From an uncultured Spirochaetaceae bacterium (GTDB lineage: Bacteria > Spirochaetota > Spirochaetia > Sphaerochaetales > Sphaerochaetaceae): 64,000 nucleotides of DNA. The notes beneath the pieces were generated by a model. That model did no database searches and was not told where the DNA came from. It saw nothing but the letters and a program-made list of their open reading frames with translations. Both the position numbers and the translations under genes were made by a program. Below, in pieces: positions 1 through 64,000 of the stretch. Where the stretch lies: NCBI GenBank assembly GCA_944388955.1, contig CALXKJ010000010.1, positions 1-64,000 of the forward strand, written 5' to 3'. Within the stretch, counting starts at the first letter, position 1. The number at the start of each line of letters is the position of its first letter.

Positions 1-271
1 TGTCAACCTCTTCCTTCCGCGGCTTCATCAGCTCTGGCGCTCTCCCGAGCACCGGGGATGTATTCTGCACGCTTCACACTTCTTTGTAAACCCCTTTTCG
101 TCCTTTTTTGGCGCTTTTTTCTTCCCCTTCCTCGCATCTCTTTCCTGTACAGCACTTTACAAAATGATTTTTTTCTGATCTGTTTTTACTCTCAATCTTA
201 GGCATAATCCACATATATATGCACAGTATTTTATTGACAAACATCAGATTCAGAGAGATAAACGTTGAACT
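1..271. other. Gene-free left edge with candidate divergent promoters
   Basis: No complete gene is visible here. On the plus strand a TTGACA box at 234-239 and GATAAA at 257-262, 17 nt apart, form a promoter for the MATE gene, with the -10 box only 9 nt before the ATG at 272. On the minus strand an ATG at 28 opens a frame that runs off the window edge after nine codons. It could be the start of a gene, but nothing supports this beyond an open frame and purine-rich sequence upstream. T-rich runs lie at about 97-125. Confidence 0.4.
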
Positions 272-1627
272 ATGGAATGTGACATGACGAAGGGCTCTCC
301 CCTCAGGCTTCTTTTATCTTTTTCTATACCTCTATTCATAGGAAATCTCTTCCAGCAGCTTTACAGTATGGTCGACACAATCGTTGTAGGACGCTTTGTC
401 GGAGTAGAGGCGTTAGCTGCCGTAGGCTCAACCAGTGGCTTCAGCTTCATGGTTGTCGGCTTTGCCCAGGGACTTACCGCAGGATTCTCGGTAATCGTAA
501 GTCAGCGCTTCGGGGCGAAAGACCACTCGATGATGCGGAAAGCATACGCCATGTCAATCATCACATCGGCGCTTGTTTCTGTAATCATAGCACTTCTATT
601 CTCATGCTTATCGCTTCCATTGCTGCGTCTTATCGACACGCCGGAAAATATAATAGGCATGGCCAATTCCTATATACTCATCATCTACATAGGTATCGGC
701 ACTGCGATATATTACAATCTTTTCTCCTCGATTCTCCGTGCTGTTGGCGATGGTCGTAGCCCTGTCTATTTCCTGCTTATCGCATCCGCGCTGAATATTG
801 TGCTTGATTTGTTTTTCGTTATAGTCGTGCCTCTTGGATGCGCTGGCGTCGCGATAGCAACCATCCTTGCGCAGGGTATCAGCGCGATAATATCCTTCAT
901 ATATATAAAGAAGAAATTCCCGATATTCCATTTCACAAAAGAAGACTGGAAGCTTGATATACCACTTTGTTTAAGGCTTCTGAAAATCGGCATACCAGGC
1001 GCTGTGCAGTTCTCAGTATGCGCAATCGGAGTCATTATCGTGCAGGCCGCTATCAATGGATTCGGCTCCGATACAGTCGCAGCTTATTCAGTAGGCGGGA
1101 AAATAGAGAACTTCATAACACAGTTCTTCCCAGCTGTCGGAATGGCCATATCCACATTCGCAGGACAGAATCTCGGAGCTGGGAATCTTGAGCGTGTCAG
1201 GAAAGGCTTCAGGACATCTGTCATCATAATGATCTGCGGTGCTGTGATCGGGCTGTTTGTCGCGATTGTAATCGCAGACCCATTCAGCTATGTCTTCATG
1301 GATAAGGAAACGACATCTCCTGTCATCATCAGCCAGGCTGTCGAATACGTCCATACCATCGCATGGTTCTTCATTCCACTCGGTCTTATATTCATATTCC
1401 GCACGGGATGCCAGGGCCTTGGCTCCGGAGCTATACCGATGATCTCAAGCATCGCCGAGCTTATAATGAGGACTATAGCCGCCTTCACGCTCCCCATGGC
1501 GTTTGGGTACAAAGGCATATGCTTTGCATCCCCTGTCGCTTGGTGCGGGGCGGGATTCGTGCTGCCATTCTGCTACCTATTCCTGATGAAGAAGCTTGTA
1601 GCAAGACAGGCAAAAGCCCAGAAATGA
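272..1627 (+). CDS. MATE family multidrug/Na+ antiporter
   Basis: A 451-residue inner-membrane protein with about twelve hydrophobic segments, the usual MATE size. The N-terminus has the family-typical pattern (SPLRLLLSFSIPLFIGNLFQ, then YSMVDTIVVGRFVG at about residues 31-44). The two halves repeat this organisation, as expected for the MATE fold of two six-helix bundles. MATE proteins export cationic drugs or metabolites in exchange for Na+ or H+; the substrate cannot be told from sequence. The start at 272 has no Shine-Dalgarno sequence, but a TTGACA/GATAAA promoter ends 9 nt upstream. A second in-frame ATG at 284 is an alternative. The gene ends 23 nt before the sensor kinase gene. Confidence 0.9.
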   Translation: MECDMTKGSPLRLLLSFSIPLFIGNLFQQLYSMVDTIVVGRFVGVEALAAVGSTSGFSFMVVGFAQGLTAGFSVIVSQRFGAKDHSMMRKAYAMSIITSALVSVIIALLFSCLSLPLLRLIDTPENIIGMANSYILIIYIGIGTAIYYNLFSSILRAVGDGRSPVYFLLIASALNIVLDLFFVIVVPLGCAGVAIATILAQGISAIISFIYIKKKFPIFHFTKEDWKLDIPLCLRLLKIGIPGAVQFSVCAIGVIIVQAAINGFGSDTVAAYSVGGKIENFITQFFPAVGMAISTFAGQNLGAGNLERVRKGFRTSVIIMICGAVIGLFVAIVIADPFSYVFMDKETTSPVIISQAVEYVHTIAWFFIPLGLIFIFRTGCQGLGSGAIPMISSIAELIMRTIAAFTLPMAFGYKGICFASPVAWCGAGFVLPFCYLFLMKKLVARQAKAQK

Positions 1628-1638
1628 GCCAGCTGTGC

Positions 1639-1644
1639 TAAAAT
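1639..1644 (+). promoter_or_regulatory. Extended -10 box directly before the sensor kinase gene
   Basis: TGCTAAAAT carries an extended -10 TG dinucleotide and a TAAAAT hexamer ending 6 nt before the ATG at 1651, in the 23-nt gap after the MATE gene. No Shine-Dalgarno sequence and no good -35 box are visible. A transcript from it would begin at or next to the start codon. Confidence 0.4.
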
Positions 1645-1650
1645 AGACAC

Positions 1651-3369
1651 ATGACTGGGAAAACCGGGGCACCGCTTTCAAGGAAGCTTATCTTCTATTT
1701 CATGATTGTCATGCTTGCGCCTTTTGTGCTTTTCGTGAGCTATACGCTCATTACATTCACAGAAGGCACTTCTGGCATGATAAGGGCAGAAGCGGAGACT
1801 GCGCTCTCTGCAGATGCCGCTGAACTTGGTGCGATTATCGATGAATACAGGCATAAAGCCTATTCCCTCTCAACCTCCCCTACCATACGGCGTGTTCTTT
1901 ACAGCGACACTCCTGAGAGCACAGAAGAAGATATAAGAAGAATCTATGAGGAAATGTACGCGACAATGTCTGGTGATACATACAAAGCCGCGGCATCGAT
2001 TGTCTCAGACAGCGGCAATGTGAGAATCTCAACGCATAATTTCCCATCTGTCTATGACCTGAGGACTCATTCAAATGAATGGGATAGCGAGAACATAATC
2101 TCACTGGCATCACGAATGAACAGCAATCCACGCTCAAGTATCATCAGCATACTTGATCACAGGATAGAGAACGGCAAGGAAATCCTTTTTTCAGTTCTGC
2201 GAAGAGTCTTCTCCGATGATGGGCGCGTAATCGGCTATGTGATAATCGATATATACATAGACGCGCTTAGCAAGGAGATCAACAAAAGCGGCTTGTTTAC
2301 GGATATTGTGCTCGCCGATAGCTCCTCATATTCCGCAATATCATTGATTCATCCGCAGATCCACGGAGGATTTTCCGAATTCCCGTTTATCAGAGCTGAA
2401 GGAAGCAATAGCTACATTGCCCCGATTGCTGATACACAGCTATTTCTTGCAGCCACGAATGTGAATCCATTCATTCAGGAAAGCCTCAGGCAATGGACAT
2501 TCGTAATCGCACTCAGCCTCATGCTGGGCCTTGTCATATCAATCATATTCTCACTCATATTCTCACGCAGCCTTTCAAGCAGGATAAAGAATATCGCAAG
2601 CAGCATGAAACGATTCCAGAAAGGAGACTTCGGCATCACCCTCGAGCGTACGGGAATAAGGGAGATTGACGAGCTTTCTGACACATTCAACATAATGGTG
2701 CATCGCATCCAGGAACTTCTTGAGAAAACAAGGGAAGAAGAGGCAAAGAGCGCTGAAGCGGAGCGCAAAGCTCTTGAAAGCCAGATGAATCCGCACTTCC
2801 TCCTCAACACGCTGAACACGATAAAGGCTCTCGCGCGCATGCATGGTGAGGATGACATCTACATGACGACTATAAGGCTTGGGAAGCTTCTCAGGTCAAG
2901 CATCGACAACAGGAAAAGCAATGCCTCTATAAGGGAGTCTCTTGATCTTGCAGAGTGCTATCTGCAGATACAGAAGCTCAGGTTCGGCGATAAGCTTCAG
3001 TATAGGATAGCATGCAATGAGGACCTCATGGATATCGAGACACCGAAATTGATTATCCAGTCTATAGTCGAGAATGCCATAACCCACGGACTAGGAGAGA
3101 AAGTAGGCTCCTGGTATATAAACATCTCAGTGAAGAAATATGAGGACAGACTGAAGCTTTCCGTATCAGACAACGGCGTCGGCTTCCAGGAGATTCCATC
3201 CATGGATGAGCTTGGGGAAAGCCAGCATACAGGACTTTATAACATTTACAGACGGCTTCAGCTCAGATATGGAAATGAATTCACGTTTGCAATAGATTCT
3301 GTAAAAGGCGAAGGCTCAGAGGTCACTATAACCATTCCTCTGGAGGAAAAAGAGAATGAAGAAGCTTAA
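1651..3369 (+). CDS. YesM-type sensor histidine kinase
   Basis: A 572-residue membrane kinase. A first membrane helix (about 12-34) is followed by an extracytoplasmic sensor region of about 245 residues, a second helix (about 282-304), a HAMP linker, and a His_kinase domain of the LytS/YesM class with the phosphoacceptor His at about 382 in the QMNPHFLLNTLN motif. The C-terminus is an HATPase_c domain with an N box (SIVENAITHG) and a DNGVGF G1 box. It overlaps the response regulator gene by 14 bp, so the two are one unit. YesMN pairs usually sense an extracellular sugar and control a neighbouring ABC importer, which fits the convergent operon downstream. The ligand is unknown. Confidence 0.92.
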   Translation: MTGKTGAPLSRKLIFYFMIVMLAPFVLFVSYTLITFTEGTSGMIRAEAETALSADAAELGAIIDEYRHKAYSLSTSPTIRRVLYSDTPESTEEDIRRIYEEMYATMSGDTYKAAASIVSDSGNVRISTHNFPSVYDLRTHSNEWDSENIISLASRMNSNPRSSIISILDHRIENGKEILFSVLRRVFSDDGRVIGYVIIDIYIDALSKEINKSGLFTDIVLADSSSYSAISLIHPQIHGGFSEFPFIRAEGSNSYIAPIADTQLFLAATNVNPFIQESLRQWTFVIALSLMLGLVISIIFSLIFSRSLSSRIKNIASSMKRFQKGDFGITLERTGIREIDELSDTFNIMVHRIQELLEKTREEEAKSAEAERKALESQMNPHFLLNTLNTIKALARMHGEDDIYMTTIRLGKLLRSSIDNRKSNASIRESLDLAECYLQIQKLRFGDKLQYRIACNEDLMDIETPKLIIQSIVENAITHGLGEKVGSWYINISVKKYEDRLKLSVSDNGVGFQEIPSMDELGESQHTGLYNIYRRLQLRYGNEFTFAIDSVKGEGSEVTITIPLEEKENEEA

Positions 3370-4111
3370 AGTTGTCCTTGTCGAGGATGAGGAGATAGTA
3401 CTCAGAGAGCTTGAGAATACAATCAATTGGGAAAGTCTGGGGATGGAAGTCGTGGCGACAGCCTCCGATGGACTTGAAGGCGAGAAGAAGATACGCGCCT
3501 ATCTCCCTGATATCGTCGTCACGGATATAAAGCTTCCGGGAAAGGACGGTCTGAAGATGATCGAGGATGCAGCTGTCACCAATGGTATCATCCTCTCGGG
3601 TTATACTGATTTTGAATACACGAAGAGAGCAATACAGCTCGGCGTCTTCGATTATATAGAGAAGCCTGTCGATGACAACGAGCTGATAAATGTGCTCTCA
3701 AAACTCAGGACACGCATCGACGAGGAAGAGAAGGATATAGATTCAATAAGCAGCAGCGGCATGATAAAACTGAAGGAAAATGTCTCCAATCATTCTGTCA
3801 GCATGGCGATTGAATACATCAACAGAAATTATGCCAAGCAGATTACCCTTTCTGATATCGCGAGGGAGACGAAGCTTTCAGAAAGCCATCTTTCGTCGCT
3901 ATTCAAAGCGGAGACAGGCATCAACTTCCTGCAATACCTCAATGCGGTGCGAATAAACAAGGCATCCAGCCTTCTTAGGGGCACAGCAATGAATATCTCT
4001 GAAATCGCGGCTGAAACAGGCTTCCCATCCCCCGGGTATTTCACCAAGATATTCAAGCGGTTCAGAAACGAGACTCCTACCGAGTTCCGGAATTCAGATG
4101 AAGAGGTATGA
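3356..4111 (+). CDS. YesN-type response regulator (REC + AraC HTH)
   Basis: A 251-residue cytoplasmic regulator. The N-terminal receiver domain (about 1-120) has the acidic pocket (VLVEDEE), the phosphoacceptor Asp at about 57 (VTDIKLPGKDG) and the late Lys in EKPVDD. The C-terminal about 100 residues form two AraC-type helix-turn-helix motifs (ITLSDIARETKLSESHLSSL and ISEIAAETGFPSPGYFTKIF). A GGAGG Shine-Dalgarno sequence lies inside the kinase gene. The last 18 bp overlap the end of the convergent binding-protein gene at 4094, so there is no room for a separate terminator. It probably activates the ABC operon at 4.1-8.5 kb. Confidence 0.92.
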   Translation: MKKLKVVLVEDEEIVLRELENTINWESLGMEVVATASDGLEGEKKIRAYLPDIVVTDIKLPGKDGLKMIEDAAVTNGIILSGYTDFEYTKRAIQLGVFDYIEKPVDDNELINVLSKLRTRIDEEEKDIDSISSSGMIKLKENVSNHSVSMAIEYINRNYAKQITLSDIARETKLSESHLSSLFKAETGINFLQYLNAVRINKASSLLRGTAMNISEIAAETGFPSPGYFTKIFKRFRNETPTEFRNSDEEV

Positions 4112-5344
4112 AACCGAGGCCCTTAGCTGGGCGACAGCCTTCTCTGGGGATATCCCCTGAAGCATCACGCTTTCCACAGCTTCGCCTATAAGATCCTGAA
4201 TCTCCATTGCATATGGGCCTGAATAGACAGGAGTGCTGCGCTTTAAATCATCAATGAAGACGGAGCCATATGGCTTATTTATTACAGCATCGCCATTGAT
4301 TATCGTCTTCAGCGGCATCACCAGCCCGACTTCCTCAAGATATTCATCAGCGTGAGATGCAAAATAGGAAGCAAGTTTCCATCCTGCCATCTTCTCTTCT
4401 TCGCTTCGCGCCTCGTTGACCATGAAGAAATGAAGATATGATGATGCGGACACATCAGATAACGCAACCTCAAATGACGGGAATGGGAGAACTTTCCATC
4501 GCGGGCTTTCATAGAATTCAGGATTCATATCCTTCATTCTCTCCTCCTGATACAATCCAGAGAGACACATCGCAATCTTCTCATCGTTGAATAAAGACCT
4601 TGCGTTCAGCAGTGTCGGAGAGCCAAGGTTGTCTCCAAGAGGTCCCCACTCCTTCATGAATGAAAGTGCCTCTATCCAGGCATCATCATTTACGATGAAT
4701 GAGCCGTCACTTACCAGCCCACCTCCAAGCTGCATGACCATAGGTATGAAGAATGAAAGATAATATGGATACCGGAAATCAAAGACACGTTTTGTGATTA
4801 TACCGCCATCATGCTCCGTAAGAAGGAGACTTATATCCCTTATATCCTCCCATGTCTCAGGAAGCTCCAGACCAGCTTCCTCAAGCATGGAAGTATTTAC
4901 GTACAGGCACCAGTTCGTGTATTCAAGAGGAATGCCATAGATATTATCTCCATAAGTGACGGCATCGAATGCGCCAGGGATATAATCATCTGCAGAGATA
5001 ATCCCATCGGGAAGCTTATCGAGAGAGCCGCTCATGGCGAGTTCTGGAATCACTTCAGAAGATAGATTGAAAAGCACCGGTCCCAGACCAGCTTCCATCG
5101 ATGATGAGACTTTATAAATAAGCTCTGATGACTGAAACTCTGTACGCTCTACTTTTATACCGGGATTCTCAATCTCGAATTCAGCGATAAGCCGCTCCTC
5201 GAGAGCACCTCTCTTCCCATCTTCGTGTGTCCAGTACTGAATAACAATCTCCTCTTCTTCAGTGCATGAAGAGAGGAGAAATGAAAAAAGAACAAGCAGA
5301 ATCAGAAGAGGCGTATAACGATTCACCTCTTCAGTATAGCACAA
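4094..5344 (-). CDS. Extracellular solute-binding lipoprotein (second of two paralogues)
   Basis: A family 1 extracellular solute-binding protein of a carbohydrate ABC importer, about 410 residues. Unlike the first binding protein of the operon it has a lipoprotein signal, a hydrophobic stretch ending in LLSSC, so it should be anchored in a membrane. It is clearly a paralogue of the protein at 7208-8503: both share the IVIxxWTHED start, an NxYGIPLEYxNWC/YGLPLELNNWC core and a FRYPYYL motif in the same order. The start is uncertain. A TTG directly after the upstream stop has AAGG 5 nt before it; a GTG six codons later would give MNRYTPLL. It is the last gene of its operon. Confidence 0.88.
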   Translation of the reverse strand: MCYTEEVNRYTPLLILLVLFSFLLSSCTEEEEIVIQYWTHEDGKRGALEERLIAEFEIENPGIKVERTEFQSSELIYKVSSSMEAGLGPVLFNLSSEVIPELAMSGSLDKLPDGIISADDYIPGAFDAVTYGDNIYGIPLEYTNWCLYVNTSMLEEAGLELPETWEDIRDISLLLTEHDGGIITKRVFDFRYPYYLSFFIPMVMQLGGGLVSDGSFIVNDDAWIEALSFMKEWGPLGDNLGSPTLLNARSLFNDEKIAMCLSGLYQEERMKDMNPEFYESPRWKVLPFPSFEVALSDVSASSYLHFFMVNEARSEEEKMAGWKLASYFASHADEYLEEVGLVMPLKTIINGDAVINKPYGSVFIDDLKRSTPVYSGPYAMEIQDLIGEAVESVMLQGISPEKAVAQLRASVSYLFI

Positions 5345-6220
5345 TCATCCCTTTCTTGATTCATAAACAGCAGCACCGCCAAGGAAGTACTTAGAAAGTG
5401 AGAAGAAGAGGATAATCATCGGAATCGATGCGAGGAATGCACATGCCATCATCGCACCTTCATCAGTCATCTTCTCCTCGCTGAACTGTGTTATGTACTG
5501 CGGGAGTGTCTTCATATATTCTCTCTGCGCAACGAGAAGCGGCCAGAGAAGGTTATCCCACTGGTTGCGGAATGAGAGAATGCCGAGAGTCGCGATGACA
5601 GGCTTGCAGTTTGGAAGGACAATACTGCTGTATATCCTTGGCTCCGAAAGTCCGTCTACACGCGCTGCATCGAGATACTCAGTCGGGAATGTCAGAAGAT
5701 ACTGCCTCATCTGGAATACACCGAACGCCGAAACCATGAACGGGAATATGAGACCGCGGTAAGTGTTCATCAGCTTCATGCCTGAAACAACCATGTAAAG
5801 CGGAATCATAATCGCCTCGAAAGGAATCATCATCGTAGCCATGATGGACATGAATACGAAGTTCCTGCCCTTGAATCTGAACTTCGCGAGCCCATAGCCG
5901 CATAGTGATGCCAGAAGCACTGTCGTTATACTATCGACAATCGCGACAAAGAATGAGTTGAACATGTTCCTGAAGAACGTCGCATTCTCGTTATTGCCGA
6001 GTATTGCTTTCTGGAAGTTAGTGAAGAATGTCCTATCTGCGGACGAGAAATACTCGCGCGAAGGAATCCATCTGAAAGGCATGTCGAGAATCTGCCTGGC
6101 ATCCATGAATGATGATACAGCCATGAAAGCTATAGGAGTTATCGTGAAGAAGAATACGAGAATGAGGAATATCCAGACGAGAATCTCGACAAAGCTTATC
6201 TTGCCAACGAATTTATTCAT
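5345..6220 (-). CDS. Carbohydrate ABC transporter permease (MalG/UgpE-like)
   Basis: A 291-residue inner-membrane permease with six predicted helices. It has the EAA loop signature in the second half (EYLDAARVDGLSEPRIYSSI), the coupling-helix motif that docks the ATPase. It lies between the other permease (12 nt gap) and the second binding protein, whose TTG start immediately follows its stop codon. Together with the upstream permease it forms the heterodimeric channel of a CUT1-type sugar importer. No ATPase gene lies in the operon, so a shared MsmX/MalK-type ATPase encoded elsewhere is likely. Confidence 0.93.
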   Translation of the reverse strand: MNKFVGKISFVEILVWIFLILVFFFTITPIAFMAVSSFMDARQILDMPFRWIPSREYFSSADRTFFTNFQKAILGNNENATFFRNMFNSFFVAIVDSITTVLLASLCGYGLAKFRFKGRNFVFMSIMATMMIPFEAIMIPLYMVVSGMKLMNTYRGLIFPFMVSAFGVFQMRQYLLTFPTEYLDAARVDGLSEPRIYSSIVLPNCKPVIATLGILSFRNQWDNLLWPLLVAQREYMKTLPQYITQFSEEKMTDEGAMMACAFLASIPMIILFFSLSKYFLGGAAVYESRKG

Positions 6221-6232
6221 CCTACCCTCCTC

Positions 6233-7159
6233 TCAGTACTCGACGTCTTCGCTTGAGCGGTTAGCAACAAGCTGCAGATAAGTGAAGACAAGCATGATCA
6301 CGAAAAGCACGATACTCATCGCGCTCGCCCTTCCAAGCCTTCCATTCCTGATACCAGTGAAATAGATATTCATCGTGATAACATCTATAGGCGCTCTCGG
6401 CGATCCGCCCTGATAAAGCATGAACTGCGTGCTGAAAGTCTTCAGGCACTGAAGCATGGCCATAATGGAAACCATGGCAGTTGTCGGCTTGAGAAGCGGA
6501 AGCGTTATTCTCCAGAAGGTATGCCATCTTGAGGAGCCATCGACAGTCGCTGCCTCATAGATAGTTGGCGGTATGGAAGCAAGGCCTGTGATGAAGAGAA
6601 TCACGAAATAACCTATATATTTCCAGAAGTAGATGATAATCGTCGAAACCTGGATCATGATAGGATCCACAAGCCAGTTGTAATCAACGCCGGACGTGTG
6701 CATCACGAAGTTCGAGACCTGATTCATCAATCCTCTCGGGTCGAAGATAATCATCCAGATTGCCGCGGCGACAACAGAAGAGAGAACAGCAGGCATATAG
6801 TACATCAGCTGGAAAAAGCCTCTGTAGCGGTCACGCCTGAGCTGCATCATGAATGTTGCGAGAATCAGTGAGACTACAATCATCGGCACGAATGTTCCGA
6901 TTGTAAATACAAGAGTCGCCCTGATTGAATTCGAAAGCGGGAATCCACCATTGTTCTTGGTGAATATGTATACATAGTTCTCAAGCCCTGTGAATTCATA
7001 ATTTCTTCCAATAGCCTGACGGTTCGTGAAAGAAGTTATGAATGCATAGATGATGGGATAGAAACTGAAAATAGCAAAGAAGACAAGACAAGGGACTGTG
7101 AATGCGAATCCCCATCTCGCCTGCTTGCGCTCAATACTGTAAATCTTGTTCTTTCTCAC
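6233..7159 (-). CDS. Carbohydrate ABC transporter permease (MalF/UgpA-like)
   Basis: A 308-residue permease with about six membrane helices and the EAA motif (PPTIYEAATVDGSSRWHTF). I chose the GTG at 7159 because GGAAAG sits 6 nt upstream. A longer frame back to a TTG at 7189 would start inside a GC-rich hairpin and lacks a ribosome-binding site. It follows the first binding-protein gene after a 48-nt gap filled by that hairpin, an arrangement that usually lowers permease output relative to the binding protein. It pairs with the permease at 5345-6220. Confidence 0.92.
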   Translation of the reverse strand: MRKNKIYSIERKQARWGFAFTVPCLVFFAIFSFYPIIYAFITSFTNRQAIGRNYEFTGLENYVYIFTKNNGGFPLSNSIRATLVFTIGTFVPMIVVSLILATFMMQLRRDRYRGFFQLMYYMPAVLSSVVAAAIWMIIFDPRGLMNQVSNFVMHTSGVDYNWLVDPIMIQVSTIIIYFWKYIGYFVILFITGLASIPPTIYEAATVDGSSRWHTFWRITLPLLKPTTAMVSIMAMLQCLKTFSTQFMLYQGGSPRAPIDVITMNIYFTGIRNGRLGRASAMSIVLFVIMLVFTYLQLVANRSSEDVEY

Positions 7160-7177
7160 TTTTTTCTTTCCGGATAA

Positions 7178-7199
7178 TGCCCCGGACAAAGCCGGGGCA
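7178..7199 (-). terminator. GC-rich intercistronic hairpin after the binding-protein gene
   Basis: A perfect 8-bp stem TGCCCCGG/CCGGGGCA with a 6-nt loop starts 8 nt past the binding-protein stop codon. There is no T run, so it is more likely an mRNA-stabilising or attenuating stem-loop than a full terminator. The nan-like operon has an equivalent hairpin at 35928-35948. Confidence 0.7.
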
Positions 7200-7207
7200 A
7201 ATGAATA

Positions 7208-8503
7208 TTATGCCTCTTCGTCAATGAGTTCCTGAACGGAATTCTTGAGCTGAGTATAAGCATCCTCTGGTGTCACGCCCTGAAGCATAACACCTTCGAT
7301 AGCTGTTCTGAGAAGCGACTGGATCTCGTTTGCATTCGGTCCATAGTAAAGGACGTGAGCTCTTGCAAGATCGTTTGTGAATACATCGCTGTACGGCATA
7401 TTCTTATATGTATCGCTGTTCATGAGCTCTTTTGTAGGCTGGATAAGGTTAACCTGTGTAAGGTAATCCTCTCCGTGTGAGAGCATGAATGCGATGAATT
7501 CCCATGCCATTGCGATAGTCTCAGGATCCTCGTTCGCGTTGACCATGTAGTACTGGCCATAGTGGCAAGCTGAAACGTCATTCACTGCATCCTCGAAAAC
7601 AGGATAAGGAACAACCATCCAGTCTCCTGACTCATAGAACTCAGGGTTTTCTGACCTGATTCTTGCTTCCTGATAAAGACCGGTTGTGCACATCGCGATA
7701 TCATTATTGTTCTTGTTGAAGAGAGAGCGTGCGTTTGTGTAGGTCGGAGATCCGAGGTTGAGTCCGTTCGGTCCCCACTGCTGCATGAATGTAAGAACCT
7801 TAATCCAAGCATCCTTTCCTACGATAGCCTCTGTTCCATCATCGCTGATGAGCTGACCACCAAGCTGCTCGACCATCGGTACGATTGTCTCAAGATAGTA
7901 TGGATATCTGAAGTCATAGCCACGGCGGATAAGGATATCACCATCGCGGATTACGAGCTTCTCTGAAATCTCTACCATATCTTCCCATGTCTTCGGGTAA
8001 TCTGTCTCTGGATCAAGACCAGCATCGCGGAAGACCTGCTTGTTGATGAAGATACACCAGTTGTTAAGCTCAAGAGGAAGACCATAGATCTCACCATCAT
8101 ATGTTACAGCCTCAAGCATTCCATCGATATATGCATCCTCAACAGCTGCAGCATCTGCATAACCAGCGGCTTCATAATCCATAGGAGCTACACTGCCTGT
8201 GGATACAAATGAGTTGATAGCATCATTTGTAAGATTGAAGACTGTCGGGCCCTCACCTGCTGCGAATGCTGTCTGAACAAGCTCAATGATCTTCGATGAA
8301 GCCTGGCGTGTTGCGTTGATTTTCACATTCGGATGAGTTGCTTCGAATTCAGCGATAAAGCCATCTTCGAGTTTCTGACGTGTTGCATCCTCGTGTGTCC
8401 AGAATTCTATAACGATCTGCTCGTTCTTTTTCTCTCCAGCTCCGCCTGCAAATACAGAAAGAGCCATCATGAAAACCAATAAAACGGAAATTGCTTTGCG
8501 CAT
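7208..8503 (-). CDS. Extracellular solute-binding protein (first of two paralogues)
   Basis: A 431-residue periplasmic binding protein of a CUT1 sugar importer. The start at 8503 is set by a very strong GGAGGAAGGA sequence directly upstream; a 27-codon extension in frame is not needed. Its signal peptide ends VFAGGAGEKK with no cysteine, so signal peptidase I should release it as a soluble protein, in contrast to its lipoprotein paralogue at 4094. It carries the EFWTHED start, the YGLPLELNNWC core and FRYPYYL. It is the first gene of the operon SBP-permease-permease-SBP. The nearby YesMN pair is the probable regulator and the sugar is unknown. Confidence 0.92.
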   Translation of the reverse strand: MRKAISVLLVFMMALSVFAGGAGEKKNEQIVIEFWTHEDATRQKLEDGFIAEFEATHPNVKINATRQASSKIIELVQTAFAAGEGPTVFNLTNDAINSFVSTGSVAPMDYEAAGYADAAAVEDAYIDGMLEAVTYDGEIYGLPLELNNWCIFINKQVFRDAGLDPETDYPKTWEDMVEISEKLVIRDGDILIRRGYDFRYPYYLETIVPMVEQLGGQLISDDGTEAIVGKDAWIKVLTFMQQWGPNGLNLGSPTYTNARSLFNKNNNDIAMCTTGLYQEARIRSENPEFYESGDWMVVPYPVFEDAVNDVSACHYGQYYMVNANEDPETIAMAWEFIAFMLSHGEDYLTQVNLIQPTKELMNSDTYKNMPYSDVFTNDLARAHVLYYGPNANEIQSLLRTAIEGVMLQGVTPEDAYTQLKNSVQELIDEEA

Positions 8504-8684
8504 TCCTTCCTCCTTTATTCTATTAAAATCGTCAATCTTCCAAGCATTTCTATCAATGAAACATTTTTTCGATTTAATGAACAAAACGATTAAAATGCGA
8601 TGAACATGCGTAGCATCTCCGGGGAAATTGATTCAAACGAATAGACAATCTTCATAATTTAAATCAAAATTTCATTCAAATGAC

Positions 8685-8713
8685 TTTACAACATCCCTGT
8701 TTTCCGGTATAAG
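8685..8713 (+). promoter_or_regulatory. Promoter of the tRNA-Lys/tRNA-Glu unit
   Basis: A -35 box TTTACA (8685-8690) and a -10 box TATAAG (8708-8713) are separated by exactly 17 nt, about 64 nt before tRNA-Lys. A two-part hairpin (CTACAGG 8715-8721 pairing with CCTGTAG 8741-8747, and inner GCCT/AGGC) would lie in the 5' leader. Confidence 0.6.
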
Positions 8714-8776
8714 TCTACAGGATTGCCTACGAGGCGTAAGCCTGTAGCCATTCTGATGAAGGATTTTTCCCGATTC

Positions 8777-8849
8777 GGGCTGCTAGCTCAGCTGGTAGAG
8801 CAACGCCCTTTTAAGGCGTGGGTCATTGGTTCGAATCCAATGCAGCTCA
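8777..8849 (+). tRNA. tRNA-Lys (anticodon TTT)
   Basis: All four arms fold: acceptor GGGCTGC/GCAGCTC with one G-T pair, D arm GCTC/GAGC, anticodon stem ACGCC/GGCGT with loop CTTTTAA, and T arm ATTGG/CCAAT with loop TTCGAAT. The discriminator is A and CCA is not encoded. Length is 73 nt. Confidence 0.96.
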
Positions 8850-8855
8850 CTGCAT

Positions 8856-8927
8856 GTCTCCCTCGTCTAGTGGTTAGGACAACGGGTTTTCATCCCGTCA
8901 ACGCGGGTTCGATCCCCGCGGGAGATG
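8856..8927 (+). tRNA. tRNA-Glu (anticodon TTC)
   Basis: It folds with acceptor GTCTCCC/GGGAGAT (first pair G-T), D arm GTCT/GGAC, anticodon stem ACGGG/CCCGT with loop TTTTCAT, and T arm GCGGG/CCCGC with loop TTCGATC. The discriminator is G and CCA is not encoded. It lies 6 nt after tRNA-Lys and shares its promoter and the terminator at 8937. Confidence 0.95.
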
Positions 8928-8936
8928 TTTTGATAG

Positions 8937-8963
8937 CTCCTTGCAATGCAGGGAGTTTTTTTA
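8937..8963 (+). terminator. Rho-independent terminator of the tRNA unit
   Basis: Stem CTCCTTGC/GCAGGGAG (one G-T pair) with loop AAT, followed by a run of seven T. Confidence 0.85.
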
Positions 8964-9074
8964 TTCATAGTATTTCGTTTGAACGGAATTTGTATACTTC
9001 ATTGTTACACGAAACGAACACTTTTATAAAAGCCTTATTGCTTCATATTAGCTGCAAGAAAAGAGTCTCTTAAT

Positions 9075-9269
9075 TCAACGATGCCGTCCTCGAGATGGGG
9101 TGTATTTTTTGACTGCCTCATAGTAACTATGACCATTCTGAATATCACTTATAATTGAAGCTCTCTGATGGACTAGATATGTAAGCCGCGTACTGAAGGA
9201 AACAAGCATGGCGTCTCTGCTATACAGCTTCTCAATATCTTCCATTGATGGAAGCTTTGATATATCCAC
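9075..9269 (-). CDS. Small hypothetical ORF, possible gene fragment
   Basis: An open frame of 64 codons from a GTG at 9269 that can be read open for about a dozen codons further upstream before an in-frame TAG. The protein is charged and mostly helical by composition (LPSMEDIEKLYSRDAMLVSF, ending YEAVKKYTPSRGRHR). I do not recognise a family. There is no clear ribosome-binding site, and the same-strand neighbour upstream (9463-9828) is separated by about 190 bp without a gene. It may be the tail of a decayed gene that once formed a pair with that neighbour. The rest of the stretch 8964-9462 holds nothing I can identify. Confidence 0.3.
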   Translation of the reverse strand: MDISKLPSMEDIEKLYSRDAMLVSFSTRLTYLVHQRASIISDIQNGHSYYEAVKKYTPSRGRHR

Positions 9270-9462
9270 AATTGATGGATCACTGACATGTTCGATGGAA
9301 TTCTTCTAAGACCTGTAGAATCCATTTGTTTTCTCATGCAATAGTTGGTATAGTATTGGCCCCTTCCTCAAGCATGTCTTGACTGATAAATACCAAATCC
9401 TGCTAGAAATATCGCAAAATCAGGCTTATTTATCTATCTAATGCTATTGAAATATCCGCTGC

Positions 9463-9828
9463 TCAGAGCCGTACCCACCGGTCAGATAAAAAGGGCTTGA
9501 GAGCGAGCCTACGGTTTTCAGTATCTTGTCTTGAAGAGGGTACAGCTTCTCCTCGTAATATTGCGTATGCGATATCAGCTTTTTGCCGCGCCTCCTTCCT
9601 AAGCCCTTGCCGTGTTTGTGCTGTGAATAGTCTTTTCACAGTATCAATTCCGAAAAGAGATACAAGTTCATGCCATCTAAGGTTCTCAAATGCCCGTATG
9701 AAGCACCGCCTTAGCTTAGCTTCATCTTGCTTTCTGGGATGTTCAATCAGATCCAGCATCAGCGATGGATTGATATCATAATCCCAATACAGGTTCCTTA
9801 TAAGTTCCTCTTTCTCTTTTCTATTCAT
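9463..9828 (-). CDS. Small hypothetical protein, DUF6922-like
   Basis: A 121-residue basic protein beginning MNRKEKEELIRNLYWDYDIN. The opening (L-Y/F-W-D-Y-D) followed by a helical region and FENLRWHELVSLFGIDTVKRL is reminiscent of the small DUF6922-type proteins often encoded next to AbiEii/AbiGii nucleotidyltransferase toxins. That family link is from memory and unverified. GGTGA lies about 9 nt before the ATG. No intact nucleotidyltransferase gene follows on the same strand, only the short ORF at 9075, so this may be an orphan from a broken two-gene module at the edge of the accessory island. Confidence 0.5.
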   Translation of the reverse strand: MNRKEKEELIRNLYWDYDINPSLMLDLIEHPRKQDEAKLRRCFIRAFENLRWHELVSLFGIDTVKRLFTAQTRQGLRKEARQKADIAYAILRGEAVPSSRQDTENRRLALKPFLSDRWVRL

Positions 9829-10054
9829 TTCTATTCACCAAGAATAATATACCCATTTCATTTTACCAGTCACAATTAGAAATCTATTGATTATTTTCAA
9901 CCACAAAGTGAGAGAATATAAGGAAAACCCTAACAGTATTCATATAATTGACAATGTCCAATACGCTCGATAGTATTTACGGCGTATATTCACACAGGCA
10001 TTCTATCTTGTTTGAATATATGAGTTTTTACAATAAAAAACTGTTTATCTTCTT

Positions 10055-10079
10055 GAGGGTTCGACTCCCGCTTGAAGAT
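10055..10079 (+). other. tRNA- or tmRNA-like 3' end, candidate attachment site
   Basis: The sequence reads as a T arm (GAGGG, loop TTCGACT, CCCGC; one mismatch in the stem) followed by seven nt that could be a 3' acceptor strand, and then at once by a hairpin terminator. No D arm or anticodon arm precedes it, so this is not a functional tRNA. A tRNA or tmRNA 3' end with its terminator, cut off from the rest of the gene, is what integration of a mobile element leaves behind. It does not match the 3' ends of the two intact tRNAs at 8.8 kb. Confidence 0.4.
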
Positions 10080-10085
10080 GGAAAA

Positions 10086-10113
10086 AACTCTCTTCGGAGA
10101 GCTTTTGTTTTTG
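10086..10113 (+). terminator. Rho-independent terminator
   Basis: Stem CTCTC/GAGAG with a TTCG tetraloop, preceded by an A run and followed by TTTTGTTTTT. It sits 7 nt after the tRNA-like 3' end and looks like that gene's own terminator. Confidence 0.8.
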
Positions 10114-10148
10114 TCCGTTATTCTGGCCGTCTGCAAAGACGGTCACTT

Positions 10149-11639
10149 TTATGAAATCGAGATTCCAAGTTTATACACAACATCAGACATATAATCATGA
10201 TTTAGCCAGAATGATTGCTTTGTCATCCAGTCTCCATTCGGAAGCATAAATGCGTTTTTCCTTGAACTGTCATAACTATTGGCATAGACCTTGCCATTTA
10301 TGATGTGATATGCCTTTGGCGCGTGAGGTCTGACGTGAGCAATTGATTCGGGTTCACTTTTCTTAGGTAAGTCGTTTGTTATCTCGACTCCACCATTGGC
10401 ATTTTCAACCGGAACAAGTTTAACACCATGTGTAAGTTTATTCTTTGCAATTTCCCAGCATTTTCGAAGTGGACCGTAAATATCAGTACCTGACATTCCC
10501 CAGAATGAGGCACCAATAAATCTGCAAACTTCCTTGCCATCAAGAGATTCTTTCTTCCATATCGAAAGCAGGAATCTGGTGCTTTCAAAATAATTGCAAA
10601 GTGCTGATTCATCGAATGAATCTTCATTAAGAACACTTAGAAAATCAGAAACGGGGAGTGAAATTGACTCTCTAAGTTTTCCATTTGATTCAAATCGCAG
10701 AGTCTTCATCACAATGTTTGCCTTCAGAAACTCCTCACAATTGTTAGAACGCACTCCCATCATCGCAAAAGACAGCCCAGAGTGAAAATTTTTTGATTTT
10801 AATAATGCGACATCCAATTCCTGCGCAATCTCAAAATCATATTTACCGACATACCTATTCATTCTGCCGATGGCAACTGATTCAAAATCCACCCCAAGCT
10901 TCTCTGCTCTGACATATGTATCCTTATCTTGCATTATGTAGTTATTCTGAAGATAAGTCATATAGGAATTCTTCAGACAGAAGGCCCTTGGCTTCGCCTC
11001 CTTATATGGAGGATATCCTTGCTTCTTCATCTGTCCGCTGGATCCTTTCGTGCAAGCCCCAAGATACTCAGTCATACTTTCGGAAAGTTCATCAGCCCTC
11101 CCCTCATAAACAAGGCGCATGATATCCGCCCAATCTTTCCGTATAACTGGCATATCTTCTTCTGGAGGGGTAAAAAGGGTTACTTTCTCAAACCTGTATG
11201 CTCCTTGATCTATACTTTTATGATTAGATGGCCGAAGATATACACATAGAAGAATGCATTTAAGTTTCTCTGCGAGATGCGTTTCTTCAAATTTCTTAGG
11301 GCGTCCATCGATTTCATTATCAACAGGCATATAGCTTATCATTGTGATAACAAGGCGCTCTCCGGCTTTCCATGCTTTAATACCTTTTTCAACAGGAGTA
11401 ACTTTGAGTTCAACTCCAAGATCTTCAAAATCAGGTCTCTGGGCGCTATTGGTTGCAATGCCCAAAGCTTCTTCGACTATATTCCCAATACTACCTTTAT
11501 GCTTGAGAGAACTCATAAGATGCTCGGCTTTTTCTTCGTCAGGAACATATTTTGCTATTTCGCTCAACGTCTCCCCCAGCACCATATCTTTTACAGATTT
11601 CTCAAGATTTTCAATCGAACTCAAATCCACACTCTTCAC
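10149..11639 (-). CDS. Type II restriction endonuclease, Sau3AI/MutH family
   Basis: A 496-residue protein, close to Sau3AI (489 residues) in length. The N-terminal domain carries a MutH-type catalytic set: Glu at 56, then Asp70, Glu77 and Lys79 in PDFEDLGVELKV. This is the D-x6-E-x-K spacing of E. coli MutH. Sau3AI-type enzymes cut at GATC and have a second, non-catalytic MutH-like domain, which the length allows here. The start is a GTG at 11639. The cognate methyltransferase is probably the gene at 13570-14775, also on the minus strand but separated by an oppositely oriented DUF262 gene. The GATC specificity is inferred from the family only. Confidence 0.82.
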   Translation of the reverse strand: MKSVDLSSIENLEKSVKDMVLGETLSEIAKYVPDEEKAEHLMSSLKHKGSIGNIVEEALGIATNSAQRPDFEDLGVELKVTPVEKGIKAWKAGERLVITMISYMPVDNEIDGRPKKFEETHLAEKLKCILLCVYLRPSNHKSIDQGAYRFEKVTLFTPPEEDMPVIRKDWADIMRLVYEGRADELSESMTEYLGACTKGSSGQMKKQGYPPYKEAKPRAFCLKNSYMTYLQNNYIMQDKDTYVRAEKLGVDFESVAIGRMNRYVGKYDFEIAQELDVALLKSKNFHSGLSFAMMGVRSNNCEEFLKANIVMKTLRFESNGKLRESISLPVSDFLSVLNEDSFDESALCNYFESTRFLLSIWKKESLDGKEVCRFIGASFWGMSGTDIYGPLRKCWEIAKNKLTHGVKLVPVENANGGVEITNDLPKKSEPESIAHVRPHAPKAYHIINGKVYANSYDSSRKNAFMLPNGDWMTKQSFWLNHDYMSDVVYKLGISIS

Positions 11640-11689
11640 GATTACAATCCTATGATCCTGAATCTTATTTTACTAATACCTATGAATTG

Positions 11690-11718
11690 TTCCAGAGACT
11701 TGCCGCAATTGTTATAAT
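11690..11718 (+). promoter_or_regulatory. Promoter of the DUF262 gene
   Basis: TGTTATAAT gives an extended -10 with a perfect TATAAT (11713-11718); TTCCAG at 11690-11695 is a weak -35 box 17 nt upstream. An AAGGAG ribosome-binding site follows at 11726. The region lies in the 102-bp divergent gap to the restriction-enzyme gene. Confidence 0.55.
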
Positions 11719-11741
11719 CCTGAACAAGGAGAATTACTAGA

Positions 11742-13535
11742 ATGGACTTCGTTAATATCGAAAATATATGTTCAAACGGTTATTATGCAGTGCCAGATTA
11801 TCAGAGAGATTATGAATGGACAGCTTATCAAAATGAAACACTAAAAGATGACATATTTGCTATTGCAGACTCACCAAATACTCAAAATCATTTCATGGGA
11901 GCTCTTGTAACAGTCAAATATGATTTAAGCAATGCTGTTAATCAATCAATCAAAAATCTACAAAGCTATGACATTGATAATGATAATGTGCGTCACATTG
12001 TTGATGGTCAGCAGAGGTTGACATCGTTGATGATTTTTATTTCTGAACTTAGAAGATTCATAAAGGACAAAGGCCCTGACATGAATATTCCAACAGGGAA
12101 CATAAGTAATTATGATAGTCGTCTCAAAAAAATACTTGTTGGAGATAATTGCAATCAAAACAGCGAAGTAGTAAGCCGGTTAATTCTGAATGGAAACACA
12201 GGATATTGCTTTAACAAAGAAATAACTGGATGTTCCAATCGATTATATAAAGGTAATCTGAAAGGTGCCACGAGAATCAAAAGAGCTAGGGAGATTTTCA
12301 AAAATGCAATAGAAGCAAAATATGCGGGATTGATGAAAGAAGGAAATTCCCCAGAAAATATTCACGACTATTTCAAAAAATTTATCAACATAATCTGTAC
12401 TCGTATCATTTTTGTTGAAATACGATGCAATGACTCCACAGATGCTTTCCAGGTATTTGACTCACTGAATGGAAAAGGTCTTGACCTCACAGCTGCTGAT
12501 AGAATCAAAAATATCTTTCTCAGCTGGGATAACACAGGAAACGGTGTTAAAAACTGGAAAATACTTGAAGAGAATATCGGAGAAGATTATCTCACTAGCT
12601 TCTTTGTTGCACTCTTCTTCTACAACAATACCAGAAGGATTCCAAAAAATAGATTGCCTGAGCAATTCAAATTTGACTACAAAGAATGTGCAGAAACAAA
12701 TTATTATACATTCTTCAACAAGCTTTCAGATGCGGCCAGATTATATGGGGAGCTTCGAAGTGCGAGAACTGGACATAGCGTAGTTGATAACATATTGAAA
12801 AAAATCATGCTGATAAAATCTGACCAGATTTACGTTGCTATATTTTCTGCAGCTTTTCATTATGACAACATTGTTGGAACTCAGTCTTATGTAGATTTCC
12901 TTAATGCACTTATAAAATATATTGTCAGAATGCAGGTCTGTCAGAAAAGCATGAATAGGCTCGATGTGGTATTCTCAGAGTGCATTAAAAACATGAAAAA
13001 AGGTGACTTATTACCTGATATTACTGCAAAAATCGCTAGCGAAACAAAAACTATTTCAGACGAATCATTCAAAAGAAGCTTTATTGAATTTGCACCTTCC
13101 GATAACAATATTTCATACTATTATCTGGGAGAAATAGAAGATTTTCTTAGAACAAAAGCAGGTTATCAAACATCAGTATTCAATGAGAGAACCAGTGTAG
13201 AACATATTATTCCTAAATCGTTGCCAACCGAATGGTTTGATGACGGATATGAGCTTCCAGAAGATGTGAAAGACAATACTAAAGAGCTTCTGATTGAACG
13301 AATCGGAAACAAGGCTCTTCTATTCCAGTATGATAATTCTTCAGCGGGAAACTCCACATACCAAGATAAAGTGACTATTTATATCAATGGTACTCCAGGA
13401 CGGCTAAATGGCAATGCAAAAAATACGTTCAAACTGATTGAGGAATTACTTGATGACTATCCATCTAAATTTGATTATGAATCTGTAAATAATCGAGCTG
13501 AAAAACTTGCGGATTATGCAATACAGATATGGTAA
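11742..13535 (+). CDS. DUF262/DUF1524 protein, GmrSD-like defence nuclease
   Basis: A 597-residue single-chain protein. The N-terminal DUF262 (GmrS-like, ParB-type NTPase) has YQRDYEW (about 20-26) and the DGQQRLTSL motif (about 88-96). The C-terminal DUF1524 (GmrD-like, His-Me/HNH nuclease) has SVEHIIPKSL with His at about 488, then an IGNK segment. Fused GmrSD-type enzymes restrict phage DNA, often with modified bases, and need no cognate methylase. The gene is visibly more AT-rich than the housekeeping genes, which suggests recent transfer. AAGGAG lies 10 nt before the ATG. It stands between, and opposite to, the restriction enzyme and methyltransferase genes, and a bidirectional terminator follows it. 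Confidence 0.8.
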   Translation: MDFVNIENICSNGYYAVPDYQRDYEWTAYQNETLKDDIFAIADSPNTQNHFMGALVTVKYDLSNAVNQSIKNLQSYDIDNDNVRHIVDGQQRLTSLMIFISELRRFIKDKGPDMNIPTGNISNYDSRLKKILVGDNCNQNSEVVSRLILNGNTGYCFNKEITGCSNRLYKGNLKGATRIKRAREIFKNAIEAKYAGLMKEGNSPENIHDYFKKFINIICTRIIFVEIRCNDSTDAFQVFDSLNGKGLDLTAADRIKNIFLSWDNTGNGVKNWKILEENIGEDYLTSFFVALFFYNNTRRIPKNRLPEQFKFDYKECAETNYYTFFNKLSDAARLYGELRSARTGHSVVDNILKKIMLIKSDQIYVAIFSAAFHYDNIVGTQSYVDFLNALIKYIVRMQVCQKSMNRLDVVFSECIKNMKKGDLLPDITAKIASETKTISDESFKRSFIEFAPSDNNISYYYLGEIEDFLRTKAGYQTSVFNERTSVEHIIPKSLPTEWFDDGYELPEDVKDNTKELLIERIGNKALLFQYDNSSAGNSTYQDKVTIYINGTPGRLNGNAKNTFKLIEELLDDYPSKFDYESVNNRAEKLADYAIQIW

Positions 13536-13540
13536 AAGGA

Positions 13541-13561
13541 TGGCTCAGCATCTCTGAGCCA
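13541..13561. terminator. Bidirectional terminator between DUF262 and methyltransferase genes
   Basis: A perfect 8-bp stem TGGCTCAG/CTGAGCCA with loop CATCT sits in the 34-bp convergent gap. The minus-strand tail CCTTTTACC and the plus-strand tail CCTTGCTTTC are both T-rich. Confidence 0.75.
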
Positions 13562-13569
13562 CCTTGCTT

Positions 13570-14775
13570 TCATCTTATTTCATTTATTCTTTTACCCATT
13601 ATTTCTATTAGTCCTACAACAAGTGCATTACCCATACAGAAGTACCTGAATTTCTGAGACATACCTGTGTTTGTCCAATTATCAGGGAATCCGTTAAGTC
13701 GTTCACACTCCATAGGAGTAAGCAGTCTTAGTTTTCCTGTTTCAGGATCTCTGATGACATGGGTTGATCTATTTTTAGTAGACTCCCCTGTCAGCATCGT
13801 GCGGCTTGGCTTATCAAGGTAATCTGGATATGCTATTGGACCTTCGGAATAATTGTATTCATGCCCTGTTGATGTCACTCTTTTTTCTTTTTTTGCACCT
13901 TTCAAATAAGCCCATTGCGGCTCATCTTCTGGCTTTATATAGAATATCTCAGATACATTCTTTTCAAGAATATCACCAAGGGTCATTCTGTGACCATCAT
14001 AAACAGAGTCAACACGATATGTATAACATACATAATCGATACAGTATCCACTATTCTCAAAAGGAGCACTGAAATCATCTGATACAGATTTTATATCCTT
14101 AGGTATCTCTATTTTGCGAACCCTCGTCCCTGCATACGGATGACATCCAAATGGCACAGCAAAAAAACCAGAATGGAGGAGAACATTCTCCGCTTCTTTG
14201 TTTGCGTATAGCTTTTCCTGGACTGCTGTATCTTTTGTTGCGAATATAAAAGTTCTTCTTCGTCTTTGAGGGAATCCATAATCAGCTGCATTTATTACAC
14301 GCCATTCTATTGAATATCCGAGAGAAAGCAGACATGAAAGGATAATTCCAAAATCTCGACCACGTTGACGAGCTGGAGATTTTAAAAGGCGGTCAACATT
14401 TTCTAATAAAATAAATCTTGGTTTTTTATCAGAGGCAATGCGATAAATTTCCCACCAAAGTACACCCTTCTTTCCCTGTATTCCCTTTGAATTCGCTAAT
14501 GTTGAAGCTACAGAATAATCCTGACATGGAAATCCACCAACTAAAAGTTCATGGGCAGGAATGTCTTCAGCTAAAACAGTTGCAACATCTACATTGAGAT
14601 TAACACTATCCTTGAAATGTTCATTGTAGCAATCAAAAGCCCATTGGCTCTTTTTTCCAGGCTCCCATTGATTTGCCATAATCACTTTCCAACCAGACTT
14701 TTTGAGCCCAAGGTTAAAACCGCCTACTCCTGCAAAGAGCTCTACTACGGTTTTATCTGTCTTGTATGTTTCCAT
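13570..14775 (-). CDS. DNA (cytosine-5-)-methyltransferase
   Basis: A 401-residue type II C5 methyltransferase. Motif I (ELFAGVGGFNLG, about 12-23) binds SAM, motif IV has the catalytic Cys84 in GGFPCQ, motif VI is ENV (125-127), motif VIII is QRRRR (170-174) and motif X contains GNALVVGLI near the C-terminus. The segment between VIII and X is the target-recognition domain. It probably protects the sites cut by the Sau3AI-like enzyme at 10149; M.Sau3AI-type enzymes make GAT-m5C, so GATC is the expected target. AGGTGA lies 7 nt before the ATG. Two inverted repeats upstream may serve autoregulation. Confidence 0.9.
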   Translation of the reverse strand: METYKTDKTVVELFAGVGGFNLGLKKSGWKVIMANQWEPGKKSQWAFDCYNEHFKDSVNLNVDVATVLAEDIPAHELLVGGFPCQDYSVASTLANSKGIQGKKGVLWWEIYRIASDKKPRFILLENVDRLLKSPARQRGRDFGIILSCLLSLGYSIEWRVINAADYGFPQRRRRTFIFATKDTAVQEKLYANKEAENVLLHSGFFAVPFGCHPYAGTRVRKIEIPKDIKSVSDDFSAPFENSGYCIDYVCYTYRVDSVYDGHRMTLGDILEKNVSEIFYIKPEDEPQWAYLKGAKKEKRVTSTGHEYNYSEGPIAYPDYLDKPSRTMLTGESTKNRSTHVIRDPETGKLRLLTPMECERLNGFPDNWTNTGMSQKFRYFCMGNALVVGLIEIMGKRINEIR

Positions 14776-14797
14776 GTCTTATCACCTGTAAGGCTGC

Positions 14798-14874
14798 AAT
14801 CAATGCAGATTGATTTTTTGACTTTAGCAGAAATGTATAAAAAAAACAAAAAATGATCAACCATTTTCGTTGAT
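14798..14874. promoter_or_regulatory. Two inverted repeats upstream of the methyltransferase gene
   Basis: AATCAAT-GCAG-ATTGATT (14798-14815) lies 23 bp before the methyltransferase start, and ATCAAC-N7-GTTGAT (14856-14874) lies 60 bp further up. Both contain an ATCAA half-site, so they could be operators for one protein. Some C5 methyltransferases repress their own genes, but no helix-turn-helix extension is evident in this one. Confidence 0.4.
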
Positions 14875-14980
14875 TTGACACAGTGAGAACCACAGAAAAA
14901 TAGTATTTTGCTTCTTGCCTCCTTTATAATATGTAACTTCACATCTTTTCATCTTTTGTTTCTATGCCTTAATGGGAAGC

Positions 14981-15118
14981 ATGAATCAAAGGGATCTTAT
15001 CAAGGAAGCTGATGAGTTAATCATCAAGACAGAGCAACAGGATGCACTTGAGGATGAGAGGAAGAAAGAAGGAGAAGAGAATCTGAATCTTCTTCTATCG
15101 CTTCTTTCCAGCAAATAG
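14981..15118 (+). CDS. Possible 45-residue acidic small protein
   Basis: An open frame from ATG to TAG that encodes MNQRDLIKEADELIIKTEQQ and continues with acidic, helix-forming residues, ending in a Leu/Ser-rich tail. In-frame ATGs at 14972 and 14981 are both possible; GGGAAG lies very close to the second. The composition is protein-like (amphipathic, Glu/Lys/Leu), but no family is recognised and it may be the leftover of a larger gene at the island edge. It is convergent with the barrel protein gene at 15163. Confidence 0.3.
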   Translation: MNQRDLIKEADELIIKTEQQDALEDERKKEGEENLNLLLSLLSSK

Positions 15119-15162
15119 GCATCTCGTCATTGACGCCCCGCCGGAAATGACAGGGCTGATTA

Positions 15163-15726
15163 TCAATACACGAATGAAACACCGACAAACGGGGCCACGA
15201 CAACAATAGGAACACCTTCTGTCGTGAAAGCACTCTGGTCTCCTATTTCCGGCATTGTTCCAAAGATTGCGCCTCCTGCGGTGATACCTGTCTTCACAGC
15301 AACATTCTCGCCTACATCAAAAGATGCTGTGACCGTACCGTATATATCGAAAAGGTTTACTATCAGGATAGTGCGGACTTTAAGTCCGAGACTCAGGGCA
15401 AGATCAAAGCTCTCACCAATAGGGAAATCATATGCAAGTCCTACTTTACCAGTCAGAAGAGCGGCTGAACCGATGAATTCATTGCCATCAGGAGCAAACT
15501 GCGCCAAAGGAAACCAGCCACCGATTCCATACTCAATACCGAAGCCTCCATCTGCTCCGAAATAATTCGCACCTTCAGCCATGACGACAGCTCCTAAAAT
15601 CGTAGAGCCATCGGATGTGGATATGAACACTTCAGGATATAGTGTTCCACCGATTTCACCTTTTGCCGCTGATAGATTCATGATTGCGATAACAGCAACA
15701 AGGATAAGGATACAGGCTTTCTTCAT
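15163..15726 (-). CDS. Small outer-membrane beta-barrel-like protein
   Basis: A 187-residue exported protein. A signal peptide (MKKACILILVAVIAIMNLSA) is followed by alternating hydrophobic and Gly/aromatic strands typical of small eight-stranded barrels, and the chain ends in an aromatic residue (VSFVY), the usual terminal signature of outer-membrane barrels. No enzymatic motif is present and the family is not recognised. GGAGGG lies before the ATG at 15726. It is monocistronic, with an AT-rich upstream region. The function is unknown. Confidence 0.65.
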   Translation of the reverse strand: MKKACILILVAVIAIMNLSAAKGEIGGTLYPEVFISTSDGSTILGAVVMAEGANYFGADGGFGIEYGIGGWFPLAQFAPDGNEFIGSAALLTGKVGLAYDFPIGESFDLALSLGLKVRTILIVNLFDIYGTVTASFDVGENVAVKTGITAGGAIFGTMPEIGDQSAFTTEGVPIVVVAPFVGVSFVY

Positions 15727-15993
15727 AAATCCCTCCGGTTAATGAAATTCTCTCATCAGTTTTCGGAGAAATCAAGAAAAGGACATACAGCTGAATAGCA
15801 TGTCTGGAGAAAAATTCAATGTTAATTATTGATTTCTATATAATTTTTATTCTGTAATTTATGTAAATAAATATGAAAAACATTATTTTCAAAATTTAAC
15901 TGATATGAATTTATTTATCATTCTAAATGAATTTATCATTCATTTCACATGAATTACTATGGAACAATCAGAGTTTCCTACAATATTCATAGC

Positions 15994-16027
15994 AACAGAA
16001 CCGGAAAGATATCTTCCCGATTCTGTT
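15994..16027 (-). terminator. Long hairpin after the copA-csoR operon
   Basis: On the minus strand AACAGAA and a CGGGAA segment pair with TTTCCG and TTCTGTT around the loop GATATC, a stem of about 13-14 bp, 12 nt past the csoR stop. No long T run follows, so it is a probable but imperfect terminator or 3' stabiliser. Confidence 0.6.
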
Positions 16028-16039
16028 TGTCAGTTTTAG

Positions 16040-16309
16040 TCATGCTTTTGCGGTCATCTTCTCAAGGACTTTCAGAGCTTCCTCTATCTTCTCGTTAGGC
16101 TCGTCTGTCTTGAGAGCATCACGGACACAACTTCGGATATGAGCTTCCAGGACTTCCTGCGCTGCTTTCTTCAGAATAGCAGAGGATGCAAGAATCTGAT
16201 CCGCGATTGTCACGCAATAGCGGTCATCGTCTATCATCTTCAGTATTCCGTCAAGCTGTCCACGCGCTATCGATATCTTGCGCTTCACGCTATCTTTATC
16301 AGCCTTCAA
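16040..16309 (-). CDS. csoR: CsoR-family copper-sensing repressor
   Basis: An 89-residue all-helical DUF156 protein. It keeps the Cu(I) ligand set Cys-x(n)-His-x3-Cys: Cys in RYCVTI (about 32), then His and Cys in EAHIRSC. This separates CsoR from RcnR/FrmR, which have other N-terminal ligands. It starts with TTG at 16309 behind a good GAGGTGA, and overlaps the copA end by 11 bp, so the two are translationally coupled. Copper binding should release it from the operator at 18888-18913 and induce the operon including itself. Confidence 0.9.
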   Translation of the reverse strand: MKADKDSVKRKISIARGQLDGILKMIDDDRYCVTIADQILASSAILKKAAQEVLEAHIRSCVRDALKTDEPNEKIEEALKVLEKMTAKA

Positions 16310-16511
16310 TACCAGTCACCTCATATCCAGCTTCAGTCACAGCGTTTCTAAGCGCATCATCAGTTACACTCTCTGAGGCGCTGATTACAGCATTCTTGTT
16401 CTCCAGTGAAACATCCACACTCTCAACGCCTTCAACCTTCTCAAGCGCGTCATGGACATGCTTGACGCAGTGCATGCACATCATTCCTTCAATAGCGATT
16501 GTCTTTTTCAT
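16299..16511 (-). CDS. copZ: Internal in-frame start giving a separate CopZ-like copper chaperone
   Basis: Within copA, AAAGGAGA lies at the ideal distance (8 nt from GGAG) before an in-frame ATG at 16511. Initiation there yields a 70-residue protein, MKKTIAIEGMMCMHC and onward, the size and fold of the cytosolic chaperone CopZ with its CxxC copper site. The copA frame reads straight through with no stop, so the same domain could be made both fused to the pump and alone. This most simply reflects a former copA-copZ pair whose intervening stop was lost. Expression as a free protein is inferred. Confidence 0.6.
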   Translation of the reverse strand: MKKTIAIEGMMCMHCVKHVHDALEKVEGVESVDVSLENKNAVISASESVTDDALRNAVTEAGYEVTGIEG

Positions 16512-18878
16512 TTTCTTCTCTCCTTTATTATCAGTGAGTATATCCTCATTGATTGTTATTCCTGATATAGAGCAATGGATTGTATCCGTTTTTTCATTCC
16601 TGGTTTCATTTCTTCCAGCTTTAGGCTTGAAGAACCTTAGGCGAAGCGCGTTAGTAACAACAAAGACGGAGCTGAAGCTCATGGCAAGCGCGCCGAGCAT
16701 CGGGCTTAGCTTGATACCGAATGCCGGGTATAAAATGCCTGCCGCCACCGGTATACAGAGCGCGTTATAGATAAGAGCCCAGAAAAGATTCTCCTTTATA
16801 TTCCTCATTGTCGCTTTGCCAAGCTCAATAGCACGAGGGACATCCTCCGGATCGGAGTGCATAAGGACAATATCCGCGCTCTCGATAGCGACATCAGTGC
16901 CAGCGCCAATCGCGATTCCCGCATCAGCTCTTGCAAGCGAGGGTGCATCATTTATACCGTCACCTACCATCGCAACCTTTCTTCCATCCTGCTGAAGCTT
17001 TCTGATCTCAGCTTCCTTATCCTGGGGAAGGACTTCTGCTATAACACTGCCACAGCCGGCTTTCTGCTGTATTGCCTCGGCTGTACGCCTGTTATCACCT
17101 GTAAGCATTACTGTCTTTATCCCCATTCTATGAAGATCCTCAATCGCGCCTTTCGCACTCGCCTTGATAGTATCGGCAACTGCTATTATCCCGACGAGTT
17201 TTCCATCTTTAAGAAAGTAAAGAGGTGTCTTGCCTTCTGAGGCAAGATGCTCGTCTATTTTCTCAAGCTCATCTGTATAGCGATTGAGGATTTTCCTATT
17301 TCCACCCGTTATCTCATGCCCATTGATTGTTGCTGATATCCCAACACCATCCGTTGCTTTGAAACCTGCTGCATCAGAAAGCTCGATACCTCGCTTATTC
17401 GCTTCCTCCACAATGGCAAGAGCCAATGGATGAGAAGAAAGCTTCTCAATTGATGCTGCATCAGAAAGCAGAGATGAAGAGTCTATTCCATTTACCGTGA
17501 TGATGTCTGTGACAGATGGCTTACCTTCAGTGATGGTTCCGGTTTTATCAAAAACCACAGTATCTATTGAATGGAGCGTCTCAAGGGCCTCTGCGCTCTT
17601 TATAAGAATGCCAGAAGACGCTCCGCGACCGGTGCCTACCATGATGGCTGTAGGAGTGGCAAGACCTAATGCGCACGGACACGATATGACAAGAACGGAG
17701 ATCGCAATTGAGAGAGAGAAGACAAAGCTTTCACCGCTTATGGCCCAGGCTGCTGCCGCAACTATAGCAATAAGTATTACAACTGGTACGAATACTCCGC
17801 TCACTTTATCTGCAAGTTTTGCAACAGGTGCCTTTGATGATGTAGCTTCATCAACAAGCCGTATGATTGCCGCCAGTGTGGTCTCCTCACCTGTCTTCTC
17901 AACGCGCATCTTCAGATAACCGGACTTGAGGACTGTCGCGCCTGTCAGTTTATCGCCTGCATTCTTCTCGACAGGAATTGATTCACCTGTTATTGCAGCC
18001 TCATCTACTGCACCTGTCCCATCTATGACGGAGCCATCAGCTGGTACTGAATTGCCGCTCTTGATAATTGCTATATCGCCTTTCTGAAGTTCTTCAGACG
18101 GAATTTCAACTTCCTTGCCATCTCTTAAGACAATCGCTGTTTTTGGAGCAAGATCCATGAGACGCTCTATTGCGTCAGTTGTCCTTCCCTTCGCACGGGC
18201 CTCAAGGAATTTCCCAAGCGTTATCAGTGTGAGTATCATTCCAGCTGACTCAAAGTAGAGATCCATGCTGAAACTGTGTGCAGTCTCAAGATCACCATGA
18301 CCGAGAGCGTAAACAATCCTGAACAGGGCATAAATGCCATATAAGATTGAAGCTCCTGAACCCATTGCTATCAAAGAATCCATATTCGGTGAAAGATGAA
18401 AGAGATTCCTGAATCCATTTCTGAAGAAATGATTGTTTATGAAGACTATAGGGAGCAGCAGCAGGAAAAGCACAAGAGCGAATACAGCAGAGTTCTCTAC
18501 ACCAAGCAATATTGATGGCAGCGGCCATCCCATCATGTGCCCCATTGAAATGTAGAACAGAGGTATCGTGAATATAATGGATGACACGAGGCGTTTCTTC
18601 ATCCTGCGATACTCCTCCTTCGCGGTATCAGCAGGCTTTCTGGTGCTTTTTCCATTATCTGAATTGGATTTCCTAGGCTCTGCCCCATAGCCAGCTTTCA
18701 CGACAGCTTCTACAATGCCATCTTCAGAAAGCTTTTTTTCATCGTATTCAACTTCCATAGAATTCTTGAGGAGATTGACTGAAACGTTTTCAACGCCTTC
18801 AAGCTTCTCAACGCTCTTCTCTACTCTGACCTGGCAAGCAGCACAGCTCATTCCTGTTATATCGAAAGTCTCTTTCAT
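16299..18878 (-). CDS. copA: Copper-exporting P1B ATPase CopA with C-terminal CopZ domain
   Basis: An 859-residue inner-membrane Cu(I) pump. An N-terminal metal-binding domain (GMSCAAC, Cys12 and Cys15) is followed by eight membrane helices, the CPC translocation motif (400-402), the phosphorylation site DKTGT, the GDGIND hinge and a last helix pair. Unusually the frame continues through a linker of about 35 residues into a complete second HMA domain (IEGMMCMHC). This begins at an internal ATG with its own ribosome-binding site. The start at 18878 has GGAG upstream and sits 10 nt past the CsoR operator; a 27-codon extension would run through that operator. csoR overlaps its end. Confidence 0.93.
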   Translation of the reverse strand: MKETFDITGMSCAACQVRVEKSVEKLEGVENVSVNLLKNSMEVEYDEKKLSEDGIVEAVVKAGYGAEPRKSNSDNGKSTRKPADTAKEEYRRMKKRLVSSIIFTIPLFYISMGHMMGWPLPSILLGVENSAVFALVLFLLLLPIVFINNHFFRNGFRNLFHLSPNMDSLIAMGSGASILYGIYALFRIVYALGHGDLETAHSFSMDLYFESAGMILTLITLGKFLEARAKGRTTDAIERLMDLAPKTAIVLRDGKEVEIPSEELQKGDIAIIKSGNSVPADGSVIDGTGAVDEAAITGESIPVEKNAGDKLTGATVLKSGYLKMRVEKTGEETTLAAIIRLVDEATSSKAPVAKLADKVSGVFVPVVILIAIVAAAAWAISGESFVFSLSIAISVLVISCPCALGLATPTAIMVGTGRGASSGILIKSAEALETLHSIDTVVFDKTGTITEGKPSVTDIITVNGIDSSSLLSDAASIEKLSSHPLALAIVEEANKRGIELSDAAGFKATDGVGISATINGHEITGGNRKILNRYTDELEKIDEHLASEGKTPLYFLKDGKLVGIIAVADTIKASAKGAIEDLHRMGIKTVMLTGDNRRTAEAIQQKAGCGSVIAEVLPQDKEAEIRKLQQDGRKVAMVGDGINDAPSLARADAGIAIGAGTDVAIESADIVLMHSDPEDVPRAIELGKATMRNIKENLFWALIYNALCIPVAAGILYPAFGIKLSPMLGALAMSFSSVFVVTNALRLRFFKPKAGRNETRNEKTDTIHCSISGITINEDILTDNKGEKKMKKTIAIEGMMCMHCVKHVHDALEKVEGVESVDVSLENKNAVISASESVTDDALRNAVTEAGYEVTGIEG

Positions 18879-18887
18879 TCTAGCTCC

Positions 18888-18913
18888 ATACACCCCACGG
18901 GGGTGGGGTGTAT
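18888..18913 (-). promoter_or_regulatory. CsoR-type operator of the cop operon
   Basis: A perfect inverted repeat with 11-bp arms, ATACACCCCAC and GTGGGGTGTAT, around four bases of a C/G run. The pattern is close to known CsoR operators (CCCACCCCC...GTGGGG). It lies just downstream of the -10 box and 9 bp before the copA start, where bound CsoR would block transcription. Confidence 0.85.
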
Positions 18914-18915
18914 TA

Positions 18916-18944
18916 AGTATAGAAAAGAAACCACTGAAAGACAA
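18916..18944 (-). promoter_or_regulatory. Promoter of the copA-csoR operon
   Basis: On the minus strand TTGTCT (18939-18944) and TATACT (18916-18921) are 17 nt apart. The -10 box is separated from the CsoR operator by 2 bp. Confidence 0.8.
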
Positions 18945-18946
18945 GA

Positions 18947-18965
18947 GGCGGAGAATCACTCCGCC
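18947..18965 (-). terminator. Terminator-like hairpin at the tolC stop
   Basis: Stem GGCGGAG/CTCCGCC with a 5-nt loop that contains the tolC stop codon, followed on the minus strand by TCTTGTCTTT. It abuts the -35 box of the copA promoter. Confidence 0.6.
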
Positions 18966-20365
18966 GTGCCATCAGTAATCAAGGGCTCTCTTGAACCTGA
19001 ATCCGTAAGATACAGTATTGTGTTGATTGAAGCTGAAAGCTTTATACGCTCAGATACAAGCTCACTCTCATTCTCAAGGGCTTCAAGCTTCAGCTGTATG
19101 AGATCGCTCTCCGATGATGAGCCGAGCTCAAGGCGCCGCTCTTCCTTACTGAGCTTCGCATCATAAAGCTCATCCTTAGCTTCAAGATAGCTGATTCTCT
19201 CCCTTGAAATCATGGCTTCGTTATAAGCGCTTACAGCATTCTCCTCTATTGCACGTACAGCTGCCTCATAATCTATTGATGCACTTGCCTTGCCGCTTTC
19301 TGCCCTCTTTATGTCATTAAGCTTCTTTCCGCCATCCCACAGCGTGGTACTCAATGCAAGAGTCAGGTTTACGCCCCAGGTATCGCTATCAAGCCAATTG
19401 GAATCAATGACACCACCATATGATGCAGTTGCCTGCAGTGCGATATCAGGAAGTCCGTATATGCTTCCTTTCGCTATCTTTTTCCTGTAATCCTGCACAT
19501 CCTCCAGACCTCTAAGCATCTGCAGAGGCAGAGACTGAGGTGACACAGCCATTGCTTTGATAGTATCTATATCCATTGAGAGAATCGAGTCATAAAGGCT
19601 CTCATCAGGAGTGTAGTCAATCATGTCAGCACTCAAGTCTTGAATTCCTGTCAATGTCCTTAAGCCTTCGATTACACTGTCATATTGGCTATCAAGCTCA
19701 CGACGGGAAAGTGCCACCTGACTCTTCTGTATCTTAGCATCGAGGACATCCTCCTCAAGAAGCATGCCATTCTCCGCACCAGACTCTGCGATGGCTATCA
19801 GGCGATCTGCCGATTCCTCAATCTCATCAAGAAGCGTATAAAGGCTTCCCATCCAGTAAAGGGCATCGAGACGTGTTCTCAGCTCTGTTTCCTTCTGGTC
19901 AAGCTTATCATCGCGCTCCATCGTCCTCAGCCCCTCTGCCCTTTCATAGAGCTTTACAGCATTCGATATCTTTCCCCATGTGTAGATAGGCTGTGTGATT
20001 GTGAGCTGCCCCTGAACACGGTTGTTATCCATCTTCATGGAGATATCCAAAGGCTCCGTGAAAATAGTCTGAGCAATCGAAGGAAGCCCTTTGATATCAT
20101 TAGGATTAATCGTAATCGGACCAAGCGTCGGATTAGCCATATACGTCCCGGATATAAGAAGATCAATCGTCGGTGTGTATGCACCTTTGGCATCGAGCGT
20201 GTCGTAGTGGCTTTCAGCTATAGCCTGATCTGCCTTCCTTATATCCGTGTTATTCCTCTCCACAGAAGATAATAGACTCCTGAAGTCATATCGTGTTTCC
20301 TCATCTGCATATAGCAATGAGAAGACAAGCATGAATACAAGGATTGAAACTGCTACCTTCTTCAT
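18956..20365 (-). CDS. TolC-family outer-membrane efflux channel
   Basis: A 469-residue outer-membrane channel of the OEP family. A signal peptide ends around LLYADEE. The mature chain has two alpha-helical coiled-coil halves, as expected for the duplicated TolC fold. It is the last gene of the order adaptor-RND pump-lipoprotein-channel. Its ATG overlaps the stop of the upstream lipoprotein gene (ATGA), so it is translationally coupled. It should complete the tripartite pump across the outer membrane. Confidence 0.9.
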   Translation of the reverse strand: MKKVAVSILVFMLVFSLLYADEETRYDFRSLLSSVERNNTDIRKADQAIAESHYDTLDAKGAYTPTIDLLISGTYMANPTLGPITINPNDIKGLPSIAQTIFTEPLDISMKMDNNRVQGQLTITQPIYTWGKISNAVKLYERAEGLRTMERDDKLDQKETELRTRLDALYWMGSLYTLLDEIEESADRLIAIAESGAENGMLLEEDVLDAKIQKSQVALSRRELDSQYDSVIEGLRTLTGIQDLSADMIDYTPDESLYDSILSMDIDTIKAMAVSPQSLPLQMLRGLEDVQDYRKKIAKGSIYGLPDIALQATASYGGVIDSNWLDSDTWGVNLTLALSTTLWDGGKKLNDIKRAESGKASASIDYEAAVRAIEENAVSAYNEAMISRERISYLEAKDELYDAKLSKEERRLELGSSSESDLIQLKLEALENESELVSERIKLSASINTILYLTDSGSREPLITDGTAE

Positions 20366-20886
20366 GGATTAACCTTCTCAAGTCTTATGCTTACACTTCC
20401 TGATGAACCGGAATGTATCTTTGCATCGCATGTACCGATATAACAAGCTTGCTCACTGGAATCACCTGTATTTGCGCCTGCTGCCAGGAAATACAGATAT
20501 GGACTGTCATAATCCTCTCCGAAATCAGGCGATTTCGTTTCCCACTCTATAGTCATTGTGGCTGCAATGCCTTCTGCTTGAATTATACTTCCACTGACTT
20601 GCTCCGCTTTGGCAGCCGCAGCTATTCCGCTCAATTCATCCTGAATTGAATAACAATCATAGAGATAGGAATCGAAATCATCAGCGGATGTTGTTTTATC
20701 TCTGAATTCTTTTTCAGCATTATTACGCGCATCCTTGCTGAAGAATGCGAAGACAAAGATGTCAGTATCTGCTGCGGTAGTTTGATCTATATCAATCATT
20801 GCGGTTACAGATGTTCTGAATGCAAATGTGCACCCCGCAAGACGTATCAATACCATTGTTATTATCGGATATATTGCTTTTCTCAT
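20362..20886 (-). CDS. Small lipoprotein within the RND efflux operon
   Basis: A 174-residue protein with an N-terminal hydrophobic segment ending LAGC, a plausible lipobox. I do not recognise the mature part: it has an IDIDQTTAADTDIFVFAFFS strand-rich start, an Asp/Glu-rich middle, and a C-terminal Gly/Ser-rich strand region (SGSSGSVSIRLEKV). It overlaps the pump gene upstream and tolC downstream by 4 bp each, so it is made in the same operon and probably sits at the cell envelope with the pump. An accessory or adaptor role is inference from position only. Confidence 0.65.
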   Translation of the reverse strand: MRKAIYPIITMVLIRLAGCTFAFRTSVTAMIDIDQTTAADTDIFVFAFFSKDARNNAEKEFRDKTTSADDFDSYLYDCYSIQDELSGIAAAAKAEQVSGSIIQAEGIAATMTIEWETKSPDFGEDYDSPYLYFLAAGANTGDSSEQACYIGTCDAKIHSGSSGSVSIRLEKVNP

Positions 20887-23800
20887 ACTCTTTCCTCCTT
20901 TCTTCTCTTCCAGCCGTATACTTTCCTGATCTTGTGCCGTTCAAGGATGTAGTAGAACGTCGGCATCAGGAAAAGCGTTATGAATGTACTTGTCGTGAGA
21001 CCTCCCATGATGACCTGACCAAGCGGTGCGTAGAGCTCTGTACCCTCGCCTGATGCCACAGCCATTGGAATGACGCCAAGGACTGTAGTCAGAACGCTCA
21101 TTAGAATAGGTCGCAGTCTTGAAGCCGTTCCCGCTTTGACGTTATCGAAGAGCATGCTCATCTCCTCTTCGTAGCTTAGATGCCCAGAGAGCGCCATGTC
21201 CTCATTCCACTGGAATCCGGTATCATCAAAGGCTTTACGGATTGACTCGCCCTGAAGCTGGTTGATGTAGTCGACCATGATGATTCCGTTATTGACCAGC
21301 ATTCCTCCAAGCGTGACGACACCAAGAAGGGAAACCATGCTCAGCGATGAACCGAAGATAGCGAGAGCCACTACAACACCGATCACGCAGAATGGGACAA
21401 GGAGCATGATGAGAATCGGCTGGTCGAATCTTTCGTATATAAGCACGATGACCATATATACAAGAAAGAGCGATATCATGAGGGCTCTCATCAGAGGTCC
21501 AAGGGAGTCCACGATAAGCTCATCGATTCCACCTGTGTCAGATGTGACTCCGGAAGGAAGCGGGTGCGATGCGATGTACTCGCTTACACGCCTCGAGAGA
21601 TTCGTTGTGGACTCGCCTGTTATCTGGGCATTGACGGTCATGGACACGGCCCTGTCAGAATGGCTTATCGATGAAAGCTTCGTCTCTATATCGATATCGG
21701 CAACGCCCTCAAGGGAAACGGTGCTTCCAGCCTGTGTGTTGATGCGTATAGTATCGAGAAGACTGCTATCGAGCGGCTTATCAGAAGCATCGGACGATAG
21801 ATGGATATTGTAGCTCTCATCCGCTGAATCAGCACGATAGCTTCCTATATCCATTCCATTGAAAAGGATGGCTGTCGTCATCGCAGCTTCATAGTTCGAG
21901 ATGCCTAGCGATGAAAGATACTCATAAGAGGCATCAATGACTGCGGATGTGGAATCATATGTACTTGAAACCGATGCGGATATAACCTCAGGATCCGTCT
22001 CAAGATATTCCCTAAGTCCATCAGCGTACTCATATAGTACATTCTCATCTTCCCCAAGGAATGTGATGCCATAGCCACCGCCACCGGACATATAGCCTAC
22101 AAGGTAATCAAAGCCACCATTCCTAACTTCTATCTTCGCTTCAGGAATAGCTGCTGCAAGCTCATATTGCATCTCCATGAGTATCTCATGCACGCCTCTC
22201 TCTCGCTCTGCTACAGGAACGAGAATCGCGTGTATTCCTCCGGTATTTTCAGAAGCAGTAAATGAGAAGTTGTCGACAGACTTGCCTGAATAGACGATAT
22301 CAGTCTCAAGCTCCGGTACCTTCTCCATGAGTATTCTCTCCGCTTTCGCCATGACTTCTTCCGTATCGTCAAGGGAGTAGCTTGGAGGGAGCGTGATGCT
22401 GATATAGAAATCGCTGTTGTCTGTGGATGGAATGAATGAAAGCGTGATGCTCGTGAGCGAATAGACGGTCAGAAGAAGGATGAGAATGGCGAGCACTACT
22501 ATAAACGGGGTATGCTTGAGACAGAATCCAAGTGATTTGCCATATCCCCTTTCCACTCCTACAAGCGCTCTTACAGGAAGGCTATCCTTCTTCTTTTTCC
22601 TGCTGTCGCCATCTTTAAGGAAATGCCTCAGAAGGTATGGCATGTAAACCATAGCAACCAGAAGCGATGAGCCGATTGCAATCATGAAAGTGAGAGAGAT
22701 GTCATGCAGAAGATTTCCAACAAGTCCCGAGAGCATTATGACAGGCACGAACACGATGACTGTCGTTAGGTTGGAGCCTATAACTGATTTATCGACTGTT
22801 CCCGTTCCGAGATAGATCGACTCCGTTACTGTATAGCGGGGCTTACCTTCCTCATCGACATCCTGGAAGTACCTATATACCTGGTCAAGGACAACGATTG
22901 AGGCATCGACTATTGAGCCAAGCGAGACAACTATACCAGAGATTGAGAGAATGTTGACAGTTATACCTGCCATTTTCATCACTATGAATGTGAAGAAGCA
23001 TGATAGCGGAATCGAAAGACCGATTGCCAGTGTCGCCTTGAGGTCATTGAGGAATATGTATATGACAATGACTGCGATGATGATACCAAGGATTCCTGAT
23101 TCAATGACATTCTTGAGGGAAGCGAGGACAAGGCGGCTGTCATCGCTTATCATGCTGTAGCTGACAGCGCCTCCTGTCTCTTTTTCAGACTCCTCGAGTA
23201 TGCGCTTTACTTCATTGGTTATCTGGATTGTGTTGCCATCTGGGCGCTTTGAGACTTCGACGACGATTATGTCCTCGCCTTGATGCGTCACTTTATAGTC
23301 TTCCCCCTGATAGCCGACTGTGATATCAGCGACATCCTGAAGCCTTATTATTTCACCAGACTCTGTCGCGCCGACGGGAAGATTGCGTATCTCGTCTATC
23401 GACTCATATGAGCCATCATATCTGAGGTCGACTCTACGCATATCACGCTCAGAAGAGCCGAGCGGCATAGAAAGATTGGAGTATTGCAGTATCTGGTATA
23501 CAGTAAGCGGAGACACACCTTTCGATGCAAGCTCATCAAGCCTGAGCTTTATGCTCACCTCCGGCTCAGTGGCTCCTGATATCGTGATTGTCGACACCCC
23601 AGGTATACGCGTAAGCTGCGGTCTTATTGTATCAGTTACGTATTCAGAAAGCGCTACAGTGTCGCCACCACCCTCAACAGAGAATGAAACGACAGGAAGC
23701 ATAGTCGCACCGCCGATGATTGCTACAGGATCACCTGATAGCCCATCAGGGAGAGATTCTGAAAGATCCGAAATCCTGTTCCTCACCTCATTCAGCTGAT

Positions 23801-24116
23801 CTTCGGGATTGACACCATCACGGAATGTTATGGTAATGATGCCGACGCTGTTCATCGCCTCGCTATCCATGCTGTTGAAATCCGGAAGCGTCACGAAATC
23901 GTCTTCAAGCACATCGATAACATCATTCTCGACATCCTCTGCAGATGCGCCAGGATAGACAGATACAACGAAAATCTGCGGCATATCGATATCAGGAACG
24001 AATTCAAGGTTTGTCGTCCAGATACTGACCAGTCCGAAAAGCGCGAGAGCGAGAAGAATCATAGTCAGCACTGCAGAGTGCTTAATGGCGAAACCGGATA
24101 TCCTCGACTTCTTCAT
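20883..24116 (-). CDS. RND-family efflux pump, inner-membrane transporter
   Basis: A 1077-residue AcrB/MdtB-like proton-driven pump. It has the duplicated RND topology: a first helix, a large periplasmic porter/docking loop, helices 2-7, a second large loop and the last helices. The helix-4 segment (GIVVSLGSIVDASIVVLDQV) carries the acidic residue of the proton path. Both halves have porter-domain features. The size and operon fit the hydrophobe/amphiphile or heavy-metal class; the substrate is unclear. It lies 3 nt after the adaptor gene and overlaps the lipoprotein gene. Confidence 0.93.
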   Translation of the reverse strand: MKKSRISGFAIKHSAVLTMILLALALFGLVSIWTTNLEFVPDIDMPQIFVVSVYPGASAEDVENDVIDVLEDDFVTLPDFNSMDSEAMNSVGIITITFRDGVNPEDQLNEVRNRISDLSESLPDGLSGDPVAIIGGATMLPVVSFSVEGGGDTVALSEYVTDTIRPQLTRIPGVSTITISGATEPEVSIKLRLDELASKGVSPLTVYQILQYSNLSMPLGSSERDMRRVDLRYDGSYESIDEIRNLPVGATESGEIIRLQDVADITVGYQGEDYKVTHQGEDIIVVEVSKRPDGNTIQITNEVKRILEESEKETGGAVSYSMISDDSRLVLASLKNVIESGILGIIIAVIVIYIFLNDLKATLAIGLSIPLSCFFTFIVMKMAGITVNILSISGIVVSLGSIVDASIVVLDQVYRYFQDVDEEGKPRYTVTESIYLGTGTVDKSVIGSNLTTVIVFVPVIMLSGLVGNLLHDISLTFMIAIGSSLLVAMVYMPYLLRHFLKDGDSRKKKKDSLPVRALVGVERGYGKSLGFCLKHTPFIVVLAILILLLTVYSLTSITLSFIPSTDNSDFYISITLPPSYSLDDTEEVMAKAERILMEKVPELETDIVYSGKSVDNFSFTASENTGGIHAILVPVAERERGVHEILMEMQYELAAAIPEAKIEVRNGGFDYLVGYMSGGGGYGITFLGEDENVLYEYADGLREYLETDPEVISASVSSTYDSTSAVIDASYEYLSSLGISNYEAAMTTAILFNGMDIGSYRADSADESYNIHLSSDASDKPLDSSLLDTIRINTQAGSTVSLEGVADIDIETKLSSISHSDRAVSMTVNAQITGESTTNLSRRVSEYIASHPLPSGVTSDTGGIDELIVDSLGPLMRALMISLFLVYMVIVLIYERFDQPILIMLLVPFCVIGVVVALAIFGSSLSMVSLLGVVTLGGMLVNNGIIMVDYINQLQGESIRKAFDDTGFQWNEDMALSGHLSYEEEMSMLFDNVKAGTASRLRPILMSVLTTVLGVIPMAVASGEGTELYAPLGQVIMGGLTTSTFITLFLMPTFYYILERHKIRKVYGWKRRKEERV

Positions 24117-24119
24117 TGC

Positions 24120-25175
24120 TCACTCCTCACTCTGGATGATGTTCACCTTCTCGCCCGGAAGGATATTCTCCTGTCCTCTGATGATGAACTTTTTACCGCT
24201 GTATTCCTCACTGATGGCGAAATACTCACCATCCTCGGCTATAGCATCCATTTCAATGTATTCAGCGCTGCTATCATCTCCAACTGCATAAGCGCTTCCA
24301 TCGAGACGCCTTACCTCAAGGGGAAGAGATAGATATTCTCCGCTCTTCCAGATGATGTCGGCTTTGATGAACATGCCAGGAACAAAACCATCAGGTGAGA
24401 TAAGACGGACTTTTATTCCGAATGTCTTGGACACCGCATCGACAATAGGCTCCATGGACACGACTTCACCATCTGAGGAAAGGCCTTGCACATCAGAGTA
24501 GATTCTTATCCTCAGATTCTCAGTACTGCGGATCAGGGAGTAATATTTCTCACTCAACCTCAGATTGACAATAAGATTATCGAGATCGGAAATAACGCAG
24601 AGAGGTGTCTCCGGTGAGGCTGGGGAGCCTTCCGACATCATCGATTTCAGCACTGTTCCCGAGACAGGTGCCGTTACATCAGCATATGAAAGCTGAAGGG
24701 ATGCAAGCTCAAGCTGCGCCTCAGCCGCTTCAAGCTGGCTGGATAGCGTATCGTAATCCTGCCTCGACGCGCCCCCTTCCTTATATAAAGCCTCAACCCT
24801 ATCATATGAGGCTTTGAGAGCTTTGACCTGCGCCTCAGCCTGCCTGAGCTGAAGCTCGTACGGACGCTTGTCGATAGTCGCCAGGATATCTCCTTCAGTT
24901 ACGCTGTCGCCAGCGTTTATGCTGTATTCCTCTATCGTTCCGCTCACAAACGGGACAACAGGGATTATCGAATCAGGCTCGATATAGCCTGTCAGTGTAA
25001 TTCCTTCATCTATTTCCCTCACTTCAGGAAGGACTACCTCAACAGGTGAAACAGGAGGTGTGTAGGTTTCCGTCTTATCTTTCGAGAAGAAATATCTCAG
25101 AAGAAAGAAAGCCGCCACGAAAACGGCTATGAGAATGATATATCGAATGAATGAATGAAACTTCTTCTTATCCAT
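24120..25175 (-). CDS. RND periplasmic adaptor (membrane fusion protein)
   Basis: A 351-residue HlyD/AcrA-family adaptor. The ATG at 25175, preceded by AGGAAGG, gives a protein with one N-terminal membrane helix (FIRYIILIAVFVAAFFLLRY). A lipoyl domain half follows (GTIEEYSINAGDSVTEGDIL), then a coiled-coil hairpin, the second lipoyl half (ADVTAPVSGTVLKSM), and the beta-barrel and membrane-proximal domains. An in-frame 40-codon extension would run into the operator-like palindrome and is not used. It is the first gene of the operon and links the pump to the TolC channel. Confidence 0.92.
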   Translation of the reverse strand: MDKKKFHSFIRYIILIAVFVAAFFLLRYFFSKDKTETYTPPVSPVEVVLPEVREIDEGITLTGYIEPDSIIPVVPFVSGTIEEYSINAGDSVTEGDILATIDKRPYELQLRQAEAQVKALKASYDRVEALYKEGGASRQDYDTLSSQLEAAEAQLELASLQLSYADVTAPVSGTVLKSMMSEGSPASPETPLCVISDLDNLIVNLRLSEKYYSLIRSTENLRIRIYSDVQGLSSDGEVVSMEPIVDAVSKTFGIKVRLISPDGFVPGMFIKADIIWKSGEYLSLPLEVRRLDGSAYAVGDDSSAEYIEMDAIAEDGEYFAISEEYSGKKFIIRGQENILPGEKVNIIQSEE

Positions 25176-25236
25176 AAGGCCCTTCCTGATTATGATTTTC
25201 CTAGACTCTTTATCTGAATTTAACAACAGAATAGAA

Positions 25237-25280
25237 ACACTGTGTTGGAATCCGACACAGTGTAGTAATCGTGTTGGAAT
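25237..25280. promoter_or_regulatory. Operator-like palindrome upstream of the RND operon
   Basis: Arms ACACTGTGT (25237-25245) and ACACAGTGT (25255-25263) are exact inverted repeats, and the 9 bp between them are nearly symmetrical too, giving a 27-bp near-palindrome. Its inner half-site GTGTTGGAAT recurs as a direct copy at 25271-25280. Length and symmetry suit a dimeric TetR- or MarR-type repressor. No such regulator gene is adjacent. Confidence 0.65.
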
Positions 25281-25312
25281 GAATTTATCTGACACTTTTT
25301 TGATTTTTGTTA

Positions 25313-25341
25313 TTCACCACTTTATACCTTTGTGCTATTAT
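25313..25341 (+). promoter_or_regulatory. Promoter of the aldehyde dehydrogenase gene
   Basis: TTCACC (25313-25318), a 17-nt spacer and an extended -10 TG-C-TATTAT (25336-25341). The -10 box ends 7 nt before the ATG and no Shine-Dalgarno sequence is present. An alternative pair, TTGATT (25300) with TATACC (25323), also has 17-nt spacing. Confidence 0.55.
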
Positions 25342-25348
25342 CGGCGGC

Positions 25349-26719
25349 ATGAGCATTTACAGTGATACGCTTGATAAGCAGAAAGCATATTTCAGGAGCG
25401 GGGCTACTCTCTCATACAGATTCAGGAAAGAGATGCTTCTCCGCCTTAAGAACGTGCTGAAGGAGAATGAAGAGAGGATTCTCTCTGCTCTTTCAGAAGA
25501 TCTTGGCAAAAGCAGCTTTGAAGGCTATGCGACGGAGCTGGGAATCGCATATGAGGAAATCGGATACCTCACAAAGCACTTGAAAAAGCTTATGAGGAAG
25601 ACAAAGGTCGCAACACCTATCACGCAGGCTGTGTCATCTTCATATATCATCCACGAGCCGCTTGGGAACACTCTTATCATGTCCCCCTGGAATTACCCGC
25701 TGCAGCTGACTATTGTCCCGCTTGCGGGAGCTATCGCGGGAGGAAACACCGCTATCGTCAAGCCTTCCAGATACAGCGCTTCAGTATCATCGCTTCTGAA
25801 AGAGATTCTCACAAAGGCGTTTTCAGAGGAGTATATCGCTGTATTTGAAGGCGGGCACGAAACAAACACAGAGCTTCTGAAGCTCCGCTATGATTTCATC
25901 TTCTTCACAGGCTCACCGAATGTGGGAAGGATTGTCCATGCCGCGTGCACTGAGCATCTGACGCCATGCATTCTTGAACTCGGAGGCAAAAGCCCCGTGA
26001 TAATCGATGAGACTGCGTCACTGAAGCTTGCGGCAAGACGGCTTGCATGGGGCAAGTTCCTCAACGCGGGACAGACATGCGTCGCCCCTGATTACCTTCT
26101 TATAAAAGAGGAAATCGCAGAGAAATTCATACCGCTTTTCGAAGATGAGATCAGGAAGATGTTCACATCGGAGCCGCTTACATGCAACGAGCTTCCGAAG
26201 ATTATAAATGAGAAGCATTTCGCAAGGGTGAACAGACTCATTGAAGGCTCTCCTGTGGAATATGGCGGCAACGCTGATGATAATACACTTAAAATAGAGC
26301 CGACCATACTCTATCCAGTGAAGGAGACAGACCCCGTAATGCAGGAGGAAATCTTCGGTCCTGTGCTTCCTATTCTCACATACAGGACACTCGATGAAGC
26401 GATTGAATTCATCAGAAAGCGTGAGAAGCCTCTTGCCCTCTATATCTTCTCCAACAACAGGAAGAATATCGGGAAAGTTCATGATTCCATCTCATTCGGC
26501 GGCGGCTGCGTAAATGATACTGTCGTGCATCTCACGGCCTCCGGACTGCCGTTCGGCGGAATCGGAAACTCAGGTATGGGAAGCTATCATGGGAAGAGAA
26601 GCTTTGAGGCATTCACGCATGACAAATCGATAATGGATAAAGCAGTCTGGATGGATTTGCCTGTACGTTATGCCCCATTTGGTAATAAACTGAAGCTGTT
26701 AAGGCTTCTCATGAGATGA
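25349..26719 (+). CDS. NAD(P)-dependent aldehyde dehydrogenase (ALDH3-like)
   Basis: A 456-residue cytoplasmic enzyme; ALDH3-class proteins are about 450 residues and lack the longer N-terminus of other ALDHs. It has SPWNYPLQLTIVPLAGAIAG, the cofactor loop FFTGSPNVGR, the catalytic Glu in LELGGKSP and the catalytic Cys in NAGQTCVAPDY. It oxidises fatty or aromatic aldehydes to acids. The start at 25349 lacks a Shine-Dalgarno sequence but fits the leaderless promoter just upstream; an earlier TTG in frame would precede that promoter. It overlaps the ClC gene by 4 bp. Confidence 0.92.
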   Translation: MSIYSDTLDKQKAYFRSGATLSYRFRKEMLLRLKNVLKENEERILSALSEDLGKSSFEGYATELGIAYEEIGYLTKHLKKLMRKTKVATPITQAVSSSYIIHEPLGNTLIMSPWNYPLQLTIVPLAGAIAGGNTAIVKPSRYSASVSSLLKEILTKAFSEEYIAVFEGGHETNTELLKLRYDFIFFTGSPNVGRIVHAACTEHLTPCILELGGKSPVIIDETASLKLAARRLAWGKFLNAGQTCVAPDYLLIKEEIAEKFIPLFEDEIRKMFTSEPLTCNELPKIINEKHFARVNRLIEGSPVEYGGNADDNTLKIEPTILYPVKETDPVMQEEIFGPVLPILTYRTLDEAIEFIRKREKPLALYIFSNNRKNIGKVHDSISFGGGCVNDTVVHLTASGLPFGGIGNSGMGSYHGKRSFEAFTHDKSIMDKAVWMDLPVRYAPFGNKLKLLRLLMR

Positions 26720-27990
26720 AATGCGATATAAGGACATGCAAACGCGTTACATATGACACAATCCGCAGCGTACTGATAGGTACGCTGACGGGACTTGCCA
26801 TAACCTTTTTCGCCAATACAGTATCATTTCTTGGCAATCTCAATGAGCAGTACCCTGCGCTTCTTCTGCTATTGCCTTTTGCAAGCTGCATAACACTGAA
26901 AATCTATCAGAAGCTCGGAGATGCATACAGAAGGATAACCGTCGAGGCTATAGATATCATCCATGAGTCGGAGGACGAGATACTGAATTCAAAGAGAAAA
27001 GTCTCTCCATGGATGGGTGTTGTCGCCTATATCGCGGCAGCGCTCTCGCATCTATCAGGTGCTTCAGTCGGAAAAGAAGGGGCTGGAGTGCAGATAGGGC
27101 TTTCAGTCGGAGAACTTCTCTCCAGAGCCGAAAAGAAGCTCACACCCCCTGATTACCACGTTCATGAAGATAGGTATTTCATGTGTGCCGCGGCGGCAGC
27201 GTTCGGCTCCCTCTTCGGCTCTCCTATCACAGGTGTGCTTTTCGGCATGAGTTTCGCAACTCCTGATGTGCTGCGTCTCGACATGCTCTATCCATGCATC
27301 GTCAGCTCATATTCAGCTGTCGCGATATCCACTATAGCAGGAATACATATAATGACGATTCCATGGTTTGCAGAGCTTCAGCTGAATTTCACGAATCTTT
27401 TCATCGTCATCGTGTTCTCTATCATCACAGGCTTTCTCACCCGCCTATTCATCAAAGGGCTTGAGGATTTCCAGAGCCTTGTCCACAGAGCATTCGGAAG
27501 CAAAGCATTCAGCGCTATCATACCGGCGCTTCTCGTTCTCTTTATCTTCATACTTATCACGATATTCACAGGCGATCTCGGATACTCAGGGCTTTCGCTG
27601 GACCTTCTCTACTCAGCTATCGACGGACGAGGTGTACCACCTTATGCTTTCATTCTCAAGGCACTCCTTGTCTTCATGTCCATCGCCGCAGGTTTTGTCG
27701 GAGGCGAGGTGGTACCGCTTCTGGTTACAGGCAGTACTTTCGGCTACGCCTTTGCTTCTCTATTCGGACTCAGGACAGGAGCATTCGCAGCTCTTGGCGC
27801 GATAGGCATGCTCTCTGGCGGCACGAATCTCCCTATTGTCTGCTTCGCGCTAGGTATCGAGCTCTTCAGCTACGATGAGCCTGCTCTTCTATTTGTCGCA
27901 ACATGCATTTCCTTCCTCGCATCAGGCGAAAAGGGAATATATCATCATCAGATTCTCAGAATACGGCAAAGACTCAGAAAAAATACCTGA
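26716..27990 (+). CDS. ClC-family ion channel/antiporter, possibly fluoride type (CLC-F)
   Basis: A 424-residue membrane protein with about ten to twelve hydrophobic helices. It has the ClC gating-glutamate segment as GKEGAGVQIG (about 120-129) in place of the chloride-type GREGPTVQ, and no GSGIP motif upstream. The C-terminal half has GSLFGSPITGVLFG and GGTNLPIVCFALGIELF. Both departures, and the short length, resemble the CLC-F clade that exports fluoride. That assignment is from memory of the clade and needs a tree. The gene overlaps the ALDH gene (ATGA) and shares its promoter; no fluoride riboswitch can be placed there. Confidence 0.8.
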   Translation: MKCDIRTCKRVTYDTIRSVLIGTLTGLAITFFANTVSFLGNLNEQYPALLLLLPFASCITLKIYQKLGDAYRRITVEAIDIIHESEDEILNSKRKVSPWMGVVAYIAAALSHLSGASVGKEGAGVQIGLSVGELLSRAEKKLTPPDYHVHEDRYFMCAAAAAFGSLFGSPITGVLFGMSFATPDVLRLDMLYPCIVSSYSAVAISTIAGIHIMTIPWFAELQLNFTNLFIVIVFSIITGFLTRLFIKGLEDFQSLVHRAFGSKAFSAIIPALLVLFIFILITIFTGDLGYSGLSLDLLYSAIDGRGVPPYAFILKALLVFMSIAAGFVGGEVVPLLVTGSTFGYAFASLFGLRTGAFAALGAIGMLSGGTNLPIVCFALGIELFSYDEPALLFVATCISFLASGEKGIYHHQILRIRQRLRKNT

Positions 27991-28006
27991 AAGGATTCCT
28001 TATATA

Positions 28007-28055
28007 TTGACAAGGATTGTTTATGTTTTAATATATGAATAGTTGTTCATATATT
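28007..28055 (+). promoter_or_regulatory. Promoter with SmtB/ArsR-type operator for the Zn/Cd ATPase
   Basis: A consensus TTGACA (28007-28012) and an AT-rich -10 (TAATAT, 28029-28034) are overlapped by an inverted repeat with 10-bp arms AATATATGAA (28030-28039) and TTCATATATT (28046-28055) around 6 bp. This is the layout of SmtB/CzrA/CadC operators (TGAA...TTCA in an AT-rich 12-2-12 repeat). Zinc or cadmium would release the repressor. Confidence 0.8.
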
Positions 28056-28080
28056 TATATATAAACAGAAGGAGTCATCC

Positions 28081-30312
28081 ATGGCTATGGCAAGAAAACA
28101 TATATACTCAGTCTCAATAGACTGTGCTGACTGTGCGAGGAAAGTCGAAAATGCGCTCAATGCGCATGATGATATAACTTCAGCTTCTTATGACTTTCCC
28201 AGAGGGAAACTTACGGTTGTATCACCACTTGATGATGAGAGTATCATGGGAATCGCCAGGAATGCAGAGAAGGATATAGTCTTCCATGATGATAACTCTA
28301 AGCTGACAAAGCATGTATTCTCCGTCTCGATCGATTGTGCTGATTGCGCGAGGAAGGTTGAGGAGGCGCTTTCATCTGACAAAAGGATTGAATCGGCTCA
28401 TTTTGATTTCCAGCGCGGCAGGCTCACTGTTGTCTCAAAGCTATCGGACAATGAGATAAAGAGAATCGCTGAAGATGCTGAGGATGAACTAGTATTCCAT
28501 GATGAGAAGAAAGAAAAGAAAGACCGGGCTATATGGAGGATTGCCGCGGCTGCAGCATTTTTCATAATAGCAGAGGTATCAGGGATAGGATATATAGCGA
28601 TTCTCAGCTGGCTTATTGCAGGTTATGATGTTGTATTCAAAGCAATAAAGAATATATTCAGGGGAAAAGTCTTCGATGAGAATTTCCTCATGGCCATCGC
28701 TACCATCGGAGCACTTGCAATTGCTGCTTTCGATGAAGCTGCAGGCGTTATGATATTCTATCAGATAGGCGAATACTTCCAGAGAAAAGCGGTAGGAGCT
28801 TCGCGCGATTCAATCGCGAAGCTTATGGATCTCAATGCAGAGACTGCAGAGGTCATGCGTGACGGGGAATTCATATCAGTGCCATCTGAAGATATAAAGA
28901 TTGGAGAGAAAATCCGTGTCAGAAGCGGAGAAAAAATCCCTATCGATGGCACGATCATCTCTGGCAGCACACACCTTGACATGAAAGCGCTGACAGGTGA
29001 ATCTGTGCCGGTCCGCAAAAGCGAAGGCGATAAAGTTCTCTCAGGAAGCGTGAACGGAGAAGGATTGATTATCATTGAGACAGTGTCATTATTCAGAGAC
29101 TCGACTGCATCGAAGATCATACGTCTTGTAAACGAAAGCGAGGGAAAGAAAGCGAAAAGCGAAAGATTCATTACGCGTTTCTCGCGCTATTACACACCCG
29201 CAGTCTGCATTTCCGCCCTTCTTGTCGCGATACTTCCTCCGCTTTTTAATCTCATGGATTTTTCATCTTCGCTCTACAGGGCATGTACCCTTCTTGTCAT
29301 ATCGTGTCCATGCGCGCTTGTACTCTCCGTGCCTCTTGCATACTTTGCCTCGATGGGCACATTCGCTCGGCATGGAATTCTCATAAAAGGTGATGAATCC
29401 ATCCAGAACCTTGCTTCGATGGATACGCTTATCATGGACAAGACGGGAACAATCACTGAGGGGAAATTCTCAGTCAGGAAAATCGTCCCGTATGGAATAG
29501 ATGAGAAAGAGCTTCTCTCTTATGCGGCTGCGCTTGAGTGTACTTCAAGCCATCCAGTAGCCTCCGCAATATGCGAGAAAGCCGGTGATTGCCATAAGAA
29601 GGCGGAGAATGTGAAGGAAATTCCAGGAATCGGTATCGAGGGAATTGTTGATGGGCATATAGTCAGAGCCGGTAACAGGAGAATCCTTCCATCGATAGCG
29701 GAGCCTGATGAGGATGGCACTATCGCATATATCTCACTTGATGACAAGCTGATTGGCTATATCGTTGTACGCGATGAGATCAAAGATAATGCGGAAGAGG
29801 TCGTCAGGAATCTGAGAAAAGAGGGGGTGAAGACTATCGGTATTCTCTCAGGAGACAGGAAAGAAAGAGTACAGAAGACAGCAGAGACTCTTTCCCTTAA
29901 CAAGGCCATTGGAGGCCTGCTTCCTGACGAGAAGCTTGCAGCTCTGGAGTCTTTCATGGATGACGGGAAAATAACGGCATATGCCGGTGATGGCATAAAT
30001 GACGCGCCTTCAATCAGAAGAGCGGACATAGGCATAGCGATGGGAGGAGTCGGCTCAGATGCCGCTATAGAAGCATCCGATGCAGTCATCATGAATGATG
30101 ATATCTCACGCATTCCTGTTGCCATAAAGCTTGCCAAACGTACTGAGCTTCTCGTAAAGGAGAACATCATATTGTCATTGGCAATAAAAGCCGCGGTCTT
30201 CATCCTCGCAGTTTTCGGCATGACGAACATGTGGGCTGCAGTATTTGCGGACACAGGTGTTCTCATACTTGCCGTTATAAACTCACTTAGGGCTCTCTTC
30301 TGGAAGGTCTGA
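28081..30312 (+). CDS. Zn/Cd/Pb-exporting P1B ATPase (ZntA/CadA-like)
   Basis: A 743-residue inner-membrane pump. The N-terminus has two tandem HMA-like repeats, each with SIDCADCARK (Cys15/18 and Cys86/89); the DCxxC form is typical of Zn/Cd pumps and not copper pumps. The membrane core has the CPC motif (409-411), DKTGT with the phosphorylated Asp453, and GDGINDAPS. AGAAGGAG lies 6 nt before the ATG. The SmtB-type operator upstream implies induction by zinc or cadmium. The 3' end overlaps the convergent acetyltransferase gene by 30 bp. The tandem HMA repeats look like a recent internal duplication. Confidence 0.93.
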   Translation: MAMARKHIYSVSIDCADCARKVENALNAHDDITSASYDFPRGKLTVVSPLDDESIMGIARNAEKDIVFHDDNSKLTKHVFSVSIDCADCARKVEEALSSDKRIESAHFDFQRGRLTVVSKLSDNEIKRIAEDAEDELVFHDEKKEKKDRAIWRIAAAAAFFIIAEVSGIGYIAILSWLIAGYDVVFKAIKNIFRGKVFDENFLMAIATIGALAIAAFDEAAGVMIFYQIGEYFQRKAVGASRDSIAKLMDLNAETAEVMRDGEFISVPSEDIKIGEKIRVRSGEKIPIDGTIISGSTHLDMKALTGESVPVRKSEGDKVLSGSVNGEGLIIIETVSLFRDSTASKIIRLVNESEGKKAKSERFITRFSRYYTPAVCISALLVAILPPLFNLMDFSSSLYRACTLLVISCPCALVLSVPLAYFASMGTFARHGILIKGDESIQNLASMDTLIMDKTGTITEGKFSVRKIVPYGIDEKELLSYAAALECTSSHPVASAICEKAGDCHKKAENVKEIPGIGIEGIVDGHIVRAGNRRILPSIAEPDEDGTIAYISLDDKLIGYIVVRDEIKDNAEEVVRNLRKEGVKTIGILSGDRKERVQKTAETLSLNKAIGGLLPDEKLAALESFMDDGKITAYAGDGINDAPSIRRADIGIAMGGVGSDAAIEASDAVIMNDDISRIPVAIKLAKRTELLVKENIILSLAIKAAVFILAVFGMTNMWAAVFADTGVLILAVINSLRALFWKV

Positions 30313-31014
30313 TGCCTTCCAGAGCCACCATGAATACTTCCTGCCGCGCTTCATTCCAATCTTCTCATTCAGTCTGATGCTCGCCTCATTCGGAAGATAG
30401 ATATTGCAATATGCCAATCGTCCTCTTCCAAGTGCTGTTGACACAAGATACCTGAGAAGCGTTTCCCCTACTCCCTTTCGTCTGAATTCAGGAAGGACTT
30501 CAAGCATTCCCATCGAGCCTTCGCTGTGGAAACCTGCAAAGCCCATGATCTCTCCGCTCTCTGAGAATGCGCCGAAGAGGCTTTCAGTCCAGACTGCATT
30601 CCGTATATCGCGCTCAGATGAGGTTCCATAATGCTCCATGACAAAAGGAAGATAGCTCTCATCCAATGTGCGGATACACAAGGAATTGCTCTCAATCGCC
30701 GCCCCTTCATAGCCATAGATATAGCAAGGGTTATCGCATTCATACCCCATCGTATTTGATAGATAATCCTTTATTTCCTCACTATGTACGCTGTAAAGAG
30801 CTGAAGGAGGGAGATTTTCAAATAACTCTTCCTTTTCTTCCCCAGTGATTGCGGCAAAGACTGTACCGGAATCAGACTGAATGATAATCCCTGACTCAGA
30901 AGAGAAGAAAAGCACATCTCCCGTGCCGCTTTCGAGAATATCGATGATGTCGATATAGCTGATGAAATCCTTTTCTCTTAGAAAAGTAGCTATCTTGGTA
31001 GTGTCAAAGAACAT
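30283..31014 (-). CDS. GNAT-family N-acetyltransferase with N-terminal extension
   Basis: A 243-residue protein. The C-terminal half is a GNAT domain with the acetyl-CoA loop in [19 protein letters not shown] and the [12 protein letters not shown] end strand. The N-terminal about 120 residues form a separate region without a recognised motif, as in two-domain GNAT proteins. I chose the ATG at 31014, which leaves 25 bp to the divergent EF-G start; a longer frame would run into the EF-G gene. The substrate is unknown. The 3' end overlaps the Zn/Cd ATPase gene. Confidence 0.85.
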
Positions 31015-31039
31015 ATCTTTATGGTATGTTACATTCGCT

Positions 31040-33070
31040 ATGGATGAGAAGAGCATACGTAACATAGGCATCATGGCTCACATCGATGCAGGAAAGACAA
31101 CAACTACTGAAAGAATTCTTTACTATACAGGTGAGAATCATCGCATCGGCGAAGTCGATAACGGCGAAGCTACGATGGACTGGATGAAGCAGGAGCAGGA
31201 CAGAGGGATAACTATCACGTCCGCCGCTACTACCTGCTATTGGAATGAGCATCAGATAAACATCATCGATACTCCGGGACATGTCGATTTTACAGCCGAA
31301 GTCGAGAGAGCGCTGAGAGTTCTTGATGGTGCTGTGGGTGTTTTCTGCGCTGTTGGCGGTGTCGAGCCTCAGACAGAGACTGTCTGGAGACAAGCTGACA
31401 GATACAACATCCCTCGCATCGCGTTTGTCAATAAGATGGACAGGCTCGGTGCTGATTTCTACAGAGTCCTCGACGATATGAAAAAGAAGCTAGGAGCAGA
31501 TCCAGTGCCTCTTTTCATACCAGTCGGAAGCGAAAACGCATTCTCAGGGATAATTGATCTCGTCAATATGGAGTATCTGACATTTGATTCAGAAGACAGC
31601 GGCAAGACGATTACCAGAGCAGAAATCCCGGAGAGCGAGAAAGAGAATGCCGATAAGTGGCGTGAAAAACTCATAGATAGCGTCGCTTCCTACTCCGATG
31701 AGATAACAGAGCTTTATTTCGAGGGCAGCGAGATTCCTTCCGAGATGATTATCAGCACGCTAAGGGAATGCACTCTCAACAGAAACTACCTTCCTGTCTT
31801 CGTTGGCTCATCATTGAAGAATATCGGTGTTCAGACACTCCTGGATGGAATAGTCAACCTTCTGCCATCCCCTGCTGAAGCCGAGGCTGTGGAGACAATC
31901 AATGCAAAAAACGGGAAGACTGAGATGCTCACACACAGCGTCAATGGTCCCCTTGAGGCTCTTATATTCAAAATCCAGGTTGATCCACAGTCAGGTCCTA
32001 TGTGCTTTGTGCGTGTTTATTCCGGTGTCCTCAAAAAAGGAGTTTCCGTTTATAACATCACGAAAGGCAAGAAAGAGAGAATAAACAGGCTGCTGAGAAT
32101 GCATGCGGACAGACCTGAAGAGCTGTCGGAGCTTAAAGCCGGGGATATCGGGGTAATCATAGGATTCAAGCTTGCCCAGACAGGTGATACAATCGGCGCG
32201 GAGAACCATCCATACCTTCTTGAGAAGATGGTCTTCCCCAACCCTGTCATCTCAGTCGCAATAGAGCCATCATCCACAGCAGAGATGGATAAGCTCCATA
32301 AGGCGCTTGAAACACTGGCAATGGAAGATCCTACATTCTCCTACAAGGATGACCAGGAAACCGGTCAGCTTGTAATCTCGGGAATGGGAGAGCTTCATCT
32401 CGACGTTCTTGTCACCAGAATCAAGGATGATATGAAAGTCAATTGCCGTGTAGGAAATCCTCAGGTTTCGTACAGGGAGTGCATCAGGACAGAGGCCTCT
32501 GGTACAGAGACATTCGAGAGGACTATCGCGAACAAGGAGAATACAGCTTGTCTTTCGCTCAGCGTCAAGCCGCTTCCTCCTAAGAGCGGCAATGTCCTCA
32601 GAATCAGTGCAAATACAAGGGATATCCCCGAGGAGATCGTCGAGGCGATCAAGAATGGTATAAACGGCGCTTTCTCCGGTGGTATCAAATTCGGATATGA
32701 ATGCACGGATATCGAGGTTGATGTCACTGATATAAAATATGATGAGAATACTTCCACCCCATTTGCTTTCACATCCTGTGCGGCGATGGCTTTTGACCGA
32801 ATAGCATCGGAGGCTGAGCCTATTCTCATGCAGCCTGTGATGAAAGTACAGGTGTCAGCACCATCTGAATATATCGGAGATGTGATTTCATCAATAACAC
32901 AGCGAGGAGGAATCGTACTCAGCATGGAGTCAAGGACCGCCGCCGATCTTGTAACGGCGGAGTGCCCGCTTGAGAAGATGTTCGGCTACACGACAGTCCT
33001 CAGATCCTCAACCCAGGGCAGAGGCTCATTCAGTATGGAATTCTCGCACTACGCAGAGAAGATGAACTAG
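31040..33070 (+). CDS. fusA: Elongation factor G (canonical G-domain paralogue)
   Basis: A 676-residue translational GTPase. It has the P loop [11 protein letters not shown] (about 14-24), the switch I signature [11 protein letters not shown]3 DTPGHVDF and G4 NKMD, followed by EF-G domains II-V. The complete switch I marks it as the classical type, unlike the paralogue at 41135. Spirochaetes commonly carry two EF-Gs (spdEFG1 and spdEFG2) with translocation and ribosome recycling split between them; which copy does which is not decidable here. The ATG at 31040 has no Shine-Dalgarno sequence; TATGTT ends 9 nt upstream. A strong terminator follows. Confidence 0.93.
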
Positions 33071-33072
33071 AA

Positions 33073-33099
33073 AATGGCGCCAGATGGCGCCATTCTTTT
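33073..33099. terminator. Bidirectional terminator between fusA and yhcH
   Basis: A perfect 9-bp stem AATGGCGCC/GGCGCCATT with loop AGAT, followed by TCTTTT on the plus strand and TTTTC on the minus strand. Confidence 0.85.
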
Positions 33100-33539
33100 C
33101 ACATAGGTATTTTAGCAACTATCTTCTTCATCACGCATGGCCCATCAGATGAAAGACCTGGTGTGTGTGGCTCATAGGGGAAAACAATCACGGCATCGCC
33201 TGAGTTAAGCACTGCAGTACTTTCAAGCTCATCATCATAAAGTCCGAAATCATCATTCTCGCTGAAAGACTCAGGAAGAGGACGGATCGAGGCAAATCCG
33301 AATTTCTCTTTTCCATCGATAACGAATTGTAAATCGGCATATTTCCTGTGCACTTCAGGTTTCTTATCAGCTACAGTCTCGTATGATTGCACCATATACT
33401 TAATACCGCTTTTCTCAGTGTAATAAGTACCGACTGGAAGCTTAGTGAAATCCTTCGTCTGCAGCTCTTCGCATATCTCCTTAAGATATGGAACCGAATC
33501 ATAATAAACGGACAATCTGTCGAATCTATCGTATATCAT
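33099..33539 (-). CDS. YhcH/YjgK/YiaL family protein (NanQ-like sugar anomerase)
   Basis: A 146-residue cupin-like DUF386 protein. Family marks include ADLQFVIDGKEKFGFA and the metal-binding His in FPYEPHTPGL near the C-terminus. E. coli YhcH (NanQ) speeds the anomerisation of N-acetylneuraminate, and relatives accompany sialic acid or related sugar genes. This fits the transporter, oxidoreductase and aldolase cluster next door. It is transcribed away from the AraC gene, from a promoter whose -10 (TAAGAT) ends 7 nt before the ATG, without a Shine-Dalgarno sequence. Confidence 0.88.
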   Translation of the reverse strand: MIYDRFDRLSVYYDSVPYLKEICEELQTKDFTKLPVGTYYTEKSGIKYMVQSYETVADKKPEVHRKYADLQFVIDGKEKFGFASIRPLPESFSENDDFGLYDDELESTAVLNSGDAVIVFPYEPHTPGLSSDGPCVMKKIVAKIPM

Positions 33540-33546
33540 AGACAGA

Positions 33547-33582
33547 ATCTTATTGCGTTCTCACTCTGTCGGCAAGGATAAT
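33547..33582. promoter_or_regulatory. Overlapping divergent promoters yhcH/araC
   Basis: Minus strand: TTGCCG (33570-33575), 17 nt, TAAGAT (33547-33552), 7 nt to the yhcH ATG. Plus strand: TTGCGT (33553-33558), 18 nt, GATAAT (33577-33582), 7 nt to the araC ATG. The two promoters occupy the same 36 bp, so only one can be used at a time. Both would give leaderless mRNAs. Confidence 0.7.
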
Positions 33583-33589
33583 AATAGAG

Positions 33590-34465
33590 ATGCAGAACCA
33601 TACACTTTACACAGCCATGCGCTTTGATTTCCTCTATGCCGATAGGTATGTATTCCAGTCCGGATGGATATACCCGGAAAGCTATGTCCCATATTGCATG
33701 GTAAGGCTTATCCAGAAAGGAGAAGCGTTTTTCCGTATAAATGGAGAGGAAACACTGGTAAGGGAGAATCAGGTGGTTTATATTCCTGAAGGCTGCATGC
33801 TTTACTGCGAGACACAATCAAAAAGCTTTGAATTCATCTCCATAAGATTCCGGCTCACAGCACAGCTTGACTCCGGTGATTTCCTTGCCGATTACTACAG
33901 GATAGGAAGAGTCACGGAGACATGTGGAGACACGGAGATAACGGAGCATTTCACTGAAGTCTGGCAAAGCGCCACCTCCAATGCACCGTGGAAGCGTTTC
34001 ACTATCCGAGGGCATCTTGAGCTCATCATCGCCTGGCTTTCGAGAAAAGCCGCTGCAACGATTCCAATCGGAAAGAAGGACGAGAACGCTGGTCTTTCAA
34101 TCGAGGATATACTGAAAAGGGAAAAACTCACATACAGCCGTACACAGGATCCAAGGATTACAGCACTCGTTGATTACATAATCAATCATATCGATGAGGA
34201 ATTCACAGCTTCAAAGCTCAGTGAGATGGCAGATCTCAGCGAGTCATCTATGCGCCGGCTTTTTGTGAAATATACAGGAAAATCACCACTTGAATTTGTA
34301 CAGGACCTCCGTCTTGTGATAGCCGCGAGGCGGATGCTTGTAACGAATGAAAGAATCTCATCAATCGCCTACTCTGTCGGGATTTCCAACCCGAACTACT
34401 TCTCCCGCATATTTAGGGAAAAGTTCGGTGTATCTCCCCATGTATATAGGAAGAATGCAGATTGA
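33590..34465 (+). CDS. AraC-family transcriptional regulator
   Basis: A 291-residue regulator. The N-terminal about 150 residues form a cupin-type sensor domain (GEETLVRENQVVYIPEGCML), and the C-terminal about 100 residues the double helix-turn-helix (FTASKLSEMADLSESSMRRL and ISSIAYSVGISNPNYFSRIF). It starts the sugar cluster and probably activates the downstream transporter operon and perhaps yhcH. The start at 33590 follows a -10 box at 7 nt spacing. The inducer is likely the transported sugar. Confidence 0.9.
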   Translation: MQNHTLYTAMRFDFLYADRYVFQSGWIYPESYVPYCMVRLIQKGEAFFRINGEETLVRENQVVYIPEGCMLYCETQSKSFEFISIRFRLTAQLDSGDFLADYYRIGRVTETCGDTEITEHFTEVWQSATSNAPWKRFTIRGHLELIIAWLSRKAAATIPIGKKDENAGLSIEDILKREKLTYSRTQDPRITALVDYIINHIDEEFTASKLSEMADLSESSMRRLFVKYTGKSPLEFVQDLRLVIAARRMLVTNERISSIAYSVGISNPNYFSRIFREKFGVSPHVYRKNAD

Positions 34466-34591
34466 CAATCAATTTGATGTATTATTCAACTAAATTTTAA
34501 GCGTTTTATGCTATTTTTGCCTGAAACGTTCTCTTGTGCGTTTTCAGATTCAGCTTACTCTGAGATTAGCAAAAGGAAATTGGAGGAAGAC

Positions 34592-35917
34592 ATGAAACGA
34601 CTTTCACTTATGGCATTGGTACTCATACTTTCCCTCACAGCAGTCTTTGCTGGCGGGCAGAAAGAGCCTAGTGCAGCTGATGGAGAACTCAGCGGAGAAA
34701 TAACATTCTGGCATTCATTCACACAGGGAAAGAGAATGGAAGCCATCCAGGATGCTGCCAATGAATTCATGGCTATGCACCCTGGTGTGAAGATCAACAT
34801 CGAAACAATGGCATGGGGTGATTTCAATACCAAATGGAATGCAGGTCTTACAACAGGAGATCTCCCTGATATGAGCACGGCGCAGAACACAGGAGAAGTC
34901 GCGGAAATGCTCAACGTTGAGGTCCTCAGACCAGCTGATGGCGTAATTGACGCTATCGGGCGAGAGCGCTTTGCGGAAAACGCACTTGCTGACATGACTC
35001 AGGATGGTAATGTCTATGGTATTCCATATTATTCTCACGCTCAGGTCATGTGGTACCGTGAGGATCTCCTTGCCAATGCTGGTCTCGATGTTCCTCAGAC
35101 ATGGGATGAATTCCGTGACGCTGCAATCGCATTGACAAAAGACGGCATATACGGAGCTGCCGTATCATTCAGCCCGAATGACCTTCTTGGCACAAGATAT
35201 CTCAACTACTATGTCCGTTCAGCTGGCGAAAGCCTCCTCAACGATGACCTCACGGCAAACCTCACAAGCGATGCTGCTATTGAAGGAATCAAGTTCTGGG
35301 TTGATATCTACAAGAACTGCTCACCAGCTGAGACAATCAACTATACTGTCAATGATCATGCAACGCTTTATTATCAGGGAATCACAGCATTCGATTTCAA
35401 CTCAGGCTTCATGATTGATGGTGTAAGAGCTAACCGCCCTGATATCCTCGATACCGTCTCATGCGCACCGCTTCCGAAGATCAATGAATCAGATCCGTAC
35501 TACAGCGCTGAAGCCACACAGATTCCTATCGTGATCTGGGAGAATTCAAAGCATCCTGAAATCTGCGAGGCTTTCATCGAGTATCTCTTCCAGGAAGACA
35601 ATTATGTTGATTTCCTCAGCGCTGTGCCTGTTGGAATGCTTCCTGCAATCTCTGGTATCTCCGACCTCGAGGCGTATAAGAGCAATCCTACAGTCCAGCA
35701 GTTCGCCGAGGAAGAGAAAATCATCGCAGAAGCTGTCGCAGCAGGAAGAGCTATCGGGTTCGAGCATGGACCTAGCGCTCAGGCAGGACTTCTTGCTAAT
35801 CAGGGTGTAATCGAGGAAATGTTCCAGGATATCATAATGAACAACACACCAGTCGAAGAAGCCGCAGCAGCAGCTGAAGCTGAACTTAACGAAATATTCG
35901 AAACTATGGTCATGTGA
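34592..35917 (+). CDS. Extracellular sugar-binding protein of the nan-like operon
   Basis: A 441-residue family 1 binding protein. GGAGGAAGAC fixes the start at 34592; a 28-codon extension lacks support. The signal peptide ends AVFAGGQKEP without a lipobox Cys, giving a soluble periplasmic protein. The mature part has the ITFWHSFTQGKRMEAIQDAA start of the family. It leads the importer operon and is not closely similar to the paralogous pair at 4-8.5 kb. The neighbours suggest sialic acid or 2,7-anhydro-sialic acid as ligand. A GC-rich hairpin follows its stop. Confidence 0.9.
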   Translation: MKRLSLMALVLILSLTAVFAGGQKEPSAADGELSGEITFWHSFTQGKRMEAIQDAANEFMAMHPGVKINIETMAWGDFNTKWNAGLTTGDLPDMSTAQNTGEVAEMLNVEVLRPADGVIDAIGRERFAENALADMTQDGNVYGIPYYSHAQVMWYREDLLANAGLDVPQTWDEFRDAAIALTKDGIYGAAVSFSPNDLLGTRYLNYYVRSAGESLLNDDLTANLTSDAAIEGIKFWVDIYKNCSPAETINYTVNDHATLYYQGITAFDFNSGFMIDGVRANRPDILDTVSCAPLPKINESDPYYSAEATQIPIVIWENSKHPEICEAFIEYLFQEDNYVDFLSAVPVGMLPAISGISDLEAYKSNPTVQQFAEEEKIIAEAVAAGRAIGFEHGPSAQAGLLANQGVIEEMFQDIIMNNTPVEEAAAAAEAELNEIFETMVM

Positions 35918-35927
35918 CCACCACAAA

Positions 35928-35948
35928 AGCGGGGCAATTCGCCCCGCT
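35928..35948 (+). terminator. GC-rich intercistronic hairpin after the binding-protein gene
   Basis: A perfect 8-bp stem AGCGGGGC/GCCCCGCT with loop AATTC starts 10 nt past the stop, with no T run. It is the counterpart of the hairpin at 7178-7199 and probably sets a higher level of binding protein than permease. Confidence 0.7.
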
Positions 35949-35966
35949 CCCCTCTAGGAGAACATA

Positions 35967-36884
35967 ATGATCAGCCTTAGGAAAGGCAGAACAAGCATTC
36001 AGGGCAGCTCCCTTACAAGATGGATTTTCGTAGCGCCTGCAATGCTGGTTGTGATATGCCTTCTCATCTATCCGCTTTTGTCGACAGCATTGTATAGCTT
36101 TACCAACAAGACGATGATAAGGAAAAGCTTCAGTTTTGTCGGGTTCGAGAATTATATAAGAATCCTCACCGATCCTGATTTCTGGACATCCTTCGGTCAT
36201 TCGCTTGTCTGGACGATATTCAGCGTGATAGGACAAGTAATAATAGGATTTATCGGAGCTCTCTGTCTCAATAGAATCAAATCACCGGCAGCAAGAAGCA
36301 TCTTCAGGATTGCAGCTATCATTCCATGGGCATTCCCTTCAATCGCTACAGCTATGACATGGAAATGGTTATTCAATGGAATCTATGGTTTTGTTCCGGA
36401 GATGCTGCAGAAATTCGGACTTACAGACGGTCTTATCCAGTTCTTCTCTGATCCATCGCTCGTACTTCCAGCACTTATCTTCATAAATATCTGGTTCGGT
36501 GCACCTCTTATTCTCGTCAACGTCTACGCAGCCCTCCAGACCATACCTCAGGATCAGTATGAAGCTGCACAGATTGACGGCGCATCAAGCCTGCAGTCAT
36601 TCAGGCATATAACGCTGCCGCATATCAGGACTGTTGTAGGACTCCTGGTTGTACTGAGAACAGTATGGGTATTCAACAACTTTGATTTGATATACATGAT
36701 CACTGGCGGTGGCCCAGCAGGTGCAAGTTCAACAATGCCTATCTACATCTATGACACTGGCTGGACAGGCAGACTCGTAGGCAGAGCATCTGCGGCATCA
36801 ATACTGCTTCTGCTCTTCCTTGTCATACTCTGCGTGCTTTACTTCAAAGTAATCAGCAAATGGGAGAAGGAGGATGTCAAATGA
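35967..36884 (+). CDS. Sugar ABC transporter permease (MalF/UgpA-like)
   Basis: A 305-residue permease with six helices and the EAA motif (QDQYEAAQIDGASSLQSFRH). AGGAG lies before the ATG. It is the second gene of the importer operon and overlaps the next permease by 4 bp (ATGA). With its partner it forms the membrane channel; as in the first sugar operon, no ATPase gene is present. Confidence 0.93.
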   Translation: MISLRKGRTSIQGSSLTRWIFVAPAMLVVICLLIYPLLSTALYSFTNKTMIRKSFSFVGFENYIRILTDPDFWTSFGHSLVWTIFSVIGQVIIGFIGALCLNRIKSPAARSIFRIAAIIPWAFPSIATAMTWKWLFNGIYGFVPEMLQKFGLTDGLIQFFSDPSLVLPALIFINIWFGAPLILVNVYAALQTIPQDQYEAAQIDGASSLQSFRHITLPHIRTVVGLLVVLRTVWVFNNFDLIYMITGGGPAGASSTMPIYIYDTGWTGRLVGRASAASILLLLFLVILCVLYFKVISKWEKEDVK

Positions 36885-37717
36885 GTCTTAAGAAACGATT
36901 TACACCAGGAACCTGCTTCTCGTATGTCTATCTTACAATCATCGCTGTTGTGGCTGTATTCCCGCTCTTATGGCTTCTTGTGTCTGCTTTCAAATCAAGC
37001 GGTGAGATGCTAGCCAACCCGACAACTATTCTTCCGAAGGAATGGACTCTGGAGAACTTCAAGACTGTCCTGTTTACACTGAAGTTCACTGTAAATATTA
37101 AGAACAGTCTCATAGTAGCACTAGTCACAACAGTCATAGCGACATTCATTTCATCGCTTGCTGCGTATGGAATCATCAGGTTCTTCCCGAGACTCGGGAA
37201 CATCATGACGAAGATTCTCATCACGACATACATGTTCCCTTCGATCATGCTTGTAATACCTTACGCGGTTGTAATGAATTCGCTTCATCTTACAAACACC
37301 AGAGGTGGTCTTGTACTCGTATATATGTCATTCAGCGTACCTTACGCTGTGTGGATGCTTGTTGGATTCTTCAAAACTGTACCAATCGGAATCGAAGAAG
37401 CCGCAAGAATCGATGGAGCTAACCGCTTCCAGGTATTCACACGTGTTGTAATACCGCTTGTACGACCGGGAATAGTCTCCACAGCTATCTATGTATTCAT
37501 AAATGCGTGGAATGAATTCCTCTATGCCTTGCTTCTCGTTTCAAGCTCGGCGAAGACTACCCTATCGGTTGCTGTAAAGACTCTTGAGGGTGCAGATATC
37601 CTCAACTGGGGCTCGATGATGGCTGCAAGCGCGATTGTCGTTCTTCCATCAATCATATTCTTTATCCTTATACAGAATAAGATTGCAGGTGGACTGACAG
37701 ATGGTGCTGTCAAATAA
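36881..37717 (+). CDS. Sugar ABC transporter permease (MalG/UgpE-like)
   Basis: A 278-residue permease with the EAA motif IGIEEAARIDGANRFQVFTR. The start at 36881 overlaps the stop of the first permease and has GGAGAAGGAGG upstream, so it is preferred over a TTG- or ATG-led extension of seven codons. It forms a heterodimer with the upstream permease, and the oxidoreductase gene follows after 25 bp. Confidence 0.93.
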   Translation: MSLKKRFTPGTCFSYVYLTIIAVVAVFPLLWLLVSAFKSSGEMLANPTTILPKEWTLENFKTVLFTLKFTVNIKNSLIVALVTTVIATFISSLAAYGIIRFFPRLGNIMTKILITTYMFPSIMLVIPYAVVMNSLHLTNTRGGLVLVYMSFSVPYAVWMLVGFFKTVPIGIEEAARIDGANRFQVFTRVVIPLVRPGIVSTAIYVFINAWNEFLYALLLVSSSAKTTLSVAVKTLEGADILNWGSMMAASAIVVLPSIIFFILIQNKIAGGLTDGAVK

Positions 37718-37742
37718 ATCACTTCAATAGGAGAAAGAAAAA

Positions 37743-38858
37743 ATGAAAACTATCAATTATGGTATAGTGGGAACAGGATATTTCGGAGCGGAGCTCGGAA
37801 GAATACTGAGAACTCTCGACGGCGCTGCTGTTGTAGCCGTTTATGATCCTGAAAACGGCAAGACAATCGCTGAAGAATTCGGATGCAAATGCGAGGATAG
37901 CCTTGAAGCGCTTGTCTCAGAGCCTGATATCGATGCTGTAATCGTCGCAACACCAAACTATCTGCATAAGGAGCCTGTAATAAAGGCTGCTGAACACAAG
38001 AAACATGTATTCTGCGAGAAGCCTATTGCGCTCTCATACCAAGATTGCGATGAGATGGTAAAAGCTGCAGAAAAGAATGGTGTCATATTCATGGCTGGAC
38101 ACATAATGAACTTCTTCCATGGAGTAAGGCTCGCAAAGAAATTCATCCAGGAAGGAAAAATCGGAAAGCTTCTTTATGCCCACTCTGCGAGGAACGGCTG
38201 GGAGGAACAGCAGCCAGAAATAAGCTGGAAGAAGATCAGAGCGAAGTCAGGAGGACATCTATATCATCATATCCACGAGCTCGATTGCATACAGTTCATC
38301 ATGGGGCCTGCAACAGAAGCCACGATGATCGGAGGAAATGTTGCACATAAAGGTGAGCATTTCGGAGATGAGGACGATCTCCTTCTTCTGAGCCTTGAAT
38401 TCGGGAATAACACATTCGCGCTCATTGAGTATGGATCAGCTTTCCACTACCCCGAGCACTATGTGCTTATCCAAGGAACAGAAGGATTCATCAGAATCGA
38501 CATGTGCAACACTGGCATGACAGTGAAGACCAAGGACGGGAAGATAGAACACTATACGACACATGCGACAAAGGAGCTTGATGAGGAAAGAACGCATATT
38601 TATCACAGTACGGAGATGGATGGGGCCATACAGTATGGACATCCGGGAAAGAAACCTCCAATGTGGCTGCAGAGCGTAATGAACAATGAAATGAGGTATT
38701 TCAACGGCATTATGCATGGCGATCCGATTCCAGAGGAATTCAAGCCGCTCATGACAGGTGAAGCTGCAAGGGCCGCAATTGCAACAGCTGATGCCGCAAC
38801 TCGCTCTAGAATGGAAGATAGGAAAGTAAAGATTTCCGAAATTACAGGAGAGGTGTGA
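37743..38858 (+). CDS. Gfo/Idh/MocA oxidoreductase, candidate 2,7-anhydro-sialic acid oxidoreductase
   Basis: A 371-residue NAD(P)-dependent enzyme. The N-terminal Rossmann fold has GIVGTGYFGAELG; the family lysine is in CEKPIALS; the C-terminal alpha/beta domain has GGHLYHHIHELDCIQF, a His-rich active-site segment. NanOx of Ruminococcus gnavus and YjhC of E. coli belong to this family and convert 2,7-anhydro-Neu5Ac to Neu5Ac through a keto intermediate. The position between an ABC importer and a NanA-like aldolase, with NanQ-like YhcH nearby, matches that pathway. The substrate is inferred. The stop is 1 nt before the aldolase start. Confidence 0.85.
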   Translation: MKTINYGIVGTGYFGAELGRILRTLDGAAVVAVYDPENGKTIAEEFGCKCEDSLEALVSEPDIDAVIVATPNYLHKEPVIKAAEHKKHVFCEKPIALSYQDCDEMVKAAEKNGVIFMAGHIMNFFHGVRLAKKFIQEGKIGKLLYAHSARNGWEEQQPEISWKKIRAKSGGHLYHHIHELDCIQFIMGPATEATMIGGNVAHKGEHFGDEDDLLLLSLEFGNNTFALIEYGSAFHYPEHYVLIQGTEGFIRIDMCNTGMTVKTKDGKIEHYTTHATKELDEERTHIYHSTEMDGAIQYGHPGKKPPMWLQSVMNNEMRYFNGIMHGDPIPEEFKPLMTGEAARAAIATADAATRSRMEDRKVKISEITGEV

Positions 38859-38859
38859 T

Positions 38860-39780
38860 ATGGGATTTGCAATCACAGACATCAAGGGCGTGATACCCGC
38901 GATGATAACGACATTCGACAAGGATGAGAAAGTAGACCTCGGGAGAGCGGAGAAGCTGACTGAGTTCCTCATCGGAGAGGGAGTGAACGGTCTCTATATA
39001 ACGGGAAGCACGGGAGAGGGCTTCCTGATGACAGGAGAAGAGAGGAAGGCATATGCCGAGAGAGTCGTGAAGACTGCCGCCGGGCGCGTTCCCGTCATCG
39101 TCCATGTCGGAGATATAGGGACGAGGAAGTCAGTCGAGCTTGCCGAGCATGCGGAGAGCATCGGAGCCGATGCCATCTCATCCGTCCCTCCTTTCTACTA
39201 CCATTTTTCAGCCGATGACATCTATTCATACTACAGTGACATATCATCATCGGTATCGATACCGATGGTGGTGTACAACATCTCGCTTGCAGGGCTTATG
39301 GACTCATCGCTTGTTAGGCGTCTTGCCTCAATCCCCGGCGTGAGGGGGCTGAAGTTCACATCGCGGGAGCATGATGATATGTGCGCTCTGAAGATGGAAC
39401 TCGGAAAGGATTTCATGATCTATTCCGGCTGCGATGAGATGGCGACTCAGGGGCTTCTCGCAGGAGCTGACGGCATCATCGGCTCATTCTATAACATGCT
39501 GCCCGATACATTCCTGAGGATCTATGAGCTTGCGAGGAAGGGAGACTACACTGGTGCATTCGAGGTCCAGAAGACAGCGACAACTGTCATAAAGTACCTC
39601 GTGAAGTGGGACTTCTTCCCGATTATGAAGGCCCTGATGACGGATGCGGGAATCGATGCCGGATACTCAAGGCGTCCATTCCATCTACCGGATGAGGAGA
39701 CTATGAGAGAGATCAGAGCCTTCTGCGCGGATATGAAGAAAAAACACCCTGATATCCCAATGAGATATCTTGGCGCATGA
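38860..39780 (+). CDS. N-acetylneuraminate lyase-like aldolase (DapA/NanA family)
   Basis: A 306-residue TIM-barrel class I aldolase. It has the carboxylate-binding GSTGEGF loop (about 47-53), the catalytic Tyr in VVYNI and the Schiff-base Lys in LKFTS. The GSTGEGF form and the context favour cleavage of sialic acid to N-acetylmannosamine and pyruvate; dihydrodipicolinate synthase or another keto-acid aldolase is the alternative. It follows the oxidoreductase by 1 nt and ends the operon. The downstream sialic acid genes nanE, nanK, nagA and nagB are not in the window. Confidence 0.82.
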   Translation: MGFAITDIKGVIPAMITTFDKDEKVDLGRAEKLTEFLIGEGVNGLYITGSTGEGFLMTGEERKAYAERVVKTAAGRVPVIVHVGDIGTRKSVELAEHAESIGADAISSVPPFYYHFSADDIYSYYSDISSSVSIPMVVYNISLAGLMDSSLVRRLASIPGVRGLKFTSREHDDMCALKMELGKDFMIYSGCDEMATQGLLAGADGIIGSFYNMLPDTFLRIYELARKGDYTGAFEVQKTATTVIKYLVKWDFFPIMKALMTDAGIDAGYSRRPFHLPDEETMREIRAFCADMKKKHPDIPMRYLGA

Positions 39781-39786
39781 ACGAAA

Positions 39787-39812
39787 GCAAGATGGGAGGA
39801 TTCTCATCTTGC
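39787..39812 (+). terminator. Terminator of the nan-like operon
   Basis: Stem GCAAGATG/CATCTTGC with a 10-nt loop, followed by CTGCCTTTTCT, starting 6 nt past the aldolase stop. It overlaps the end of the GntR remnant on the other strand. Confidence 0.75.
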
Positions 39813-39956
39813 CTGCCTTTTCTCCTTCAGGTGCATGTAGCTTTCCGTGAAATGGAATTCAAGTGCTTTGCAATATGCGTCATAATCACGAGCTTCAAGC
39901 GCCTCTACAATCTGGATGTGCTTTTTATACCGCACGTCCAGATTCCATCTGTTAAT
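39804..39956 (-). pseudogene. Remnant of a GntR-family (FCD) regulator
   Basis: On the minus strand about 50 codons read as the last helices of an FCD-type ligand domain, WNLDVRYKKHIQIVEALEAR, then a segment ending HFTESYMHLKEKRQAR and a stop. An in-frame stop lies just upstream at 39957-39959, and no DNA-binding domain or start is present, so this is a truncated fragment. NanR-type GntR regulators commonly control sialic acid genes; here the AraC protein at 33590 seems to have taken over. Confidence 0.65.
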
Positions 39957-40046
39957 CTATCTTTCTTTTGCCGTTCAGAAACTACCTAATTTGTACTTCA
40001 ATCTCTATTTCAGTCTGCAACCCGTATGCAGGAATCCAACAGAAAT

Positions 40047-40075
40047 TTTCACATATCCATTTTGTGTACTATAAT
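40047..40075 (+). promoter_or_regulatory. Promoter of the SGNH hydrolase gene
   Basis: TTCACA (40048-40053), a 16-nt spacer and a consensus TATAAT (40070-40075) that ends 7 nt before the ATG at 40083. There is no Shine-Dalgarno sequence. Confidence 0.65.
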
Positions 40076-40082
40076 CTCCCGT

Positions 40083-40733
40083 ATGAAAGAAACAAAGAAA
40101 TCAGTGCTCTGCTTTGGAGACTCAAATACATATGGATACAATCCGGAAGACGGAACAAGATGGCCCTTTGAAGCCAGATGGACGGGAATAGCACAGCAGG
40201 AACTCGGTAATGACTACAGGATAATAGAAGAAGGTCTTGGAGGAAGAACGACAGTATTCGAAGATCCATTCCATGCTGGAAGGAAAGGAATAGATTCCAT
40301 TCCGATGATGCTTGAGACTCACCTGCCCTTAGATCTCATTGTCATCATGCTTGGAACCAATGATTGCAAGAACTGCTTTCCATCCACAGCGAAATCAATC
40401 GCTTATGGCATTCTGAGGATAATCGATACAATCAAGGCTTTCCCTTTTCCAGACTGGACAGATATCCCTGAAATCCTCGTTGTCTCTCCTATTCACATTG
40501 CGCCGAACCCTGAAAACGGCGGAAGCGTGACTTTCGATAAAGCTTCTCATGAGAAATCACTTCAGTTCAGTGAGTATTACAGAATAGCTGCTAAGAACGG
40601 AGGTGCGGATTTTCTCGATGCGGCCACGATAGCGAAACCCGGAATTGATGGTATACATCTTGGCTATGACGGACACAGGAAACTTGGAATAGCAATGGCA
40701 GTGAAAATCAGAGAAATGCTGGAGAAACACTGA
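40083..40733 (+). CDS. SGNH/GDSL-family esterase
   Basis: A 216-residue cytoplasmic hydrolase without a signal peptide. Block I is CFGDSNTYGYNP with the catalytic Ser (about 11-14), then the block II Gly, block III GTNDCK, and block V DGIHLGYDGH with the Asp-His pair. The GDSNTYGYNPxxGTRWP form matches the arylesterase/acyltransferase subgroup. De-O-acetylation of a sugar imported by the neighbouring operon is possible but unproven, since it has its own promoter. The start at 40083 is set by the -10 box 7 nt upstream. Confidence 0.88.
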   Translation: MKETKKSVLCFGDSNTYGYNPEDGTRWPFEARWTGIAQQELGNDYRIIEEGLGGRTTVFEDPFHAGRKGIDSIPMMLETHLPLDLIVIMLGTNDCKNCFPSTAKSIAYGILRIIDTIKAFPFPDWTDIPEILVVSPIHIAPNPENGGSVTFDKASHEKSLQFSEYYRIAAKNGGADFLDAATIAKPGIDGIHLGYDGHRKLGIAMAVKIREMLEKH

Positions 40734-41134
40734 TTATAAGTCTTCTGCTGATATGAAATGCCTTTCGATATGCATTTATTTGCAAATATAAATTATATAG
40801 TTTTCATATTATTTATTATTGTTAGATGATAATTATCATTTATTTTTATTGTCTTTTATAATTATTTTACAATAAAAAGTAGCAAACATCTCATATACAA
40901 GATATAAATCAGATTTGTTTTATAATCTGATAAATACAATTACTTGCAGTTTGCATTTGTGATTCGTATCGGAAAGAGAAGTATCGATATGAAATCTAAA
41001 TTGCCATACTTCAGTAAGAAGCCACGATTACGATGATTTATTTACGATGAAAGAATAGGTTTTTCTTTACTTCCGGCATCCGAGCCTTTAACATCTTTTT
41101 TAATAAGCTTATTTAATTCAAAAGGAGGATTCAG
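40734..41134. other. 400-bp AT-rich gene-free region before the second EF-G gene
   Basis: No gene on either strand. It contains the 14-bp perfect palindrome ATGATAATTATCAT (40826-40839), similar to a Fur-type box, and a TATAAT at 40921-40926 without a good -35 box. AAAAGGAGG lies just before the EF-G-like gene. The rest is A/T-rich without clear structure. Confidence 0.5.
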
Positions 41135-43219
41135 ATGAGCGTCAATACCAAGGATATCAGGAATGTGGCAATCATCGGCCATAATGGTACGGGAAAGACT
41201 AACCTCATAGAGCAGATGCTTTACTATGCAGGAGTTCTTTCCCACCCGGAAACGGTAGACAGCGGCAAGACCATCAGTGACTATACTGACGAGGAGATCC
41301 AGAGGAAGATGTCCGTCCACTCAGCACTTGCTTCATTCGAGTGGGATGGAAAGAGAATAAATGTACTTGATACTCCGGGAACCGGAGACTTCATCGGAGA
41401 AGCAATCTCCGCATTCAGAGCTACTGAAGCTGCGCTCATGCTTATTGATGGAAGAGAAGGCACGCAGATCGAGACAATCAAGCTCTGGAGAAGACTGGAT
41501 GAGAGAAATAAGCCTAGAGCTGTATTCATCAACAAGATGGATAAGGAAAGAGCAAGCTTCAGGCATACGATAGATTCACTTGTAGAAGAGTTCGGCGCGC
41601 ATTTTGTCCCTGTCGTCATGGCACTTGGTGAGGCAGAGGAATTCAAAGGAGTCATCAACCTTATTGAGAATCAGGCATATGAGTACCATGAAGGCGGAAA
41701 GGAGACGCCGATGCCTATTCCCGAGAAATACGCAGCTGTAGTAGAGGACTTCAGGGCACGTCTTATAGAGAATGCCGCAGAAGGTGCAGACGACCTCATT
41801 GAGAAGTATTTCGAGGAAGGTACACTCGAGCCTGATGATATCAGAAGAGGCCTTGCGGAAGGCATGAGAGTGAACAGGGTTGTTCCTGTGTTCTGCGGTG
41901 CAACTGATAAAGGCGCTGGTATCACTTCCCTTCTGAACTTCATCAAGAACAACTTCCCATGGCCGCTTGGCATCGAGGAATACATTATCGGACACGAGGG
42001 AGAGGAAACGACACTCCAGATTACTCCTGAAGGTCCATTCTCCGGATATGTATTCAAGACAACAATTGACCAGTTCTCAGGAAAGATGAGCTTCATAAAG
42101 ATCGTCACGGGTACACTCACACCAGAGACAGATATCTACAACAATGAAATCGGCAAGAAAGCAAAGCCCGGAAAACTCTACAGAGCTGTTGGAAAGAAGC
42201 TGATAGAGACTGATTCTCTTATCGCCGGTGATATCGGCATCATCACTAAGTGCGATATCGCATACACAAATGCGACACTCGTTGCCGGTCCAGAGTATCT
42301 GAGGCGCTTCAGACCGCTCAGACTGCCTCAGCCGATTTACCAGCTCGCGATTTCCGCAGAGGACAAGAAGAGCGAAGATAAGATGAACGACGCCCTTCAC
42401 CGCATTGCTGAAGAGGATCTCACATTCCAGATGTCCTATAACGAGGAGACGAAGGAATCAATCATCGGGGGCATGGGCGAACTTCATATAGGAATCATTC
42501 TGGACAAGGTCCGCGAGAAGCAGAAGATAAAGATTCTCACAAGAACACCGAAAGTCGCTTATCGCGAGACAATCACAAAGGATTCAGGGCTTGCTGAGTA
42601 CTCGCACAAGAAGCAGACAGGCGGCCATGGACAGTTCGGAAGAGTCGTTATCGATATCGCGCCGATTGAGAGAGGAAAATACTACGAGTTCACGAACGCC
42701 ATCAAGGGCGGTGCTATCTCCAAAGGTTACATACCTGGCATAGAGAAAGGCCTTCAGGAAGCAATGAAGGAAGGCTATCTTGCAGGCTATCCTCTTGTTG
42801 ATATCGGCATCACGCTTCTCGATGGAAAGGAGCATCCTGTTGATTCTTCTGAAATGGCATTCCGCCTTGCTGCAAAGGGTGCGATGGAAGTGGCTCTCGC
42901 GAAAGCCGGATGTGTCCTTCTTGAGCCTGTCATGAAGGTCGACGTGTATGTTGATGATGAATACCTTGGTGCAATTCTCTCCGATCTTTCATCAAAGAGA
43001 GGGCGCGTGCTTGGTCAGGAAGAGAAAGGTCATGTTGTATGCGTAAAGGCAGAAGTACCGATGGCTGAGCTCAGGAACTATGCGATCGAGCTGAAGTCCA
43101 TGACATCAGGAACAGGCTCATTCGAACTTGAATTCGACCACTACGAAGAACTTCATGGAAAACTTGCTGACGATGTAATCGCGGAAGCAAAGAAAGCCAA
43201 GGAAGAAGCAGAAGCCTGA
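41135..43219 (+). CDS. Divergent elongation factor G-like GTPase (EF-G-II type)
   Basis: A 694-residue translational GTPase with EF-G domains I-V. The P loop is GHNGTGKTNL (about 15-24) instead of AHIDAGKTT, and the switch I RGITI motif is replaced (QRKMSVHSALASF), as in the EF-G-like FusA2 group of Thermus and mycobacteria and the second EF-G of spirochaetes. G3 DTPGTGDF and G4 NKMD are present. The altered switch I suggests a different GTPase cycle from the copy at 31040, perhaps ribosome recycling. AAAGGAGG lies before the ATG and a strong terminator follows. Confidence 0.92.
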   Translation: MSVNTKDIRNVAIIGHNGTGKTNLIEQMLYYAGVLSHPETVDSGKTISDYTDEEIQRKMSVHSALASFEWDGKRINVLDTPGTGDFIGEAISAFRATEAALMLIDGREGTQIETIKLWRRLDERNKPRAVFINKMDKERASFRHTIDSLVEEFGAHFVPVVMALGEAEEFKGVINLIENQAYEYHEGGKETPMPIPEKYAAVVEDFRARLIENAAEGADDLIEKYFEEGTLEPDDIRRGLAEGMRVNRVVPVFCGATDKGAGITSLLNFIKNNFPWPLGIEEYIIGHEGEETTLQITPEGPFSGYVFKTTIDQFSGKMSFIKIVTGTLTPETDIYNNEIGKKAKPGKLYRAVGKKLIETDSLIAGDIGIITKCDIAYTNATLVAGPEYLRRFRPLRLPQPIYQLAISAEDKKSEDKMNDALHRIAEEDLTFQMSYNEETKESIIGGMGELHIGIILDKVREKQKIKILTRTPKVAYRETITKDSGLAEYSHKKQTGGHGQFGRVVIDIAPIERGKYYEFTNAIKGGAISKGYIPGIEKGLQEAMKEGYLAGYPLVDIGITLLDGKEHPVDSSEMAFRLAAKGAMEVALAKAGCVLLEPVMKVDVYVDDEYLGAILSDLSSKRGRVLGQEEKGHVVCVKAEVPMAELRNYAIELKSMTSGTGSFELEFDHYEELHGKLADDVIAEAKKAKEEAEA

Positions 43220-43237
43220 TTCATCAGACAGAGATTT

Positions 43238-43266
43238 CAGGGCAGTGAAAGCTGCCCTGTTTTTTT
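43238..43266 (+). terminator. Rho-independent terminator of the EF-G-like gene
   Basis: A perfect 8-bp stem CAGGGCAG/CTGCCCTG with loop TGAAAG, followed by seven T. Confidence 0.92.
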
Positions 43267-43375
43267 GCCGAAGATGTTTTCAGTAACATTTTTCCAGCTT
43301 ATCGGATGTAAAACACAGAAAACAAATTTCCCTGAAAACAGATTCCAGAATCATTCATAATCGTACATTAAATAC

Positions 43376-43405
43376 AAAAACCACACAGGTTTACATCCCA
43401 TGTGG
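43376..43405 (-). terminator. Candidate terminator of mfd-trmB
   Basis: On the minus strand CCACATGGG pairs with CCTGTGTGG (two G-T pairs) around ATGTAAA and is followed by TTTTT. It lies about 115 nt past the trmB stop; the intervening stretch has no gene. Confidence 0.65.
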
Positions 43406-43521
43406 CATGCATTTTGAGCATGAACGTTTTTTACCTCTTCCCCAATAGCTATGATAGTAGTCTATTGTACTTGATACCAACAATCAAGGAAAAAACAAAG
43501 GCTTTCAGTGAATTGGTTGTA

Positions 43522-44241
43522 TTATCTCCGCTCCAGCCAGATTTCGCTTATAGCGTGCTCTTTGTCCATACCCTTCTGCTCGAATTTTGTCACTGGTCTC
43601 CAAGTGACAGGAGGCGCATACCCTCCGAATGGGTTGTCGAGAAGAGACTCTTCTGCAGAGAATCCCAGCACTTCCTCCGCATATTCTTCCCAGTCTGTCA
43701 CCATGTAGATATATCCGCCTTTTCTGAGCTTTGTCGCGAGAAAATGAAGGAATGCTGGATTCATCAGACGTCTCTTGTGATGCCGCTTCTTCTGCCATGG
43801 GTCGGGGAAGAATATGTGGAATCCCTCAACAGAGCCATCGGCGATCATATGCTCAAGGACATCGACAGCATTGAATCTGATGATTTTGACATTATCTATG
43901 TTTCTCTTTCCGAGATCCTCAAGAAGATTGACAAAGCCGTGAAGGAATACCTCAATGCCGATATAATTGCACTCAGGCCGTCTTATCGCAATCTCACTTG
44001 TCGTGTCCCCCATTCCGAATCCTATCTCTATAACTACTGGATTGGGATTGCCGAATAACGATTCATAATCGAGGATCTTATCCTCAAAGAAGAAACCATG
44101 GGATGGCATATAGTCGGAAATGACTTTCTTATAGCGATCAGAGAGTACATTATTCCTGAGAACATAGCTCTTTATTGTCCTCTCCTTGCCTTTTCTTATT
44201 TCAATTTCATCAATTCTCTTAAATAAATCCTCATCTGTCAT
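43522..44241 (-). CDS. trmB: tRNA (guanine-N7-)-methyltransferase
   Basis: A 239-residue SAM enzyme that makes m7G46 in the tRNA variable loop. It has the SAM-binding IEIGFGMGD motif and the TrmB signature FFPDPWQKKRHHKRRL, both family-specific. Its ATG overlaps the mfd stop by one base, so it is translationally coupled. A large antisense frame over it is a shadow. Confidence 0.95.
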   Translation of the reverse strand: MTDEDLFKRIDEIEIRKGKERTIKSYVLRNNVLSDRYKKVISDYMPSHGFFFEDKILDYESLFGNPNPVVIEIGFGMGDTTSEIAIRRPECNYIGIEVFLHGFVNLLEDLGKRNIDNVKIIRFNAVDVLEHMIADGSVEGFHIFFPDPWQKKRHHKRRLMNPAFLHFLATKLRKGGYIYMVTDWEEYAEEVLGFSAEESLLDNPFGGYAPPVTWRPVTKFEQKGMDKEHAISEIWLERR

Positions 44242-47200
44242 CAGATCAGTCTCCTTAATTGCTCCAGTATGAAGAGAGCCTTATCCTTAAGAGATACAGC
44301 ACCTGTCTGCATCTTCATATGTGTCATGTTGCTGCTGTCAAGCTGGACATTTCCACCTGAAAGCTTCAGAAGGTTTATCACTTTATCTGGGTTGATAGCC
44401 GAAAGCTTCGAGAACTCAAGATCAACGGCCCCGCGTCTTTCCGTCAGATGGAAAATTGAGAGACGCCTGCATATAATCTTTATCTCAGCTATGCAGAAGA
44501 GGTTATCAACCTCCTCAGGCATCTGTCCATACCTGTTTTCAAGCTCGCTTCTGAGGCCTTCCAGCTGACCGTCAGTCTGTATTGACGCGATTTTCTTATA
44601 GGCTTCGAATTTTGAGGATGGCTCTGGGATATAGCTATCTGGAATAAAGCCTGAGTAATCAAGTTCGAGAAGCACATCACGCTCCTTGTCCACATGCTCT
44701 GAATCAGTCAGACGATCGACTTCCTCCTCCAGAAGGCGCATATACATATCCAGTCCAACAGCCTCAAGATGCCCTGATTGCTCACGTCCAAGGATATTGC
44801 CAGCTCCCCTGAACTCCATGTCCTTCATCGCGACTTTGAATCCAGAGCCGAGCGCTGTGTTCTCCGAAAGCACGCGAAGACGCCTTAAAGCGTCATTATT
44901 CAGCATCGATTCATCCTGATAGAGAAGATAGCAGTACGCTTTCCTGTCAGATCTTCCGACACGTCCTCTCAGCTGATAAAGCTGTGAAAGCCCGAATCTA
45001 TCTGCCTGATCGATTATAATCGTGTTCACATTCGGAATATCGATTCCATTCTCTATGATTGTTGTCGATACAAGGACCTGGATTCCTTCATAGACGAAGC
45101 GATGCATTACATCCTCAATTTCCTCGGCTTCCATCTGTCCATGGGCACTTTCGACAATAGCATATGGAATTTCAGAGCGTATCATCTGAACAATCGATTC
45201 AAGGTCATCGATTCTGTTGTGAAGATAGAATACCTGACCACCTCTCTCAAGCTCGCGCTTGATTGCATCTGAAATGAGCTTAACTGAGAACTGCCCTATC
45301 TCAGTCTCTACAGGCTGTCTCTCACGTGGTGCTGTGGTAAGAAGAGACATATCGCGGACTTTAAGAAGGGACATATATAACGTGCGAGGTATCGGCGTTG
45401 CAGAAAGCGTGAGGGAATCGATATTCGTTCGCATCTGCTTGATTCTCTCTTTATCCTTTACACCGAACCGCTGTTCCTCATCGACTATCAATAGTCCAAG
45501 GTCATGGAACTGTATTGTCTTCTGCAATATGCGATGAGTTCCGAAAAGGACATCAACAGAGCCATCCTTCACCCCCTGGAGTGTTTTCCTCTGCTCCTGT
45601 CCTTTCACAAAACGCGATAGCACTGCAGCATTGACAGGAAATGAGCCAAGACGCGACTTGAAGTTGTTGAAATGCTGTTCGGCGAGAATGACAGTCGGCG
45701 CAAGGAATGCAACCTGCTTACCGCTCATTACAGCTTTGAATGCCGCACGGAAAGCTATCTCCGTCTTCCCGTAGCCGACATCACCGCATACAAGACGGTC
45801 CATGACTTTGTCAGATTCCATATCCTTCTTTATCTCGTCTATGCATTTCAGCTGGTCGGGTGTCTCCGTGAACGGGAAAGAGGCCTCGAACTGTATCTGC
45901 CAGTCATTGTCGCGGGAGAATGGGAAACCATGAACACGCTGTCTCTCTGCGTACAGGTGGACAAGCTCCGCGGCAAGCTCAGCAGCGCTTTTAAGCGCTT
46001 TCTCCTTCTTCTTCGACCAGCTCTGGGAGCCTAAGGAATCGAGCTTGGGAGGCTTGCCATCGTTACCTATGTACTTCTGGACAAGGTCAGCCTGTTCGAT
46101 GGGCACATATAGATGCTCATCATTCGCGTATTCTATTTTTATATAATCCCGCTCCGTCCTGCTTGTCTTAACGCGGTCGATTTTTATAAACCGTCCTATG
46201 CCATAATTGACGTGGACTACATAATCGCCTTCCTGAAGCTCTACGAAAGAATCAAGCGGTGACGAGATGGTTTCAACTACGGACTTTGCCCTCTTCCGCT
46301 TCCGTCCGAATATTTCGTTATCAAGAACGACAAGTATAGATTCTTTCTCTATCTGGAAGCCCGATGAGATATCTGCAGTCTCGATAGAGACATCAAAATC
46401 CTTGAGCACACTTTCAAGTCGCTCTTTCTGGACATCAGATGGGGCTATAACAGATATGCGCCAGCCATTCTGCAGCAGGTTATTAAGATCATCCTTGAAA
46501 TAAGTGACATTGCCGAAATAAGAGCGCGAGGCGCTCACGCCAAAATGCGCATACTCAGGCGATGAGATATCATAGATGCAGAATGCATGCCTTAGGGCTG
46601 CTTCGAAACTTCCCCAATCGAGAAGAAGCTTATCAGGAAGAGGCGCTTTCTCATCATTCTTATAGGCCTCGGCAAACAGAGCCCTGGCCTCATTCTGCAT
46701 TGCTTTCCAGGCTGTACCGAGTCTCTCCATTCCTGCCAGGACAAAGTAATCATCAGCCCTCAAATAGCTTTCAAGAGTGGAGAAAAGCGGACTTGAATCA
46801 CCGGAGATGAGCGGAATATTCACCCTTTTCATCTCTTTGATGCTCTTCTGTGTCATCGGGTCATAATACGCTATGCGCCCAATCTCATCCCATTCAGCGT
46901 AAAGGCGTACTGGAGACTCAAATGAGAATGGGAAGATATCCATAACCTCGCCACGGATTGAATATGAGCCAGCTTCATAGCATGAGGAAGCCCGATAATA
47001 CCCCGCCTTCTCGAGATTGACTGCAAGTTCGGATGTATTGAATGAATCACCTATCCGGAGCTTTATCGAATAGCTGTCAAGCGATTCAGGGGACATTACA
47101 GGAGACACGAAAGCTCTCAGCGATACAACAACGACACCATTCTTCATCTCGCTGATTTCATCAAGCGCTTTCTTCTGCTCATAGCTAGATGAGTTCAGAC

Positions 47201-47483
47201 GGAAATCAGAATAAAGACGCCTGCCATCGGAAGGAAGGAGAACTGAAGAGATATCGTTATCGGAAGAGAGATCTGAAAATAGCTGTTTCGCACTGTCATC
47301 GGTAGGTGTAACTGCAAATAAACGACAGCCTCTCTTCCCCTGTATGAGGCGTACAGCCCGAGAGAGAGGATAATAATCAAGGCTGTCTGCTTTGATGATA
47401 TGCGAATCAAGCCTGCCTGCATCCTTGATTGCTTGATTCTTCTTTATATAATCGGTTATCAGATCCCTGATTCTCGTGTCCAC
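44241..47483 (-). CDS. mfd: Transcription-repair coupling factor
   Basis: A 1080-residue DNA translocase that removes stalled RNA polymerase and recruits UvrA. In order: UvrB-homology module, RNA polymerase-interaction (CarD-like) domain around GDYVVHVNYGIGRFIKI, RecG-like motor with GDVGYGKTEIAF and DEEQRFG, a TRG region and the C-terminal D7 domain. The longest open frame runs far into the divergent phosphatase gene, so it cannot be the true start. A GTG at 47483, 6 nt past a TACAAT box, gives a normal N-terminus (VDTRIRDLITDYI) and length. Confidence 0.95.
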   Translation of the reverse strand: MDTRIRDLITDYIKKNQAIKDAGRLDSHIIKADSLDYYPLSRAVRLIQGKRGCRLFAVTPTDDSAKQLFSDLSSDNDISSVLLPSDGRRLYSDFRLNSSSYEQKKALDEISEMKNGVVVVSLRAFVSPVMSPESLDSYSIKLRIGDSFNTSELAVNLEKAGYYRASSCYEAGSYSIRGEVMDIFPFSFESPVRLYAEWDEIGRIAYYDPMTQKSIKEMKRVNIPLISGDSSPLFSTLESYLRADDYFVLAGMERLGTAWKAMQNEARALFAEAYKNDEKAPLPDKLLLDWGSFEAALRHAFCIYDISSPEYAHFGVSASRSYFGNVTYFKDDLNNLLQNGWRISVIAPSDVQKERLESVLKDFDVSIETADISSGFQIEKESILVVLDNEIFGRKRKRAKSVVETISSPLDSFVELQEGDYVVHVNYGIGRFIKIDRVKTSRTERDYIKIEYANDEHLYVPIEQADLVQKYIGNDGKPPKLDSLGSQSWSKKKEKALKSAAELAAELVHLYAERQRVHGFPFSRDNDWQIQFEASFPFTETPDQLKCIDEIKKDMESDKVMDRLVCGDVGYGKTEIAFRAAFKAVMSGKQVAFLAPTVILAEQHFNNFKSRLGSFPVNAAVLSRFVKGQEQRKTLQGVKDGSVDVLFGTHRILQKTIQFHDLGLLIVDEEQRFGVKDKERIKQMRTNIDSLTLSATPIPRTLYMSLLKVRDMSLLTTAPRERQPVETEIGQFSVKLISDAIKRELERGGQVFYLHNRIDDLESIVQMIRSEIPYAIVESAHGQMEAEEIEDVMHRFVYEGIQVLVSTTIIENGIDIPNVNTIIIDQADRFGLSQLYQLRGRVGRSDRKAYCYLLYQDESMLNNDALRRLRVLSENTALGSGFKVAMKDMEFRGAGNILGREQSGHLEAVGLDMYMRLLEEEVDRLTDSEHVDKERDVLLELDYSGFIPDSYIPEPSSKFEAYKKIASIQTDGQLEGLRSELENRYGQMPEEVDNLFCIAEIKIICRRLSIFHLTERRGAVDLEFSKLSAINPDKVINLLKLSGGNVQLDSSNMTHMKMQTGAVSLKDKALFILEQLRRLI

Positions 47484-47489
47484 GCCGCG

Positions 47490-47518
47490 ATTGTAAAGTA
47501 TTATGCATAAACGGGCAA
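47490..47518 (-). promoter_or_regulatory. Promoter of mfd
   Basis: Minus strand: TTGCCC (47513-47518), 17 nt, TACAAT (47490-47495), ending 6 nt before the GTG. There is no Shine-Dalgarno sequence. Confidence 0.6.
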
Positions 47519-47547
47519 CAAGGCAGAGGACGGTGCTGAGAGGTGAT

Positions 47548-48357
47548 ATGATAGACTTGCTTGATAAATCAAAACTCGACAGGCTATATGCAAAGATAAT
47601 CGAATGCGGACAATATGCATGCGCTATGCAGCAGCATGTGGTACGCTCATTCAAAGCAGATGGCTCTGTGCTTACAGAAGCTGATACAGCCATCAGCCGC
47701 ATGATTATAAACGAGATACGTGAGCTTTTCCCGGATGCCGCCGTAATCAGCGAGGAGGACATCGTCGAGAACAGAAAGGATGCCAGGTGGATATTCATCC
47801 TCGACCCTATAGATGGAACAGATGTCTACTCTCAGGGAATGCCTGCTTTCGCTATATCGCTGGGTATACTCAATCAGGAGCATCAGCCTGTAGGAGCGAT
47901 GATATCCCTTCCCCGCTTCGGTGTTGGATGCGAAGCGCTGAACCTGAGGATGGATCCATATGATGATGCATACATAAACGGAGAGAAGTTCGTACCATAT
48001 AACGGAAAAAGCGAAGCGAGACAGGTGACAATGGGCTCGAAAGGGATGCTTGAGCTCGATTTCTCCCGCTTCACTGGAAAGGTAAGAGTCCTTGGCTCCA
48101 CGATAATCCATATCCTCGCACCGCTTATATTCAACGCTGTCGACGGCGTTGTGGTACAGCGCTGTTTTGCATGGGATATAGCTTCCGCACATGCTGTCAT
48201 GAAACACTATGGAATGGATCTTGCAGATAAAAATGGCTCGGTTTTCAGCTATACGGATTCATTTATCTTCGATAAGACTCCACTTGACAGAATTCTCTAT
48301 GGCGGCACTGCAAAGACAAGGGAAATACTGGTAAAAGCTCTTCCGCTTAAATTTTGA
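47548..48357 (+). CDS. Inositol monophosphatase family phosphatase
   Basis: A 269-residue Mg2+-dependent sugar or nucleotide phosphatase. It has the metal site in ISEEDIVENR and ILDPIDGTDVYSQG (DPIDGT motif), and the late WDIASAHAVMKHYG motif. The family includes inositol-1-phosphatase, fructose-1,6-bisphosphatase-like enzymes and CysQ nucleotidases; I cannot choose among them. GAGAGGTGAT fixes the start at 47548. It is divergent from mfd and overlaps the convergent NTPase gene by 11 bp. Confidence 0.9.
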   Translation: MIDLLDKSKLDRLYAKIIECGQYACAMQQHVVRSFKADGSVLTEADTAISRMIINEIRELFPDAAVISEEDIVENRKDARWIFILDPIDGTDVYSQGMPAFAISLGILNQEHQPVGAMISLPRFGVGCEALNLRMDPYDDAYINGEKFVPYNGKSEARQVTMGSKGMLELDFSRFTGKVRVLGSTIIHILAPLIFNAVDGVVVQRCFAWDIASAHAVMKHYGMDLADKNGSVFSYTDSFIFDKTPLDRILYGGTAKTREILVKALPLKF

Positions 48358-48784
48358 TGAGAGTGTAATCCTTGATGGCAAATGCATTTATCACATCATG
48401 AAGAAAGTCATCCCTCACAGTAATTGTCAGTGCTATCCTCTCATTGCGAAGAAGATGCCAAAGAGATGGCATGAAGCCTTTCCCTTCAAGCTCCAGACGT
48501 CCTATCTCATCGAGAAAGACATTCCCTTCAGCCCGCATCAGGAGCTTTGCATTGCATTCGTCAAAAAGCTTACCGCTGTAATACCATTTACGGAAACGCT
48601 CTTCAAAGACCGGTGCTTCTGTCATCAGAAGCTCTGTCTTTCCTGTTGATAAATCATGAAGGTAATATTCGCTTCCCTGATGCAATGTCGCAAAGCCTGA
48701 AGCATGGCCTTCATTTGCCGAAAGCGAAAGCAGCGTGGTTGTCTTTCCGCTTCCTTTTGCTCCTGTTATTATCCTAGATTTCAT
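48347..48784 (-). CDS. THEP1-family nucleoside triphosphatase
   Basis: A 145-residue P-loop NTPase, slightly shorter than the usual about 170-180. The P loop is GAKGSGKTTTL (about 8-18) and the Walker B FLDEIGRLELEGKGF is the THEP1 signature. These enzymes hydrolyse NTPs broadly and their cellular role is unclear. Its ATG overlaps the end of the ACT-domain gene by 11 bp in another frame, so the two form a coupled pair. Confidence 0.82.
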   Translation of the reverse strand: MKSRIITGAKGSGKTTTLLSLSANEGHASGFATLHQGSEYYLHDLSTGKTELLMTEAPVFEERFRKWYYSGKLFDECNAKLLMRAEGNVFLDEIGRLELEGKGFMPSLWHLLRNERIALTITVRDDFLHDVINAFAIKDYTLIKI

Positions 48785-49436
48785 CTGTCAGGAATGCGGT
48801 GAGCGCTTCATAAGCTCTCGAGCTCTGCTCTTTGCCGATGACGAATGTCAGGACATTCATCGTCGAGACAATCTCTATGATATTGATACCCGCCCAAGCG
48901 AGCTTTCTGGCTGCAAGATGGAGAATTCCGGGTGTCTGCAGGAAATCACCGGTGAAGACTATCGTGATAGCGACAAGATCTGAAAAACGATGGATGACAT
49001 CCTTTTCCGAGATAAGGGAGTCAACTTTATCGCGTAAGCTCCCGGATATTGCCAGAGATATCTCATGAGAGCCGATTGTGATATTGAGAAAGTCTCCATT
49101 CGAAGGCTGGACAACATCATATAGCTTCATCAGAGAGCTTGCTGTCTCATCACTCATCCTGAGATTAAGATCATAGATATTCGTCTTCATCGAGATTTCA
49201 AACCCGATATTCTCCCTCTTCTCCTTTCCAGCTTTCTCCTTAAGCTCGGAGGCATAGCGCCGTGAAGCCATCACAAGTGATGAATGGCTCACTTCATACC
49301 CCGCGCTTCTTGAGATATCTTCCTGCATGTAACGAGCGAGATTCGAGAAAGAGATGAGATCCTCAATGAGCATCTCGGAAATGAAAGGACTTTTATCAAT
49401 GAAATTCTTGACTAATGATGATATCGATGCGCCCAT
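48774..49436 (-). CDS. ACT-domain regulatory protein
   Basis: A 220-residue protein. The C-terminal about 70 residues have the ACT pattern (ITIVFTGDFLQTPGILHLAA, then KLAWAGINIIEIVST), close to the aspartokinase type. The N-terminal about 60 residues are helical and may form a helix-turn-helix-like or dimer region (DISRSAGYEVSHSSLVMASR). It has no catalytic domain, so a ligand-sensing role, perhaps for an amino acid, is inferred. AAAGGTGG precedes the ATG. An inverted repeat GTTATTAT/ATAATAAC (49448-49481) lies directly upstream and could be its operator. Confidence 0.6.
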   Translation of the reverse strand: MGASISSLVKNFIDKSPFISEMLIEDLISFSNLARYMQEDISRSAGYEVSHSSLVMASRRYASELKEKAGKEKRENIGFEISMKTNIYDLNLRMSDETASSLMKLYDVVQPSNGDFLNITIGSHEISLAISGSLRDKVDSLISEKDVIHRFSDLVAITIVFTGDFLQTPGILHLAARKLAWAGINIIEIVSTMNVLTFVIGKEQSSRAYEALTAFLTDEI

Positions 49437-49508
49437 ATTCCACCTTTGTTATTATTTCTTAGGAAATGTTATCATAATAACAATCAAAGATTCAAGCGAT
49501 AATAATCT

Positions 49509-50240
49509 TCAGCGTTTTTCAGCTCTGATGATAAGCATCATCGGGCGTCTCCATTCATTCTTCATCTCATCAAGAGTCTTAAGGTGTTCAGGAACTTCAG
49601 GTTCAACCAATCCGGTTAATGTGAAACCTGCCTCAAGGAGTGCCGACACATACGTTGTAAGAGTCCTATGGTACTTCGGTATTATGGAGCCGAGGAAATG
49701 AGTCTCGCGTATTCCTTCTGAAAAGTAATTGTCGAGAGGAAAATGCAGAATCCCGCCTTCTTCATCATAAAACCAGTCCTCGCTTCCTTCTGCAGTGAAT
49801 GCAGGATGCTCAAAAGAGAAGAGGAACGTGCCATTTTTTCTCAGCCATTTGTAAATCCTGCTGACCAGCAATCTGTAATTCCTCACATAATGCATAGCCA
49901 GGGAGCTGAATACCAAATCATATGATTCATCACCAGCGCTGAATGCCTCGATATCACAGAGCATATATCTTATCTTCGCATCGTTATTTATCTGCCTAGC
50001 CTTCCCAAGCATTCTCTCGCTTATATCAACAGCATCGATATCCAAGGCTCCATGCTTTGCAAAATAAGCAGCATGCCATCCAAAACCGCATCCAAGATCC
50101 AATATTCTCAATCCCGCCACGTCAGGAATAAGCGGTTCGAGACTAGCCCACTCGCCAGCACCCGTAAGTCCAAGACGAGAGCGGGTCATAGAAGAATAAG
50201 ACGAGAAAAAAGTCTCATCATCATAGATATTTCTTTCCAT
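49509..50240 (-). CDS. Class I SAM-dependent methyltransferase
   Basis: A 243-residue Methyltransf_11-type enzyme with motif I RILDLGCGFGWHAAYFAKHG, the acidic ribose contact in IDAVDIS, and LVFSSLAMHYV as motif IV. The C-terminal half (FSFEHPAFT and onward) is typical of small-molecule methyltransferases. The substrate is unknown. It lies on its own between the ACT gene and divergent nrdR. Confidence 0.85.
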   Translation of the reverse strand: MERNIYDDETFFSSYSSMTRSRLGLTGAGEWASLEPLIPDVAGLRILDLGCGFGWHAAYFAKHGALDIDAVDISERMLGKARQINNDAKIRYMLCDIEAFSAGDESYDLVFSSLAMHYVRNYRLLVSRIYKWLRKNGTFLFSFEHPAFTAEGSEDWFYDEEGGILHFPLDNYFSEGIRETHFLGSIIPKYHRTLTTYVSALLEAGFTLTGLVEPEVPEHLKTLDEMKNEWRRPMMLIIRAEKR

Positions 50241-50334
50241 ATGGAGAATGCTAACACAAAGTCATACATAATTCTCCATAATGACTCCAGATGCCCCTAC
50301 CTGTAGGCAGTCAGGCAACTTTTTTAATAAAATC

Positions 50335-50363
50335 TCCACATATGGTGTCATATGTGTTATCAT
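50335..50363 (+). promoter_or_regulatory. nrdR promoter with overlapping palindrome
   Basis: TCCACA (50335-50340), 17 nt, extended -10 TG-T-TATCAT (50358-50363), 10 nt before the nrdR ATG and without a Shine-Dalgarno sequence. A palindrome CACATATG-GTGT-CATATGTG (50337-50356) fills the spacer. It resembles an NrdR box (ACAC-AT-rich-GTGT type) and could serve autoregulation. Confidence 0.6.
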
Positions 50364-50373
50364 GCTACACACT

Positions 50374-50832
50374 ATGAAATGTCCACGCTGCTATGTAGAT
50401 AATGATAAAGTACTCGAATCTCGGACAAATAAGGATGGAACCTCGATAAGAAGAAGGCGTGAATGCCTGAATTGCGGCCATAGATTCACAAGCTATGAGC
50501 GCATCGAGGAAAAACCCATCATCGTAATCAAGAAAGATGGACGTCATCAGCCCTTTGACATCTCCAAAGTCGAAAGAGGCATCAGGCAGTGTACTGAGAA
50601 GCTCAATATAACACAGGATGAAATCGAGACGATTCTCAGAAACATCGAAGACAGCATTTACGAAGCGGCAGGAGCGAAGAACACTGTCACAAGCCAGCAG
50701 GTTGGAGAAGAGACACTGAAGCAGCTTTATCCTGTATCGAGAGTCGCATATGTACGATTTGCCTCAGTATACAGGGCATTCGACGATCTCGATCAGTTCA
50801 TAGACGAGATTGAGAAACTTGCAAAGAGATAA
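50374..50832 (+). CDS. nrdR: Ribonucleotide reductase repressor NrdR
   Basis: A 152-residue regulator of ribonucleotide reductase genes. The N-terminal zinc ribbon has CPRC and CLNC pairs (MKCPRCYVDNDKVLESR, then RRECLNCGHRFTSYER), and the C-terminal ATP-cone (about 49-139) senses ATP/dATP. The start at 50374 gives the canonical MKCPxC; an in-frame extension of 31 codons crosses the promoter. The convergent dgt neighbour also affects dNTP pools. Confidence 0.96.
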   Translation: MKCPRCYVDNDKVLESRTNKDGTSIRRRRECLNCGHRFTSYERIEEKPIIVIKKDGRHQPFDISKVERGIRQCTEKLNITQDEIETILRNIEDSIYEAAGAKNTVTSQQVGEETLKQLYPVSRVAYVRFASVYRAFDDLDQFIDEIEKLAKR

Positions 50833-50834
50833 TA

Positions 50835-51980
50835 TTATCTGGCATCGAACCATCTGCCTGTGACTGAATGCTCAATCTCCTCATTGAGGTGGTCAGGCTT
50901 CAGGATTTCATTCGCGCAATCAAGGCAGAAATTATCTGTCATGCCGGCAACGTAGTCTATTATCATGCGCTTGTCAGAGCCTTCCCTTTCCATGTATTTC
51001 GGATACATATCACGGATATGGTTGTAAAAACCAGCTGCAAGCATATTGTGCTCCGCCATATACCCGTGCTCATCAAGATGATTCTCATCATAAAGCTCCT
51101 CAAGATAATCGACGATAAGCCGTAGAAGCCTTGTGAAATAGCGTGTGTAGCCATTGAGAATCTCTGAGCGGTATATGTACTGATAATTGAATTCCGAGAA
51201 AGCTTCCACAGCCTCGAATATCTCAGGAGAGAATCCGATACCGGTCTCCTCGTCCGCTCCGTTGATGATATCTGTAACAAGCGTGTTGATTATAGCGCCA
51301 TTTGTCGTACCAAGCCTTTCCCTGACGATTTCCGGCAGCTCCCGGCCTTTGAGGATTCCAAGTCTATATGCATCCTCCCAGTCACGTCCAAGATATGCAA
51401 TCGAATCGGAAAAGCGCACAACAGCACCTTCAGCCGTGGAAGGAATGAGTCCTTCCCTTTCAGTGACTGCCTCCAAATCCCTTACTGTCCCTGTCGGCTT
51501 GATCCTCACGCGTATGCTCTCACCGTTATGGCATACGATGCCGTCGCGGACAGCATATGTGAGATTGAGGCCATTGCCGTTATTCGAGAGGAAATCAACA
51601 ACGCGGAGAGAGTTTATCTCATGCTCGAATTTTCCCAGTCCCCTCTCTTCTGAAAGCTTCGAGATAATCCTCTCGCCCACATGCCCGAATGGCGTATGAC
51701 CAAGATCATGCCCAAGCCCTATCGCCCATGCCATCTCTGAATCAAGACCAAGCGGACGGCATATGGCAGCTGCAATGGAGGCGACATGGAGAACATGCTC
51801 CATCCTTGTGCAGATATGATCATTTGAAGGTGCAAAGAAGACCTGTGTCTTATGCTTGAGTCTTCTGAACGGCGAAGAATGAAGAATCGCGGTGGTGTCC
51901 CTGTAATAAGGCCCTCTGGCATCTTCCATGCGCTCTCTCAGGCGCTTTGTCAGCTCATTTCCATATCTTTCAGCAACCAT
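50835..51980 (-). CDS. dgt: dGTPase-like dNTP triphosphohydrolase
   Basis: A 381-residue HD-domain enzyme. The metal site is in RMEHVLHVA and LGHDLGHTPFGHVGE (H...HD), with a later D in FSDSIAYLGRD, as in Dgt/SAMHD1-like proteins of the short (type 2) class. It cuts dNTPs to nucleoside and triphosphate. Its stop lies 2 bp from the end of convergent nrdR. The promoter (TTCTAC at 52010-52015, 17 nt, TAGAAT at 51987-51992 with a TG extension) ends 6 nt before the ATG, without a Shine-Dalgarno sequence. Confidence 0.92.
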   Translation of the reverse strand: MVAERYGNELTKRLRERMEDARGPYYRDTTAILHSSPFRRLKHKTQVFFAPSNDHICTRMEHVLHVASIAAAICRPLGLDSEMAWAIGLGHDLGHTPFGHVGERIISKLSEERGLGKFEHEINSLRVVDFLSNNGNGLNLTYAVRDGIVCHNGESIRVRIKPTGTVRDLEAVTEREGLIPSTAEGAVVRFSDSIAYLGRDWEDAYRLGILKGRELPEIVRERLGTTNGAIINTLVTDIINGADEETGIGFSPEIFEAVEAFSEFNYQYIYRSEILNGYTRYFTRLLRLIVDYLEELYDENHLDEHGYMAEHNMLAAGFYNHIRDMYPKYMEREGSDKRMIIDYVAGMTDNFCLDCANEILKPDHLNEEIEHSVTGRWFDAR

Positions 51981-51986
51981 ATGAAG

Positions 51987-52015
51987 ATTCTAGCATATCG
52001 CAGATGATGGTAGAA
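51987..52015 (-). promoter_or_regulatory. Promoter of dgt
   Basis: Minus strand TTCTAC, 17 nt, TAGAAT, 6 nt, ATG. Both hexamers and all spacings are the same as in the promoter at 63439-63467. Confidence 0.6.
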
Positions 52016-52053
52016 GAAGGTTACCTGTGATAGAATCATGAAGAGGCGTTCCA

Positions 52054-52503
52054 GTGCTTGTATATATCATACCTATAACCGCATTGCTTCTTTCATTCAT
52101 GTCGCTTCTGGCATCTTTGAGATTCATATTCTCACGGCAGGGGCTATACTGGGTATTCCCTGCAATCATATCGCTTCTGCTCTTTTTCCAGAATCTGGAC
52201 ACGCTTCTCGTGCTTGGTGAAGCTGACATAACGGTATTCGAATATACATTCCGCAACTTCTCTCCATTCATTCTCTCTTTTCTGTGGTACATGATGATCA
52301 TCATATTCCACTATGCGCTGAAGAAAACCATTGCTGAAAACCGATTCGAGAGCGATGCAAGGAAGAACAGGGCCGAAGCTGAGTATCTGATGAAAATCGA
52401 GATGAGGAAGACCGGAAAGTCCAGACGCGAAAGAAAAAAGTATATAGAGAACAAAGCAGAAGTGCCTGATATCCCTGAATATTCATCCCCTGATATCGAC
52501 TGA
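52054..52503 (+). CDS. Small membrane protein of unknown function
   Basis: A 149-residue protein with about three hydrophobic helices in the first about 90 residues, followed by a highly charged cytoplasmic tail (ENRFESDARKNRAEAEYLMK and so on). No family is recognised. The GTG start at 52054 has AAGAGG 7 nt upstream and TAGAAT further up. It stands 30 bp before the aroK gene, divergent from dgt. Confidence 0.6.
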   Translation: MLVYIIPITALLLSFMSLLASLRFIFSRQGLYWVFPAIISLLLFFQNLDTLLVLGEADITVFEYTFRNFSPFILSFLWYMMIIIFHYALKKTIAENRFESDARKNRAEAEYLMKIEMRKTGKSRRERKKYIENKAEVPDIPEYSSPDID

Positions 52504-52524
52504 AAATCACCAAAGCGCTATAAT
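52496..52524 (+). promoter_or_regulatory. Promoter of the aroK-aroC-XPB operon
   Basis: TCGACT (52496-52501), 17 nt, consensus TATAAT (52519-52524), 9 nt before the aroK ATG, which has no Shine-Dalgarno sequence. Confidence 0.6.
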
Positions 52525-52533
52525 TTACCTATT

Positions 52534-53073
52534 ATGGCAAAGCTGTTTCTGCTAGGTATAAAGCATTCAGGAAAGACAACACAGGCACGTCTTGCTTCTG
52601 AAATGCTATCGATGGAATCCGTTGATTCCGATGACCTTGTTCTCTCTTACCTCTCAGTTCCTTCCATACGCGATTATTACAAGGAAAAAGGAAAATCAGC
52701 CTTCATGAAAGCTGAGAAGGAAGCTGTGGAGAAGTATATTTCATCCCATGATGATTTCATGATGTCTCTCGGCGGAGGAGCATCTGATAACGATGAACTT
52801 ATAAAGCTCATCAGGGAAAATGGAGTTCTAGTCTATCTGTGGAGAGATGAGGCTGCGATGCTTCCTGTCATACTCAAGCATGGAATTCCACCGTTTCTCG
52901 ATCCTGAGAGACTCGAGGAATCATTCCATGAGCTATATCAGCGCCGTGACAGAATCTATAGGGATATTGCTGATATCACCATAGATCTCGGCCCATACCG
53001 CGATAAGAAAGAGACTGCACAGGATCTTGTATCCGCACTGGAGGAAAAAGGCTATGTCCAGCACATTCGGTAA
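52534..53073 (+). CDS. aroK: Shikimate kinase
   Basis: A 179-residue P-loop kinase for step five of the shikimate pathway. The P loop is GIKHSGKTT (8-16), the shikimate-binding Asp is in VDSDDLV, and the GGG motif is in LGGGAS. The lid, normally xRPLL, reads GIPPFL here, so the usual ATP-binding lid Arg seems absent. The later Arg-Tyr region (YQRRDRIYRD) is intact. The divergent P loop and lid make it a distant member, but the position directly before aroC supports the call. It overlaps aroC by 20 bp. Confidence 0.85.
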   Translation: MAKLFLLGIKHSGKTTQARLASEMLSMESVDSDDLVLSYLSVPSIRDYYKEKGKSAFMKAEKEAVEKYISSHDDFMMSLGGGASDNDELIKLIRENGVLVYLWRDEAAMLPVILKHGIPPFLDPERLEESFHELYQRRDRIYRDIADITIDLGPYRDKKETAQDLVSALEEKGYVQHIR

Positions 53074-54118
53074 AACACTCACGCTCACAACATTCGGAGA
53101 ATCACATGGCATAGCCCTTGGCGGAATTCTGGATGGCTTTCCCAGCGGTGTCAGGATTGATGAGGATTTCATCAGAAGTGAAATGCAAAGGCGCCGACCG
53201 GGGTCATCTTCGCTGACAACAGCAAGAAAAGAAGACGATGAGGTGGAAATACTGAGCGGAGTCTACAATGGTATAACAACGGGTACCGCTATAGGATTCA
53301 TCATACGCAACAAGGCACAGCGTTCTGCAGATTACTCATCCATCGAGCACATATACAGGCCTGGACATGCTGACATGACTTATGACGCGAAATATGGGAT
53401 CAGGGATCCCCGCGGAGGCGGAAGAGCATCAGGGAGAGAGACAGCTTGCCGTGTATTCGGAGGCGCACTCGCGAAGCTTTATCTCAGGGAAAGAGGCATA
53501 AATGTGTCCGCAGCTGTCATAGAGCTCGGAGGCATAAAAGCATCAGGGTATGAATGGAAGCCACCCTTCAGCCCCCCCATTTACGCCCCCGAGAATGATA
53601 ATCTTGATGCGATGATTAAAGCAGCTGAGGATGCGAAAGCAGATTCAGACAGCGTAGGCGGCATCATCGAATGCCATATTGACGGAGTCCCAGCAGGGCT
53701 TGGCTCACCTGTCTTCGACAAACTCGATGCCTGCCTTTCACACGCTATCATGTCTATCGGAGGCGTCAAAGGCATAGAATTCGGAAGCGGTTTCAAAGCG
53801 GTATCAATGCGAGGCTCAGATAACAATGACCAGATACGCATTTCAGATGGAAAACCTCTTTTCATGACAAATAATGCGGGAGGGATTCTCGGTGGTATAT
53901 CAAATGGAGACACAATCATCTTCAGAGCCGCAGTCAAACCCACACCATCCATATACAAGGAGCAGCTTACAATCACGGACGGAAAGGAAGAGACAACGAT
54001 AGAAATAAAAGGAAGGCATGACCCTGCAATCGTGCCACGGGCTGTTGCTGTGGTGGAGGCAATGAGCGCGCTGACGATTCTCGACCACTATCTGGAGGAG
54101 CATGGATATGAGCGATAA
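53054..54118 (+). CDS. aroC: Chorismate synthase
   Basis: A 354-residue FMN-dependent enzyme for the last step to chorismate. Signatures include FGESHGIALGGILDGFPSG, the ARKEDDEVEILSGV segment, RPGHADMTYDAKYG, DPRGGGRASGRETA and a C-terminal RHDP motif. GGAGG in the end of aroK lies before the ATG at 53054. It overlaps the helicase gene by 17 bp. Confidence 0.97.
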   Translation: MSSTFGKTLTLTTFGESHGIALGGILDGFPSGVRIDEDFIRSEMQRRRPGSSSLTTARKEDDEVEILSGVYNGITTGTAIGFIIRNKAQRSADYSSIEHIYRPGHADMTYDAKYGIRDPRGGGRASGRETACRVFGGALAKLYLRERGINVSAAVIELGGIKASGYEWKPPFSPPIYAPENDNLDAMIKAAEDAKADSDSVGGIIECHIDGVPAGLGSPVFDKLDACLSHAIMSIGGVKGIEFGSGFKAVSMRGSDNNDQIRISDGKPLFMTNNAGGILGGISNGDTIIFRAAVKPTPSIYKEQLTITDGKEETTIEIKGRHDPAIVPRAVAVVEAMSALTILDHYLEEHGYER

Positions 54119-55751
54119 ACCGCTTACGGTGCAATCGGACAGGACGATGCTTCTTGACGTCCACTCCCCCGATGCAGATCAATGCCGTGCAGATATCATT
54201 GCCTTCTCAGACCTTCTGAAAAGCCCTGAACATGTCCACACGTACGCTATCTCACAGCTATCGCTCTGGAATGCGATATCATCAGGGCTTACAGTGGATA
54301 TCATCCTTAAGAGGCTTGAGAAGTGGTCACGATTCGCGCTCGACAGCCGCATAACATTCTTTATCGAGGATCAGGCTCGGCGCTATGGGGACTTCATACT
54401 TACAGAGCTCGATGATGAATACCTCCTTCTTGAAGTCAGGCGGCCTGTTTTCGCATTGCAGCTTAAAGCGGAGGATAGCCTCAGAAGTCTTCTTGAAAGT
54501 GAAAGCGAGACTTCATTCCGCGTCAAGAGAATGAATAGAGGTGTCCTCAAGGCGAGAATGATAAAGCTCGGCTTCCCTGTCGATGACAGGATTCCGCTCA
54601 TAAAAGGCGAAAAACTGGGGATAGAGCTTAGGAAGACATTCACGCCACGTCCTTATCAGATGGATGCGGTCAGAGCATTCCTTGGCGACGGCAGGAATGG
54701 TACAGGATATGGTACGATTGTCCTTCCGTGCGGGTCGGGAAAGACGATTGTGGGCATTCTCCTCATGGCCGCCCTTGGCATGAAGACTCTCATACTCTGC
54801 CCTAACATCACATCGGTGCGTCAGTGGATAAGAGAGATAAAAGACAAGACAGGACTCACAGATGCCGATGTAGGTGAATACTCCGGAGAGAAGAAGGATA
54901 TAAAGAGCGTTACAGTATGCACATACCAGATTATCACATGGAGGCCTGACACCGATTCCGATTTCCCTCGGTTCTCTATCTTCCGTGATGGAGGCTGGGG
55001 ATTCATAATCTACGATGAAGTGCATATGCTCCCTGCCCCTGTCTTCCGCATCACCAGCGAACTTCAGGCCATACATCGCCTTGGACTCACAGCGACGCTT
55101 GTACGTGAAGATGGTCGGGAAGATGAGGTATTCTCGCTTGTCGGCCCCAAGCGTTATGACACACCATGGTCCGAGCTTGAAGCCCAGGGATATATAGCGA
55201 CAGCATACTGCCACGAGATAAGAATCCCTCTTTCTGAAGAGCTGGAGATAAAATATGCAGTGGCAAAGAAACGGGAGAAATACAGGATTGCAGCTGAGAA
55301 TCCTCGGAAGATGGAAGTGGCTGAGAAAATCATAGAAAAGCACAGCGACGATTCCATTCTCATCATCGGGCAATATATCGAGCAGCTGGAAGCATTCAGG
55401 GAGAAATTCGGCTATCCGATCATAACAGGAGCCACGAATATCAGACGGAGAGAAGAACTCTACGAAGGCTTCAGGAAGGGAAGCATCAAAGTCCTCATCG
55501 TCTCCAAAGTCGCAAATTCCGCAATCGATCTTCCAGATGCATCAGTTGCGATACAGATATCCGGAACATTCGGCTCCAGACAGGAAGAGGCGCAGAGACT
55601 TGGGCGCATACTGCGTCCGAAAGACAGGGATAGCCACTTCTATACACTTGTCACGGAATACACGGAGGAAGAGGAATTCGCCCAGAACAGGCAGAAATTT
55701 CTCTCGGAGCAAGGCTATAACTACACTATCGAGAAGGCGGAAACACTTTGA
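54102..55751 (+). CDS. XPB/Rad25-type DNA helicase
   Basis: A 549-residue superfamily 2 helicase related to eukaryotic and archaeal XPB. The N-terminal about 100 residues (PLTVQSDRTMLLDVHSPDAD, then SPEHVHTYAISQLSLWNA) are a Helicase_C_3-type domain as in bacterial XPBs. The motor has the P loop CGSGKT (about 209-214), DEVH (305-308), the RED motif in LVREDGRED that characterises XPB, and motif VI QRLGRILRPKD. Start codons at 54102 and 54108 are both possible. Its stop overlaps the next gene (TTGA), which encodes a partner with the same domain. Confidence 0.92.
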   Translation: MDMSDKPLTVQSDRTMLLDVHSPDADQCRADIIAFSDLLKSPEHVHTYAISQLSLWNAISSGLTVDIILKRLEKWSRFALDSRITFFIEDQARRYGDFILTELDDEYLLLEVRRPVFALQLKAEDSLRSLLESESETSFRVKRMNRGVLKARMIKLGFPVDDRIPLIKGEKLGIELRKTFTPRPYQMDAVRAFLGDGRNGTGYGTIVLPCGSGKTIVGILLMAALGMKTLILCPNITSVRQWIREIKDKTGLTDADVGEYSGEKKDIKSVTVCTYQIITWRPDTDSDFPRFSIFRDGGWGFIIYDEVHMLPAPVFRITSELQAIHRLGLTATLVREDGREDEVFSLVGPKRYDTPWSELEAQGYIATAYCHEIRIPLSEELEIKYAVAKKREKYRIAAENPRKMEVAEKIIEKHSDDSILIIGQYIEQLEAFREKFGYPIITGATNIRRREELYEGFRKGSIKVLIVSKVANSAIDLPDASVAIQISGTFGSRQEEAQRLGRILRPKDRDSHFYTLVTEYTEEEEFAQNRQKFLSEQGYNYTIEKAETL

Positions 55752-57418
55752 AGCGGGAATTGCCATTCGGTTTTGAGAAGATAATCAAAGAGACAAGGGA
55801 AGACGCATTAAGCGCTGTGACCAACGAGGAAGGTATCTTCCTCTCATCCCTGTATCTTTCAGGAGGCATTCCAGAATTTCCGGACCTTCTCCCTTCAATG
55901 CTTGACAGAGGGCTTGTCTCAGAAGATGAAGACGGTAATCTCAGCGTGACGGAAGAAGGCATGGATGCCGTTTCACTATACCCTCTGCTGGGAAATGGTG
56001 GGGATGGCGGATTCTATCCAGAAGCCTTCTTCCCCACGATTCTGTCCCTAGCTGCATCAGGCACAATACCATCTGGCAAGAATCACTACTCAAGGAGCTT
56101 TGCATCTGACTTCTTTACTGCAATATTTCCATCGGAAGAGAAGGATTCGATAAGGCAAAGGGCTATCATCACGACAGAGCGTCTGATAGCTTTATCTGTT
56201 GTCATCGAGAAAGGCTCGGGACTTGCTCTATCTCTTTCCGACAGTGAGCGATTCATGGTACTGAGTGAATATGAGCGCATCGCGCTGATGCTCTTTCCGG
56301 GCTGCGAATATGACAAGTCAATGATGGATAAGGCCTCACTTGCAGTATATCTCATCACGAAGCTTAGAGCCGTTCCAGAAGACAGAGCGGATGATTATCT
56401 TTCTCTGCTAAGCCGTATAGCATCAATAGAGCTTCCGGACAAAGAGCTTCTTTTCATTATGAGCATCGTCAGATGGAAAGACGGACTTATATATGGCTCA
56501 GAGATTCCAGAGAAAGGCCGTGAAACAGCAGTCTCGACTGACTTCACGATATCCTATTCAGGTGCAATGCCTGGGGATATCTACCTATACGCGTCACCGG
56601 AGAAGTGCAGCACTGCAACAGAATGGAAGATAACGAAGCAATCAGCTAAAGCAGCATTCTCACTCTCTTTATCGGACAGTGATATCATAAAAAAACTCAG
56701 CAGTATCTCCTCATACACGATACCTGAAACACTCAGCCAGAGACTCTCAGCCTGGTACGCTTCATACTCATCAATCCGTGCGGAAAGAGCTCTCCTTCTC
56801 CATACAGATGAGCGGAATGGGAGGATTATCGAAGCGCTCCCGACCATGCAGATGCACATCGTGTCAAAACTGGCTCATAATATCTTTCTCATGAAGGCAG
56901 AGACGGAAAGCCTGTGGAGAAGAGCTCTGGAGAATGCGGGCTTTGACATGCTTGGCCCGACAGAGGGACCTGAGATGATAACTGAAAGCGGCCCGCGGAT
57001 TCCCGATGTGCCCACACCGGTATTCAACATTCCCGCTATAAATGCGGAAAGAAGGATTCCATACTCGCCAAATAGAAGAAAAGAGCTTCTAGAGAGAGCT
57101 GTTTCACCGCTCAGGAAGATACTCGTGAATTCTGGATTCATTGTCTCAGACGACCAGCCCACCCCTGATATCCCAATGATAAACGGACTGTATTATCAGG
57201 AGAAACTGCGGCTTATACATGAAGGCGAGTCAGCGAAAGTCTATCTTGAGGACCTTGAAGGAAACGCTGTTGCAGGAAAACCTGTCAGAACAGAAGATCC
57301 CGATACTATATCCGTCAACGGACGGAGTATCAGGATCTCGAAGATATGGAAAGCCGCTGCGCTTCCATCCTCAGTCAGAGACTGGGATGAAGGTCATGCG
57401 GATAATGATAGCCAGTAA
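55748..57418 (+). CDS. XPB-associated protein with Helicase_C_3-like domain
   Basis: A 556-residue protein with no motor motifs. The region from about 267 (STDFTISYSGAMPGDIYLYA) to about 370 matches the pattern of the Helicase_C_3 domain that also opens the XPB helicase upstream: a strand-rich start, a KITKQSAKAAF helix, a HTH-like SISSYTIPETLSQRLSAW, and RAERALLLHTDE. Actinobacterial XPB genes have a similar neighbour. It starts with a TTG that overlaps the helicase stop, so the two are coupled. A role as a loader, nuclease partner or regulator is unknown. The end overlaps convergent aroDE by 44 bp. Confidence 0.7.
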   Translation: MKRELPFGFEKIIKETREDALSAVTNEEGIFLSSLYLSGGIPEFPDLLPSMLDRGLVSEDEDGNLSVTEEGMDAVSLYPLLGNGGDGGFYPEAFFPTILSLAASGTIPSGKNHYSRSFASDFFTAIFPSEEKDSIRQRAIITTERLIALSVVIEKGSGLALSLSDSERFMVLSEYERIALMLFPGCEYDKSMMDKASLAVYLITKLRAVPEDRADDYLSLLSRIASIELPDKELLFIMSIVRWKDGLIYGSEIPEKGRETAVSTDFTISYSGAMPGDIYLYASPEKCSTATEWKITKQSAKAAFSLSLSDSDIIKKLSSISSYTIPETLSQRLSAWYASYSSIRAERALLLHTDERNGRIIEALPTMQMHIVSKLAHNIFLMKAETESLWRRALENAGFDMLGPTEGPEMITESGPRIPDVPTPVFNIPAINAERRIPYSPNRRKELLERAVSPLRKILVNSGFIVSDDQPTPDIPMINGLYYQEKLRLIHEGESAKVYLEDLEGNAVAGKPVRTEDPDTISVNGRSIRISKIWKAAALPSSVRDWDEGHADNDSQ

Positions 57419-58820
57419 ACGCCTCGAACTGCAGCTTACCCTGCGCTAAAAGCATCTCATCTCCGAAATGCAGAGTACATCCGGCTTTCTCTGCATCAGA
57501 GAGGAATTTCGTCATGCGCGGCTTGTAGATTATATCGTAAGCTATCTCACGGCCAGTAAAATGGAAATCAGGAACCGGGCTGGTGTCGAAATTCGGATAT
57601 AAGCCGACGCTTGTAGTCTGCACGACAAGATCGACTTTGCCTTCATAAAGATGAGCGTTATCGAGCGTATCATATTCACAGAGATTCAGCTTGGCGAGAG
57701 TTTCGGCCTTTGTGAGTGTCCTGTTGAGAATCGTCACTTTGACGCCCCTGTTGCGGAGTGCCCAGACAACAGCCTGCGACGCACCTCCTGCGCCTATGAC
57801 AAGAGCATTCTTTACCCTACCCGATTCAAGATCAGGAAGAATCGGCTGCAGGAATCCGTAGTAATCGGTGTTCATGCCCTTCCACATCCCGGGCATTCTC
57901 ACGACTGTATTGCACGCTCCGATCTGCTTCACTTCCCTTGTTATGTTTCCCAGATACATCAGCACGGCATCCTTGAAAGGAACAGTGACGGAGAAACCAC
58001 GCATCTTAAGATATTCCGCAAGAGCGAAGAATATCCTCACATTGTCAACAAGGAATGGCAGATAAATCGCATTGTAGTTTATGCGGCGGAATCCGGGATT
58101 ATGAATCATAGGAGATGATGTGTGGAGCACAGGATTTCCAATGATTCCATATATCGCGGTACGCTCGTTGACTTTATCCGCACCATACAGAAGCTTTAAA
58201 TCCTTTGCGCTTATCTGCCCCGGGGCGACAGCCTCCCCTGAACACGCAAACGTAAGGAGGGAGCCCGCCTTCTTATATAAAATCCTTATGGGAATTCCCC
58301 AATCCCCCATTCCGATTATTATCTTCGGGATATCCTTGAGCTCCTCAGAAATACGGAAAAGCGTCAGAAGATCCTGCGTCGTATGAGGAGTTACTGCGGC
58401 TTTTGCTATATCACCACGCTCTGCAAGCCTGTATATGCGTGAATAGATGTCATCAGGGATACCGGAAAAATCATGGAAGGAGCGGATAATCTTCACGCCC
58501 TTCTCTCTTGCCTTGTCCTCGACATCATTCTTCTTAACATCCTCTTCGATGTCGACATAAGCATAATCACCATCAAGAGCTGACAGCAGTAAGGCGCGTC
58601 TCTCCCGCTCTGGCAGGGTGCATTTTCCTCCATCTTCCTTTCTCCTGAATGTGAGAATCAGGGGGAGTTTTGCAATCTCCGGGAACTCTGAAGCCCTCTT
58701 CTGCTCATCAGGGGTAAGATAATCCATGCGGAGCTCTGCAAGATCGATATAGCTGCGGTTGGCTTCAATCTCCTCAAGACAGGATTCAAGTGTATTTCCA
58801 GATAGCGTTAGGCAAATCAA
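57375..58820 (-). CDS. aroDE: Bifunctional 3-dehydroquinate dehydratase / shikimate dehydrogenase
   Basis: A 481-residue fusion. Residues 1 to about 215 are type I dehydroquinate dehydratase with the catalytic His116 (SFHDF) and Schiff-base Lys140 (AKAAVTPH). From about 220 on is shikimate dehydrogenase with SSPMIHN, catalytic Lys283 (VPFKDAV), Asp319 (MNTDYYGF) and the NADP fold GAGGASQAV. The fusion catalyses steps three and four of the pathway, as in plants and some chlamydiae. The start is TTG at 58820 with AGGAGA 5 nt upstream. aroK and aroC lie 4 kb away on the other strand. Confidence 0.94.
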   Translation of the reverse strand: MICLTLSGNTLESCLEEIEANRSYIDLAELRMDYLTPDEQKRASEFPEIAKLPLILTFRRKEDGGKCTLPERERRALLLSALDGDYAYVDIEEDVKKNDVEDKAREKGVKIIRSFHDFSGIPDDIYSRIYRLAERGDIAKAAVTPHTTQDLLTLFRISEELKDIPKIIIGMGDWGIPIRILYKKAGSLLTFACSGEAVAPGQISAKDLKLLYGADKVNERTAIYGIIGNPVLHTSSPMIHNPGFRRINYNAIYLPFLVDNVRIFFALAEYLKMRGFSVTVPFKDAVLMYLGNITREVKQIGACNTVVRMPGMWKGMNTDYYGFLQPILPDLESGRVKNALVIGAGGASQAVVWALRNRGVKVTILNRTLTKAETLAKLNLCEYDTLDNAHLYEGKVDLVVQTTSVGLYPNFDTSPVPDFHFTGREIAYDIIYKPRMTKFLSDAEKAGCTLHFGDEMLLAQGKLQFEAFTGYHYPHDLHPSL

Positions 58821-58955
58821 GATAATCTCCTATTGTTGCTTTTTATCTATTGTATAGGATAGCGTATGCAATTAAGAGAGTCAATTTATGTATATTTATA
58901 CGAAACATGCAAGTATGGCTCACATTCGTTTTTCCTGATATATTCAATCTGCTTT

Positions 58956-60896
58956 ATGAGAACGCTGCAGATACAGGATGTCTCCCTTTCATTCGGTGAC
59001 AGGGAGATTCTGAAGGACATAAATCTTACAATGAATGAGAAGTCAAGGGCCGCGCTTGTAGGTGCGAACGGCTCCGGTAAATCTACCCTTCTCAAGGTCA
59101 TATCGGGAAAGATAAGCAGTGAGAGCATGACGCTCTCCATCACAAAGGGCGCGAGGATTTCCTATCTCCCCCAATCTGATATCGTAATGCCCGACAAACC
59201 TCTCTATGCAGCAGCGGAAGAAGGCTACAGCCGTTTCCTTCCGATACTGGAGGAAATGAGAATACTGGAGGATAAGACATCGAATGGCGGAGAGGAAGCA
59301 ATGAGAGCCGCCGAAAAGCTCAGTGAGTATCATGAATTGCTCACATCCTCCGGTTATTATTCAAGACGCTCGAGAATCGAGATGATTCTCTTCGGACTTG
59401 GATTCACGAAAAATGATCTTGAAAGACCAGCGAGAGAGTTCTCTGGCGGATACCAGATGAGGATTGCCTTGGCTAGAGTACTGGCAGAGTCCCCGGATTT
59501 TCTCTTTCTTGACGAACCGACGAACTATCTTGATATCGAAGCCATGATCTGGCTCGAGGAATATCTCTCATCATTCTCCGGCGGCATCATGCTTGTCTCT
59601 CACGACCAGGGATTTCTGGATGACATGGTAAATGAAGTCTACGAGCTCCACTCAGGTCATCTCACGCGCTATGCAGGAAACTACACAAAGTACCTGGCTC
59701 TCAGGGAAGAAGAGATAAAGGAAATCGAGAAGGCGTACGAAAGACAGCAGCAGGAAATCGAGAAGACTGAGGAGTTCATCGAGCGTTTCAGATACAAGGC
59801 GACAAAAGCAAAGCAGGTGCAGTCAAGGATAAAAGCCCTCGATAAAATCGAGAGAATCGAGATTCCGGGGCACCTGAAAAAACTTTCTTTCCGTTTTCCC
59901 CCAGCACCGCATTCAGGCAATGATGTACTCAAAGCGGAACATATCTCAAAACACTATGGCGAGAATGTAATCTACAGCGATTTCTCATTTCTCGTGAAAA
60001 AAGGTGAAAGACTTGCCATAACAGGCAGAAACGGTGCCGGAAAATCCACGCTGCTGAGAATCATCGCCGGCGATGATAATGACTATACCGGAGAGATTGT
60101 AGACGGAGCAGGTGTAAAGAAAGCATATTTTGCACAGGACACGGAGAACACGCTTAATGATGAGAACACCGTCCTCGAGGAAGCAGAAAGCCTTGCCGAC
60201 ACAAAGGATCTGCCGAACATGCGTAACATGCTGGGGGCATTCCTCTTCTCGGATGATGATGTATTCAAGAAGGTGTCAGTGCTTTCAGGCGGTGAGAAAT
60301 CGAGGCTTGCACTGCTGAAGATACTCCTGCATCCATCGAATCTTCTGCTTCTGGACGAGCCGACAAACCATCTGGATATCAATTCAAAGCAGATGCTTTT
60401 GGATGCAATCAAGGCTTATGGCGGAACTGTGATATTCGTAAGCCATGACAGGCATTTCATAAAGAATCTAGCGACAAGGATTCTCTATCTCTCTGAAGAT
60501 GGTCCGGAGTTCTTCGATGGTGATTATGAATATTTCGAGAGGAAGATAAAGGAAAAGGAGGAACGCTTCCAGATTGAAGCGCTGAAGAAAGAAGAGCCAA
60601 AGCAGGAATCGAAGGGGCTTCTTTCGCATGAAGAGTCCAAAAAGCTGAGAAACAGGATAAGAGCACTCGAGAGGGAAACCGAGGAAATGAATAAGCTTCT
60701 CGATGAGCTTAATGAGAAGATGAATACCCTTGAAGAGGAAATCGCGAAGCCGGAGAATTACTCTGACCCTGCGAAGATAACAAAGCTGATGAAGAAGAAG
60801 GAAGAACTGCAGAAGGAGACAGAGGAAACTGAAGAGCGCTGGCTTCTTGCTTCTGAAGAGCTGGAGGAGCTGAATGAAGAGAATAACCGAGCCTGA
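58956..60896 (+). CDS. ABC-F family ATPase
   Basis: A 646-residue soluble protein with two ABC cassettes: Walker A GANGSGKSTL and GRNGAGKSTL, signatures FSGGYQM and LSGGEKS, and Walker B LFLDEPTNYLD and LLLDEPTNHLD. An arm/linker lies between them and a charged C-terminal coiled coil (about 570-646) follows, as in Uup/YfmR-type members. ABC-F proteins act on the ribosome, not in transport. The start at 58956 gives the normal MRTLQIQDVSL; no Shine-Dalgarno sequence is visible, and TTCAAT ends 7 nt upstream. It overlaps maf by 23 bp. Confidence 0.93.
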   Translation: MRTLQIQDVSLSFGDREILKDINLTMNEKSRAALVGANGSGKSTLLKVISGKISSESMTLSITKGARISYLPQSDIVMPDKPLYAAAEEGYSRFLPILEEMRILEDKTSNGGEEAMRAAEKLSEYHELLTSSGYYSRRSRIEMILFGLGFTKNDLERPAREFSGGYQMRIALARVLAESPDFLFLDEPTNYLDIEAMIWLEEYLSSFSGGIMLVSHDQGFLDDMVNEVYELHSGHLTRYAGNYTKYLALREEEIKEIEKAYERQQQEIEKTEEFIERFRYKATKAKQVQSRIKALDKIERIEIPGHLKKLSFRFPPAPHSGNDVLKAEHISKHYGENVIYSDFSFLVKKGERLAITGRNGAGKSTLLRIIAGDDNDYTGEIVDGAGVKKAYFAQDTENTLNDENTVLEEAESLADTKDLPNMRNMLGAFLFSDDDVFKKVSVLSGGEKSRLALLKILLHPSNLLLLDEPTNHLDINSKQMLLDAIKAYGGTVIFVSHDRHFIKNLATRILYLSEDGPEFFDGDYEYFERKIKEKEERFQIEALKKEEPKQESKGLLSHEESKKLRNRIRALERETEEMNKLLDELNEKMNTLEEEIAKPENYSDPAKITKLMKKKEELQKETEETEERWLLASEELEELNEENNRA

Positions 60897-61491
60897 TAAA
60901 CTGCAGCTGGAAGCGGGACGCTTAATGCCATCCCTGATTCTCGCCTCATCATCACCGAACAGGAAAGCCCTTCTTGAAAAAGGTGGCATTCATGTGGACA
61001 CATTCGCCCCGGAGGCGGATGAAAGCAGAATCGGGGATACACCGGACGAGAAAGTCGAAGGCATCGCGAAAAGAAAGATCATGGCTTATATCTCATCTCC
61101 CGCATACGATGAGAACAGGCTTGCAATAGCTGCTGACACGCTTGTTCTTTTCGGAAACGAGCTTCTTGGAAAACCGAGAGACAGAAACGAGGCAGACGCT
61201 ATTCTCCACATGCTCTCTGGAAATAAGCAGACTGTCATCTCTGCCGCGGCAGTCAAGCTTCCTGGAAGGGATGCCATCATCATCTCCGACAGGGCTGATG
61301 TCATCTTCCGTCCATTATCAGATGAAGAGATAGAAGAATATCTTGATACAGGAGAATGGCAAGGTGCGGCAGGCGGTTACAGATTACAGAAGACAGGTTA
61401 TACTCTTATCGATTATATCGATGGAGACTGGACGACAGTTGTAGGATTGCCATTAAAGAAAATTATAGAAATTATACATAATTTGAATTGA
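60874..61491 (+). CDS. maf: Maf-family nucleotide pyrophosphatase
   Basis: A 205-residue house-cleaning enzyme that removes dTTP/UTP or modified nucleotides. It has the N-terminal LILASSSPNRKALLEK motif, IAADTLVLF, GKPRD and the C-terminal YRLQKTGYTLIDYIDGD with VVGLPL. GGAGGAG lies 4 nt before the ATG at 60874, inside the ABC-F gene. A second ATG at 60925 would give the usual short Maf N-terminus but has a weaker ribosome-binding site. Confidence 0.92.
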   Translation: MKRITEPDKLQLEAGRLMPSLILASSSPNRKALLEKGGIHVDTFAPEADESRIGDTPDEKVEGIAKRKIMAYISSPAYDENRLAIAADTLVLFGNELLGKPRDRNEADAILHMLSGNKQTVISAAAVKLPGRDAIIISDRADVIFRPLSDEEIEEYLDTGEWQGAAGGYRLQKTGYTLIDYIDGDWTTVVGLPLKKIIEIIHNLN

Positions 61492-61537
61492 TTCTATATT
61501 ATTCAATATTGATTATATATAAAAACAGAGGTGAAAC

Positions 61538-62614
61538 ATGGATAATATCGATAAAGCCAGAGCGGTTACCAGAAGATTCCAGATTGAAGGTGAAGCTGGG
61601 GATATCAGAGTAAACAGGCAAGGTCATATCAATTCCACCTTCATCTCTGAATTCACTGAAAACGGCAGAATCAGGCGATACACGCATCAGATGATAAACA
61701 AATCCGTGTTCAGCGACCCTGCCAGGATTATGGAGAATATAGCATCCGTGACTTCTCATATCAGAGCGAAGATAGAAAACCTTCCTGACAGGGAATTACG
61801 ATGCCTTGAAGTAATTTCTGCAAGAGATGGCAAGCCATATGCACTCGATGAAGATGGAAATTACTGGAGAACATACAGATACATTGATGAAGCTATCTCA
61901 TATGACAAGGTTCCAGGCAGCGACATCGCTTATAATCTGGGACGTGGAATCGGACTTTTCCAGAAACAGCTTTCCGACTATAACGCATCATCGCTATACA
62001 TACCGCTTCCCCACTTCCATGACATGGCAATGCGTTACAGCCAGCTTGATGAAGCTGCGGCAAATGACACAAAGAAGAGGAAAGAGATGGTTCTTGATGA
62101 GCTATCATTTCTGGATGAGAACAGAAAAAGAGGCTGCACAATCTGGAATGATTATGAAAAAGGGCTTCTTCCGGAGCGTGTCACGCATAATGACACGAAG
62201 ATAAACAATGTGCTCTTCTCTCCTGAAACCGGCGAAGCTTTATGCGTAATCGATCTCGATACAATCATGCCAGGAACAGTCCTTTTCGATACTGGCGATA
62301 TGATACGTACCGCATGCTCGACCGCAGACGAGGATGAGAAGGAGGCTTCACTCATGGATTTCTCAATCGATTCATACAAAGCAATAACTGATGGTTATCT
62401 TAGCTTGGCATCTTCATTCCTTACAGAAGCGGAAACGGCTGGAATAAAAGAATCAGGAAGGATGATGGCACAGATTATGGCTGTCAGATTCCTCACAGAC
62501 TATCTTAATGGTGATGTCTATTACAGGATTGATTACCCTGAGCACAATCTTGTGAGAGCGCGAACACAGATTGCGCTTATCAAAGCAATGGACAGACGCT
62601 GGAAGGACTTCTGA
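61538..62614 (+). CDS. N-acetylhexosamine 1-kinase-like phosphotransferase (NahK family)
   Basis: A 358-residue APH-fold kinase, the same length as bifidobacterial NahK. The catalytic loop is VTHNDTKINNVLF and the metal-binding segment is VIDLDTIMPGTVLFDTGDM, the form seen in NahK. NahK phosphorylates GlcNAc or GalNAc at C1 in lacto-N-biose/galacto-N-biose use, so it suits a mucin-glycan diet together with the sialic acid-like cluster. Other sugar or choline kinases of this fold cannot be excluded. GAGGTG precedes the ATG. Confidence 0.8.
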   Translation: MDNIDKARAVTRRFQIEGEAGDIRVNRQGHINSTFISEFTENGRIRRYTHQMINKSVFSDPARIMENIASVTSHIRAKIENLPDRELRCLEVISARDGKPYALDEDGNYWRTYRYIDEAISYDKVPGSDIAYNLGRGIGLFQKQLSDYNASSLYIPLPHFHDMAMRYSQLDEAAANDTKKRKEMVLDELSFLDENRKRGCTIWNDYEKGLLPERVTHNDTKINNVLFSPETGEALCVIDLDTIMPGTVLFDTGDMIRTACSTADEDEKEASLMDFSIDSYKAITDGYLSLASSFLTEAETAGIKESGRMMAQIMAVRFLTDYLNGDVYYRIDYPEHNLVRARTQIALIKAMDRRWKDF

Positions 62615-62616
62615 TT

Positions 62617-63093
62617 TCACTGCAGACAGAGCTTCATGAAGACAGTGCGCTCTGAAGGGCTGTCATTATATTTTACGGTGTTTTCGAATCCGAATTGCCT
62701 ATATAAGCGGATAGCGCCTTCAAGCTCTGGAAGAGTATCAAGGTAAATCTCCTTGTACCCGATGCTCCTCGCCTCAGACAGTATTCTCGAAACAAGAGCG
62801 GCAGCTATTCCCTTCCTGCGGAATTCCGGTCTGACGTAAAGCCTCTTCAGCTCACATGCCGAATCAGAAAGCTTCCGCAACGCAATACAGCCTGCAGCTT
62901 TTCCCTCCTCCTCATCAATATAGAGCCTGCCGTCCGAAAGCGCATACTTAAGCTCAGGCTCATCAAGTTCCGCGTCATATCCCTGTATATCGAGATAAAC
63001 CTGAAAGGATGGATCGATGGCAAGGAGCATTTCCGTATACTCGGCAAAAAGGGAGCGTATCTCGCCAGCCTTGCCGTAACCGCTGACAATCAC
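62617..63093 (-). CDS. GNAT-family N-acetyltransferase
   Basis: A 158-residue single-domain GNAT with the acetyl-CoA loop in LYVRPEFRRKGIAAALVSRI and a YRQFGFEN end strand. It overlaps the arsR gene upstream by 4 bp (ATGA), so the pair is co-transcribed. The substrate is unknown. Convergent with the NahK-like gene, 2 bp apart. Confidence 0.9.
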   Translation of the reverse strand: MIVSGYGKAGEIRSLFAEYTEMLLAIDPSFQVYLDIQGYDAELDEPELKYALSDGRLYIDEEEGKAAGCIALRKLSDSACELKRLYVRPEFRRKGIAAALVSRILSEARSIGYKEIYLDTLPELEGAIRLYRQFGFENTVKYNDSPSERTVFMKLCLQ

Positions 63094-63392
63094 AGCATTT
63101 CCTCATAGTGCTCTATTCCGAGCGATAGGATTCTATGAATATGGTCATCTGAAAGCCTGTAAATGGCATTCCTGCCATCCTTTCGGAATTTAACAAGACG
63201 TGAGGCTCTCAGGAGCTTGAGCTGCTGCGATATAGCGCTCTGGCTCATCGAAGCCGCTTCCGCAATCTGCCCTACCCCCATCTCTCCGCTTTTATCGAGA
63301 GCTATCAGAATCTTCAGCCTTGTAGGATCCCCGAAGACCTTGAAGAAATCCGCGATATCACCGACTTCATCATCACTTAAATCGATTTCCAT
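63090..63392 (-). CDS. ArsR/SmtB-family metal-responsive repressor
   Basis: A 100-residue winged-helix repressor (DPTRLKILIALD, then QSAISQQLKLLRASRLVKFR). The last helix has Asp-x-His-x10-His-x2-Glu (SDDHIHRILSLGIEHYEE), the alpha-5 zinc site of SmtB. There is no CxC in the alpha-3 helix, which argues against arsenic, lead or cadmium sensing through that site. The ATG at 63392 is chosen because TATTAT ends 7 nt upstream; no Shine-Dalgarno sequence supports any start. It may control the Zn/Cd ATPase gene at 28081, which has an SmtB-type operator. The gene leads a two-gene unit with a GNAT enzyme. Confidence 0.88.
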   Translation of the reverse strand: MEIDLSDDEVGDIADFFKVFGDPTRLKILIALDKSGEMGVGQIAEAASMSQSAISQQLKLLRASRLVKFRKDGRNAIYRLSDDHIHRILSLGIEHYEEML

Positions 63393-63399
63393 AACTATG

Positions 63400-63428
63400 A
63401 TAATATTCACTCTTTCATAAATCGGCAA
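63400..63428 (-). promoter_or_regulatory. Promoter of arsR
   Basis: Minus strand TTGCCG (63423-63428), 17 nt, TATTAT (63400-63405), 7 nt, ATG. The -35 hexamer and spacing are the same as for yhcH at 33539. Confidence 0.65.
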
Positions 63429-63438
63429 TTCATATAGA

Positions 63439-63467
63439 TTCTACAAAACGCCTGATGGTGATAGAAT
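63439..63467 (+). promoter_or_regulatory. Promoter of the terminal dehydrogenase gene
   Basis: TTCTAC (63439-63444), 17 nt, TAGAAT (63462-63467), 6 nt, ATG. There is no Shine-Dalgarno sequence. Confidence 0.6.
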
Positions 63468-63473
63468 CTGTCC

Positions 63474-64000
63474 ATGGAAAAGAAAATAGGTTTTGTCGGA
63501 CTTGGTGTTATGGGCAAGAGCATGGCAGCGCACCTCATCGATTCAGGTTGCACGCTCTATGCATATTCGAGAACAAAATCAAAATGCGCAGATATCATTG
63601 AAAAGGGCGCAATCTGGTGTGACACGCCGCGTGAAGTTGCGGAGAATTCCGATATCATCTTCACAATCGTGGGATTTCCAAAGGATGTAAGAGAAGTCTA
63701 TCTCGGAAAAGATGGCCTTGCTGAAGGCGCCTCGAAAGGAAAAATCTTCTGCGATATGACGACAACAGAGCCGTCTCTTGACATCGAAATCGGAAATGAG
63801 CTGGAAAAGAAAGGTGCAGCTATGTGCGACGCCCCAGTCTCCGGAGGCGACAGCGGCGCAAGAAACGCGACACTTTCCATCATGGCAGGCGGAAGCGATG
63901 AGGTCTTTGAATCCCTTCTTCCCTATTTCAATATCATGGGGAAAAGCATAACGCATATGGGAGCACTTGGAGCTGGGCAGCACACGAAGATGGCGAACCA
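63474..64000 (+). CDS. 3-hydroxyisobutyrate dehydrogenase-family oxidoreductase, cut by the window end
   Basis: The first 175 codons of an NAD(P)-dependent beta-hydroxyacid dehydrogenase (usual length about 290). The Rossmann motif is GFVGLGVMGKSM, the substrate loop is CDAPVSGGDSGARNATLSIM, and the catalytic Lys is in GAGQHTKMAN just before the edge. The family includes 3-hydroxyisobutyrate dehydrogenase, tartronate semialdehyde reductase and glyoxylate/succinic semialdehyde reductase; the subgroup is not decidable. The start at 63474 fits a -10 box 6 nt upstream. Confidence 0.9.
   Translation, partial: MEKKIGFVGLGVMGKSMAAHLIDSGCTLYAYSRTKSKCADIIEKGAIWCDTPREVAENSDIIFTIVGFPKDVREVYLGKDGLAEGASKGKIFCDMTTTEPSLDIEIGNELEKKGAAMCDAPVSGGDSGARNATLSIMAGGSDEVFESLLPYFNIMGKSITHMGALGAGQHTKMAN

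Follow-up and report, generated by a model that had tools for sequence, protein, structure and literature searches.

An inverted GmrSD-type gene separates the restriction and methyltransferase genes of a Sau3AI-type system in an uncultured Spirochaetaceae bacterium

A Sau3AI-type gene pair and the gene between

The DNA analysed here, referred to as the window, is a stretch of 64,000 nucleotides from an uncultured Spirochaetaceae bacterium (contig CALXKJ010000010.1, assembly GCA_944388955.1). It carries three intact open reading frames, termed R, D and M. R (10149..11639, minus strand, 496 aa) encodes a Sau3AI-family type II restriction endonuclease made of a MutH-like N-terminal nuclease domain and a C-terminal domain, D (11742..13535, plus strand, 597 aa) a single-chain GmrSD-type protein, and M (13570..14775, minus strand, 401 aa) a C5 cytosine DNA methyltransferase. 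These coordinates and strands are exactly those given in an earlier note on this DNA, and its family assignments are supported by domain and family profile matches. D lies in the 1930 bp that separate R from M. The genes found beyond R and M are two without assignment, csoR and a copper ATPase gene, and no helicase is present among them. A tRNA-Lys and tRNA-Glu pair (8777..8928, plus strand) stands beside the variable region that bears the locus and is not part of the system. All parts are of known kinds, and their exact combination was found only once.

R scored 400 bits against the NCBIfam Sau3AI equivalog NF040973 (cut-off 300) and matched the sequence of the Sau3AI crystal structure 4pxg with an E-value of 1e-44; its MutH-type catalytic residues D70, E77 and K79 are kept among relatives. 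M was recognised by the Pfam DNA_methylase profile (212 bits) and by the PADLOC type II methyltransferase model (543 bits), and is of the type that partners Sau3AI-family R in related loci. By these sequence relationships, the site recognised by R and M is probably GATC. A scan of GTDB genomes with an M alignment yielded 80 loci from Spirochaetota, Bacillota, Saccharibacteria, archaea and others, in which the M family was found near a recognisable Sau3AI-type R in 65 cases. The window locus shares both families with these systems but differs in that its pair is split by D, whereas the gap between R and M does not exceed 300 bp in 54 of the 65 pairs. The statement of the earlier note that the two genes are adjacent in Sau3AI-type systems applies to those 54 pairs and not to the 11 with a larger gap; direct adjacency is usual for such systems rather than defining. 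Depletion of GATC was considered as a further signal and proved uninformative: GATC occurs in the window at 0.62 of expectation, and GTAC and CTAG are depleted more strongly. A possible methylation switch at a GATC located 15 bp before the start of R was also dropped, the leader of the related R in genome G250 having no GATC there.

Transcription signals

D and M converge, and the 34 bp between their 3' ends contain a hairpin (13541..13561). This hairpin folds better than shuffled sequences on both strands (z-scores of -3.1 and -4.2) and is likely a bidirectional terminator, so that the terminator previously ascribed to D exists but can serve both D and M. The promoter ascribed to D is less clear. 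Direct reading of the 102-bp divergent intergenic region between R and D (11640..11741) reveals an extended -10 element, TGTTATAAT, at 11710-11718 and a Shine-Dalgarno-like AAGGAG ahead of the ATG of D. A consensus promoter scan, however, gave no clear excess in the region (25 found versus 18.6 ± 5.0 expected) and did not list this -10 element; taken alone, it lends the promoter no support. The hairpin between D and M would end transcription coming from M before it reaches R, thereby separating the expression of the two partners and leaving R dependent on the divergent region that it shares with D, where R presumably needs a promoter of its own. Past the 3' end of R, a second hairpin (10124..10145), listed by the hairpin scan on the plus strand only, may from its position act as the terminator of R.

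D belongs to the GmrSD family by sequence and predicted fold

The DUF262 and DUF1524 domains are fused in the single chain of D, which matched both GmrSD_N (PF03235, 98.9 bits) and GmrSD_C (PF07510, 49 bits) above their cut-offs; its best PADLOC family was HEC-06 (203 bits). Among 36 homologs, the DUF262 motifs Q21-R22, V87-DGQQR92 and F239..N243 are invariant or nearly so. The His-Me finger of the DUF1524 domain comprises E487-H488, N523 and N532, of which H488 and N523 are invariant and N532 is present in 30 of the 36 homologs. The AlphaFold2 model of D (pLDDT 84.8) matched DndI, SspE and BrxU along the greater part of the chain, with Foldseek E-values ranging from 2.6e-5 (BrxU) to 6.6e-15 (DndI) and VIA Z-scores of 13 to 24 across 338-569 residues, against at most 7.6 for unrelated entries. 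Both the profile matches and the modelled fold place D in the GmrSD family, and D may sense modified cytosine. Its nearest solved folds are nevertheless those of the phosphorothioate sensors DndI (VIA Z-score 23.8) and SspE rather than that of the modified-cytosine enzyme BrxU (7p9m, Z-score 14.2).

Phosphorothioation requires a protein of the PAPS-reductase family. No match to the corresponding profile, PF01507, was found in the genome carrying the window, a 95.6% complete assembly, whereas all 14 control genomes were matched. Phosphorothioate made by the host is therefore not the likely cue of D, and it was set aside as a host mark. The same genome carries a second DUF262+DUF1524 gene (locus L256, 7898-9679, contig C23) next to a divergent WYL/WCX regulator gene; no C5 methyltransferase, Sau3AI-type R or other restriction-modification gene was recognised alongside.

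The R/D/M order was found once, and gaps between R and M hold varied genes

A search for the same order of R, DUF262/DUF1524 gene and M in other genomes, proposed in the earlier note, did not find it again. A profile search detected no D-like gene in 22 stretches holding R or M from 21 genomes of the phylum, nor was any D-like gene located between R and M in the 80 loci of the GTDB scan, which rules out R/D/M as a recurrent module. DUF262 genes occur within 10 kb in two of these 80 loci, and both are distant from D in sequence. One, from a Bacilli metagenome-assembled genome (L110, 6911-9962), is located downstream of a Sau3AI-type R, 16 bp away, at a locus with a divergent M; its product shares 17% identity with D and lacks a GmrSD_C match, which suggests that the two families became linked independently there. 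The other, in a group III euryarchaeote (L135), is a long gene near M at a locus where no R was called. Searches of 139 genomes of the family and 393 of the phylum yielded no ortholog of D that exceeded about 28% identity across most of the protein. The best full-length matches in these genomes and in plasmids and phages were about 22-28% identical, tblastn against plasmids and phages returned distant matches only (about 20-26%), and none of three plasmid Sau3AI loci had an annotated DUF262 gene within 6 kb. An initial scan of genome contigs with D and scans of viral contigs with R and with D alone also returned nothing.

Other genes were found between R and M instead. The wide gaps of the GTDB loci hold Vsr (L111, L123), NucS_C-like (L072, L091) or AIPR and FRG genes (L093), or one unassigned gene (L089). 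Within the family of the window, an HNH gene, also inverted, lies between R and M in G430 (L056, 10172-12649), and in G357 (L031, 7362-14968) the two genes flank a faintly ParB-like gene (below cut-off), an SNF2 helicase gene and one unassigned gene. The gap may be a site for cargo, or these occasional genes may reflect a mere clustering of defence and repair functions. Two further arrangements were noted among related loci. G446 (L064, 2261-5376) has a tandem pair of Sau3AI-family R genes beside a single M. In G408, of the same genus as the window (L058, 9070-11877; also L070), the C5 methyltransferase reading frame continues in frame into an alpha-L-arabinofuranosidase C-terminal domain. This 935-aa fusion, with both Pfam domains above cut-off and no R alongside, may be a real one that arose once R had been lost, or else an artefact of assembly.

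The closest M-R operons lack D

G250 and G433, two genomes from the family of the window, carry an M and an R that are 78% and 65% identical to those of the window, in the same order and orientation, with a gap of 117 bp and no D. Phylogenetic trees group the window M with those of G250, G433, G430 and G323 (100/99) and the window R with those of G250, G433 and G423 (100/100), the latter, from the same genus, being a fragment at a contig end with 64-65% identity. As M and R are adjacent in G250 and G433, the preferred reading is that D entered an existing M-R operon later and split it. The GC contents of D (0.345), M (0.386) and R (0.401) are the lowest of the 39 window genes of at least 200 aa (mean 0.460, sd 0.030). 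Three relatives from the genus (G249, G388 and G340) have csoR close to the tRNA pair and no R, D or M there. The simplest account, supported by these comparisons, is that an M-R operon was acquired and that D was then inserted into its gap in the window lineage. The earlier note had left it open whether D was inserted into a classical system or evolved with it. Insertion is favoured by the closest M-R operons without D and by the different composition of D; joint evolution is disfavoured by the single occurrence of R/D/M and by the lack of a D ortholog in the genomes searched. The pair itself has a composite history: the window M falls within a family-wide clade, but the window R, together with those of G250 and G433, sits in another clade than the R of G430 and of most remaining members of the family, indicating that R and M partners were exchanged within this M lineage.

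No direct repeat of a tRNA end bounding the region was found, no integrase was recognised among the window open reading frames, and a simple insertion could not be drawn, the tRNA-Lys/tRNA-Glu pair being inverted relative to relatives. This inversion, seen relative to csoR in comparison with L245, L247 and L248, accompanies the replacement of the whole stretch between the gene at 272-1627 and csoR (window 1628-16040), a rearranged and variable region of the genus. By eye, positions 10050-10080 resemble the 3' end of a tRNA (T-arm and acceptor) and are followed by a hairpin; ARAGORN and Rfam make no call there, and this segment may be what is left of a tRNA gene at the border of the acquired DNA.

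A possible layered defence and its alternatives

We consider it fairly probable that the locus represents a layered defence, in which a horizontally acquired Sau3AI-type M-R operon received, in its short gap and in inverted orientation, a single-gene GmrSD-type type IV enzyme in the window lineage. By analogy with published systems, such an arrangement could plausibly work as follows. R would cut DNA unmethylated at its own site, probably GATC, while M would shield the host by C5 methylation; D would sense through its DUF262 domain in an NTP-dependent manner and then cut foreign DNA bearing other, probably bulkier, cytosine modifications that escape R, ignoring the m5C of the host. This reading takes R, M and D to be active as their sequences predict. 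The difficulty lies in self-tolerance: the family member BrxU cuts 5mC DNA, although glucosylated DNA is preferred (PMC12409352), and the same range in D could hit host DNA methylated by M. Either D does not respond to m5C in these contexts, or it is kept under control, or it has no activity. Its tolerance of host m5C is plausible by analogy. The position of DndI and SspE, rather than BrxU, as nearest solved folds also sits less well with a modified-cytosine enzyme, and recurrence lends a functional link no support, the R/D/M order being a single case.

That single occurrence fits a chance neighbourhood, in which D would act on its own, as a type IV or abortive enzyme that is aimed at something other than modified cytosine and happened to settle in a defence-rich variable region. 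The second DUF262/DUF1524 gene of the genome, on another contig away from any recognised C5 methyltransferase or Sau3AI-type R, the varied cargo of R-M gaps elsewhere (from Vsr, NucS_C-like, AIPR+FRG and HNH genes to a helicase set) and the occurrence of DUF262 proteins in several kinds of defence systems (PMC10952713) are all consistent with it. We nonetheless judge a chance neighbourhood unlikely, though deserving serious attention, as D carries every motif of modification-dependent GmrSD enzymes and the nesting of type IV genes in modification systems is a repeated published pattern. The fold matches, with DndI as the best (Foldseek E-value 6.6e-15), evoke another arrangement: D would be licensed by the methylation laid down by M, as SspE and DndI are by phosphorothioate, before attacking foreign DNA, giving a three-gene system whose two effectors would respond oppositely to a single host mark. 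M lies directly beside D, and the genome, devoid of a detectable PAPS-reductase family protein, would require D to sense something else than phosphorothioate. Fold similarity does not reveal a ligand, however, M already has its normal partner in R, and no D-like gene is so linked to a related M in 102 other stretches; we hold such a one-off m5C counterpart of SspE/DndI to be very improbable. Equally slight is the chance that R-D-M is ancestral and that D was lost in the G250/G433 lineage. The small number of close loci makes gain and loss formally equivalent, but D is absent from all other related loci, including that of the outgroup G099, and is set apart from R and M by its composition.

Relation to known systems

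A close precedent for the layered defence favoured here is TgvAB of Vibrio cholerae VPI-2, which is embedded in a type I restriction-modification cluster and acts on hypermodified phages (PMC11411939). In both cases GmrSD-family type IV genes are nested within a classical restriction-modification cluster and the enzymes are proposed to complement each other, some acting on modified and others on unmodified DNA, phage protection having been shown for TgvAB (PMC11411939). TgvAB differs in consisting of two proteins in a type I host cluster, whereas the window has one protein, encoded in inverted orientation, in a type II Sau3AI-type host, here described from its sequence. BrxU, which complements BREX (PMC10952713) and is encoded beside it (PMC8565348, PMC12409352), shares with D the single DUF262+DUF1524 chain and a related fold. 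Its partner mark, however, is N6-methyladenine, so that the 5mC activity of BrxU does not meet the mark of its partner, while the partner of D makes m5C. DUF262 proteins also lie, like D, inside other defence clusters: the GmrSD-like HEC-05 and HEC-06 in Hma clusters (PMC11411939) and RloF between hsdS and hsdR (PMC4619093), GmrSD neighbourhoods being generally rich in restriction-modification genes (PMC4619093). These hosts are Hma or type I loci and neither adjoins D; no helicase-methylase-ATPase cluster was found around it. DndI and SspE, its best structural matches, act with phosphorothioation genes, none of which was found in the window genome.

If active as its genes suggest, the locus would add a type II system to the pattern of type IV nesting published for type I, BREX and Hma loci. 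It would then raise the question of how an enzyme of the GmrSD type can live with the m5C that the product of its neighbour makes, given that BrxU cuts 5mC DNA, and it would provide a natural constraint under which the cytosine-modification selectivity of the GmrSD family becomes testable. The same genome also carries a second C5 methyltransferase gene on another contig (L257, 7625-16001, contig C12), followed by genes for a HATPase_c_3 protein, a Z1-domain protein and a DUF4420 PD-(D/E)XK protein, a cluster that looks like a separate defence system.
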